Assembly (NCBI GenBank): GCA_028554795.2
Contig: CM068831.1
Coordinates: forward strand, 29,788,659-29,852,658
Length of the DNA stretch: 64,000 nucleotides
Reading direction: 5' to 3'
DNA from: Sinohyriopsis cumingii
Taxonomy: Eukaryota; Mollusca; Bivalvia; Unionida; Unionidae
Shown here one piece after another: positions 1-64,000 of the stretch. The stretch's first letter is position 1. Every line of letters starts with the position of its first letter. Position numbers and translations under genes: made by a program. The notes beneath the pieces are model-generated. The model worked only from the letters and a program-made list of their open reading frames with translations. It was not told the origin of the DNA and ran no database searches.

Positions 1-136
1 CTCGTTAGGGGTTGGACATCAAATTGCGACTAGTGTATTCTGCGTATGCCATATGCCCTGCTTTTCGAGCCATAGTCTGGCAACATCTACCAGCTTTTTG
101 ATCTCAGTTAAGTCTCACGAGTTGCAGTATATGAGT
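1..136 (-). pseudogene. Fragment of a second rve-type integrase, N-terminal part, running off the window
   Basis: Read on the minus strand, this edge encodes a short stretch with the pattern KKLVDVARLWLEKQGIW, followed after a break by PTPNE. That resembles the N-terminal region of the integrase at 5275-6228, which has KLAEAANVI, then EKWLAIW, then VPNEVH just ahead of its first catalytic Asp. The order and spacing match by eye, with stops and a shift inside. The rest would lie left of position 1. If right, the window opens inside another copy of the same element, or this element carried two integrases. The match is short and the frame is broken, so the call is tentative. Confidence 0.45.
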
Positions 137-290
137 ATTATACCTTGCTTTGCAAATCGAAAGCTATTTTAAAGGACAACAATTACACAGGAAACAAGAG
201 AAAATAGGGGTTATGCACTTGTGTAATCACAAATATCCACGCAAGTCCCCACCCACCACTAGATTGGGTTTCTCGCCAGTGTCCGAGGAA

Positions 291-593
291 GCAGCAGAGG
301 GGGCGAATCCTAAAACTTTTCAGGCAAAAAAAAAGGGCGAAATAAACCCTTTATAAACCCGCGATGACGCTTGTAAACGTAATTGTCGCCGTTGTTGCTG
401 CATTTTGTTGTCGTCTCCCCCAGCAGAGGGGGCTAATCCCACAACTTTTAGAAGCCTCAAAAGCGAAATAAAGCCTTAAAAAAATCTACAGACAACTTTT
501 AGAAAGCCTCCAAACGCCGAAATGACGCTTCATTGTAAACGTAATTGTCGCCGTCGTTGCTGCGTTTTGTTGTCGTCGCCCCCTCTGCTGCTG
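291..593. repeat. Two GC-richer direct repeat units plus an inverted motif upstream of the first element gene
   Basis: Two related units of about 130-155 bp follow each other. Each starts with GCAGAGGGGGC followed by an AACTTTT block and a GCGAAATAAA block, and ends with GTAAACGTAATTGTCGCCG and a GTTGTCGTC tail. The ends of the units are at 373-416 and 535-578. The motif at 291-306 recurs inverted at about 577-593 (CCCCCTCTGCTGCTG). The block is richer in G+C than its surroundings and lies just ahead of the ATG at 621. It could be a subterminal or junction repeat of the element, a promoter region or an origin; nothing in the sequence decides between these. Confidence 0.7.
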
Positions 594-620
594 TAAATTA
601 AAAATTTAAGTTAACAAATA

Positions 621-1105
621 ATGGCCAACATTGGAGAAGTACATTCCGCTAAATTAGCCCGAGAGCGACTAGCCGCAATTGAGAAATTTCTTTCTGTGAG
701 AAATTCTGTAAGACAAAAATTGAAAGAACGTCAGCAAGCACAAGTTGAATTTGCAACAGGTGCAGAACAATTATTTAAACGTCACAACAGCTACTGAGAA
801 AGCTGCGGCGATCACAGAAAGAGCTTTATTGGGAGATGAAATAGGTATTCTTCCAGTGCTAAAACAAACCGCCGAGCAGACTGAAAAAATTGCTAGAAGA
901 ACTAAAAAAAACAAAAACACTTTTACAAGGTCTTCCAACTGCTGCAGCTCAACCTCCACCCACTGCCGAAGAAGGCACTGAATTCGCTGAAGCTGCTGCA
1001 CCCAAAGCAGCAAACGAAAGTGTTGAACTGACTGCAAAATTTAATCCGGCTTTTATTAAACCCCTTAAGAGCACAGCAGAAGTATCTAATACATCTGAAA
1101 CATAA
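621..1105 (+). pseudogene. Broken alanine-rich, coiled-coil-like element gene of unknown function
   Basis: An ATG at 621 opens a charged helical frame (KLARERLAAIEKFL, then a Lys/Arg/Gln-rich stretch) that stops at 795-797. The reading continues in a second frame (745 to about 905, TATEKAAAITERALLGDEIG) and then a third (890 to 1105, LEELKKTKTLLQGLP, then an Ala/Pro/Glu-rich tail). The three pieces abut without overlap of content, so this was most likely one gene of about 160 codons with two frameshifts. It is hydrophilic, has heptad-like stretches and shows no recognised domain, signal peptide or membrane segment. Its position as first plus-strand gene after the repeat block suggests an element protein, possibly structural or DNA-associated, but that is inference. 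Its 3' end converges on the minus-strand HNH gene. Confidence 0.45.
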
Positions 1106-1109
1106 CAAA

Positions 1110-1598
1110 ATGAAATCCATTCTTCATTCTTCTGTGAAGATGCTGATTTGGTTATTTTATCTGCTACATATTGAACCAAGCGCGAGTTAATGCCGAAATA
1201 CTTGACAGCTGCTTACATTGACTGAAATATTATTTCTTTACCGATCTCAGTCTTTACGGATTTAACTGCCTTCCTTGCAACTGCAACTGATTTACATCTC
1301 CCAGAACTCCGACGTGCAGAATTCTCGCTCTGTGTGATGGCTTGCAGGTTATTCAAACCGCTATTGAGTTTTCGTCTGACAATATGATCGATCACAAGAC
1401 CGTTTTTGATCACCCCGTGAAAAGTCTCGTATATAAACTTATGACAGTACTACCTCTTCCTCCCAACGTTGAATATAAGATAACCAGTATTATCAACAGC
1501 ATCAACTGTTTTTTCCGCTGACAGTGTCTGATTACACCATCACGAGATGCTTCATGATTCGTAAGGATAGGATGTCTGACAAATTCATTTTGGTCCAT
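1110..1598 (-). pseudogene. HNH homing-type endonuclease (NUMOD/HNH_3-like), broken
   Basis: Starting from the ATG at 1598, the minus strand first encodes RHPILTNHEASRDGVIRH, a typical N-terminal NUMOD4-like lead-in in which a residue pattern introduces the HNH fold. After a frameshift near the T6 run at 1509-1514 the frame carries GLVIDHI, then LNNLQAITQSEN (about 1395-1330). This is the DH...N core of the HNH_3 family found in phage and large-DNA-virus homing genes. One TAG interrupts the middle part (about 1450) and another stop lies at 1213-1215. Beyond it, INSRLVQYVADKITKSAS and a Trp-rich end resemble a NUMOD1/IENR1 DNA-binding tail. Such enzymes cut DNA and often spread their own gene. 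The location of the C-terminus is approximate, since it runs into the 3' end of the plus-strand gene at 621-1105. Confidence 0.75.
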
Positions 1599-1741
1599 TT
1601 ATATATAATACTATTTGTCTAAATTATAATTTGTTTTCACAAATCTAGCTATATAATCTTCAGGGTTTCTTATAACCTATATATCAAGGGCAGAGTCTTT
1701 GACAACGTCAGGGTTGTTATGTTTTTTCACATAATATCGTT

Positions 1742-1950
1742 TTAGTACTCTACAATTTTTACCACCAAAAAGCACACATAACTACATTTCCCACTAACTG
1801 CAACACCACACCGTAAGCACGGTTTTGGACCAAGACTTTCTCGACGCACGCTTTGCAAATATTGTCGGCAGAATTCATTTACACAAGATTTAATACAAGG
1901 AGTTGCATACGCTATCGGCAGCCAATTTGTTAGTTCTTTGTTTCAGTCAT
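1742..1950 (-). pseudogene. Small Cys-rich frame, possible zinc-binding protein
   Basis: A minus-strand frame is open for 64 codons from 1936 to a TAA at 1744-1742. An ATG sits at 1950-1948, two bases out of phase with it. The frame contains CIKSC, then C about six residues later, then PKPCLRCG and two further Cys. This spacing is compatible with a small zinc-binding fold, but no family was recognised. It lies between the HNH gene and the start of the polymerase fusion gene and points away from the latter. A short open frame could occur by chance; the clustered Cys pairs are the only reason it is listed. Confidence 0.3.
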
Positions 1951-1953
1951 TGC

Positions 1954-1995
1954 ATATATATTATTTTTTATTTAAATATTTGTCTAAAATATAAT
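1954..1995 (+). promoter_or_regulatory. AT-rich leader between the divergent Cys-rich frame and the polymerase gene
   Basis: About 45 bases made almost only of A and T, with TATATA-like runs, separate the minus-strand ATG at 1950 from the plus-strand ATG at 1996. A shared promoter is plausible by position, but no specific element is recognised. Confidence 0.25.
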
Positions 1996-3834
1996 ATGGA
2001 AGAGTTTGAGAGATTATGTACAATCTAGCCTTGGAAAACTTCGTTTCCTGTATCCAGATTCGATCTTGAGAGAATAACTCCTGACTTGCGCAGGCGAACT
2101 CTGGCTGATCCGACGATTAATCTGATTAATAATATTCGAGATGCTAAACAAGAATTTCGTGACGATGGGACACCTTACGTATTGTCAACATTCAAAATTA
2201 TACGCGACGTCGAAGTCATTGTTGACGCTACAATGAACGATGAGCGGGCGAAAATGATTATCGATTATCTCAACGATCAAAAATATTTTTTTCAGAATAA
2301 AATTTGTTGTATTATCAGAAACAGACAATCCCAGCGCTGAGTCGATTATCCGTGACAAACATGACCCTGTCCTTGTTAATAGGAAAACTGCTGTGCTAAG
2401 TAAACTTACCAAACCAGGAATGTTGACCGGTATTGATAAGCCATATTACGAACGAGGGTATCATATAACAGCGGCTATTTATGGAATCTATTCGCTAAAT
2501 GATAACCCCAACACTAATGATCTTACGTAAATGAGATTGTCAAGACTAAATTGTGTAGCCGAACGAGTAATCGGAAATTTTACAAACGCCATACGTGGAA
2601 ATGGGTTAACGGATCAGCGACGTGAAAAAAATAAACAAATGGGCTGAATCGGTCAAGGATACCGGAACTACAATAAATTATGTCGCTAAGTTGGAAAAAA
2701 ATGCTAAAATTCCCAATAAGGTAGCAAAGATAACAGAAGATATTTTACACGATTCGAAACATTATAAAAAGTGGGGAGTTGCAATAAATATCGTTGGTCA
2801 TTATGAGCATGCGAGGACTAGTGCAGTGATAATATTTCCACGAGATCGAACCGTAAGAATTTATCCTCAAGACTCTGGGGGAAACATGTTTCATTTTATT
2901 CACGAAAAAAGCAAAAATGATCCTGTATCAATATGGCTATTTGAAAGTTCCGATGATGAAATATATGATCAATTTGTACGGCCTAACGGCGAAATATATC
3001 ATAAAGAATATCTCCACGAAGAAATGAAAAGTCTTGCGCAGAAATTTTCAACAGAGAATACTGAAAAATTGTTGAATAATTGTTTTGCAGTTCCATCTGT
3101 TGAAGCTCACTTTGCGAGAGAAAAAATTTCGTGGAAGCAAACACGATTTGAATACCGAGTATGACCACAACGATGTTGTCTCGGTTGATATCGTCGCGTG
3201 TTATCCGGGGAGTTTTCTTGGTTACGGAAAGTGTTCTGGATATTTTAAAAGATTTGGACACCCCACACACGAGATGACTAGAGTATCAATAAACAGACCC
3301 TACCTGCTTTTGATCTAACTGGATTCGAATCATTCGAGTTTGCTGAAGGTCTTCATCCGATCTGTCATATTTGGTTTGGTAGGCACTTTTCAGAGAAACT
3401 TTGGGCACCAATAGTGCTGTTACGATATATGCTTGATTGCAAAATAATAATATTGTTGATTGTAAGTGAAGCAATTATATCATACCGTCCTCAGAAAGAA
3501 GTTTGGTTACCACCACCTGATGAAAATAAAATCGCAAAAGATCTTGGCAGAAGAATAATTGGTAAATTTACTCAAAACGGAGCATATGATCATAAAAGAC
3601 AATGTTGAACTCGATTTTATAATTGCTGTAGCAACGAAGAGAAATATATGTGCAAGTCGCGAAACTGCTTACATGTCTAACGGAACATGATTAGGTACAA
3701 TTGTTGATCATATTGATGGCGAGTCACCTCATTTTACTCGTTTTAGATCTTCAATGCTTGCTTATGTTTCGATAAATTTATTATCGATGATAAACAGATT
3801 CCCTACCAATGCAGTCAAAGTTGCAACGGATTAG
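1996..3834 (+). pseudogene. Family-B DNA polymerase, N-terminal part of a polymerase-helicase-HNH fusion, broken
   Basis: The reading starts at an ATG at 1996 and stops at 2026. It resumes in frame +1 (to 2340), shifts at the T7 run 2286-2292, runs on with a TAA at 2528, and shifts again at the A7 run 2625-2631 into an open stretch to 3164. The first ~380 codons are not assigned to a known domain; an exonuclease domain would be expected there, but I do not see its motifs clearly. Palm motifs are visible: motif A as DIVACYPG (Asp codon 3187-3189), a motif-B-like GKFTQNG (3561-3581), and motif C as ATD followed by a TAG at 3832-3834, where the Ser of the usual DTDS-like motif would be. Another stop is at 3688-3690. 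The frame after motif C runs straight into a helicase Walker A, so the two are one protein. It resembles the protein-primed or Polinton-side PolB group by motif only; the exact subgroup is not fixed. DNA replication of the element is the inferred role. Confidence 0.8.
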
Positions 3835-4994
3835 TTTTATATTGAAAGAAAATATTCAGAATTACTGATTCAATGTGTGACTCATGATGCATCGTGGGAG
3901 AATAAAAAACAAGAAACTTTATATAATTATTCCGAATCCGCAGATGTTGCGGTTAAAGATATTTATCATAAAAATAATCAGATATCAAAATTATCGTCTG
4001 CGGCATCCGTACATCATCCAGTATCCCGACACAAGACTGTTTATCTATACGGACCCGGTAGTTCTGGTACAACAACGCGAGCTATTGAATTATATCGCAT
4101 ATTTCAGATGATATGGTTGTTTTAAAACATACACACAGACTCGCAAGAGAAATTAAACAAAGAGGAGTGCGATCATGTACTTATTATAGCTTTTTCCAAT
4201 GGAAGGGTGACACATGGACTAATGACCGAATGGGCGAGAAGTACATTCCAAGGATCATCAATTGGGATGAAGTATGCGCAGTATCTAAAGATACATTAAA
4301 AATGTTTCTCTATTGGCTGTTATTGAAAAATACAGATGTGATCATGTGCGGCGATCATGGACAACCACCGCCGTTTGTTGGGTTATCCCCGCCCAAATGG
4401 TTAAATAATTTTGCAGATTATTATGAAGAAGTTACTGATGAACATAGATCTCTTGATCCAGAATTAAGGGAGATTAAAAAATTAATCAGACTACAACCGA
4501 ATAAAATTCAGTGTGAAATAATGCGTAAAATAATTTCAGAAACGTCTATGAAAGATATTCTGCAGGTGTGGAGACCAAATGATTTGATAGTGGCAAGAAG
4601 AAAGATAGTTCGTGATACTCTTCAACAACGGTTATTTCAGTTGCATAAAGAAAAAATTTCAGATCTACGTGTACCAACGTATTATAGACCAGTTGATACA
4701 CGACAACATAATATCGACGTTGATATACAAAGACGGACTGAGAAACAGAATCTCGTATTAAATGATGTTGTCGCAGTTGATGCTAGTGTTGTTGAGGATG
4801 CGCTGAGCGCGAACAAGACTCCATGGACGCTGGGATACGCATTGACAATTCATTCATCTGAGAGGTTAACTATCTTTGATACAGTTGTTTGGATCGTCGA
4901 TGATCGTGTCGAATGGGCAAACCTAGTTTATCCTGCAGTGTTTCGAGCCAGAAGAATATCTAAACTGCGGAGAATTGTCATAGACACTACATAA
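3835..4994 (+). pseudogene. SF1 helicase domain (Pif1/RecD-like) fused downstream of PolB
   Basis: The frame holding polymerase motif C stays open from 3835 to 4125 and contains YLYGPGSSGTTTRAIEL, a Walker A in which the essential Lys of GK[ST] is replaced by Thr (codon 4069-4071). After a frameshift near 4110 an 882-bp frame (4113-4994) follows. It has THRLA (motif Ia region), a Walker B as INWDEV (Asp-Glu codons 4266-4271), motif III as CGDHGQPPP (4350-4373), and a C-terminal GYALTIHSSERLT (4833-4871) in which the usual Gln-Gly pair is Glu-Arg. AFRARR at the end matches the position of motif VI. The order and spacing fit a 5'-3' SF1B helicase, which would unwind DNA for the fused polymerase. 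Loss of the Walker Lys and the motif V change mean this copy cannot hydrolyse ATP normally. Confidence 0.88.
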
Positions 4995-5282
4995 ACCATT
5001 GATAATGTTATTAATAGTGATATAGTAAAAAAAATAGCTGGTTATAAACAATGTGACAAAAACAAAGAACGAGACATTGATCTTGATATTGAATTTGTCA
5101 TAGCACTGAGACAACAGCAGAATAATCATTGTGCAAGTTGCAATACAGTAATGCTGTGGAAATATTCAAATAATTATCCAAGACAATTTACCGTAAATTG
5201 AAAAGTAAGTAGTCTTGGTCATACACGCGAAAATGTGATGCTAACCGGTATTGAGTGCAATCGACGTAGGGGTGCTAGTTAA
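4995..5282 (+). pseudogene. C-terminal HNH nuclease domain of the polymerase-helicase fusion
   Basis: After the TAA at 4992-4994 the same reading frame stays open except for a TGA at 5199-5201 and ends at a TAA at 5280-5282. It encodes a charged linker, then HCASCNTVMLW (CxxC, Cys codons 5130 and 5139), PRQFTVN, LGHTRENVMLTGIECNRRRG. This is the layout of zinc-containing HNH (His-Me finger) nucleases, in which two CxxC pairs clamp the core. The first Cys of the second pair is Gly here, and the catalytic region is interrupted by the TGA. Because it shares the helicase frame with only one stop between them, I read it as the third domain of one polyprotein, not a separate gene. No start codon of its own is evident. 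Its job may be nicking at the replication start or resolution; this is inference. Confidence 0.7.
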
Positions 5283-6228
5283 GTGATCGCGGTGGTAATT
5301 GTGTGTCTTCAGGAATTACTTGTAATTGTTCACGTGTAAATCCACATTGAGGAGCAGTTGAATCTAATCTGTAGATTGCGGATCTACCGTGGATCATACC
5401 ATGCTGGAAATTGTATGTGTCGTAATACTCTAGATACGATGAGTTGCTCTTTTTTACCACCTTCAAGTTCAACGGGTTCATATAAATATCTCACAGTCAT
5501 ATTACATAATATTGGTTGTTTTGAAAAAATCATGTCTTTGTACGGGTATATTTTTTTTTGGTAATTGCATTAATGGGTTTCATAGAAGTTGTTCGAGTAA
5601 TTTCATTATTTAATGCAGATATAACACTTGGTAATCTTGCAACCCATTCGCGAGATCTCATATCTTGAATTATTTCCTTCGCATACTGATATCCAAATAA
5701 CCGCTCAGCAAGTATTCGATTAAATCGTTCAACAATTGCCTGTTCACGATGAATTGCAGTATGTCCTCGTCGTATTTCAACGTTATGCTTTTTCATCAAC
5801 GATGATATTGGACCCTGAAATTCTTTGCCAGGATCAACTTGTAATAAATGTGGCCATCGTAGACCAGCACGTTGATAAATTCGTTCAAACGCTATAGCTA
5901 CTTCAGTTGCTGTTTTAGTTAATAGCGGCTCTGATTCTTTATACCTACTTGCAACGTCCACAACAGTTAACGCGTACCTGAATGTTACTCGACTCTTCTA
6001 ATTTTAATAGTATCATGTGGTAAAAATAAAATATCCACCTAATGAACTTCATTTGGAACGCTGACATCAAAGTGTGCATTCTAAATAATTTTAGGTGGTG
6101 GTAGAAATTTGCCATATTGCTAACCATTTTTCAGCAGAAACACGTATAACATTTGCTGCTTCGGCGAGTTTACTAATCGCTGCTCTACCTTTCCAATATC
6201 TCCTTGGACTATAATAAATCGATTCCAT
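5275..6228 (-). pseudogene. rve-type integrase (retroviral-like DDE), broken in several places
   Basis: An ATG at 6228-6226 begins a Tyr/Lys-rich N-terminal region with a helix-turn-helix-like segment (AISKLAEAANV, EKWLAIW). The first catalytic Asp is in VDILFLPHD (codon 6035-6033), preceded by a TAG at 6041-6039. A long intact stretch, 5961 to 5530, holds DVASRYKESEPL, the second Asp in QVDPGKEF (5835-5833) and the Glu in IVERFNR (5730-5728), 34 residues further on, giving a D,D34E pattern. After a TGA at 5532-5530 the same frame resumes and ends with CGFTREQLQVIPEDTQLPP (C-terminal domain, to 5275). The total of about 310 codons is close to the family's size. The gene starts 16 bp after the PLA2 gene ends, on the same strand, so the two may have been co-transcribed. 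It would insert the element's DNA into the host genome. Frameshifts in all three frames make this copy inactive. Confidence 0.93.
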
Positions 6229-6243
6229 TATAATAATAATTGA

Positions 6244-6681
6244 TTAATTACCGGCTCCTAATGCTAGTTTATCTTTCATGGCAGATCTTACTAACCAATT
6301 AGCTAATGATTCTTTGAAAGGTTTCTTTTTTAAGAACTTTATTGGCACATGAATTAAATTTACATCTGTGATATGTCGCTGCTGAAGATCTTTACTTTTA
6401 TAAGCTACAGCATGAGCGTGACACGCTTTATCAATAGCGTTTACTGGATACTCACCAGGCCTTGGCTGATCTTGGTTATCGAGTCTGATACCAAGTCTGG
6501 TACCAGGATCGCAGTAATTATGTCCTGGAAGGTCTTTTTCTCCTGGGTATTTTTCTCCTGGGTATTTTCCCCATGGTGTTCCTGGTAACTTTGTTAACTG
6601 CGCGGCAATATCACCTCCCTTTTTTTTAGTCTTGCCCGTTGGTTTGTCAGCGGAAATAAACTTAAATTTTTTGTACCACAT
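6244..6681 (-). CDS. Phospholipase A2-like protein (parvovirus VP1u/Polinton type), catalytic Asp lost
   Basis: This is the only long open frame of the element, 145 codons from the ATG at 6681 to the stop at 6244. A Lys/Gly-rich start is followed by a short tandem repeat (KYPGE twice, residues 39-48) and then LPGHNYCDPGTRL (51-63). The latter matches the calcium-binding loop YxGPG[TN] of the Phospholip_A2_4 family except that Gly is Asp (residue 58). The active-site helix reads DKACHAHAVAY (84-94): His-90 is present, but the Asp that should follow it is Ala-91. Asp-106 and a basic tail complete the fold. In parvoviruses this domain opens the endosome during entry; in this element it is inferred to belong to a virion protein. 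With the HD pair altered it is probably inactive. A zinc ribbon lies immediately upstream in shifted frames (6682-6793) and was probably the same protein. It is followed by the integrase on the same strand. Confidence 0.82.
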   Translation of the reverse strand: MWYKKFKFISADKPTGKTKKKGGDIAAQLTKLPGTPWGKYPGEKYPGEKDLPGHNYCDPGTRLGIRLDNQDQPRPGEYPVNAIDKACHAHAVAYKSKDLQQRHITDVNLIHVPIKFLKKKPFKESLANWLVRSAMKDKLALGAGN

Positions 6682-6793
6682 CGTTCACACTTACCCGTAA
6701 GTACTTGTCGTTTATTTTTCGTAGTTGTAGGTGTTAGTCCACTTGTGGAGGGGGGGGGGGCTTACGCGCCCTGCATTTCACACAATATATATA
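6682..6793 (-). pseudogene. DUF5679-like zinc ribbon, N-terminal part of the PLA2 protein
   Basis: On the minus strand 6790-6760 encodes YCVKCRARK, an 11-C run (6760-6750) shifts the frame, and the next piece encodes TGKCERCGTKN just before the PLA2 frame. The two CxxC pairs, the Gly-Lys before the second pair and the CGTK end match the DUF5679 zinc ribbon seen in virus and archaeal proteins. A second small shift at the A6 run near 6668-6673 leads to the PLA2 frame. Upstream of YCVKC a TGA at 6796-6794 precedes it, so the original start is not determined. DUF5679 fused to a PLA2 is inferred from the abutting frames. Confidence 0.6.
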
Positions 6794-6821
6794 TCAATAT
6801 TATTTATTATATTTCTACATC
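6794..6821. promoter_or_regulatory. Short AT-rich divergent intergenic gap between zinc ribbon/PLA2 and ATPase genes
   Basis: Fewer than 30 bases, nearly all A and T, separate the minus-strand zinc ribbon from the plus-strand ATPase start at 6822. Divergent transcription from this gap is likely by position; no motif is recognised. Confidence 0.25.
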
Positions 6822-7431
6822 ATGGATGTAACTGATTTTACAGCGACACGAAAGCAATTGTTACTTAGTTTAATAATGAAGTGGATCAAATGGGATAAAT
6901 TGTATTGAGTTGCTCCGTCAGTTGATGATCAGACATGTTACGAAATACATAAGGATTTTAATGAAAATGCAAAGTTGTTAAACAAAGACGTTATTGAATT
7001 TATTACTGATATTAATGAAGCGCCATCCGTAGATGGCATTGATGGATTTATTAACAATTTAGTTGCATATGTCCATGCAATGCTAGAAAAACAGTCAAAT
7101 CCAGCTCGGATATTTTCTCGAGGCAGGCATAAAAACACGGAAGTGATTTATGTTACTCAGCGGTATACCCATATTCCTAAAGTGATCAGAGACAACTGTA
7201 ATATTTTACTTGTATTTAACGGAGTTGACACATACTCTGCGAAATATCCACCAGGCTTGGTTCAGGGGAGATATGGACATAATTAAGTGTAGAAATTTAT
7301 TTAGTCAGGCTCAGTCAACCCCGCATGGATTTATAACAATAAACTTACATGTCGCACGATCGCGTTATCGTATAGGTCTTGATAAAAAATTTTGGATAAC
7401 AGCAGCAATGAGGGTGCGACCTCTCCGTTAA
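6822..7431 (+). pseudogene. A32/FtsK-type genome-packaging ATPase, C-terminal portion, broken
   Basis: An ATG at 6822 starts a frame open to 7286 apart from a TGA at 6906-6908. It holds LIMKWIKWDKLY, then APSVDDQTCYEIHKDFN, and later RGRHKNTEVIYVTQRYTHIP (7119 onward). That last block is the conserved sensor and Arg region of the HerA/FtsK packaging ATPases of Polintons and large DNA viruses. After a frameshift at about 7260, frame +1 finishes with a Gly-Phe-rich, basic C-terminus to 7431. The Walker A lies ahead of LLLSLIMKW in homologues but is not recognisable here, and the Walker B Asp-Asp is absent (LVAYVHAM where it should be). The enzyme would load DNA into the capsid. It is followed by a direct repeat and not by a capsid gene. 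Confidence 0.8.
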
Positions 7432-7547
7432 GGAATCTCGTATATACTTTTTTGCCTGGCCCTTCCAATGAAGCCTTCCTTCTTGAAAGTTTTATTTTTC
7501 AAAATGGATCCTTCCCCCGTTAAGGTAAGCCGTATATACTTCTTTGC
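7425..7547. repeat. Two 31-bp direct repeats 92 bp apart at the right end of the ATPase gene
   Basis: CCGTTAAGG followed by a short variable part, CGTATATACTT and TTTGC appears at 7425-7455 and again at 7517-7547 with three or four mismatches. The first copy spans the ATPase stop. It may be a 3'-end/polyadenylation-related duplication or part of a terminal repeat of the element. Confidence 0.7.
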
Positions 7548-9956
7548 TCGAATTTATTGAGGTGGGTTCGCCTCTTCTGCTGGTAGGTGACAGTACCAAT
7601 GGTGCACCATTTTGTTTTCAAATAAAAATAGCACCCTGTCTGTATGACAACCATTGTAAGGCCTCTGAGAGTTTGAGTCCAACCCTGGAAGGAGTGGAAG
7701 AGCTGAAGTTTTCATTTACAACTGGGGATTATTTCAAAACACCCTTTTTACAACTTGTGATTATCTCAAAACACCCCTTTACGCTTATTATACAGAAGCA
7801 GTCAAGTTAAAGATTTGAGGTTGCAAGGACAAATGAGGATCGGCTTGGAATAACTGGAGCAAGAATAAAAGTATCCGTCTTAGCTAAATCGATATAGATA
7901 TAGTCGTTCCAAAATATTTCTTTGGATCAAGCAGGTAGTATGGTTGCTAATTTCGTATGAAAACAGTCATATGAAACACAATGCATCATAATATCATTCA
8001 AGCCACTCAATGCGGTCATTATTTGTAAATGAAGAGTTAAAAGGAAACAAAATGATCAGGAATTGCTTGATGAAACTAGAGTTTTTGAGCAATGAAGATA
8101 CCTAGATATGTCATCCTTGTGATACAAGGTCAAATACGCACGTTTCTGTGTATCTGCATATATAGCTTCCTCAAGTTGGATTAAGGCCAAAGGTAAATGA
8201 TCAAGAGTGGCATGTGTGTAACAAGAAAAGAATCAGTCCCCAATTTGAAATAAAGTTACCGCATCTGCATGCAAAATAACCGAATGGAATAAATATTGGT
8301 ATTATTTTAAAACTTACAATGATTGCATGTTTCAGCATATTATATAATAAACTTATTGGTCTCAATTATGTCTTTCTCCATAACGTCGTTTTATAACTGT
8401 CCTACTATATTTCTCATGTAGCGAGCATTTGCAAGAAGTCAATGCAAAAGAGAATATTTCATAATATATGTATATAGTTCAACTGTAAATACTGGCCTTT
8501 ATCCAGTTTGAAGAGTTTACTAAGCTTTGTAAAGTTTTGCATTTTGTAGAAAAATAATAGCTAAAGTTACATTAAATTGTAACTCTAATTCTAGTCATTC
8601 CTGTCTATCCCTATTGCCCGAGTTAGAGTCTAGACCATACATCTAGGCCTACGTCAACGTCGCCATAACACTGTGATATCCAGCAACTAAACCGACTGCG
8701 CCAAAGAAGTAAGCCCAAAATGTTGCTATAATGGTACTAATATCAACAAACAGATGTACATGTGTGTACTCGGCTATCTGTGATATATTACGGCTTGTCA
8801 TCGGAAAGATATTCAGTTTATGTTTGAACAGTTGAAAAGTTGGCAATTGACAATCGAAGAATCATGTGTAGATGCATACATTCTAAATCTATCTGTTTAT
8901 TCGTACCTTGAAAATAGTTTAAATATTAGAGAAGTTATAATATACCCACAGAAATGAGGTAAGCTTTCACACCGTAACTAATTCTGATTTGTACCTGTCG
9001 TGTACATATTAAAGTGTATGCCTATCGTCTGAGTGAAGAATGAATTTGCCATGACATGTAGAACATATTTGCTTGTTCGTACTACATACACTATACTAAA
9101 CATTTGAGAAAATGAATGGCACCATGTCAAACTGTAGTGTCTTAGTGGTGTTTACAATTTGGTACTAAATACACTTATGAATCACGGTTCTAATATTTTT
9201 TTAAATGCATGTATAATGTATTACAGTTTTCCAGCAACAGAATACTGAGTGCATGGTACAAATAAATAAGGAATAATTTAAAGTTTGATCTGAGAATATT
9301 TTTCTACTTCAATGCCTCAGCACAATTAGAGTTTCAAACTCTCTGTTAAATATCGGTTCTGTTTCTTTTCCACATTACGTTACCTATTGCGAATATGTAT
9401 CATAGACTGTTTGGAGGTGACCTCTTCACACTTCATTATACAGCTATGAATACAGTAGAATTTTTTCTACTCTAAAGAACGGTGTTATCAAAGATCAATA
9501 TAGAATGCCAAGTAGCAGAAGCTTAATGCTGGTGTGTCTTAATTAATTTTACAGAAAATCAAAAAGTGGTCCTTCTGGTAGGTTAGATATTTCAAATTCA
9601 TGTAGATCCTTAAGTGAACTAAATGACTTTTAATTAAACGTATGATGACACATTGCGGCGATAATAACACATTGGGATGCATGTACTAATATTTCTGAAT
9701 CAAATTCATTTTAGACCCCCTCAGAATATTTACACTCAAAGAGGCAGCTGAATTCGTCAACCAAAATGTTCATGTCGATAAATATCTTCAAACTTAATGA
9801 TGGTAAGCAAAAATAAATCTGGTACATTGGTTTTCATATCGTTAAAATTACAACGAATCATTCTTGAGAGTTTGTAAAAATACCTCCTGAACAGCTGGAA
9901 AATGCAATAAATTTGACTTTGTTTTTTGAAAATAAGTGGTTTGGTCTGGCCGCCCA
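7548..9956. other. Non-coding stretch, no gene recognised
   Basis: AT-rich DNA with only short open frames; the longest (7544-7810, 88 codons) has no recognisable feature. The right boundary of the virus-like element probably lies near the start of this stretch. Confidence 0.5.
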
Positions 9957-10057
9957 GGACCACTCAGGTGGCCTAGTGGTAGAGCGTTCGCCTTAGATGC
10001 TGGAGGTCGCGGGTTCGGACAACGGCCGAGTCATACAAAAGACTTTAAAAATGGTAT

Positions 10058-11359
10058 ATTTTTGTTGTTGTTGTTGTAGGGTTTAACGCCATTTTTCAGA
10101 ACAATAAAGGCTATACATGGCGGCCAGTTGACAGGACATAGAACACAATTAATATTACTATATGTTCTCTGCATTTGTTTCTCAGTACTACCTTCAAAGA
10201 TGACTTCACGGTGAAGTTCTTGTCAAAGGTTGACCTGCTCATTTTTGAGATGCTGGACTGTCAACATAGCAGCATGTAAACAAAACACAGATTTCACTTC
10301 CGGTACATCACCAAGGCCTTATAACCCATTTCATACCGAATTTAACCGAGTTGCTCCGTAATTATCCGAATAACCTCCCGAGTTACTTTATACTCCAGCC
10401 AATCACATGGGCACATGCGAATAACAAAATGACGTCCATTGTTGTTTAGAAATATTTCAGAAATAAAATTAATTAAATGATTGAAATTTATATGTAAATT
10501 ATCTACAGACTTTCAAAAACAAATCTGATAAACTCATATGAAACGCATTTTATTATAGTGACGTTTCGGATGCACATAAATAGTTTGAACAAATTGCTCT
10601 TTGATTTTCAGGATTAAATTTACTTCGACACCGTTTCCTAACTTACATGTACATGTCCAGATGTAAACAGCTCAAAGCTACTCTCTCGTATGGGTTTAAA
10701 ATCCGCCCTAGTTTCCAGAAAATAAGACAGGATGGTTCCAATATTACATTTCGTCAATATCTGCGGCACCATCGCTGTTGAATATGTATTTTTCAACTCG
10801 ATAAACGATGTTGAAGTAGTTACAGAACTTGATGCTGGCGCTGAAGCGTTAGCCATATTTTGCCCACCTCCTATTACGGTCAGCTGACCACCCGCCACGT
10901 GATCAAAATTCCGAGCAAATTACGAAGTTCACCGAAGTTTGCATGAAATGGGCTATTACTCACTGTGCACTGTCGCCGAAATACACACAGACAACAACAC
11001 CCTGAGCTCATATTATCAAGAATAAACAGTTACCTTTAAATCCCTACCAAAAATGCATAAATAAAACTCGTCTATCACCACCAAAATGAGAGAGGAAAAA
11101 AATGTTCTTAAAATAGACTAGAACTACATTGGTGGGTACTGAACTGGAAGTATTAATTGTAACCCGATTCCATAAGTGGTGGAGGAAGAACCATGGAAAA
11201 TCCCGGAAATAACCATCTACCCACAAGAAACTTCTGGCAAGCTTTCTCACATACCTACTTTGGCCGAACCCGAGACTAGAACCCACGCAGAGAGAGAGGT
11301 GAGATGGCAATGATCCGTAACGGCCAGGGCATTAGACCATTTGGCCACTCGAGGCCCCC
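10058..11359 (-). mobile_element. tRNA-derived SINE (family 2) in reverse, itself interrupted by about 1 kb
   Basis: Left piece: (TTG)n, then GGGTTTAACGCCATTTTTCAG and TACATGGCGGCCAGT to about 10128. Right piece: GTGGTGGAGGAAGAACC from about 11171 to the tRNA-like head at 11359 (reverse complement has TGGCCAAATGG and GGTTCTAGTCTC as A and B boxes). The same two pieces are joined without a gap at 61852-62033. The bases between about 10129 and 11170 are foreign to the SINE and hold the inverted-repeat element at 10319-10958. Confidence 0.82.
10319..10958. mobile_element. Possible short DNA transposon with terminal inverted repeats
   Basis: TATAACCCATTTCAT at the left is mirrored by ATGAAATGGGCTATTA at the right, with weaker similarity continuing about 30 bases inward (GAGTTGCTCC against CCGAGCAAATT). 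A minus-strand frame of 86 codons (10898-10638) lies inside, Ala/Ser/Thr-rich at its start; no transposase motif is seen. A TA-type target duplication is possible but not clear. Confidence 0.4.
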
Positions 11360-11592
11360 AAAAATGGTATTATCTGCTGCCTCGCTAGACGCTCAACATT
11401 AGGAGGTTAGTGTTATGACTGGTTGTCCTGGTGTTAGGATAATGCGACTGGGTGGGACATGATGCAACATGTCTGCGGCGTGATGTTTCAGTGCTACACA
11501 TCAATATAAACTGCCACACTGCAGACATCGTAGCGATATGACTGAAAGATTGCTAAAGCTACGTTAAAATGTCCAAAACACACACACACACA

Positions 11593-13065
11593 AATCTGGC
11601 CGCCCGACGCAGCAAAACACATTCATAAATCTAGTTAGAACCTCCATAATTACCTTATTGTATGTGTATTTCGTTTTATCCCCATTGAATGAATAGCTAT
11701 TAAAGTCGTGTTGTTTGTAACATATAATAGGTTGTAAAAATGTGAAAAGAAAAGAGATATTACTAAACATTTGGTTTTGAAATGGCGAGTTGTAAAGTAA
11801 TGGGACGGCCGAGTTTGATATGATTTATATTGATCCAAAACCATCATATCTTTATATACCAAAGAGCATTACAAAGTTACCATGACAAATATAATGTAAA
11901 CTCCTCTGAAAGAGGCACAGTGGTGTTATCGAGTATATATGTGCATAGCTATATTACCTGTTGGAGAGGTTTTAATACAAGTTATGCTGTACATGTATAA
12001 GTAGGCATCCGATTCACGGTCAAATGTTTTGCAGACGGTTAAAAACATTTGATTACGTGCACTTGTATTTGAAAGTGCAACGGGCGTACCTATTAAGTTA
12101 TAGCAAATCTTATAAAGTCTTCCTGTAACTACAGTTAAAATCACTTTCAAATGTCAAACCAAATATTGAATATGTATATTAGTACAGGTTGTTAGAATGA
12201 ACAGTATCAATGAAGTAAAAGAGAAGAACAAACAAAAGAAGGGGCATGTATGATCGGATTGATATAGTTGGAAGGATAGAATATAAGATCTAAGTTACAA
12301 AGACCTTGTTATCTCGACTCAAGAGAAACAAATTGTGGGACCATGAATGTCTCTAACACTAAAACTCATTTGTATGAATTGTAAAGAATATAGCTGCTAG
12401 TATTTTATGCAAATTTGTAACTTAATGCAGACCAGATTTCAGGCAAAGAATAAACTTAGACAGGTTTTAGTATTACTTGCTCGAGGATTGCACACACTGA
12501 TGAACTCGTAGGGATTCATCCTGTAAACCATAGTATTTAGACTTACATTATTGTGGTACGAGGTACATAGACCAATTTCAAATTAGGCCGCCCCCATAAA
12601 TAAATAAATAAATAAATGAAAAGTAATATAAAAGAAGTTTGTAAAAAAATAATGATAATAATAATAATAATAATCGCCATCATCATCATCATCATCAATA
12701 TCATTTCTCTGTGTTGCGGGGCCCTGGAGCAACTCCTCCACTTGCCCCTCCTGTAATCCAGCTTTTCCCAGAAACCCCTTAACTATGCAATCATATTGCG
12801 GTCTTTAACGGAGAGTGTGAAATATTCAGTTGTAAGACGATATCATAAAATCCAATCCATGCAGCATTATACATTTATATAGGACTCGACATAATACATA
12901 TACAGTCTATATTAGTGTAGATACCGAGACGAGGAGATCCCATTAAGAGGTTACATTATTTGTCTTGTCTACGCATTGGTGACGCTGAGAATAGAATTCC
13001 CTTGAGTCGGTGCCAAACGGCACATCAATTATATTTGTCAAGCAACTATCTTGTCGCTTTCGCTC
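11593..13065. other. Non-coding stretch with ATA/CAT trinucleotide runs
   Basis: No gene recognised. It contains (AAAT)n near 12595-12617, (ATA)n at 12649-12674 followed by (CAT)n at 12678-12698. At 12978-13015 a short segment resembles the reverse complement of 18703-18735. Confidence 0.6.
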
Positions 13066-13118
13066 GCGCGCGTGCGTGTGTGCGTGCGTGTGTGTGTGTG
13101 TGTGTCTGTGTGTGTGAA
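13066..13118. repeat. GT/GC-rich microsatellite
   Basis: An alternating purine-pyrimidine run, (GT)n with interspersed GC steps at the start, directly left of a SINE. Confidence 0.9.
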
Positions 13119-13151
13119 AGAGTCATATGATTTCATTTTATTTATATGGTT

Positions 13152-13403
13152 ATGAACTTTGGCTTGGCTTGGTTTTGTGTGTTTAACGCCATTTTTTCAG
13201 CACATAATAGATTAATCATGGCCGCCAGTATATTTGGTGGAGGAAGTCTCTTGGAAAATCCACCGACTCACAGAAGCTATTTTCAAGCCTTCTCACATAC
13301 CCGCGTTGGCAGACTCCAGACTCGAACTCACGCTGATTGAGATGAAATTTGTGAGTGATCTGAAAGGGCAAGCGCATTACACCACTCAGTCACCTGGGAC
13401 CAT
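13152..13403 (-). mobile_element. Family-2 tRNA-derived SINE, near full length
   Basis: Read in reverse, it starts with CCCAGGTGACTGAGTGG (A box), has a B box GAGTTCGAGTC, and continues to TGGAGGAAG-complement and the TTTAACGCCATTTTTTCAGCA end. It matches the interrupted copy at 10058-11359 and those at 45192 and 61852. The open frames over it are fortuitous. Confidence 0.85.
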
Positions 13404-13669
13404 GATGTTGGCTTTGGATTTTTTCCACCAGAATATATATTTTTTATTCGTTGGCTTCATGATAATTAAATTATTTCGTCAAAGAATATCTTTGGTATAA
13501 TGTGTTCTTATTTTCTAAAGATCGGACAAAGATACTTCTTAAATCTATTTGTAGGCCGGACGTGTAAAAAATACACAAAAAAGCCCCAAAGAATAAAAAA
13601 GACACCAATACCACCCTGAAAACTAAATGGCCATTCCCTTAATGCTTCTTATTGCTGACATGTAAATCG

Positions 13670-13800
13670 GCATCATTTTTCATGAAACTGACATGTCAGA
13701 CTCTTATGCTGTGGTTTGTCAATTGCATAACATAGCTGATAGCTGAGATTTAGCACGTGCTGCTCACGTGAAGACTGAGACAAGCTACAGATCCAAGAGA
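13670..13800 (-). repeat. Partial inverted copy of the 17818/57237 dispersed repeat
   Basis: The reverse complement of about 18235-18365 is recognisable here: the AGCTGAGA...GCACGTGCTG block followed by GACTGAGACAAGCTAC, and CGGCATCATTTTTCATGAAACTGACATG. It is diverged. Confidence 0.55.
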
Positions 13801-15364
13801 AGACAAAGTAGTGTGCAATTTCGCGGGGTTTGTTCAGATTTTTGGATGATACAAGGAATACCCATTCTCAGAGGTACATTAATATGTGGGGGAGGGGTGG
13901 GGTTGTTTTGTTTTGCTTGGCAGAAACACGCAAAAGATTCGACTGCGATTACATTATTAGTGTGGGATAGAAAATATTTTCATCACTCGTTTTGGAAGAC
14001 TCTATAGAATTTAAGCTTAATTTGTGCTATCAACTGTTCGTATGAATCGATGTAAAATTGTTTCGTGAAATTGAAATTATCAAGTTATTAAAGCAGAGAT
14101 TGTCTATTACATCTTTCGTCGGTTGCTGAAACTCGTTAGCATGTGCCTATCATGATGAGGTCGATACAATAGACATGAGATAGACGACACGACATACCCA
14201 GTGCTCCCCAAACACACACACACACACCCAAACATCAATATAAAAAGCATTCAAAAACAAAGAAACAGACCTCTTCAAGCACAGTCATTGTTATTCTAAA
14301 GACAAGATAGTAGAATGACACCTTAATCCTAAACATAGATTTTAATCCGGTTAGGAAACCCATTTGTTGGCGTTCACAGAAGCTATTTATCTCCCGTATA
14401 GAGCCTTATTGACGATGATAAATATATTCGTGTATCTCCTTTCATAAATGTTACACAGTGGTATTATCTTTCATCTTCTTTCGTGAATGATATGTAAACC
14501 AAGGACAACTGCATGACAAAATACGTTTAGAGATTTTGAATTTTGCTTCTGGAAAAATCCGTACAGCGGTCAGATAACACAGAATAATACCTTATTTTCA
14601 GACTTAATATCCATTCTCTGGTACAATGTTGCATTGTTGTTAACGTTAAAACCATTTACATGCTCGTCATTCTTTTCTTACTATTAAGAAAACAGTAATA
14701 TCAACAAGCTAGAACAATAACAAGAACAGCAACTACTACCACAACTACAATATCAGCAGCATCAAGTAAAATCAATGTACTGTATTATATATTAGTACTA
14801 CCTCCAAAATAACCACCCCTGCAGTGTCAGCGCCAGGGGTGTGTTAGGAGGTGCACATATCATCCCTCATCCATGCGAAGACGGAGATGTGGCGAGCTTT
14901 ATCTTTTCACTCTTTCTTGCAGCTGATATTTCCTTAGCATTTTACATTAACCTAAGTGTAATGGCAATTCTTCTCAAAAATTATAATTAGGAGAGGGATG
15001 GATGGTAGCAAATGACATAAAATATGCTCTCTGTTGCAAGGTAGGGTCTAAACTTTTGAACACTGCCACCTGGGTCATCGTACCTTCGCGTAGCTACTGT
15101 TACCACTGCTACTACTGTTTCTCTGTCTTCATTCAACGAACATTCATGAACAGTGCTCAGTCATGAATTTATCTAATTACCATTTAGCATTGTTTAAAAG
15201 TTACACATTGTCCTTGCAATATGATCAAATTATTGTTTGAATTGTTGCCAGCTCTCTTGTGTATTTTTGAAGGTTAGGTATAGTATTTCTCTACTACAGT
15301 TAGTGGCAAAACTTGGGCATAAGTTGATCTCATTCTTTTCACAAACAAATTTGTGAACTGCAAT
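13801..15364. other. Non-coding stretch, nothing recognised
   Basis: A short CA run lies at 14214-14227. No open frame with a recognisable motif is present. Confidence 0.5.
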
Positions 15365-15388
15365 CACACACACACACACACACACACA

Positions 15389-15418
<30 letters not shown>
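15365..15418. repeat. Perfect 54-bp CA/TG palindrome without spacer
   Basis: (CA)n runs directly into (GT)n at 15391/15392, so each arm of 27 bases is the exact reverse complement of the other. TG continues to 15421 and then TATGTGTCTG. Alternating purine-pyrimidine composition plus palindrome allows Z-DNA or a cruciform. Confidence 0.95.
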
Positions 15419-15424
<6 letters not shown>

Positions 15425-15427
<3 letters not shown>

Positions 15428-16317
15428 CTGATGACATGAAAAACCTGAACGGGGAGGGTTGCTTCTGATTGTTGGGTTAACAACAATAAAAAGCTTCTAT
15501 TTATCAATGAATTTGACAATGTTTGTGCAGTCAGGACGTAAATGATGAAATCATTTTTTTTTAGATGAACAGTTACATAAATGTTATGATGAGAATGAAC
15601 AGTGAAAAAACATCGTTTCTGAGAAAGTAATAAATTGTTCAAAATATCTGCAGTTATTAATAGATAGGGACTTTTGTTACATAATTACAGTGCTTCCAGC
15701 GGGTAATTGTAAACACAGGTAATACAGCAAGATATAAAAATATTTGTTATGAAGTAAGCTTATTGTGTCATCTATTTAATGTTAATATAAAAAAATGAAA
15801 TAATTTATTTTTAGTTTGTCCTCCATGTGGAGGATAATGAGGAAAATATTTAGCCTCCATTTAATGAAAAATGTAACATTAGAAAAATTAAAACTGTTAC
15901 ACAAAAGATTATATAAAAATTATGATGATACTCCAATATTGTTTACTATAATGGCCTAAGAGATTAGAGAAACTGTCCAGATATCTTAATATTGATATCA
16001 CAAAACGTATGTTCGCTCTCTGCAGGTATCAGGGTTCTGTTTAATCTATATTGCGTGATTACTGCGTAGTATATACACGCACACACTCACATACACCATT
16101 TGCTTTATACGAGTGAATAACGGCTATATTTTATCGAGTTGGTGAAAAACTCGTCATTTCACAAGTACCCCCTCCCAGCACACACAAGAAAAGTACTCTA
16201 GTTTTGCACACACCAGTATTGAAGCCACGAGTGAGAACAAAAAAATGTGTATTACCCACGAGATGACCGTTATCCGTTGTTCACTCAGAGAGAGCAATAT
16301 GAAACGCCAGAGCTGTC
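15425..16317. other. Non-coding stretch, nothing recognised
   Basis: AT-rich, ordinary composition; a short CA run at 16078-16096. Confidence 0.5.
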
Positions 16318-16630
16318 TTATAATGTAAATTTGCATTATATGATGTACAATTCTCTTTATATGATGTGATTTTCTTCTTATATGATGGTACAAACATCTT
16401 TATATGCGGTGTTTTTGTCTTTATAAGATGTTTAAACTTTTCTATATGTGGCACTTTCATCCTTATATGATGTGCGAACTTCTTTATATGATGTACTTTC
16501 GTCCTTAAGTTATATGCAAAATTTCTTTATATATTGCGCTATTATCCTTATATCATGTAGTAAAACGGAAAACTTTATATTCGGTCGAAACGTCCTTATA
16601 TTGCGTGCAAACATCCTTATGATGATGAGC
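16318..16630. repeat. Diverged minisatellite of about 28 bp, roughly 11 units
   Basis: Units follow the pattern CTTTATATGATGT plus about 15 bases ending in TTC or TTT, with substitutions throughout. The period is not a multiple of three, so the open frames across it (16154-16393 minus, 16448-16717 plus) are not coding repeats. Confidence 0.85.
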
Positions 16631-17665
16631 AAAGAGGTATATTTCGCAGACGAGCGAAGGGGCCTAAAGGGGACCTACACTAGTATACCACGCGCTGGAG
16701 CAAGACGCAATAACTGAAATTCTGACAAAAATTCTAGACGTTCATTCGATAAGTTCTTTAATGCAAAATTGTTTAAATGATAAAAGTCGAAAGAATAGAA
16801 TGGTTTCGAAAGCTAGGATGGAGAAGCAAATAATTGTCACATATTTTTAAAAAAAGAAAAAGAAAACGTTTTCAACGTGTGACAAATGCGTCAGTGGAAA
16901 ATGCGAGGAGTATTGTGCCATTAACATAAAATAATGTTATTATGTAGTTCCTACTTGTTCTACAGACGGTTCAAGTAAATGAGACCCTAACTCTAAATGA
17001 AATGGCCAGTCCCGAATGTGATGTATAATTTCTTTTTTTCAACCATATCTCGTGAGGTGAAACGGCACCAGATTCAGTTTTGAAATGCCAACATTATGGT
17101 AGGCAAGAACAAATCTGTTCAGACCAAGATTTACTCCAAGAATCGAGCAGGGAAGATGGAACAACACTACCATCCAGTCCCTAACAAGTGTAAAGACGAA
17201 CAAGAAAGATGAACACAAATGATCTTTGCATTGCCTTCAAACTCCCTACTGCACTATTGAGTGCAGCAAAAGCTGCATCTAATTAAGACTATCTTCTGCC
17301 ATCCAATGGAATTTAAAGAATACACTTGTTGTATTTGTTATTTAAAGCCAATGTGGTTGGTATTGTTCTAGTGCTTGCACGTATGTGTACTGATGTTATT
17401 TGACACTTCTGAGTCAACCACATAATCTTGGTCTTTAGTGTAATAAATCAGTATAAAAACAGATAAATTATTGTATTGTATTCATATTATAAATGCCAAT
17501 CATTTTCCACGGGATGATATGTAAAGATTTTCAACAGGACTGAGTTTATTGGTGGTAACCCCCCCCCCCTTCCCCAAATGTTTGGGAAAATGACATGTAT
17601 GCGAACATAGACTGTACAAATGAATAATTCGGATCATCTGCATTTGGATAATCTAAGTTTTACGC
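16631..17665. other. Non-coding stretch, nothing recognised
   Basis: A C-rich run lies at 17560-17569 shortly before the microsatellite. No gene or repeat was identified. Confidence 0.5.
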
Positions 17666-17742
17666 TATGTATGTATGTATGTATGTATGTAGGTATGCAT
17701 GTAGGTATGTACGTACATATACACATATATACATATACACAC

Positions 17743-17817
<75 letters not shown>
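17666..17817. repeat. TATG then TA microsatellites
   Basis: (TATG)n at 17666-17692 grades through TACATATACACA steps into (AT)n at about 17749-17817. Three overlapping open frames are products of the repeat. Confidence 0.95.
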
Positions 17818-17819
<2 letters not shown>

Positions 17820-18366
17820 CCTGGGGACAAAAAGCATTAATTAACATGAATTATCATGACAAATCACAAATCGGTGATATGATCGAAGTTATGAAATAGT
17901 GTAGCACGAAATGAATCCCCTCCCGGCTCAAGCAATACTTAATTAGCCCCTCCCACTCCCCCGCCATGAAAAGAAGTAGTAAGATTGGAATTTTGTGCCC
18001 CAGTTAGGCCGTAGAATTAGTTGAATGGGTAATTGCTACGACAGTAATATCATAGTTGGCATTGTGACAAGGAAAAGGACATCGCAATTCAATATTTATC
18101 TTTAACGTGCTTCTGTCGTGCAAAATATAATTAATCTAACTCCGAGACTGGTATTTCCTTGTGTTAACCATATGACACATTCGCCCCTCGTTATTGCGGC
18201 ATTTTAACATTTTCTTGGTTTGGATTGGTAGCATGTCTCAGTCTCCGCATGAGAAACACGTGCTGCTAAGTCTCAGCTGTTGGCTATATTATTTAATTGA
18301 CAATCAACAGTGTGACGGCCCGCCATTGTCAATTTCACGACAAAATTATGCCGAAGACATAGGTCA
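17818..18366. repeat. Dispersed repeat copy 1, paralogous to 57237-57829
   Basis: Starting right after the TA run, it shares a long collinear stretch with 57237-57829: ATGAATCCCCTCCC, GCCATGAAAAGAAGTAGT, ATTTTGTGCCCCAGTTAGG, GGCATTGTGACAAGGAAAAG, TATCTTTAACGTGCTTCTGT, and the AAACACxTGCTGCTAAGTCTC block. Similarity ends near 18366. Both copies have a long TA microsatellite on the same side. No open frame is shared. Confidence 0.85.
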
Positions 18367-21323
18367 AAAATAAGTGGCACCACGGAATTTACATTTTATC
18401 ATGGGGGGGGGGAGATGGGGCGTTGTGCTTTTTGTGAGGAAAACCTTCCGGCTTCCAAATAGCTTCAAAATAATTTTCTTGCCCTGTTGTTTAGAAAACA
18501 AGAACTTATATATCAGATATAGTTGTTGAAGAAATTAATAGCTTTTCTTGAAGCCAATAAAGCAAAATATATTTTGATCCAAATAAAATCCGAAACTGTC
18601 TTCGTTAAATAGTCGGTCCTTAACGCTAGAAATAAACTGAATTCATATGATGTTCCATGTATGAAAAAACAAAAGACAAATATAATCATTGTCTGATCTG
18701 GTACCGACTCAAGGGAATCCTATTCTTAGCGGTACGCTCTGTCTGTTCCTCAGCGGAGTAATACCAAATAAAAAATGTGTAATCCCTCGACTGGTATTTG
18801 TTTGCATCGGCGCCAAAAGTGGTATATGTTATACCCGTCTCATGTCGAGTCCTATTAAAATATATAATTATGTATGGATTAGATTGCCATATTTCCAACA
18901 ATTGAATATTCTCTACTGTCCGTTAAAGAGCACCAGAGCAGTAAAATGACTACAAATAGAGAGGGTTGTATGCAATACCGGATTAAAGGAAAAATAAATA
19001 GAACAGTTGTTCCAGGGTCCCCGCAACGTAGTTGATTATTATATTTTTTAATTCTTTATTTCTTTATTTCTGTATTTTGTTTATTTCCTTCGGGGTGTGA
19101 CGCCTGTTTGAAATTGCCGTAGGGGTTCCTTCCTGGTTATATTCAAGGCTAAATATAATCGATTACGGGTAAATCCCTCTTACATATAATTTCTGCACTC
19201 TGCAGGCAAAATAATATGACATACGTCCCTTGTATTCTTTCCCAGTAATAAGAAACTTGCTGAAGAAATTTGTATTATTTACACTTTTAAATAATAATAA
19301 TAATAATAATGATAATAACAATAACAATGTCACATATATATTTTTCTTAAATGATCGACGTTCAGTTTATTTCATTTAAATCAGGAAAATGTCCGTTAAT
19401 GACATTGTCCTGTATTTGAATGTGTTCAAAGTGATTTAGTTTTCATTACCTCTCTTACTCTACTCTCTATATTCGAATTAGCATAAAAGAAGTTTCATAC
19501 TCGATCGTTTTGTCGATTTTTCGGCCATAGGGTATTATTGCAACTGTTTAAATCACACAAGTGGGTCCAGTTGGATATTATGTGATATAAAGTGTCAGCT
19601 GCATGCAAGCATGTTCATGGCGTGTTGGTATCATAGGTGCGCTGTCAATATTCTTAATAACTATGTGAGACAGAGGTGTGCGGTATTACCGGTATACCAG
19701 TTTAACGCGGTATATTTTCTTTCTAACAACTGTAGGTACCACAATACGTTTTTACTGTAGTGGAACCTCTGTCGTTTCCGTCAATAAGAAATGTGCAGAA
19801 ATTCGTGAGTAATCTTACTACGAATTACATTATATTCAAAGCATGTTTTCATTTCTCAGGACAAAATAATTCCAAAAATATTAAAACATTTTTACAAAAC
19901 AGTTGCATTTGCCTCACATTAATTTTGAATATGACAAATATAATTATAGTTATGAACCTTTAATGACATGTTTGACACGAATCATGTGTGACAACATGGC
20001 TGCCGCAAGTGATGTTTCAAAAGATATTCGGACCACATCCTTATTTTGGAAATATTTCGGACCTTACAAATAGGAATTATTAGCTTATGTGTGAAGTACA
20101 TGCATTCCTTTCAAAGACCTATAATCATCCATTGATTTCATAAGATCACTTGCTTTCTGTCTGAAGTTTAAGAATTTCTCTAGTACACTAAATATTTTCT
20201 CATTTGTTGTGACAGTGTGTTTTATGTTTACTGGTCTTCTTTGATAAATATCTTGCCCGGGTGTTGGCATCACATTTCAAGTTTCCCAACCTACTATATC
20301 AATAGAATAGCTAGTAAATTATAGGCGTCCGTATAGACAATTTATATTTTTATCAAAAAGCTCTATAGTCAGCACAATTATGGTGTAAACTTAATCGTCC
20401 CTATTTTGTTAAACTTTTTAGGTGACAACTTATACACAATTAACATACAAGTAGCAAGGTCATTTACATAAAGATATCGACAATTTAATTTTCCGGATGT
20501 GGGTGGGTGGGCTGCGATGATTTTTAGAGCCGAGATATTTTGTCTTGTTTTATCTCAAGATAATTTGTTTTTTTTTTAAACAATATAATGGATATAATAT
20601 GGTGTTAATTGGGCTAGAAATCAGAGCAAGATAAGAGTTTCAATTATTTGAGAGCAGTAAATCCCAAACAAATCCTTGGATCCTGACCCATAATATAATA
20701 TTGTTGGCCCTAAATATGATTGTGGTATTCTGTTGTACGTTTCACCGTATGTTAAGAAATAGCTCGGTACAAAAGATTTTGTGGTGCCCATCTCTAGTGT
20801 GAGATTTGATATGTTAATGGGTATTTTCAAAGCTCGTATTTTTCAAAATGAAATCTTGTAATTATAATTCTCAAATATAAACTAGACTTTAATGCATTCA
20901 TAATATGGTGTGATTATACTCTGTAGGCATTAAACAAGAGAAGAAAGAGAGAATAATTTAAACACAGAACACTCAAAGACGTATAAACCAAGGCTAAGAA
21001 AAATTAAAGACAAGGGATATAATGCAGTTTACAGACATGGTGCAGGGAGTTCAAAATTGCAACATCATAATGGAATACGTTCATCGTTTACACAGCAAAG
21101 CATATTCACTGCCTTTGCCAATCAAGGATCTAATTTGATGTACTAGAGAATTATGTAGACTTAATAGTCTGAAGTAATGATAATAGTACGATTAATTGCA
21201 GATCAAAATAAATGCATAACAAATCAAAGCAGTATATTCTCTGCATAATTCTCATGCAAATTAATTTGTTCCATCATGTTTTCATATCCTGATAAAAAAT
21301 ATGGTTTATTATTTTATTCTATC

Positions 21324-21364
<41 letters not shown>

Positions 21365-21720
21365 AGTATTATTGTTATTAAAGTTTCAAATGGTTCCTCT
21401 GCAAACTTTTATTTTATGTTTTTAAATTTATATTTATTTATGATTTTAAATTGGGTATGTATATGTAAGTATATGTAAGTAAACGAAACTGGAAATGAAC
21501 GCTATACTAATATTATATGTTTTTTATTCACAAAAATGAAGTTTGTCATTTTGTTAGTTGGTTAACCTACCGTTAATTCTGAATGCCATAAAAAAGCTGA
21601 AAACAAAACATATAAGATGACTTTTTTGAGCGGGTATATAGGAGTTGTATATCCGAGTACCGTTTTACGTACATGTGTATGTATTTACATTCGCTGCTTT
21701 CATAGTAGATACCGACAAAT

Positions 21721-21758
<38 letters not shown>

Positions 21759-24316
21759 TTCAAGTAAGGATTTAAATGGATTTTAAAACTCTATCCAACC
21801 CCTAGGACCACTTTTTCATTTGCTGTACATATTAATTGGCCCACATTAAAATTAATTTTCTGTTACTTGACATTCCATTTTGTACCTAAATAACGCTGTA
21901 CTTAAGAGCAGAAAGAGCATCGTACTGTAAACTCATCTTTATGACAAGAAGTGCAGCGGTCATCTTCAAATATGTCTATGAGATATTGTAATAAATTTAG
22001 AGTATGAGTATTTCATTATAGCGCCCGGTTTTAAGGAATTAAGATTTGTGTGATTTCTTATGTGGTTATTGGAATTCGGCGCAATGGAAATATCCCTAGC
22101 CCGAAATAATTAGCCAGTTATTAGGAGCAAACGTCACGGTGTGAAGTGTTAGTGAGTTTCCATGATGCCATGGTTCACTAGTAGTGAATTCAAGCCAAAA
22201 CCGAATGAATGTCCCTGTCGTAAGATAGTCCACATTAAAATCTAGTGATGTACATTGGTGATGTGACTGCAGTGGCAGTAGGAAACCTGTAAATTGCACA
22301 AGTGAATAGATAAGAGACTTGGCAGATACCGTTTATGTCGCCATGGGGGCAAATGTGGTGCAGTTATACTGGCGAAATGTGCCTGGAAAGCATACATTGC
22401 CTTGCCTAAGGTGGCGGAGTTAAAATAGTTCCCAGTGTTAGGGGATACTCGTATATCTTCTAAGGCGTGAACGGTTGGCGGTACGGAAACATGATCAAGA
22501 TAAACCACGCAGATGTGCGGTTAGTAGATATTTGGCAATTTGTTTTATCTGTGGTCTTGCATTAATTAGAGTAAAATTTAGGTATGTAATGGACACGTCG
22601 GGCTTTCTAATTTACAACTGAAGTTGTATGGAAGTCTTTGGAAAGTTGGGTTAAACTTATGACTTCTAGCGAGAATCGCGCCAGGGCTTGACAACCGCTC
22701 GGTCAAGTAAAGATCCTTGGCTTGTAGCAATATATTCGCAATATTTGTCTCCATGTGCACACGACAGAAACGAAACTTACTGGGAAGTTTCAAACTGTAG
22801 CTTCATATAATATATGTAGATAAAATGTCAAAATATTATCATAATAAGGTTGAAATCATTCCGTATTCAGAAGAAAATGTGTAATCTTTATGCACTTTGT
22901 TGACTTGTTTTCTGGAAGGGAGGAGATAGTGGTCCGGACTGCGCACTTATTCCAAACCAAGAAAAGATCATACCGGACTCATTGAATCCAGTGCAAAGAA
23001 ATAAAATATCCGTTGTATTATAGACGCTGTTTGCTGTTTACTGGAAGAAGAAGGAAACTAATATATTATAAATGTGTTTAGTACCACTTATGTATACACC
23101 ATTAAAACATTGCAATTTAATAATATGCCATTCATTTTCGTAAATATTTAGTGTAATATGAACAACAACAATAACAAATAATCAACGGTTATGTACTACA
23201 TACCATGAGGAACTCACCCTTCAATTAGAAAAAAAATATGCCCTTCGCTTGAATATATACACTACAGAACGATATTCATCTTAACGGAAATTTATATCGA
23301 ACTGTAAACAAAATTCGTTTCTGGAATATTCTATGGTTGTAACCAAAGCTGGATCTAGAACCCAGAACCAAGTAAAACTATTTTACTTACAGGTAATACT
23401 AATCTTCATATATAATCTATAATCGTGTACAAAGATTAGCCATGTAATAAGTTGGTTTTTTTAACTAAAAAAAAACGACACTAATCAGGTAGGCCCAAAT
23501 ACTACCCTCAATTTCGGGCAAAGGTCAGTCACACAATACAAATTAAATATACATAACCGTTCGAGGTTTGTTTCGTTGGCGCAGTCGTAATAGACATCAT
23601 AAGGCTGGCGAAATTGACGTAGATACAAATGTTAAAATCGAACTCCAGCAATAGAAATAGATGTATAGACCGGAATCACTAAAACTAGAGTTACAATTTA
23701 TTGCAACTTCAGCTGTTATAGTTCTACAATAACATAAACTATACAAAATTTGACAAATCTAGACACTGGACAACTGCCAGAATATCGTATAGAACTAAGT
23801 ATAATTTATTTCTTTTTTAAGCCTGCATTTAAAAAAAAAAAAAAAAAAAAAAAAACCACATAAACGACCTTGATGATTAAGTATATTGGATGGTCATGTG
23901 ATGCACTGAGTTTCTACGATAGTGTCGAAACATCAATGGCAACCGTGTAACCCATGAATCTAAACAAAGGTTTGGAACTGACTTATCCTATTTAGCTTTG
24001 ACAGGTACTTTTATTCTTCAGTAATTCCATAACTATCATTATTTGTCCTTGCAAGCACCAGGTCTCTAAATCCACCACTGAAGACAAAATGTTGCATTTC
24101 CTGCCAGTATATATTAGACATACAAGGGGTGTTTTAAAATAATATCAAGGAGAAAATGGGATATTCGAAATAATCGACAGTTGTAACTGAAGATCTCAGC
24201 TTAACCCCTCCGTCAGGGATTAAAATTCTAATTGGCCTTTTAATTACTGCTGACATACAGACGCCCTGGAGCCAAAGTGCAGTTTTATTTGAAATAATTG
24301 TTTCGTCACAGGAGTA
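18367..24316. other. About 6 kb of non-coding DNA with simple repeats
   Basis: No gene recognised. Contains (AAT)n near 19290-19312, (ATT)n at 21324-21362, a 33-base A run at 21725-21757 and a 25-base A run at 23831-23855. The A runs may be tails of retroposed sequences, but no body was recognised next to them. Minus-strand frames at 22096-22793 have no motif. Confidence 0.5.
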
Positions 24317-24628
24317 TCAAATACACAAAATCAAAGGTTTAAATTGGAGCCGATGGCTGACGGTAGTGAAGACGGTTGGATGCCAAAACTTGTATGTTAA
24401 AATGTTCCAAGAGGCACCTCCAAAGAAAACGAAGGAGAAGACTTCCATGCCGATTATGAGGGAAGGGTACTCGATCACATTCGTGGTTATCCCGAAAAGA
24501 GAACTGGAAGGATGTTCAAAACGGTTCTGCAGAATTGAGGGAGGTCCGAAACCCCATTTTGAGATTGTCTCCTCAAGAGTAGGCCAGTAGGGGAGGGTGA
24601 GGCAGTAGATGAGGGGTGAACTGTACAT
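24317..24628 (-). CDS. Unassigned 103-codon open frame with one hydrophobic segment
   Basis: A minus-strand frame from 24628 to 24317 contains one candidate membrane segment (SLIIGMEVFSFVFFGGASWN, about residues 56-75) and aromatic, basic surroundings. The opposite strand is also open for 74 codons (24366-24590), a sign that one of the two may be real, since the AT-rich surroundings usually close both. It was not recognised as any family. It may be an exon, a processed gene copy or chance. The candidate promoter/exon at 25019-25117 points the other way 400 bases to the right. Confidence 0.2.
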   Translation of the reverse strand: MYSSPLIYCLTLPYWPTLEETISKWGFGPPSILQNRFEHPSSSLFGITTNVIEYPSLIIGMEVFSFVFFGGASWNILTYKFWHPTVFTTVSHRLQFKPLILCI

Positions 24629-24939
24629 TTAATTAAAGCAATATTACCCCAGGATTAATTATTTAAGACTTATTCTGCATGATTAGACTCTGATGCCTTT
24701 TATCTTCAAATGTTCGACGAATGCACAGACTGATGTAGTTACAGGGATTTAACCGTAAGAGATGTTCTCTGGACTTGCATTAAAGTTCCAATGTCGCCGT
24801 TTTTCATAAATTTTACAATTCTTCTAATCTAAGGTTTGAAAGCAAACAAAAGTTTTGTTAAAAATAACTATCAGATTTTAACCGTTACGTGAAACAACCA
24901 ATATCTTAGCTTTAAGCGACGTTCAAATATTTAGTTTAG

Positions 24940-24963
24940 AATTAAGAGGCGCGCCTCTTAATT
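24940..24963. promoter_or_regulatory. Perfect 24-bp palindrome containing GGCGCGCC
   Basis: AATTAAGAGGCG is followed directly by its own reverse complement. It lies in a slightly GC-richer patch upstream of the CRE-like site at 25019. Confidence 0.5.
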
Positions 24964-25018
24964 AAGTTGCCGAAGTCGGTCGTAGGTACATTCCTTTTCG
25001 GGAGTGTTCCAAAATTAG

Positions 25019-25026
25019 TGACGTCA
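25019..25026. promoter_or_regulatory. CRE-like palindrome TGACGTCA
   Basis: A full consensus cAMP-response/ATF site, 53 bases ahead of an ATG at 25079. The paralogous region of copy C (near 51833) has lost it. Confidence 0.4.
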
Positions 25027-25078
25027 TGCATTCGACAAATTCCTCTAGTGTCTAATCGAATAAAAACAACATTTGCAC

Positions 25079-25117
25079 ATGGCGGACAAGCTGATTCCAG
25101 AGGGAAGGAAGAAACGT
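25079..25117 (+). CDS. Possible first exon of a host gene
   Basis: ATG at 25079 begins MADKLIPEGRKK and runs into a GTAGGT that could be a splice donor. In copy C the ATG is AAG but the same place reads GAGAGGTAGG, a better donor. No downstream exon was recognised, so this remains a guess based on the start context, the CRE-like site upstream and a GC-richer patch. Confidence 0.2.
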
Positions 25118-25874
25118 AGGTCCGTTTTTAAGCCGATCTAAAACGTTTGAATTTAAATAAGTTTGTACACATATCATGTACAAGATGCTTGTTATTTTTC
25201 TTTCACTTAATTTACAATTTATTTAATTATGGAACAAAGTAATCTAGAATAATATTGCATAAGGATCACGTACCGCATCCAACGTTGCGTAGTGCTGGCT
25301 TTTGTGTTTATATTTTAAAGTTATACATGTATATTTGGATATAATTATTGGCCATGGGCATATTCTTGACTGTTTACTGGTATTCCAAGGTGTGCCTGCC
25401 CCCATAGATGAGAGGACATTGTGCAATTGACACCTCATTGAATGCAGAGTGTTTGGGTTCCAAGTAGGGGATACTGTCTTTATTTGTCAGAACCATTGAT
25501 CAGTGTGTCTGACTATGAAGCGTGTATTTAAATCAAAGGACTTTGTTATTAGTTAATTGGCTTTAGTAAAACATGTATAATTATGAATGACAGACAATTA
25601 AGATACTGATCTTTGCTGTATGAGGGAATAGGTTGAATGTGGCGTAAGATCAGATAGATTACAAGTCTGCTCATGTGCATTGACGGGTAAAGATCAGGTA
25701 AAGTGAGTCAAACATCTGTGTTCCAATGCTAATAACAACTTGAGTTAGTTGTTGTGAATATAATCTCTTGACATCGTTTGTTGAATATAAAATTACTAAA
25801 ATTTGTGCCATTATATATCTATAATTTCAGAATACATTTGGAAATTGAATTCACCTGGACTTGTATATTCTAAG

Positions 25875-26188
25875 ATGACCGCTCCGAGGGCCTAGTGGTT
25901 AGAGCGTCCACCTCGGATGCGGGAGGTCGCGGGTTATATCCCCAGCCGAGTCATACCAAAGACTTAAAACAAAATGGTACTAGCAGCAGCCTCACTTAGT
26001 GCTCAGCATTAAGAGGTTAGTGTTAGGACTGATCAGCCTGGTGTCAGGATAATGTGACTGGGTGGGACATGATACCACATGTCTGCGGCATGATGTCACG
26101 GTGCTATACATCACTATAAAGTGCTACACTGCAGACATCGTAGTGAGATCACTCAAATTTGTAAACTATGTTTAAAATACACACACAC
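25875..26188 (+). mobile_element. Family-1 tRNA-derived SINE
   Basis: A-box-like GGGCCTAGTGG, a B box with a change (GGGTTATATCCCC), the shared body with AGAGGTTAGTG and CTGCGGCATGATG, and a CA-rich end at 26178-26188. Its left flank (CACCTGGACTTGTATA) is shared with copy C at 52667. Confidence 0.88.
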
Positions 26189-29100
26189 TCATTTTAAGAC
26201 CTCTTGCATTCCTCAGAGACTGTAAGCTTAATTTTTACATTGAAATATATCAGAATTTTAAGTAAAAAATAGTAATATCATATTTTACAAATGTGTGTCC
26301 AGAGGCTTTAATTTAGAATGAATTTGTATTGGTGTACTTTAGATTACATATTCTCAAAGCTTAAACACTGAATTTTACAAGTTTCTAATTTGAATATATA
26401 TTTGAAAGCACAGCAAGAGTTCCTGGTCTAGTTGAAAAATATAGGATGGTGTTTTGCACATAGTGATGTATATAATTTAATATGGCAATTGTACTTCACT
26501 CGTTCATACAGTAATGGATTATTAGTGAGTAACCACCCAAGTAAGAATAGTCAATTTTCTACTCACCTTTGACCAGTTACTGTAGCAATATTTAAGGTGA
26601 AAACTATGAAGGGCGGACTCGTGCATAGCAAAATGGAAGCATGGTGATTTTGTGTGACATAAATGTATAACAGTGCTGAAGGACATTGGAGAAGCTACTT
26701 ACATGAGCTGGGCTATTGAGACGTTGACAAATTTTTATTAAAGTTCTGGATCATGAAGGCAAGGTCACATTTTAGCTAAAGTTCTGGACCTTTATGCCTA
26801 AGCTAAAGTCTGGCTAAAGTTCTTGACTATTGCGTTTTAGCCAAATTTTAGGTACGGTTCTGGGCTAGAAATACTTAGCCATGTTTAAAATGTTCTTAAC
26901 TTTAATTTCTCAAAGTAAGTAGCCAACATTTGGCTAAGCCAAATTAGCCCACTGCAGATGTTTGATTGAAATGATATCGAATCTGTTAAAGGTTGAGCTG
27001 ACACAATATATATGTAACAGTAAACTGCCCGTAACATGCTCAAATACAAAATCACTATCCCCATTCTTTGAAACTTAATTTGGAAAGGTTTGTCAAAAAA
27101 TAGATGAAAATGTAATTTTCATTTCGTGGCATCACCATAGCATGTTACTGATATAACCATATCCAACAATATACAAATTTATTACTGGTGACTTTTGACC
27201 AACCAGAATGCACATTACATTTCTGGGTGTGATCAAATGTGAAATAAATACCCCAGAAAGGTATGATATTTGTTCTGAATAGAGAAATAGTTTGGTTCTA
27301 TCTCAAAAATATATATCTAGCAAATACAGTGATCTTCAAACCAATAACACTTACATGGATTACCAAACCATACATATAATACTCGCAAATACTGTTTAGT
27401 CTTTTATACACGATTTTCCTTTGCTAAGGTCTAAAACAGACCATCAAACCAACTTGGATGTAGAATACCAAGAACATAGACTATATTAGTCAATTTACTT
27501 TATTTGACTAGAATAAGATGGTTTGCACAAAATAAAGACAAAATGAGAGAAATAAATACTTGACAATAATTACAAAAAGAAATAATATGGATAATAATTA
27601 TGACTATCACAACATGAATTACTTTAATCGGTAACAAATATTATCAACTCAGCACAAACATCTTAACCTGAAATATTCGATTTAACGCTAACTAATAAGG
27701 TTAATCTGGATAATGTGTATCTCTTACTCTCAGTGTTAAACTGTATAATGTTTCTGCCACATGTTCTGTATGTCTTGTAAATAAGGGGTTCAGTCATATT
27801 GAAACTCCACTCATCTTTTCCTTCTTCTGTGTATCATTGCTACTTTCCTCACAACAGGGAGGTTTTCCCACACTAGATCATCAATCGGTGCGTTTTTGTC
27901 ATGACAAATTTAATCTAATGCTGAAGACTTCTACCTCCTCCTACTTCACTGGCATATTCATTTTTTGTAATATGTTATATATTTTTGTATGTTAAAATTT
28001 GTTAATGAAATTTGGATTATGAGAGTAATGATGATATTCAGTTTAGCCTAATACATTTTATGAGATTTGAGGCCGGTTTTTTAAATAGTGATATTCAAAA
28101 TTACTATATAATTCAAGTGAAACATGGTCCGTTTAAGTGTCAAAGTGTAATTAATTCGATTTTATCAGCAATCACTGGTGATCTGATAGATCAGTTCTTA
28201 AATGGAAGGAATAACGTTGGTGTCAATTATACCATATCCTGAAGCATTTTTGTCAGTTGGCATCATGTTTCGATCGTTCGCATGTGCGTGCATTTACAAA
28301 GATATTCTACTGTCACAATTAGCAGAAAATGGACAATTCTTACTTAGCCAGCACATTAGAGGATCATACGATATTCCAGGATGCTATGCAAACTGAAATT
28401 ACAGACCCTGGACTGCCTATGAATAAGTCACCTGTTACAAGCCATTAACAACGTTACTATGAACGTCTCTGTCAGTTAAAATTGATTTTGATCCCAGACC
28501 TGTTGTTAGGGAGGAAATGGGTTCTGTCATCAGTGAATGGGGGCAGTGTGGTCAAAGATAAAGCTCAAGAACAATTGTCACATTTTTAGATTATCTATAT
28601 ATGACAAAGGTATAAGGCGGATGCATAAAAATCAACACAATAGAAAGACACTCAGAACATAAAATGAGCTTGCTATGCATTTTCTGCCTGAAGATGTGCA
28701 TGTGTGCTGTATTTACTCAGAATGGATGTAAACAGTCTAAATGGTTATAGAGGTTCATTACTGTAGCTCATAAGCAAGACGGGACAGAATACACTTCAAA
28801 ATCTAAGTACTACCCGAAATTCCAACGTTTGCGACATATCTATCACCATGAATTTTATAACCCAGATTCTTAAGCACGATTGACTGCAGAGTTACTAATT
28901 TCCATGTGTTTCTTTACAACAGAATTTGAGAGCTTCGCAGTAAAGAACTTGATACATAAATAAGACGGGCTGATACGATTTCTGTAGATGATGAAGAAAA
29001 GTTTAGGTCTCTATGAAAATAAGAAATACCATCCACTGAATCTTTCCAATATACAATATTTTGTATGGTTGTGGTGCAGATAATATGCTTTAGTGTAACC

Positions 29101-29841
29101 AGTTTGTGGTTCAGGAGTGGGAATGAAACAGATTTAACTGCTTTGTGGGCCAGAAATGAGAAGAAATCAATGGACACATGGGACATTACTGAGTAAGCAA
29201 TAAAGACATCATTGAGTAATAAAAACACGTTAGTAAAGAAGATTAAAATCTCATTCACATATTTATATTTAAGTGCCAATTTGTTTTAGATATAATATTG
29301 AATATAATTGAATATAATTGCTAAAGATTGTCATAACTGAAAACTACAGTTGCTCTTTGATGCAACTTTTGTTACAATATAAAAGTATGATATATAGAGT
29401 GAATACAAAAAGTAAAATTTTGTAATTTAGTTTTAATCCAACCAGGGTGGATGATTATTTTTCTTCTTCTTATTTTTGTGGTTGTCGGTTATTTGCTATT
29501 ATTATGAGTACCTAAGACCTCTAAGAGACTAGGAATTTTTAGTAATGATGATTGCCACCTGGCAGCTCAGTTAATTTTGGTGAGACTGTTCTCGTTGCCA
29601 GCAAAGTAAAGACTTTAATGACATCTAGATGGGACAATTGGAACTAATGGGAAATCACCCCAGAATAAGACTTTGCATAATTAAACGTGCAACACAGTTA
29701 ATTTCCAAAAAGACTAAAATATCTCACGTTGTTGATATAACCTACAAAGAGAAGTATAAATAAAAATCATTATAAAATAACAATTAAAGAAAACAAGGTT
29801 ATTCAACCCACAATCTAATTTTAAGTTTACACAAGAGTAAT

Positions 29842-30168
29842 ATGACCTCTCTGGTGGCCTAGTGGTTAGAGCGTCCGCATCGGATGCGGAAGGTTGCGGG
29901 TTCGAATCCCGGCCAAATCATACCAAAGACTTAAGAAAATGGTACTAAAAGCTGCCTCACTAGGCGCCCAGCATTTAGAGGTTAGTATTAGGACTGGTCG
30001 GCCTGTGTCAGGATAACGTGACTCTGTGTTGAATGATAGTATATGTCTGCGGCATGATGCCTCAGTGCTAGACATCACTATAAAGTACCACACTATAGAC
30101 GCCGTAGCGATATGACTCCAAAACCGTTAAAGCTAAGTTAATCATCCAAATCGCACATACACACACAC
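29842..30168 (+). mobile_element. Family-1 tRNA-derived SINE with intact A and B boxes
   Basis: TGGCCTAGTGG (A box) and GGTTCGAATCCC (B box) are both well preserved, making it the best Pol III promoter in the window. The end is a CACACA run. Copy B lacks it: CCCACAATCTAATT runs directly into CCATAAGAGAAATAT at 40495-40533. The flanks AAGAGTAATAT and AAGGGAAAAAT may be a diverged target duplication. Confidence 0.9.
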
Positions 30169-33100
30169 ATAAGGGAAAAATGTCACTTACTTCCATGGAT
30201 ATTCTCACCATTACATTTTATGTAAAATGCACAAAAAAAAAAATCCTGGAATTTGCTTTCTTTAAATTGATATTTGCATGTTTGAAGGGGGGATATATAT
30301 TTGTGTGCATACTTGGTACTGAAACAACTCTTAGTAAACCAAATAATTATAAATTATAACATAACATCAATTAAACAGGCAATTTATCAATGAATAACAT
30401 CAATACACAATTGCCTTATACAGTACAATGTTGTTTTTCACACCAAAACTGACTTTGAGTAAATCAACTGACATTTAAAAACAATTCTTGAAAAATAATT
30501 AAGCACCTAAATATCTCACAGAAAGAATACAACTCTTAAAAAATGTTTCCACAACAAAACGATGTGTGGTAGTCCATTACTTATGAATGATTATGCGTAC
30601 ATCCACATCATTCTATATATAGTGAGGTTTGTAAATTCATAATTCGTGTCAGTAGGCCAAGAGAAAACATTTGCCGCAGGAAATAATAATGAAGACTAGG
30701 GTTAAATACAAACAGATGATGCTCTATTTACAAATATAGCAATCCAGATTATTTATAATTTATTTTCATATTCAGAGATACCTACAAGGTTGGATTGTGA
30801 ACTTCCCAATGTAGAAAGACTAATTTAATTCTTAAAAGACTTTTGTTTGTAAGAAATTGCAGAATATGATTAAATATATATTTATTCAAAGTGTCAAACT
30901 TGGAGAAAAGGAAACAAAAAATAAAGATACAGAACTATAGAATCTCAACAAGAACATTCTTAGGGAAGTGTAAGGCAGTATAAATACTAATTGCGAAAAC
31001 AAAATAATATAACAGGTTAGGTAAAACATTTATTCAAATTTTAGATGCATAAGGTGTTTAAAATACCCATCTGAGTGTCATATGATTCAAATCTGGCTAT
31101 GATACACACAGTATTTTGTTTGTAATATAACAAAACCCCTACTTCCCTCTGTTCTGTGCAAAGAAATTTAGCAAACCATATATTTTCACATTCATCAAAA
31201 TAATGTAAAACTCATAATGTTTGATAGTGGACCCCATATGATCCGACGGTGGGATTTTAAGCCACACCAATTTGGTTTTAAGTACAGCTTTATAACCACT
31301 GAGCCCAGACGGTTCCTATACTACATTAAGTCTTTTACAGGTGTAGACATAAGAGGTTGTATATTTGATGTGAAACTGATGCAAAACGTTTTTAAAAAGA
31401 GACAGTGGACCAGCATGTGCACATCTTTTATTTTCTAAACTGCAGCCCCTTGGCTCTGTCCTTTATGACTCGACCTAGGGAATCGACTATACATGATTTA
31501 TATAATTCAATTTGTTTTTACTATGCTAATGTTTCGACCTATTTTAAAATGAGGTAACAACTGCATGATTTGTTCAAGATTACTATTTTACCGAATCTGG
31601 CAACGTTTTCACGGAACATAGATGCCCCAATATGGTCATAGAAAAGTGACCAAAATATGCAAACAATATTAAAACGTCAAGGCATCACAAGTACACCCGA
31701 CTTAACATCTATATCACTAATTGTATCAATCTAACCTAACAAATCATACCAATGAGCATATAATCATGGTCTTTACAGGCCACATTGCGAACTTTGCAGC
31801 AAGTACTATTAAATAATAAAACAAGGACGAGGTCAGATGGTAAATGTCCTAAAGGAGTAACAGACGATTAATGATTTATGAAAATTCCTTTTAGAAATAA
31901 TAATGAACTAGGTTTCCATTTTAAAGTATATATGGCATTTAACATCACTTTATCTCAGTCACACTAGGGACAAATTAATCAGTTTAGATACACGGAAATG
32001 TCTTTTTAATTGTTTATAGCAAAACATGGTAACAATGGAATACTTCAATACAAGCTCAAGTTTGTATACAGCTTTGAAGAGAAAAACGGCGCATAAATAA
32101 AGTAGGAATATTTACCACATACATTAGTTTATTAGTCCAGTCCAACCGCAAATACCTAGACCCATATCTGCCTTGCAATCGTGCACAGACATATCCTGGT
32201 CTATGCAGTTTGTTCAGAGTTATCAGTACAACAAACAACAAATAAACGGATCTGACAGCACATTAGGTGATTGCAGATTAGGGTCTTTGTTGTCTGCAGT
32301 TGTACTCGACATAAAGTGTTTTCTGAATTACTAGGTGACACATTTTTAATTATATTATCAATTTTGTAAAAGGTACATCAACCAAGATACAAAATCTTAC
32401 AAATATATGCATCAAGGTTTAGAAAAATAAATACTGCTAGATGAAGTATTGATAAATAGAACTGAGATCTTTATAGTTAAGAAAATCAATGAGTCTTCAT
32501 ATTTATCCAATGGCCAACTTCCCCACTTTAATACAACACCATCACGAAAAACAATGGACCATGAACCTTTGTATTAGCCATCAACAAAATCTGATTGCCT
32601 AAATATCTACTTTGCTCTTAAGCAAAACAAGTGTCCTATCTCATATAACCATACTTGGGGCTAATTTAAAGCGAATTCTGTCTGAGAGTATATTTTGCAT
32701 TTTTTTTTTTGCAGCTCAATACCAGCCAATCCCAGAAATATGCATGAATGGGTCATATCATATTATCAAGTTTATAAATAAAAGAGTATGGCTAGTTCCG
32801 GTAGCCATTTGCTTGCCAAAGAAGAAAAATCTTTACTTATTTGCATTTCAACAAAAATATGTGTAGAGCTATCTTGCACTTCTCCCAAAATATATTCAAC
32901 AAATGCAGTTAACACAAATAAATCAGTTTCATAAATCATATGAAATCAGTGAAATGGTATGTTTACAACAAATGGACCAAAGTTTGTTTTGAGTAGGATC
33001 ACCTTACATCTTATCCACAAAATCTCTAACACAGGTATTCAAGAAAGTGCAGGACAGTTCCATATGCAACGTCATTATTTTTACACAAAAGGGAAGGATC

Positions 33101-34100
33101 AAAAACACGTTTCAAAGGTGTAACATACTGACAGTTATGTATGTGACTCATCAATCAAAACCTTCATATAGCGTACCTGAATTAGTCACTGTGTTACTAT
33201 TACTGGAAATTACCTTCATTTTCTCCATAAAGCCATTGACTCTGAGTATGCCAACAATATTTTCTTACTCTCAGTGAAATAATGTAGTAAGGAGAATTCT
33301 TTTTTTTTAAGTTATAACAACCATTTGTCACAATAGAGATAACAATCCTGTCGTTTGTATTTAAGTGTCACAGTCATATATCTGTTTCATATACAGCTCA
33401 AATTTCAATCAGCAAACAGGTACATCTGCAAAGGCACACCTGGGCACTACTTTAAATGTCTGATTTTCGTTCAACCTTTTGTATGTATATTGTAAAATGT
33501 AAACAATTTTTTTAAAGACAATATTACATTTTTTTGATTTAGATCATTTTTGATTGACAACCCCGAGTGTTTACCGTATATACTCGCCTACATGTAAAGA
33601 CCAATAGGAGAATGCAAACACGCAGATCCGCCGACACATAATGCAGTGGAAGATTTGGATCTATGCAGTTTCTTAAGCGCAATCAGTAAAACAAACAACA
33701 CAGACTCTGATCTGCCTACACGGTATGCGAGGGAAGATCAGGGTTTATTTTGTTTGCAGTTGAACCCATCTTACATACATGTGCTACGTATGAACTAAGC
33801 TCGTTAACAAGAAGAACTTAATAAAGTATTATGATGATATGACTGTAAAATTGTAGATAACTGATTTTTCTGAAAGTGATTAACCCTCCAAATGTACTTA
33901 CACATTTGCATAGCTTTCAGTTGTCAAAGAATTGCAATTCTAACTCAAAATTCTCATACAAAATGAAATGATGTGGCAATAATAAAGTAATTTTAATTAC
34001 ACGACACATTCAACGTGTTAATACATGTGACGACTTAAAGGTGAAATGAAGAGAGAATTCCCAATCTGCAAATATTTATTGACTTTTGTAGAACAACATT

Positions 34101-36496
34101 TGCAAATTAAAAAATTATTTTATAGTTAAAAAGGTATTATTTTCAGGAATAGATTCTGAAGATAGCTTCTTATCTCTGTGCAAAACATGTCATTTACCCT
34201 GATCAACATGAACATGAACAGCATAATTAAATGATTTAATCCAAGGAATGACTACATGTACTCATTGTATGTCAAGGATTTCTGAATCTAATATAGATCA
34301 AGAAGTATGCATACAACCGCAGATAAGCTGAATAAATTTCAGATATAAGCAGACGAAAACAGGTTCAAATAGTTTAAGTCAAAAACCGTTGGTATGCACT
34401 TTTGCTGATTATGTCGAATTCATGAAATCAGAGTCCCTATTTTGAATGTTGTCTTTTTTCTATTTTGGAGGAGGCCAAATCAAACTTTCAGGGATTTTCG
34501 ACCATAAACTAACTTTTCTTGCATATATTAGATATGTCAGGGACAAATGAAACAAAACAGGAAAAACAAACAAACAAAACTTTATTTAATATTGGATGTG
34601 GCAAACACCGATTATGAAACAGGTCGCAAGGTCGTAGTAAGATCTAAATTCCACTGCCTTTATTCTGTGCAGACTAGCTTTTTAATCTTGCTTACAGATA
34701 TTTGATCTTATTAAGTTCTGCCTTGCTTAGAATGATAGCTTCCCCATCAGAAAATCTGTATGTTGAGGCAAATGACCCATCACTTTATCTCAGACCAAAA
34801 CACTGACTATTTAGTATACTACCAAATTATCTTCTCATATATCTAATCCCTGATACAATATAGGAATAAAATATCAAAACAATTCTTTTCAGAAACAAAA
34901 TTTCATTCCACTCTTTGACATACAAATTCGTCCTCCCTTAGAAACAACAGAAGCTGTTGTTGGAAATACTGCCTAATTTATGTTCAAAAATCACCGCTAC
35001 AGTTATAAATCCGCCCCCCTCCCATAATATTCGGTCTTTGCCTGTTCAACACCTCGTCAACAAATCCTCCCATTTTTGCAGAGCAAATTATTTGAAATCA
35101 GAGCCACTTAGTATAATCAGATGTCTCAATATTTAATTTATTCAATATGACGAAAAAGGTTCGAATTTTCATTTCAACAGTTCTGGTTTCAAGGAATAGG
35201 GTTTAACTTTTAGTTACAGCAGTTAGATGTAGGGTCGAGCTTCCGGTTTCTGTACCAAGATGTGAATAATTTTAAAAATGTTCATAATGTGCACGTGGGC
35301 TTTCCTTCAACTTCGACGCACCTAACTACCTTTAATAAGATTCAAGTAGTAGCATCGACAATCATGTATTATATATTCTAACATTGCCATACACATATTA
35401 CCGGTAGCATTACAATGTTTGAATTTTGGATTGCTTTCAGTAATTTTGATCAATAATGTGAACGTATGACCATGAGCGTGAGTTTTGAAGCTTGCAAAAA
35501 CAATATCATCATTATTATTGCTTATCGATCTATAATACTGAAGGGACTTCTGAGTATTAATTTCGCATATGCCATGGAAAATAGAATTTCTCATGAGGCT
35601 TTTATGCTATTTTTCTGGTTAGTTAGGCATCATCATTATTCAGACTCCTTCATATATTGTCTTCCACATAACAGATGGAATAGGAAATCCATGAGACTTT
35701 ACAGATGTTCTAGTTTCTCTTTCAAAACCATAACATCCCCAGGTGACTTTATACCCCATGGATAGAATAATACCACCGCCAAACCACAGTAACTTTAGGG
35801 GCAAAATGTCACTAGGAGAACACCATATTCTTTTATAACAGTAACGCACTTTATATGGATTACATCTGTTGCGATCATATTTATTATAACGGCTTTTGTT
35901 CAGAATGGAAATATACTTTGGTAGATAAGTCGGGAATTCTTTAATTGTACTGAGGGAACACAAGGATGACGAAGGTACACGGTGGCACACATCTGATATC
36001 ACAGTACATCTGTGACACCAAAGTATATTTATTAAACAATTTTACCCCTATGACATTGGATGTTATATCTTTTACATCATTTTTATCTTTTATTCACATA
36101 AGTTTTACAGACTTTCAAACAGTGTTACCTTTATATATTATCTTGTAATTTATGCTAAACTTTATTTAGAAGGGTTTATCTTCCTAAAGATTTCATGATA
36201 TTCGTCGTCTCTACATTGTTAGAACCTTAATTTTAATTAGCACCACAAAGCCATTATTGCATACAGGTATTGTTAAACATTATTACGTACATGAGTTGAC
36301 CGAATCCCATTATAACTTGCTGAAATTAGCAGATTAAGGCTGGCAGATAGTCATATTGATTTGCTGACGATAGCTCTAATTCTGTCATCGTATTTCGCTG
36401 ACATTGGTGTGTTCTAATTCTTAATGTTGGTCCATCTTAACCGTGCATTAGTACACCTGCATGCTGACTAGAATCTACCCCACGTCTCTTATTACA
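34101..36496. other. Non-coding stretch between copies A and B, nothing recognised
   Basis: A 120-codon minus frame (36002-35640) with one hydrophobic segment and a 99-codon plus frame (35466-35765) occur here; neither carries a motif I recognise. Confidence 0.4.
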
Positions 36497-37081
36497 GGTT
36501 GAAGTAAAATTAGAAACAACAGGAAAAGAAACAGACTTGGCACCGCTCAGCAACCACCAGTTCAAGCTCACCCTGTTGTCAGTCCAAAGGCTGTAGCTAG
36601 CCACTTATTACAAGTGTCAAAAGAACCCCTGCATAAACAGCACCGCAGCAGCAGGCAAAGCAGCAGGTTATGACAACATCCTGCCTGAGTTCAGGAAGCA
36701 CCTTGACCCGAAGGCAAAGGAATGGCTTTTTACACTCGGATTGTTAAGGAAAAGTGCATGCAAACTTTGTGGCTCCAGGTTATTTTTGCGATCCCAAAGC
36801 CTGGCAAACATCCCCACAATGCGACGAGTTATCGGCCGGTCTCCTCGCTTTCAGTCTGTTTTAAGGTAATGGAGCACCTCTTTCTCCAAAGAATTGGTCC
36901 AGACTTGGAGAATATCATAATTGTTGAGCAGGTAGGATTCAGGAATGGAAGAAGCACTTGCAATCAAGTCCTTGCCTGACTACATTTGTTGAAAACGAGT
37001 TTCAGAGGACCTTAAAACTGGAGTTATTTTTTTGGATCTTACAGGGGCATATGACACGGTCTGTCATGCAGGTTAAAAATT
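36497..37081 (+). pseudogene. Non-LTR (LINE) reverse transcriptase fragment
   Basis: The stretch AAGYDNILPEF (about 36654-36690) and, in the next frame, IPKPGKHPHNATSYRPVSSL, SVCFKVMEHLFLQRI and EQVGFRNGRSTCNQVLA (36722-36979) are the conserved fingers region of jockey/CR1-like LINE reverse transcriptases. A later GAYDTVCHAG is the palm motif A with its Asp context. A frameshift near 36725 and a stop at 36977-36979 break it. The endonuclease, the YxDD motif C and the 3' end are missing. It ends about 60 bases before the left edge of copy B, so it may mark the breakpoint or simply lie there. Confidence 0.9.
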
Positions 37082-37139
37082 TCCAGAGTATTTCCGCGCT
37101 GGATAGTTGAAACTCTTACTCATAGGGTTTAAACCAGAT

Positions 37140-44760
<7,621 letters not shown>

Positions 44761-45191
44761 TAGTACAAATGACTCCAATAAATTTATAAAAATAAGAAGC
44801 ATTCAAATTAGTGAGGACATATATGGTGCAAGAATTATTACAGACTGTTTTACATACCTTGACTTGAGCTCATGGTTGGGTGGGTTGGGATGGTGGTGTT
44901 ACATCATTTTAATATGTTAATAACATTAACAAGATGAATAAGAAGGTTGCTGTGGCAGCTATGTTAGACATATTTTCATTTAGAACCAACTAGACATCAT
45001 AAGAAGTCTTCTGGTGAAATACGTGTGTCAGTATGACTTTTTGTTGAGAAGAAAAGATGATTTTTGTTCTGGTGAAAACCCCTTATCAACAAGATTATGT
45101 TCAGGATTAGTAGCGATAGAATTTTACAGATGGCTGCAATGACGGCCATTCTGGACATCAGATCTTCAACAATTTCGTTTGATTTTGATCT
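44761..45191. other. Non-coding stretch, nothing recognised
   Basis: AT-rich with a short GGTTGGG cluster near 44873-44893; no gene. Confidence 0.5.
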
Positions 45192-45410
45192 GATTTTGTG
45201 GGGTTAGCACAATTTTTCAGCACATGATATGCTATACATAGTGGCCAGTATATAAAGAGCATGGGAAGACCCCGGGAAGAACCACTGGCAAGCTTTCTTG
45301 CATACCCATGCTGGTCAAGAGATGCGCTTGAATCCATGCTGACAGAGGCCAGATGTATGATTGATTTGTAAGGGCAAGCACTTTAGACAACTCAGCCAAC
45401 TGTACCCCCT
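45192..45410 (-). mobile_element. Family-2 tRNA-derived SINE
   Basis: Matches 13152-13403: CAATTTTTCAGCACATGATA, GGCCAGTATATA, GAACCACTGGCAAGCTTTCT and an ending whose reverse complement carries the tRNA-like head (GTTGGCTGAGTTG). Confidence 0.8.
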
Positions 45411-46731
45411 GTGTCATCTAGAACCAAATAGACATCATAATAAGTATTTTATTGAAAAGTGCAGTGCAGTGCCCTCCCCAATTTACATGACCATTTAAAT
45501 TAACCCTATTGTATTCTCACACAATTGCTGGAAATAATATTAACTAAAATATTTGATATACTTGCTTTCTATTTGTGACTTACATAATACAAATATAAGA
45601 AAATATATGTAAATACTTAACAAACACAGATTATTATGATGCAATGGAATGAACATCTTTTAAAATTCCTCCCAAGAAATTCATTTTTCAAAATTTTCCC
45701 ATTAAGAGCTATTCAGACTGTAGGTGAGTATTGATTCATTTCAACAGGATCAATGTTCATTCCATAGCCTTTCGTGAATCTTTTATACTATAGGTATTCC
45801 CTGATAAATCTCTTCTATGACTGCTCCAATTTTAATGGTGATAATACTTATAAATGCAACAGTTTATAAACTATGCCATAATTTTAAATGAATAAATAAT
45901 GTTGGATTTTAAGGTGTAAAGGATATAAAAACAAGTGCAAACAAAATCCTCCTGATCTGACCTTTAAAGTCTGTAATTTTTTTTTCTTTAACTGATTCCC
46001 ATGCACACTGATTTATAACTTATCTCAATTTCAACATGTCAACTCAAAATTTTATCCCAGTACATAATTTTCATACAGCCCGATTCGTAAACATTTTCCT
46101 AATGTCATTACATCAAATGACTAGCTTGATACAGATGATAAGTTAAATTCCATGTTCCTTCTGTTACTTTTTAAAAATCAGAATCATGTCCATGTGTATT
46201 AGCCAAGGACGAATGTTTTCATCAAACAGAAGATTTAATAACGACAAGATTAGCATTGGCCATTACATTTATAATTATTCACAAACAAGATGATCATCCC
46301 TTAATTTTTAAAACTCACTGTTAGAAAATGAATTAAATGACAGTTGAGTGGTAATGACCATTTATACATCAGACTTGAAACATTTATCTAGACAGTGTGG
46401 ATAATGTGGATACATCTGATCCGGAATTAAAGGCTGGTGATGAGGTATTAAGTATTCTCTCCTAATCCACTGACAAGGTACAGTTATTATTTGCTGAAAC
46501 TTCATGCGGGTCTTTCTCCGTTGGAGAATAATCTCTCTCTGTGACGGAGGTACTGAAGACATGGAATCTGCTGTACTGACTAAAACTGGATGAAGCCGGA
46601 TTTCTTCAGTGAGGTGGTTAGCTGATCTCTGTATCTACTCGAAGCAAGCATGGACTGCACTAGAGAGGGTATAATCATGGCTTTGCATATCTGAACACAT
46701 CCAGACACTATGTTCATGAATGGACCTGCAA

Positions 46732-46733
<2 letters not shown>
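45411..46733. other. Non-coding stretch, nothing recognised
   Basis: No repeat or gene identified. Right part overlies a 136-codon minus frame (46990-46580) that is mostly translated TA repeat. Confidence 0.5.

Positions 46734-46824
<91 letters not shown>
46734..46824. repeat. TA microsatellite
   Basis: About 90 bases of uninterrupted (TA)n. Confidence 0.95.
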
Positions 46825-46826
<2 letters not shown>

Positions 46827-47077
46827 CTTACTCCAATCACATTATATTGGCACAAAATTGTTTGAAGCATTAAAAATGTGTCATTATTACCACATTTGCT
46901 TACATTAACAAGGTTATTCCAACTCCAACTGCTTTTAGATGATATATAGCTGAAACTGGTTACGCATAACTTGGTGTATTTTCCATTCAATCTATTAAAC
47001 TCCGGTCACTGTAATGAAACAAATTTGGGATCAATGCGAGTGTGATAAACAAACAATGCTTGAGACAGATATCACGC

Positions 47078-47448
47078 AAGAAAACTAGACTGGGTATCAT
47101 CCTGCAAACAAAACTAAACTGTGACCGAATCTGCCAATGAAAGACTGGGATTTATATCTGCAAACAAAACAAGACTGAGATTGAATCTGGAAACAAAATC
47201 AGTATGGGACTGATATCTGCAAACAAAACTAGACTGTGACTGAATCTGCAAACAAAACTACACCGGGATTGAATCTGCAAACAAAGTTAGTATGGGATTG
47301 ATATATGTAAACAAAACTAGACTGAGACTGACAACTGGAAACAAAACTAGACTGGGTCTGATATCTATAAATAAAATCAGACTGGTATTGATATATGCAA
47401 CAAAACTAGACTTGCACTGAAATCTGCTAATAAAACTAGAAAATCTTC
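47078..47448. repeat. 29-30 bp minisatellite, about 13 units
   Basis: Unit pattern AAACAAAACTAGACTGGGA followed by CTGATATCTGC, repeated with substitutions and one-base length changes. The ends are more diverged than the middle. The unit keeps three bases times ten in several copies, but stops occur in all frames. Confidence 0.92.
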
Positions 47449-47549
47449 AAAGGCAAATCCCCATGCTATTTTGTTACATATCCCCCACCTGCAAACATAT
47501 CCTGAAACCATCCCCCATGTATCCCTTCCACTTCGACCATGACCCAAAT

Positions 47550-47745
47550 TTGGCTTGGTGTGGTTTGGTGTTTTATGACAGTAACACAGGCAGGTTATTT
47601 AACGCTGCGGCAATAGAAGTAACCTGCCATCCACAAGGACACACCAAAGTAGTTGCCATTATCTAATCCAATAGGGAGATTTAAAACCACGCCTCTTCTA
47701 CTGCGTGTCCACCAATGCTTACCACTGAGCCACCATGTTTCCTTA
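47550..47745 (-). mobile_element. Third type of tRNA-derived SINE
   Basis: Read in reverse it begins with TGGCTCAGTGGTAAGCATTG (A box) and has a B-box-like GTGGTTTTAAATCTC, then a body ending in CACCAAACCACACC. It shares the TTTAACGC step with family 2 but little else. Confidence 0.65.
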
Positions 47746-49004
47746 AAACCCAAAATCAATGATTAGTATTATATGTACTACCACAATAACTGATTGCAGA
47801 AAGGTTTTAATAAATAAACAATGTCATGGTGTTTGCAACTTTGTATATCTGACTTTTGACCTCAATAAAGGAAGCAGGGGCTAGGCTCAAAATGCAATAC
47901 ACTTCTCAAAAATAATTACCATAAAGGCCACCTGTTTACCAAATTTAGTGAACCTTCACTCTACAGCTTAGGAAATAGATCAGTGTAGATACTGCAGTAT
48001 CCACCCACCAAAATTATGAGGATACTTTGTTTAGTCAGGTGTTTTACAGCACAGTAACACATTAAATCTATTCAGTGTTGATGATCCATAAAAGTACCAG
48101 GAGGAAAAAAAAACATGTTTAATTTACAAATTTCAAATACATCTTTTGATTAAGACAAATCTGTACTCCATCTACACAAAAATGACAATAAAGTGACACT
48201 AAGCACTGAACTTTGCACCTAACATCAGCAAGGAGATATGATGTGGAGGCATTCCCTTGCATATGCTGGGGAGCCTAGTCAACCCAGGTCATTCACTAGT
48301 TTTGTTATCTGTGAAACTCATCAGGGGGAATTGGTCTTGCTGAATCATTGTTTCAACTGATCTTGACAGTGCAAAGTATATATACTCCTATCCACCGGAC
48401 ATCTGCTTTCTCACATTTTAGGGGGTTTGTATTATCACAACCCATTGTTGCAGCCAGTGTGCTGTTTATTGACATCAGTGTTTAATGCAGCAATTTCAAA
48501 TGTCATTATTGTTTCATGCAGCAAGGATTTAAATAAATAGCATTAACGTAAAAACCAAATTAAGTTTTTTTGTAAATATAAGGGTACAAATATTTTGGCT
48601 AGAAAACGCTTTTGAAATAATTATTTTATAATTACAAGTACTGGTCATTCTATATTATGTGTGAAAAAACATACAGAACTGCCATGGAATTGTATATTTG
48701 TGGTTACTTCTGTGTCTGCCAGGGTATCAGACTGTTTGTCTAATATCAATACTGGTGTAATCAAGAGTCTGTCCACGTGATTTATAAATGGACAAATGGT
48801 CAGTTTCCCAAAACTGTTTGGCGGATACACAGTTCAAATTTGGTAAAATTGTCTCGACTTGCATTAAATTATTGTAGGGCTCGTTATGTTCTCAAAAGAG
48901 AATCTTTCTTCAAAGCTGATTTGCAAAGTGTCTGTAATATCAGACACAGTAGGATGCAATTATACCGGTATCCAAATCAGTTTAATTTTGGGGTACAAGA
49001 GTAG
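47746..49004. other. Non-coding stretch, nothing recognised
   Basis: No gene or repeat identified. Confidence 0.45.
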
Positions 49005-49115
49005 AGGCATTCACTGAACTGTGATGTTTATTCTCATGTTTTATGAGATCTTCCTTACCTTTACATGTTTTCTTGCACTGTTGGCAGGACACCTTTAATC
49101 CTATATTTATATTAT
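49005..49115. repeat. Short segment paralogous to 56545-56655
   Basis: GGCATTCACTGAACTGTGAT and CTCATGTTTTATGAGATCTT recur at 56553-56603 with few changes. At 56545 it directly follows the right end of copy C. Confidence 0.75.
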
Positions 49116-49544
49116 TAATGTGTCACTTTAGAGACTGACAATTATTTATATCTTGTTTTACATATGGCACATCAATGTTTCATTTTTACTGCCTATGGAT
49201 CATATAGACAAATGGAAGTCACTCATCCTGATTACCTTCCATGTTCCGATTAGGTGATCATCTGTATACCATATATAACCAATTGAAGATTAAGCAAAGC
49301 ATATAACAAAAAAAAACCACCTCGCATCTGCAGGAAATGGTGAAAGAGAATGACAATAATGTGATCAGTTAAGTATTTTCTGAGCCACATAATTTACTAA
49401 AACAATTCCTTTCTCTGTCCAATACATTACCTGATGACATCAACATTATGATAATTGAGAAGAGAAGGAAAGACGTGAGCATATAACCTTTTCCCATGTC
49501 CCCCTGTAGGAGCATGGAGACGTTTATACTGAAGGAGCAATCTT

Positions 49545-49990
49545 GCTCTAACAAAAGGTTAGCATGCCTGAAGATTATGCCTTTAAACACATGCATGTGT
49601 GATCCCTATGGGATCCCCCACCTGATTACAGCCTGGCAGACAAAGTTTCTCTGGCTAATCTAGCAAAAAAAAAGTAATGTCATGCTTATGGCCGAGGGTG
49701 TGCTCTCATGAACAGGATATGGTAACTGCCAGGGCAGCTATTGGTAAATAACAAGATTCAGATCTCTTTTCCAAGGCCATATCATGCAAATAGAAAGTGC
49801 AGAAGATAACTGTGTGTGTCCAACCAATTGATTCCAATATCTCTTGATAAAATATTACATTCAAAGGACAGGTTAGTGGAAATCACTTTTATTTCGTGAG
49901 CCAAAATCTTCATGTGACACACTTCATCCTGTAAAATTTTAGAGCATACCAATCTAATAACCTCTTTTAGACAAGTGGCCAGTGTTTAGA
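49545..49990. repeat. Local duplication unit 1 (partner 50555-51465)
   Basis: Shared with unit 2: CCTGAAGATTATGC, GTAATGTCATGCTTATGGC, ATGGTAACTGCCAGGGCAGCT, then CATTCAAAGGACAGGTTAGT, GTGGAAATCACTT and AGACAAGTGGCCAGTGTTT-like ends. Unit 1 lacks about 470 bases present in the middle of unit 2. Confidence 0.75.
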
Positions 49991-50554
49991 TTTCTTAGAT
50001 ATGTCTGCTGCCCACCATCACATTAAGCAGGACAAGTTGAAGAACTCCTGCCAAAATGATGTAATGCTTCTGCAACTCATTACCAATAAGGTTGATGTAG
50101 TTTAGAGGCTAAACCAAACTTGTTGAGTTAGAACCTCCACAGCCACATAAATAAAACTTGGAAATAGGACAAAATATGACTTCTCCACATGGATTGTTCA
50201 CCCTAAACTTTGAATGTGGTAGAAGATTGTTCGTATCACGAACCTAAATTGAACTTACTGAATGGTTTTGCAGTATATCGTCCAAGTATGCCACCATTAC
50301 TGTGGAGGACATCCTAAATTGATATATTATGCATCCAGCATCTCACTGACGGCCCAAGGACTGAGACTGAGGCAGAATGGAAGGTCATGGAAATGTACAC
50401 TATCCAGCATTAGCCAAGGCAAAGGTATTTGCATGATGCCGTGTGAATAGGTACATGTAAATACACATCAGATAAGCTTAGAGTAATCGTGTATTCATCA
50501 TACTATAAGAGCATGATGACTTATACTAACAGAACAAAACTTGCTTTAATGTGA

Positions 50555-51465
50555 TATTAGCGTGACTGAAGATTATGCATTTATACACGTGCATGGGAGA
50601 TCCGTCTGAAATCAAACACCTGGTTATTGCCTTACAGTCAAACGGTTCTTTGGCTAATCCAGCGAAAGTTGCAATGTCATGCTTATGGCAGATATTGGTC
50701 TCTCCTGAAAGGGACATGGTAACTGGCAGGGCAGCTACATGTAGCCTAGTCCGATAAATCATCTCCCCTCACGAATATGTATTGTTGCTGATGAAACGAT
50801 ATGTGGGCCTGATGTCACCTGCTCATTAAAATGTGCAGTTTTGCTGCTTGCAAATCTTAAGGGAACACACCTGAGTAAAATTTAGACACTTTCCAGTATT
50901 TGGTAACACCCGTATCTAGCGCGAAATTTAAAATGGCCACAGGACACAGGGTTGTACTATTCCACGTGGATTTACAAGTCACCAAATATAGATTTTGCTC
51001 CGGAATTAAAATGTACATGTCACCATAGGAACCCTTTAGCCGACGGTAGCTGCACAGGCTCTTGATATACCGGTTAGTGTTTAAAATGTAAACCGATGTA
51101 TGCATACAAAATTGACTGCCGAATTTTGCAGATTTTAATAAATAGACATATCTTCCCCTAAACCGCCAGTCAGTATCACCATGGAAGAAGGTCTGATTTA
51201 TCGGCCTACATGTAGCCGACAGGACTCATCTCTCTTCTTTGTGAGGCCATTTCATGCAAATTGAAGCTGGAGAAGGTAGTCTGGGAGTTTCCAACCAACT
51301 CGCTCCATTATGTCTTGAACTGAAATATTAGGTTCAAAGGCCAGGTTAGTGGAAATCACTTGCATTTCATGAGACGAAATCTTCACGAGTCCTGATCCTG
51401 CACAATTTTAGAATATGCTAGTCTAATAGCCTCCTTTATCCAAGTGTCCAGTGTTTGAGGGGTTA
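50555..51465. repeat. Local duplication unit 2
   Basis: Its first part (50570-50750) and last part (51225-51462) match unit 1 in order. Between them is about 470 bases not found in unit 1, without recognised coding or SINE features. Confidence 0.75.
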
Positions 51466-51839
51466 TGTCTTGTTTTCCAGCCATAAGTGGTAGGTCGAGA
51501 GTCTGATGGTTGTCATGGACATTCTCCATATGCCTCAATATATCATCCGACGGTATGTAACGGGTCTTACAGTTTTGCTTCAGGGCGGATTGATCCAGAA
51601 AAAGACTGAATACTTACTACTTGGTTGCCTATAAAGAGCAACCTGTTTTTAGAATTGCAACTAATGTCTTTGTTTGTAAATAAGGCCACAAACCACACAC
51701 TGTAGAACTATTGCTGCTGAAGCAATTCGTCCGCTGACACAAAATCTCCAAAGGTCCAGTGTTATACAGCGACGGGGATACGGTTGCCACTTTCATCAGG
51801 CACCTTGAAGATGAGTTGTAAGATATCTTAGACACTCAT
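51466..51839. other. Stretch left of copy C, no gene recognised
   Basis: A 68-codon minus frame (51835-51629) and, on the plus strand, a stop-interrupted frame over the same bases are both semi-open; no family recognised. Confidence 0.35.
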
Positions 51840-52687
51840 GCATTCGACACATTCCGCTGGTGTCTAATCGAATAACGACATTTGCACAAGGCGGACAAAT
51901 TGATTCGAGAGGGAAGGAAGAGAGGTAGGCACGCACTTTAAGAGGATCTGAAAAGTTTGAAATTAAATAAGTTTGTACACATATCGTGAACAAAATGCTT
52001 TTTCTTTCATTTCATTTACAATTTATTTACATGTGCAATAAAGTAATCTATACTAATATCACATAAAGGAACATTTACCGTATCCAACGTGGTGTAGTGC
52101 TAGCTTTTGTGCTTATATTTTAAAGTTATACATGTATATTTGGATATAAATATTTTTGGCCATGGGCATATTCTTTACTGTTTACTGGTATTCCAAGGTA
52201 TGGCTGACCCTAGAGCTGAGAGGTCATTGTGCAATTGACACTTCTTTGAATGCAGTATATTTGGGATCCTAATAGGGAGTGATGTCTTTATTTGTCAGAA
52301 TCATTAATCATTGTGTCTGACAATGAAGCGTGCATCTAAATCAAAGGGACTTTGTTGTTAGTTAGTTGGTTTTAGTAAAGCATGCATAATTACGAGTGGC
52401 AGACAATTGAGATACTCGTCTTGGTTGTGTAAGGGAACCGATTGGATGTGGTACATGGGCATGTAGATTACATGTCTGCTCATGGGTTTTGAATGGTGAA
52501 GATCAAGTAAGGTTAGTGTCAATCATCTGTGTTACAATACTAATAACAGCCTGAGTTAGCTGTTGTCAATATAATCTCTTGACAGTGTTTGTTGTGAATA
52601 TAAAATTACTAAAAATGGTATCATGATATATTTTTAATTTCTGAATAAATTTGTAAATTTAATTCACCTGGACTTGTATACATTCAA

Positions 52688-52954
52688 ATGACTGCATCGC
52701 TGGCCTACGTGGTTAGACCGTCCACCTCGGATGCGGAAGGTTGCGCTTGACGCTCAGCATTAAGAGGTTAGTGTTACGTCTGGTCAGCCTGGTGTCAGGA
52801 TATTGTGACTGTTTGTGACTACATGTCTAATGCATGATGCCCGAGTACTAGACATCACTACAAACTGGCACACTGTAGACATCGTAGCGATATGACTGCA
52901 AAACTGTTAAAGTTATGTTAAAAAGTCAAATAACACACACACACACACACACAC
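52688..52954 (+). mobile_element. Family-1 SINE with internal deletion, at a recombination junction
   Basis: Starts like the SINE at 25875 (GACTGCATCGCTGGCC, A-box region), jumps at 52746 from GGTTGCG to CTTGACGCTCAGCATTAAG, losing the B box and the AATGGTACT region, and ends in a 22-base CA run. Left flank is that of the 25875 SINE, right flank (ATAAGAGAAATATGTCA) that of the 29842 SINE. Confidence 0.88.
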
Positions 52955-54755
52955 ATAAGAGAAATATGTCATTTACTTGCATGGGTATTCTCCGATATTA
53001 CATTTTATGTAAACCGTACAAAAAAACCTCCTCGAATTTGCTATCTTTAAATCGATATTTGCATGTTTTAGAAGTGGAGTAAATATACATTTGCATTTAT
53101 ACTGTGGTACTGAAACAACTATCTTTTAAACCAAATAATTTAAATTATAGCACGTCTTTGTGAAAAATCTGTTCAACAGACAATTTATTAGTGCATAACA
53201 TCTATACAATATTGCAATATACAGCACAATGCTGTTTTTCACACCAAAAATGATTTTGAGTACATTAACTAACATTTAAAAACAATTCTTGAAAAAATAA
53301 ATTAAGCACCAAATTATCGCACAGAATCAATGCAACTTTTTATAAATGCTTCAACATCAAAAAAATGTGTGGTAGTCCATTACTTATGAATGATTATGCA
53401 TACATCCACATCATTGTATATATGGTGAGATTTGTAAATTCATAATTTGTGTCAGTAGGCCAAGATAAAACATTTGTGGCAGGAAATGACCATTACTAGG
53501 GTTAAATAACAAATAATGCGATATTTACAAATATAGTGATCCAGATTATTCACAATTTATCTTCATATTCAAAGATACCTACAAGGTTGAATTGTGCACT
53601 TCCAAATGTACAAAGGCTAATTTACTTCTTAAAAGTATCTTGTTAAGAAATTGCAGGATATAATTTAAATATATATTTCTTCAAATTGTCAAACTTGGAG
53701 AAAAAGATTAGCTGACATGGTAATTGTGCAAAAGCAACAAGTGTACCTGAAACAAGTCTAATCGTTGGAAAATAACTGGACACCGTCATTGGTGCACAGC
53801 CAATACTGTTTAAGCTTGAAAATCAATGTACACTGGAAAATGCAAATATCTCCAGACAACAAAATAAAGATACAGAACTATGTAATCTCAAGAAGAACAT
53901 TCTCATGGAAGTGTAAGTCGGTATAAATACTAATTGCGAAAACAAAATAATCTTACAGTTTAGCTAAAACATTTATTCCAATGACAGGTGCCTAAGGTAT
54001 GTAAACATACCCATCTGATTCTCATATGATACGAATCTGGCTATGATCCACACAATATTTTGTCTGTAATATATCAAAACCGCTACTTCCCTCTGTTATA
54101 TGCCAATAAATTTAGCAAAGTATATATTTTCAGATTCATCCAAATAATGTAAATCTCACAATGTATGATAGTGGACTCCATCTGACCCGACTGTGACATT
54201 TTAAGCCGCACCAATTTGATTGTAAGTAGTCACTGAGTCCTGATGACTCCTATGCTACATTCAGTCTTTTACAACTTGTAGACATAAAACATTGTATTTG
54301 TGTTGTGAAACTGATGCAAAGCTTCTATAAAAAAGACAGGGGACCAGCATGTGCACACCTTTCATTTTCTAAACTGCATGCCCTTGGTTCTGTCCTGTGT
54401 AATCCGATCATGAAAATGGACTATACAGGATATACATAATTCACTTTTCTTTTACTAATCTAATTGTTCGACCCATTTAAACAATGTGATGAAAACTACA
54501 TGATTTTCTCGAGATTAATATTTTACCGAATCTGGCAACGTGTTCATGGAACATAGATGCCCCAATACGGTCATATGAATGTGACCTAAATATAAACCTT
54601 CAGTGGACTTAGCAGTTGAATAGAAGGACATGTTTAACAATCTGTCCACCACTAATATTATGGTGGGGGAGAGAAATGATCAAAAGATGCAAAAAAATGT
54701 TAACACATCAAGACATAACTAGTGCATATGATTTAACTACTATATCATTAACTGT

Positions 54756-54990
54756 CTGACGATCATCGTGACTTGCCAAGACAATCCTGCAAGGCACTGT
54801 ATAAGGAAGAAGAAAGAGAGACAGGCAAAGAAAGAGGTGGGAAGATAACATTCGAGAGTGGACAGGCTTGACATTGAACGACTCACTGACTCACGGAAAA
54901 TCGGGAGGAATGGAGGAAGCTGGTTGTTCGGTCTTGAGCGGTGCCAAAACGGTCTACCAGACTACGGGACTGGTGATGATGACGATAATG
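54756..54990 (+). mobile_element. LINE 3' end inserted in copy C
   Basis: Encodes RQRKRWEDNIREWTGL and following residues of the C-terminal end of a LINE reverse-transcriptase polyprotein (stops inside), then ends in a GATGATGACGATAATG tail. ATCATTAACTGT (54744-54755) and ATCACTAACTGT (54991-55002) flank it as target duplication with one mismatch. Copies A (about 31712) and B show the empty site. Confidence 0.88.
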
Positions 54991-56544
54991 ATCACTAACT
55001 GTATCAATCTAACCTAACAAATCGTACCAATGAGCACATTAATCACCGTCTTTGCAGATCTCATTGCGAACATTCCAACGAGTACTATTTAAAAAAAAAG
55101 TAAGAATGAGGCCAGAGGGTAATTTTCTAACAGAGTGACAGGGTATTGACGATTTCTGAAAATCCCTTTTAGAAATAATAATGAACTCTGTTTCCATTTT
55201 ACTTTCTCTCAGTCAGAGTAGGGACAAATTAATCAGTTTAGTTACACGGAAATATATGTTTCATTCCCTATAGCAAAACAAAGGAACAATGGGATACTTC
55301 AATAAAAGCTCAAGTTTGTATGCATCTTTGAAGAAAAAAACGTAACACAAATAAAGAATAACATTTACCACATATACCAGCTCATTAGTCCAGTCCAACT
55401 GCTAATTACCAAGACCCATATCTGCCTTTCAATCATACACACATATATCCTGGTCTATGCAGTTTGTTGAGAGTAATCAGTGCAACAAACAACAAATAAA
55501 GTGATCTGACAGCACATTAAGTGATTGCAGATCAGGGTCTTTGTTGTCTGTAGTGTACTCGACATATAGTGTTTTCTGAATTACTAAGTGACAAATTAAT
55601 CAAATATTATAAATTGTGTAACAGGTACAAGAACCAAGATACAGAACCTTACAAATAACCACATCAAGGTTAAGACAAACAAATACTTCTAGATGAAGTA
55701 TTGATAAATAGAAATTGAGATCGTTATAGTTAAGAAAATCAATGAGTCTTCATAACTGTCCAATTGCCCACTTCCCCACTTTAATACAACACAATTACGA
55801 TAAACAATGGACCATGCAAAACTTTGTATGAGCCATAAAAAATTCTGATTGCCTAAATATCTCTTTTGCTCTTAAGAAAACCAAGTGACATATCTGATAT
55901 AACCATATGTGTGGCTAATTTATAGCGATTTCAGTCTGAGAGTATATTTTGCATTTTTCTTGCAGCTCAATACCAGCCAATCCCAGAAATATGCCTGAAT
56001 GGGTAAAATCATATTATCAAGTTTATAAATAAAAGTGTATGGCTAGTTTTGGTAACAATTTGCTTGCCAAAAATGCAAAATCTTTACAAAATCTGCACTT
56101 CAACAAAAAATACGTGTAGTGGTTTCTTGCACTTCTCCCAAATGATATTCAACAAATACAGTTAATACAAATAAATCAGTTTCATAAATCATATGAAATC
56201 AGTGAAATGGTATGTTTACAACAAATGGAGCAAATTTTGTTTTAAGTAGGATCACCTTACATCTTATCCACAAAATCTATAACACTGGTATTCAAGAGAA
56301 CGCCGGTCAATTCCATATGCAAAGTCATTATTTATACAAAATGGAATGATTAAAGGCACGTTTCAAAGGAGCAATATGCTATCAGTTCTTTATGTGACTC
56401 ATCAATCAAAACCGTCATACAGTCTACCTGAATTTGTCACCGTGTTACTATTACTGGAAGATACCTTCATTCCCACAGACGCAGTAAGACGTAACTGAAA
56501 TGGATCACAAATTGTACATGTATCCGCAACAATTCGATCTCGGG

Positions 56545-56655
56545 ATCCAAGATATCAGGCATCCACTGAACTATGATGTTTAATCTCATGTTTTATGAGA
56601 TCTTCCTTCCTTTTGTAGTTTTCTGGCCCTGTTAGCAAGATACCTTTAGACTTAT
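56545..56655. repeat. Short segment paralogous to 49005-49115
   Basis: See the entry at 49005; it begins about 75 bases after copy C ends. A (CT)n run lies at 56778-56797. Confidence 0.75.
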
Positions 56656-57145
56656 GTTTTTAAACTTTATCTATCATAATTTGATATAAACTTAAGTTGT
56701 TTTGGTGGGGATGGCAGGGAAAGCGTCAGCAGAGAAAGTAATACCACAACTATTGTCTCATTTCTATGATATATTTATTCTCTCTCTCTCTCTCTTTGCT
56801 TATTTGGGGCACAGAATATGTGACTACGCCAGGCGTCTAACAATAAAACAATACAATTAAACAAAAGAGTAGAGTTATCAAGACATAATTATGCTGAAAC
56901 TCTAAAGGGAGATATAGCCAATTGAGTATTTAGTTGTAGAAACTCAATTCATTTTAACCATTTGACTAAAGAATCTCGCAAAATTGCTACCTCTTACTTA
57001 ATCTTGCGTCGGTTTTCTGTTTTTCATCTTTTCTTTTTATCTCGATTCAAGTCATTTGTTTCGTTCTCCTTGTATCAGGTACGTCCTGACAAGTTTATCC
57101 AATAGCCATTACTTTAATGGCAGAACTCATCTTGATAGCATGATA

Positions 57146-57148
<3 letters not shown>

Positions 57149-57236
<88 letters not shown>
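57149..57236. repeat. TA microsatellite
   Basis: About 88 bases of (TA)n directly left of dispersed-repeat copy 2. Confidence 0.95.
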
Positions 57237-57238
<2 letters not shown>

Positions 57239-57829
57239 GCTAGGAACTAATATCACCAATTAACATTAATTATCATGCTAAATCAGAAGTGGGTCATATG
57301 ATCTAAGTTGTGAAATAGTGTAGCTAGAAATGAATCCCCTCCCCGCGCACGCAACACTCAACTAACCCCTCACCCCGCCATGAAAAGAAGTAGTTAGATT
57401 GGAATTTTGTGCCCCAGTTAGGCCATACAGTTACGGAGGTTGTAGAGGTAATTGCTACGACAGTAATGTCATTGTTGGCATTGTGACAAGGAAAAGGACA
57501 TAGCAATTCAATATTTATCTTTAACGTGCTTCTGTCGATCAAACGATAATTAATATAACTCCGAGACTGGGATTTCGAGCAAAAGATACTTAATCTAACT
57601 CTGAGACTGGGATTTCCTTGTGTCAACCATAGGACACATTTGTCTCTCGTTATTGCGACATTTTTACCTTTTTCTTGTCTTGGATTGGTAGCTTATCTCA
57701 GTCTCTGCAAGAGAAACACTTGCTGCTAAGTCTCAACTGTCGGCAATAGTATTTAACTGACAATCAGCAGCCTGATTTCCTGACAATGTAAGTTTCACAA
57801 CAAATTATGCCGATTACATAGGTCAAGAA
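57237..57829. repeat. Dispersed repeat copy 2, paralogous to 17818-18366
   Basis: Same order of blocks as copy 1. An extra ~40 bases at about 57570-57612 is a short tandem duplication of the CTCCGAGACTGGGATTTC step. No common open frame. Confidence 0.85.
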
Positions 57830-60800
57830 TTGAAGTCCTAATAACAAACTGTTCTACTGATTTCACGTTCAAATCCTGACGAAGAATCCAGGATGAAAGA
57901 CGATGATGTATGCCGCAGTCTGTAGTGTTGAAGTCTACAGTTCCATGTAGAAACAAGAATTATCACTCTGGTTACTGATAGCTGAATAAATGCTTATAAA
58001 AAATCTGTTCTTGTTCCACAATAGTGCATGATCACAGGTATTTTCCAGAAATATAACGGAATTAATCCTTTTGAGTCCAAGTAATTTTAACTAACTCCAG
58101 ACAGCTTAACATACAACTAACAGTTGAACAGCCCAGTTTCTACCGATATTAATTCTCCAAAACATGGGTTATATGGTCTTTCTAAAAACGTAAACAAGGG
58201 TCACGTGATCATCTTCTAGAAGTTTACAGAAGCATGTACTTGTTACAGATCACATTTACCCAGTGTGACCCTGACGAAAACCAATCATTTTTACTCTAAG
58301 AAATAAAAAATAAAAACAATTGTTTATATCTTTAAGACAACGTCCCATCATGACCTTGAAAACAATCAATCGTTTTAAAATAAAATACAACTTGTTTACG
58401 AAGGTTGCTACAATTCTAAAACAAGGTCAGGATTTAGATCAACATCTGGTATTTATAAAATTAACAGTCAAGGTCAAACTCTTTTCTAAAAACAGTATCA
58501 TCTCTAGTGAATAAACTTACATTACAGCATCATGTAATGAAAAATAAAACAATTAAAATTGACAAACAATTAAATTGAAATAGATATATATTAAATGAGA
58601 TATAATTAAATCAAATATAAATAACAATTGTTTATCAAGTGGAACTAACATACACATACAATTGTGACAGTTCCTTTTATTATATATTCTTTTATTTTAT
58701 TATATATTCTTACAAATATTTAGGACATTTAATATCAATGTATTGTTGTACCTCCTGTAACTACCCCCAATGGATCAGAACGCCACACATTGTAGGTGGA
58801 AACAGGTCTCATAACTGCTACAGATCCATTTATTGTACCAGTTTAAACATATTAAACCACCTTACTTCACATACCATACTGGTAGAGATTATCACTAACT
58901 AGTGACATTTTTCTATTGTTAGTTATACCATTTGTTAGTGTTCATACATTAAATATCTAAACATGTACATCTTCAGTAGCATGCTGATATGCATGCAACA
59001 ATGAATTGATTGTAGATTTGTTATGTAAATAACTCAACATTATAAACATTTGTCACTTCTTAAGGATGTGACTACACTACTTGTCAAATATTATTGAATG
59101 TTGTTACAGCCCATATGAATATCAATATTTTTCTCCAGAGTTTGCATTTTGTTTTGCTGCCAGGTAACGAATGCCACACTTTTTCAACTAACATCAGCAG
59201 TAGATAATGGCTAAGTAAACATAAAACCGGGATTCCATGTTAAATAGGTCGCACAATTTAAAGGGCATCCTTGGAATTTAACATTGGTGCCCTCGTGAAA
59301 AGCATGTTTTGTATTTGTGTTGCATATGGTGCATCTATGCACCCGAATGAAAATACTGTATGATGTCATAGGCTTCAACATGCAGCATCTGTCTATCGCT
59401 CAAGGCGTCACAGAGGAGTGTTTGAGTGTGTGTTTGTGTTTGTGAACCAGCAAGAGAGAGACAGAGAGACCCTAAGCATATTTTGAAAAAGTGTCAACAC
59501 CATGTCTCAATGTCAATATTTTATATTAAGCCACTCTAAATCAAAACGTAGAAGAATGGTCAGGGCTTGCCCCATCCTGTTTAATTTACAAAAGATTAAA
59601 CATCAACATAGTCAGGCTGACAACGTTGTAAAGTCAGACCATATTTGCAATCATCATTGAGGACAGCATACATTTGTCAATGAGGCACAATTCGTTTCTG
59701 GGCTAGAGAGAGATAACCATAATGTTCACAAAGCAACACAAGTCACTAAATATTTTAAAGGTAAGCCACCACTACGTTGACGAAGGAAATATACACATTA
59801 TCTATGCGCCAGTAAATCGAATAAAAGTAATAGTGCATTAATAAACAGAGTAGAAACTGTATTTATTGTCATAAAGACAACGTTTTCGTCCTCCAGAAGA
59901 TGTAATCCATAATGATCAAAATAGTCTACACGGTGGCGGTTGGAAAGGTCTATGGCTATCCAGTGGGCTTCTTTACGATGACTGTCGTATGATTTGATAA
60001 CATAGGTTTGAACGTCTTTACGTTTATAATGTGAAAGGTCATCTTATGCAAACGCAACAGGAATCAACGAAACATTGTATCAACTGTGAGTTAGCAGATG
60101 ATAATGTTTTCAGGTGTCCATTTATTTCTTTTTGGTTTTATTCAAATCTGTTCACAGTTGACTTATGGTTATAAGTCAGTTGTTCACACTTGACACTTTT
60201 CTTGACATTATCGGTCAAATATGTTGATAAACAGGCAGTCTCCATATTCTGGAACAATATATATTCGATGCGTTTTGTTGCCTGTGTCGTCAATGGAAGT
60301 CAAGGATGATTCCACAATTCCTTGTACCAGTCTTGCACAATCTTTTCTTTTGTGAAATGGCTCCAGACATCTTCAAGATACTCGCCCAACTTGTCTTCGG
60401 AACCAATCATCAAACATTAGTTGTGTTTCAGTTGAGTAAGATGATCTTTCTTACAACCATGACACTGCTCTCTGGCTATATCTGTGATTCCTTCAGTTGA
60501 GTGATTAACAAAATAGGAGGCTTAGTGTTCTTCTTGTTCATGCCACTGTATATTTTCGTCATGGGTACTTTTTGACTATAACTGCTATTCTTGATGCAAA
60601 ACATCACACTCGTTGTTCTACCTCTATGACGTTGTTTTCCATTTAATTCTTTAATTCGTCGTCACCGAGGGTACGTGTCTGATACTGTTATAAATATAAC
60701 AATAAACATTCACTTCACTTATTTCCACGTGTTCTTATTCAATCACTTTTTTTAATAGTTATGATCATTTTCTCAAAGTGTTCATTTCTGGATCATTGCG

Positions 60801-61723
60801 AAATTCAACATACAAGATGAAGTTTACAGTGATCACCAGTGCTAGTTCAAACTTAAGTTCAACACTATGCTAGCCGGCTTCAAAATAGCTGAAAATTTCC
60901 TTCGTCACTGCTTTTGTCTGGAATGAAATCAAATCCTTAAAAAGCGTATCCTTTTCCATAATCGTCATAAGAAAGGCTGTACCAATTGTGTTTTCCTAAT
61001 TGTGGCTGCTAATAGACTATATAAACTAATTTTTCTTAGGCTCAAAATGTATAATACAAAATGTATGGCCATCTCGGTGGACAAGATGAAATGTTTGACG
61101 TCGAATTAATTTTGCTCGCTAGCTGACAATTCCAATCAGTATATGTGTCGATAGTTTGCATTGGGAAACATGATTTTCGATTTTGGACCGGAGTTCTTTC
61201 GTCGAAGAGGATTCTTGGCCGTTGTTCTGCTTATTGTTTGACTGATGTCATTTCCGTTCTTCGACATGTAAAGTAAGGCTTCTTCAGTGTTTATTCAATA
61301 TCTTGCCAAAGAGTGTCTTTTGAACCGATGTAACCAATAATCCCTAATTAGTCGTAGAAAAGACTATGTTTATGGGTAGAGTGAAATAGATAAACTGATA
61401 CGGTAATCGAATTGAATCACTATCTATATTGGCATTGACCTACATGTATGGATAAACATTTTCTTAAGTGAAATAAGTGTACATATCATTCACTGTCTGT
61501 CCATTGCTTTCTGATGTTGTGCCTGTGACGAAAGGACAAGAAGTCATGGACTTAATGAAGATATTTGTTAGTTAATCTTGATGCAGTTACTCATTATTAC
61601 CCTATTTAATTATATGTAATGGTTATATAGTCAGTTTATTATATTTATTTTTAAACATATTTGCACTTTGTTCTTAACAAATACGAATGAATATTGCCTA
61701 GGCATGTATTAACTTTTATATTT
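57830..61723. other. Non-coding stretch, nothing recognised
   Basis: Very AT-rich at 58500-58740. No gene, SINE or LINE piece identified; an 87-codon frame at 58639-58902 has no motif. Confidence 0.5.
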
Positions 61724-61724
61724 T

Positions 61725-61797
61725 ATGTATTTATGTATGCATGTATGTATGCATGTGTATGTATGTATGTATGTACGTATGTACATCGGTAAGTATG

Positions 61798-61828
<31 letters not shown>

Positions 61829-62080
61829 GTTGTTATTGTTGTTGTTGTTCTAGGGTTTAACGCCATTTTTCAGCACAAGATAGCCTATACATGGCGGCCA
61901 GTATAACTGGTGGAGGAAGAACCCTGGAAAACCCAGGGAAGAACCACTGACCCACGAGAAACTACTGGCAGGCATTCCCGCGTACCCACGCTAGCCGAGC
62001 CTTGGACTTGAACCCACGCAGACAGAGGTGAATCTATGTATGTATGTATGTATGTATGTATGTATGTATGTATGTATGTC
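61725..62080. repeat. TATG microsatellite interrupted by a SINE piece
   Basis: (TATG)n at 61725-61828 and 62034-62080 flank 205 bases of family-2 SINE, whose body reads GTTTAACGCCATTTTTCAGCA to ACCCACGCAGACAGAGGTG. Confidence 0.9.
61852..62033 (-). mobile_element. Family-2 SINE body, lacking its tRNA head
   Basis: Continuous version of the part that is split at 10128/11171: GGCGGCCAGTATAACTGGTG joins directly to GAGGAAGAACC. It ends at GTGAATC before the next TATG run, so the tRNA-like head is missing. Confidence 0.85.
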
Positions 62081-64000
62081 CATTAGTTTGGTCTCTTTAT
62101 ATTTTACCTGTCCATCTAGCTCGTGAATTTATTATTCGATGGCTGCAGCATATAAACTATATTGTGTCAATGACTTATTCGGAAACCAGTGAAACGCAAA
62201 AGTCAATAGTTCTTCCACGCAGCGTGATTTCATTTTTTTACACAGTAATCTATACTTATTTTGAGGAGACTATTACAACCAATCGCCATATCATTGCTGA
62301 TTTGATTGAAAGATGAACTGCATAATTTTCTCACCACACAATGACACTTTTCCAACCAGCTGATTGAGGTGAAATGGCTGCAGTATTGATTTTGTCAAGA
62401 CGCAAGATATATGTTGGCTGCCTACTAAAACGGTTTTGCCAATCAATGTCGGCTCGATTATCAAAGGTGACATGCAAACGTTTCCTAGCATACCAACATA
62501 GAGCTGTCATCTATCTGTGATTCTCCTATATCACCATCATGAGTAGACCATCAATTTTTCCTGCATCCGACAACGTTGATGCGGCATTATGAAACTTGGA
62601 TCTATGCCCGTCCCAAAGGGTCCAGCCTCTGTGATAGTTCAGGCTTCCGTAACAAGTATCAAATTTGTAAAATGAAGAAAAAAGTTAAAAATAAAAAAAG
62701 TTTTTACCTAAAGTTGATCTACATATATTAGAGAATTCAATGAATTAAATATGCTATTTTCGCAGTAGGCAATATCTCAAAATGTATATTGCTACGTTAA
62801 GTTTGGCTCTAAAGGTGGCACAGTGTTGCTAATTGAAACGTCGTCTTGAACCCAATTATTATTCATTTAGTTTAGTTCAGTGAATGGTAGATCCAGACGA
62901 ACATCAATTCTCCACCAGAACGTGCTATGCAAATAAATTAATGTTTATTTGTCTCTTCGGCAGTGGCATATATTATATTTAAACACGTGAACAAACTTTA
63001 CGCTTTGCTTTAATTTATCATGAACTTGAATGAATGAATGCTCGAGTCACTAAATACGATATTACGATCCAAATATCTGACTTAACGTATTATTAATTCT
63101 GCACACAAGGTAACTACTTCTGTTTGATATTTAAATGTTACCATTTAATGCCATAGATTCTGACTCTCGACAGATGTTTGAGAATCTCCCACTGAAATTT
63201 GAAACTAAAACTAAAGCAGAACAATTAAGTACATTGTGAAGATTACCTTTTAGACACAGGACTTAAGTTGAACTTAGTACGAAATGTTCTACCAGATGCC
63301 CAAACATATAGAGTGCTCCAAAGTGAAGTTGTGCATGTACATTAAAAAGGTATTTCATAGAGACCAAGTTCGTTTATTTACGAAATATTCTTAACCTAAT
63401 AATGGACGGAAAACTACCGTCACTGTTTCTCCACAACTAAAAGTAGGTCTTAAAACTTATATCAGGCAGGGAATGTATTATTCGTTGTATTTAAATCTGT
63501 AACATAAAACTTATCTAATTTCTAATGTAGAAAATTTTAACACCAAATGGTGTTTATATGTTCTTTTCTGCCGCAACGATATCCTTGCCTAGGTATGGTA
63601 AGATTATGCAACTGTGAGTAGACCAATGGAAACTATTTTATATATCCCGTCAAACCTTCATATGCATATATTTATATCAAGCATACTAGATCTGGGCTCA
63701 TCATGTGTTTAACCGCTTTCATGATTACACATTGTAAGGGTCACATTGCAAACAACATTACATAGCTATATGGTTGCCGGTTACACTTCAATATAATTTG
63801 GGTAAATAAATGTGCGTTGCTGTTGACCTTGGAAGTTTCTAGAAGTGATACGTTGACAAATTGGATGGGAAAAGTACCATCATCCTGGTTCTCTTATTGA
63901 TTCTCAGTCTTTTACTTCAAGGAAGCAATGCGAATAATTATGTATTCGTATAATAATAACTGGAGTGGAAACAGCCTTTTAATTTCGTTCAAGTGTTAGT
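62081..64000. other. Non-coding stretch to the right edge, nothing recognised
   Basis: No gene, repeat or element identified. Confidence 0.5.

Follow-up and report, generated by a model that had tools for sequence, protein, structure and literature searches.

The gene at positions 1996 to 5282 (+) of the window, the 64,000-nucleotide stretch of Sinohyriopsis cumingii DNA analyzed here, is very probably the replication gene, now dead, of a polinton-like virus (PLV) that integrated into the genome, and a member of the family termed "Tlr1-like helicases" (pPolB-S1H fusions). It is a single broken gene whose intact relatives carry the polymerase, helicase and HNH domains in one polypeptide. This three-domain architecture is real but previously described, and the gene adds a new branch to a class already known, since PolB-SF1-nuclease fusions have already been published for PLVs (PMC11071308 and PMC12721341, in their accessible parts); the novelty implied by the earlier note on this DNA thus falls away.

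Stop-to-stop open pieces of at least 20 amino acids, from both strands of the first 9.5 kb, were compared with 221 homologues using a cut-off of E<=1e-3. The homologues are the matches listed from three protein searches, the third contributing its best 120 of 150. All 12 matching pieces fall within 2029-5279, on the + strand and in order; they are colinear with P0179, an intact relative of 1,176 amino acids, which they cover from residue 15 to residue 1172 (1,118 of 1,176 residues). Among 316 pieces of the reversed sequence none matched the homologue set, and just one of 20 two-base-block shuffles gave any match to it. The ATG at 1996 opens the sequence MEEFERL, similar to the openings MEEIERL of relative P0177 and MGFERL of P0179, and the HNH part ends at 5279, which agrees with the extent proposed in the earlier note. 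The domains lie in the order seen in intact relatives, but in broken pieces (Table 1). A Pfam scan of the window pieces returned no polymerase match, and its helicase matches were all sub-threshold, so profiles alone would miss the gene.

Table 1. Features of the broken replicase gene and its neighbours, in window coordinates.
Feature	Position	Strand	Evidence
Gene start and N-terminal domain (terminal-protein position), broken	1996..2340	+	Piece 2029-2337 matches P0179 15-94, E 2e-21
OTU-protease-like region, three pieces	2258..3164	+	Pieces 2258-2527, 2531-2644 and 2610-3161 colinear with P0179 87-374
OTU-like Cys motif	2549-2566	+	NCVAER
OTU-like His motif	2796-2816	+	GHYEHAR
Family-B polymerase palm	3151..3834	+	Motif A DIVACYPGSF 3187-3216; GKFTQ 3561; motif C VATD 3820-3831, then stop
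SF1 (Pif1/RecD-like) helicase	3835..4994	+	Walker A position 4051-4077; WDE 4260-4277; GDHGQPPP 4350-4373
C-terminal HNH (endonuclease VII-like) domain, two pieces	4995..5282	+	Match P0179 1075-1145 and 1147-1172
Retroviral-type (rve) integrase remnant	5530..5997	-	Tail to tail with polymerase gene; Pfam rve E 0.0011, below cut-off
Phospholipase A2-like protein piece	6244..6681	-	PF08398 E 7.8e-07, above cut-off
Packaging ATPase remnant (A32/terminase-like)	6975..7286	+	PF04665 Pox_A32 E 4.7e-4, below cut-off; PHROG terminase large subunit 6.4e-06

Between the 12 pieces the reading frame shifts six times and meets five in-frame stops, with an additional stop just 3' of the gene start, so the gene is broken far more often than had been claimed. 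An open frame after motif C holding a Walker A motif had been described at this place; the frame (3835-4125) and the Walker A position starting at 4051 were both recovered, but the motif reads GPGSSGTTT and its lysine is lost. The helicase frame had also been said to continue past a single TAA into the HNH domain: it is indeed open over 4089-4991 and followed by a TAA and then the HNH, but "a single TAA" is incomplete, because the HNH region holds a second, internal stop. The window HNH keeps a CxxC at 5130-5141, and its second Cys pair is altered. Since the Walker A lysine is lost and a stop directly follows motif C, the window copy is presumably dead and would be unable to yield a working protein.

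In intact relatives the polymerase, helicase and HNH domains are one polypeptide, because 32 of the 221 listed homologues (P0179 included) span the region from before motif A to the HNH in a single alignment to P0179 and in one ORF, while the step from motif C to Walker A is crossed within a single alignment in 102 of the same 221, P0179 again counted. With strict patterns, motif C, Walker A and HNH were found together in 21 of the 221 listed proteins, 11 of which also have motif A, and 9 of these 11 have the OTU pair as well. The ORF of intact relatives has about 1,130-1,275 codons and reads, in order, N-terminal domain, OTU-like stretch, protein-primed-type palm, SF1 (Pif1/RecD-like) helicase and HNH. 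Some intact copies of the family sit on megabase-size contigs; P0116 (1,268 aa), which represents 46 member sequences, comes from a contig almost 3 Mb long. The earlier note had proposed that the three enzymes form one polypeptide, to be refuted by a stop and a separate start between domains in intact copies; no such interruption was present in them, and the proposal holds.

Upstream of the palm there is an OTU-like stretch with a conserved Cys/His pair, overlooked before, which resembles an OTU protease; OTU chains rank first, with weak Z scores, in the fold list of relative P0190. The N-terminus forms an alpha/beta domain in the structure model, with unconvincing matches to known folds. The palm is that of a family-B polymerase of the protein-primed type and the SF1 helicase is fused C-terminal to it, both being features present in the family. 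In the 221 listed proteins scanned, motif C was found in 121, none of which has DTD and 110 of which have ATDS; the window has VATD. The alignment with phi29 starts at phi29 residue 52, so part of the exonuclease fold may persist; neither a terminal-protein fold nor an exonuclease-only match is listed in the fold searches, which has no bearing on their presence or absence.

The palm, the helicase, motif C and the C-terminal nuclease correspond to those of the published Tlr1-like helicases, described in the accessible part of PMC11071308 as PLV and transpoviron proteins with the layout TP-vOTU-palm-S1H in which the exonuclease is absent, the first Asp of motif C is missing, and a C-terminal GIY-YIG or HNH occurs in different PLVs. 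The family analyzed here likewise has, in order, an N-terminal domain, a stretch that may be a vOTU, palm, SF1 helicase and C-terminal nuclease, and lacks that Asp, its HNH being the variant reported for some PLVs. Tlr1 itself, an element of Tetrahymena, has an rve integrase, as found beside the gene here, but carries GIY-YIG where this family has HNH; the likeness is to its published description. Fusions of pPolB to SF1 are known from transpovirons too (PMC11071308, PMC12721341, accessible parts), and the published accounts, as far as they could be consulted, place the class in ciliates, algae, other protists and giant-virus parasites, whereas the hosts named in the records here belong to the animals and the arbuscular mycorrhizal fungi. 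OmPLV, an endogenous polinton-like virus of Oxyrrhis marina, also has pPolB and an SF1 helicase joined in a single chain, but with the helicase N-terminal (the opposite order) and the exonuclease retained, and the accessible part of its description does not mention an HNH.

The role of the HNH domain admits two readings. By a loose pattern its signature is present in 67 of the 73 listed proteins that extend 80 residues or more past the helicase, the exceptions being P0026, P0220, P0048, P0044, P0057 and P0096. When the HNH regions of seven relatives were cut out, PHROG endonuclease VII was the best profile in 7/7 (best 7.4e-17), whereas T4 endonuclease VII-type nucleases are separate proteins and the HNH here is part of the replicase. 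Pfam detected HNH weakly in 5/7 cut-outs and Endonuclease_7 in 2/7 (best E 0.0076); a sequence search against solved structures gave PacI as the best match (E 0.0082), with endonuclease VII not among the matches. The resemblance to endonuclease VII and the near-constant retention are hints of a working junction nuclease. The published reading for a nuclease at this position is instead that of a selfish homing endonuclease, a former invader of the gene without a replication role: in their accessible parts, PMC11071308 suggests intein-type invasions for GIY-YIG and HNH domains, and PMC12220804 regards those of PLVs as homing endonucleases. We consider this a serious contender, at somewhat under an even chance, that fits poorly with the 67 of 73 retention and the endonuclease VII profile, as well as with an HNH common to the fungal clade and the clade of the named molluscs. 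Because the domain occurs in both clades and matches that profile, the evidence leans towards a replication role, and the homing reading stands beside it. That the HNH is so constant means that the idea of a homing passenger can be tested.

Integrase-like, phospholipase A2-like and packaging-ATPase-like pieces lie next to the gene (Table 1). The integrase remnant matches the NCBIfam IS481 transposase model (5.5e-11, below its cut-off); a shorter piece of it, 5530-5961, does not reach Pfam rve, and the integrase piece found no match among solved structures. The phospholipase A2-like piece adjoins the replicase and presumably belongs to the same element. No capsid gene was recognised near the gene, and a search for terminal inverted repeats over window 1-9500 gave seven short pairs, none convincing. 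Upstream, short Ala/Lys/Glu-rich open frames at 745-1105 (+), two pieces of which have no Pfam match, are perhaps another remnant gene, and a 51-nt direct repeat (371-421 and 533-583, 94% alike) has a spacing of 162 bases. Farther along the window there are a tRNA-Pro-like gene at 29849-29919 (+), above the Rfam gathering score, which could be a tRNA-derived repeat, and an inverted pair at 12983-13039 and 18675-18731 (57-nt arms, 81% complementary, 5.6 kb apart), perhaps a dispersed repeat.

Polintons/Mavericks and adintoviruses share with this element a protein-primed polymerase, an rve integrase, a packaging ATPase and an integrated linear form, but their pPolB stands alone, while here it is fused to helicase and HNH. 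That the locus is an ordinary element of this kind, with a helicase from another element inserted alongside, would suit the integrase-like and ATPase-like neighbours; it is nevertheless very improbable, given that the polymerase is fused in intact relatives and that the first Asp of motif C is missing in 121/121 listed proteins with the motif. Stops between and within the domains of the window copy could suggest that separate adjacent polymerase, helicase and HNH genes only look joined through a coincidence of decay, but this is scarcely credible against the spanning ORFs and alignments described above and the identical domain order of the fungal-clade proteins P0033 and P0182, and separate neighbouring genes are ruled out by the intact ORFs unless all of these are mis-predicted.

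For the PLV replicase that we favour, the domain families suggest a working scheme. The N-terminal domain would act as a terminal protein priming DNA synthesis, to be freed through cleavage by the OTU domain; the palm would copy the linear genome, with the helicase fused to it displacing the other strand, and cutting of DNA, branched or of unit length, may fall to the HNH. Insertion of the genome would be the task of the neighbouring integrase, and packaging that of the ATPase. Such a chain may be read as the "self-contained replisome" of the earlier note.

Relatives had been expected in other invertebrates, and records named for invertebrates were found. Among the molluscs, Sinanodonta woodiana P0008 and Elysia marginata P0027 each have the palm end and helicase, Bradybaena similaris P0020 is a helicase fragment, and the Elysia crispata gene models P0121 and P0129 hold palm, Walker A and HNH motifs within one protein, their place outside the 32 being due to helicases that align only partly. 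The coral Desmophyllum pertusum (P0171) has the N-terminal and polymerase side. In fungi, Diversispora (P0033) and Racocetra (P0182) each have palm motif C, Walker A and HNH, and further records with relatives are from Gigaspora and Cetraspora. The records under the name Thiodiazotropha, which are MAGs of clam symbionts, probably carry host DNA. In a midpoint-rooted helicase tree of 101 sequences, built without Tlr1 or transpovirons, the window groups with Sinanodonta in a clade of 11 members (support 1.0), and one clade of 7 unites the fungal sequences (support 1.0).

Scans of viral contigs with P0001 and A2 gave no relatives, and phage records showed local similarity only, to helicases or HNH-like stretches, none with at least 80% query coverage. 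The genome contig scan gave one locus, L001, with a relative at 1811-2805 that is itself broken; its contig, of 3,152 bp, is assigned to a Diapherotrites archaeon MAG and is probably eukaryotic or viral DNA that was misbinned. Our literature search, beyond which most subscription literature lay, found no published report of the fusion in animal or mycorrhizal-fungus hosts, and PMC10120064, in its accessible part, gives a hint of cnidarian elements that fall outside the main group of Polintons. Novelty may lie in the hosts: relatives, some of them partial, occur in records that bear the names of molluscs, a coral and arbuscular mycorrhizal fungi.

A bolder proposal, which we hold only tentatively and think rather unlikely as a whole, is that animals (molluscs, coral) and arbuscular mycorrhizal fungi have their own large pPolB-S1H virus lineages and that the HNH there is a built-in endonuclease VII-type resolvase debranching or trimming the genome, one polyprotein thus priming, copying, unwinding and processing. 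Intact copies in a family with mollusc and fungal records would widen the host range of the fusion class, and intact proteins would allow the predicted polymerase, helicase, protease and nuclease activities to be tested.
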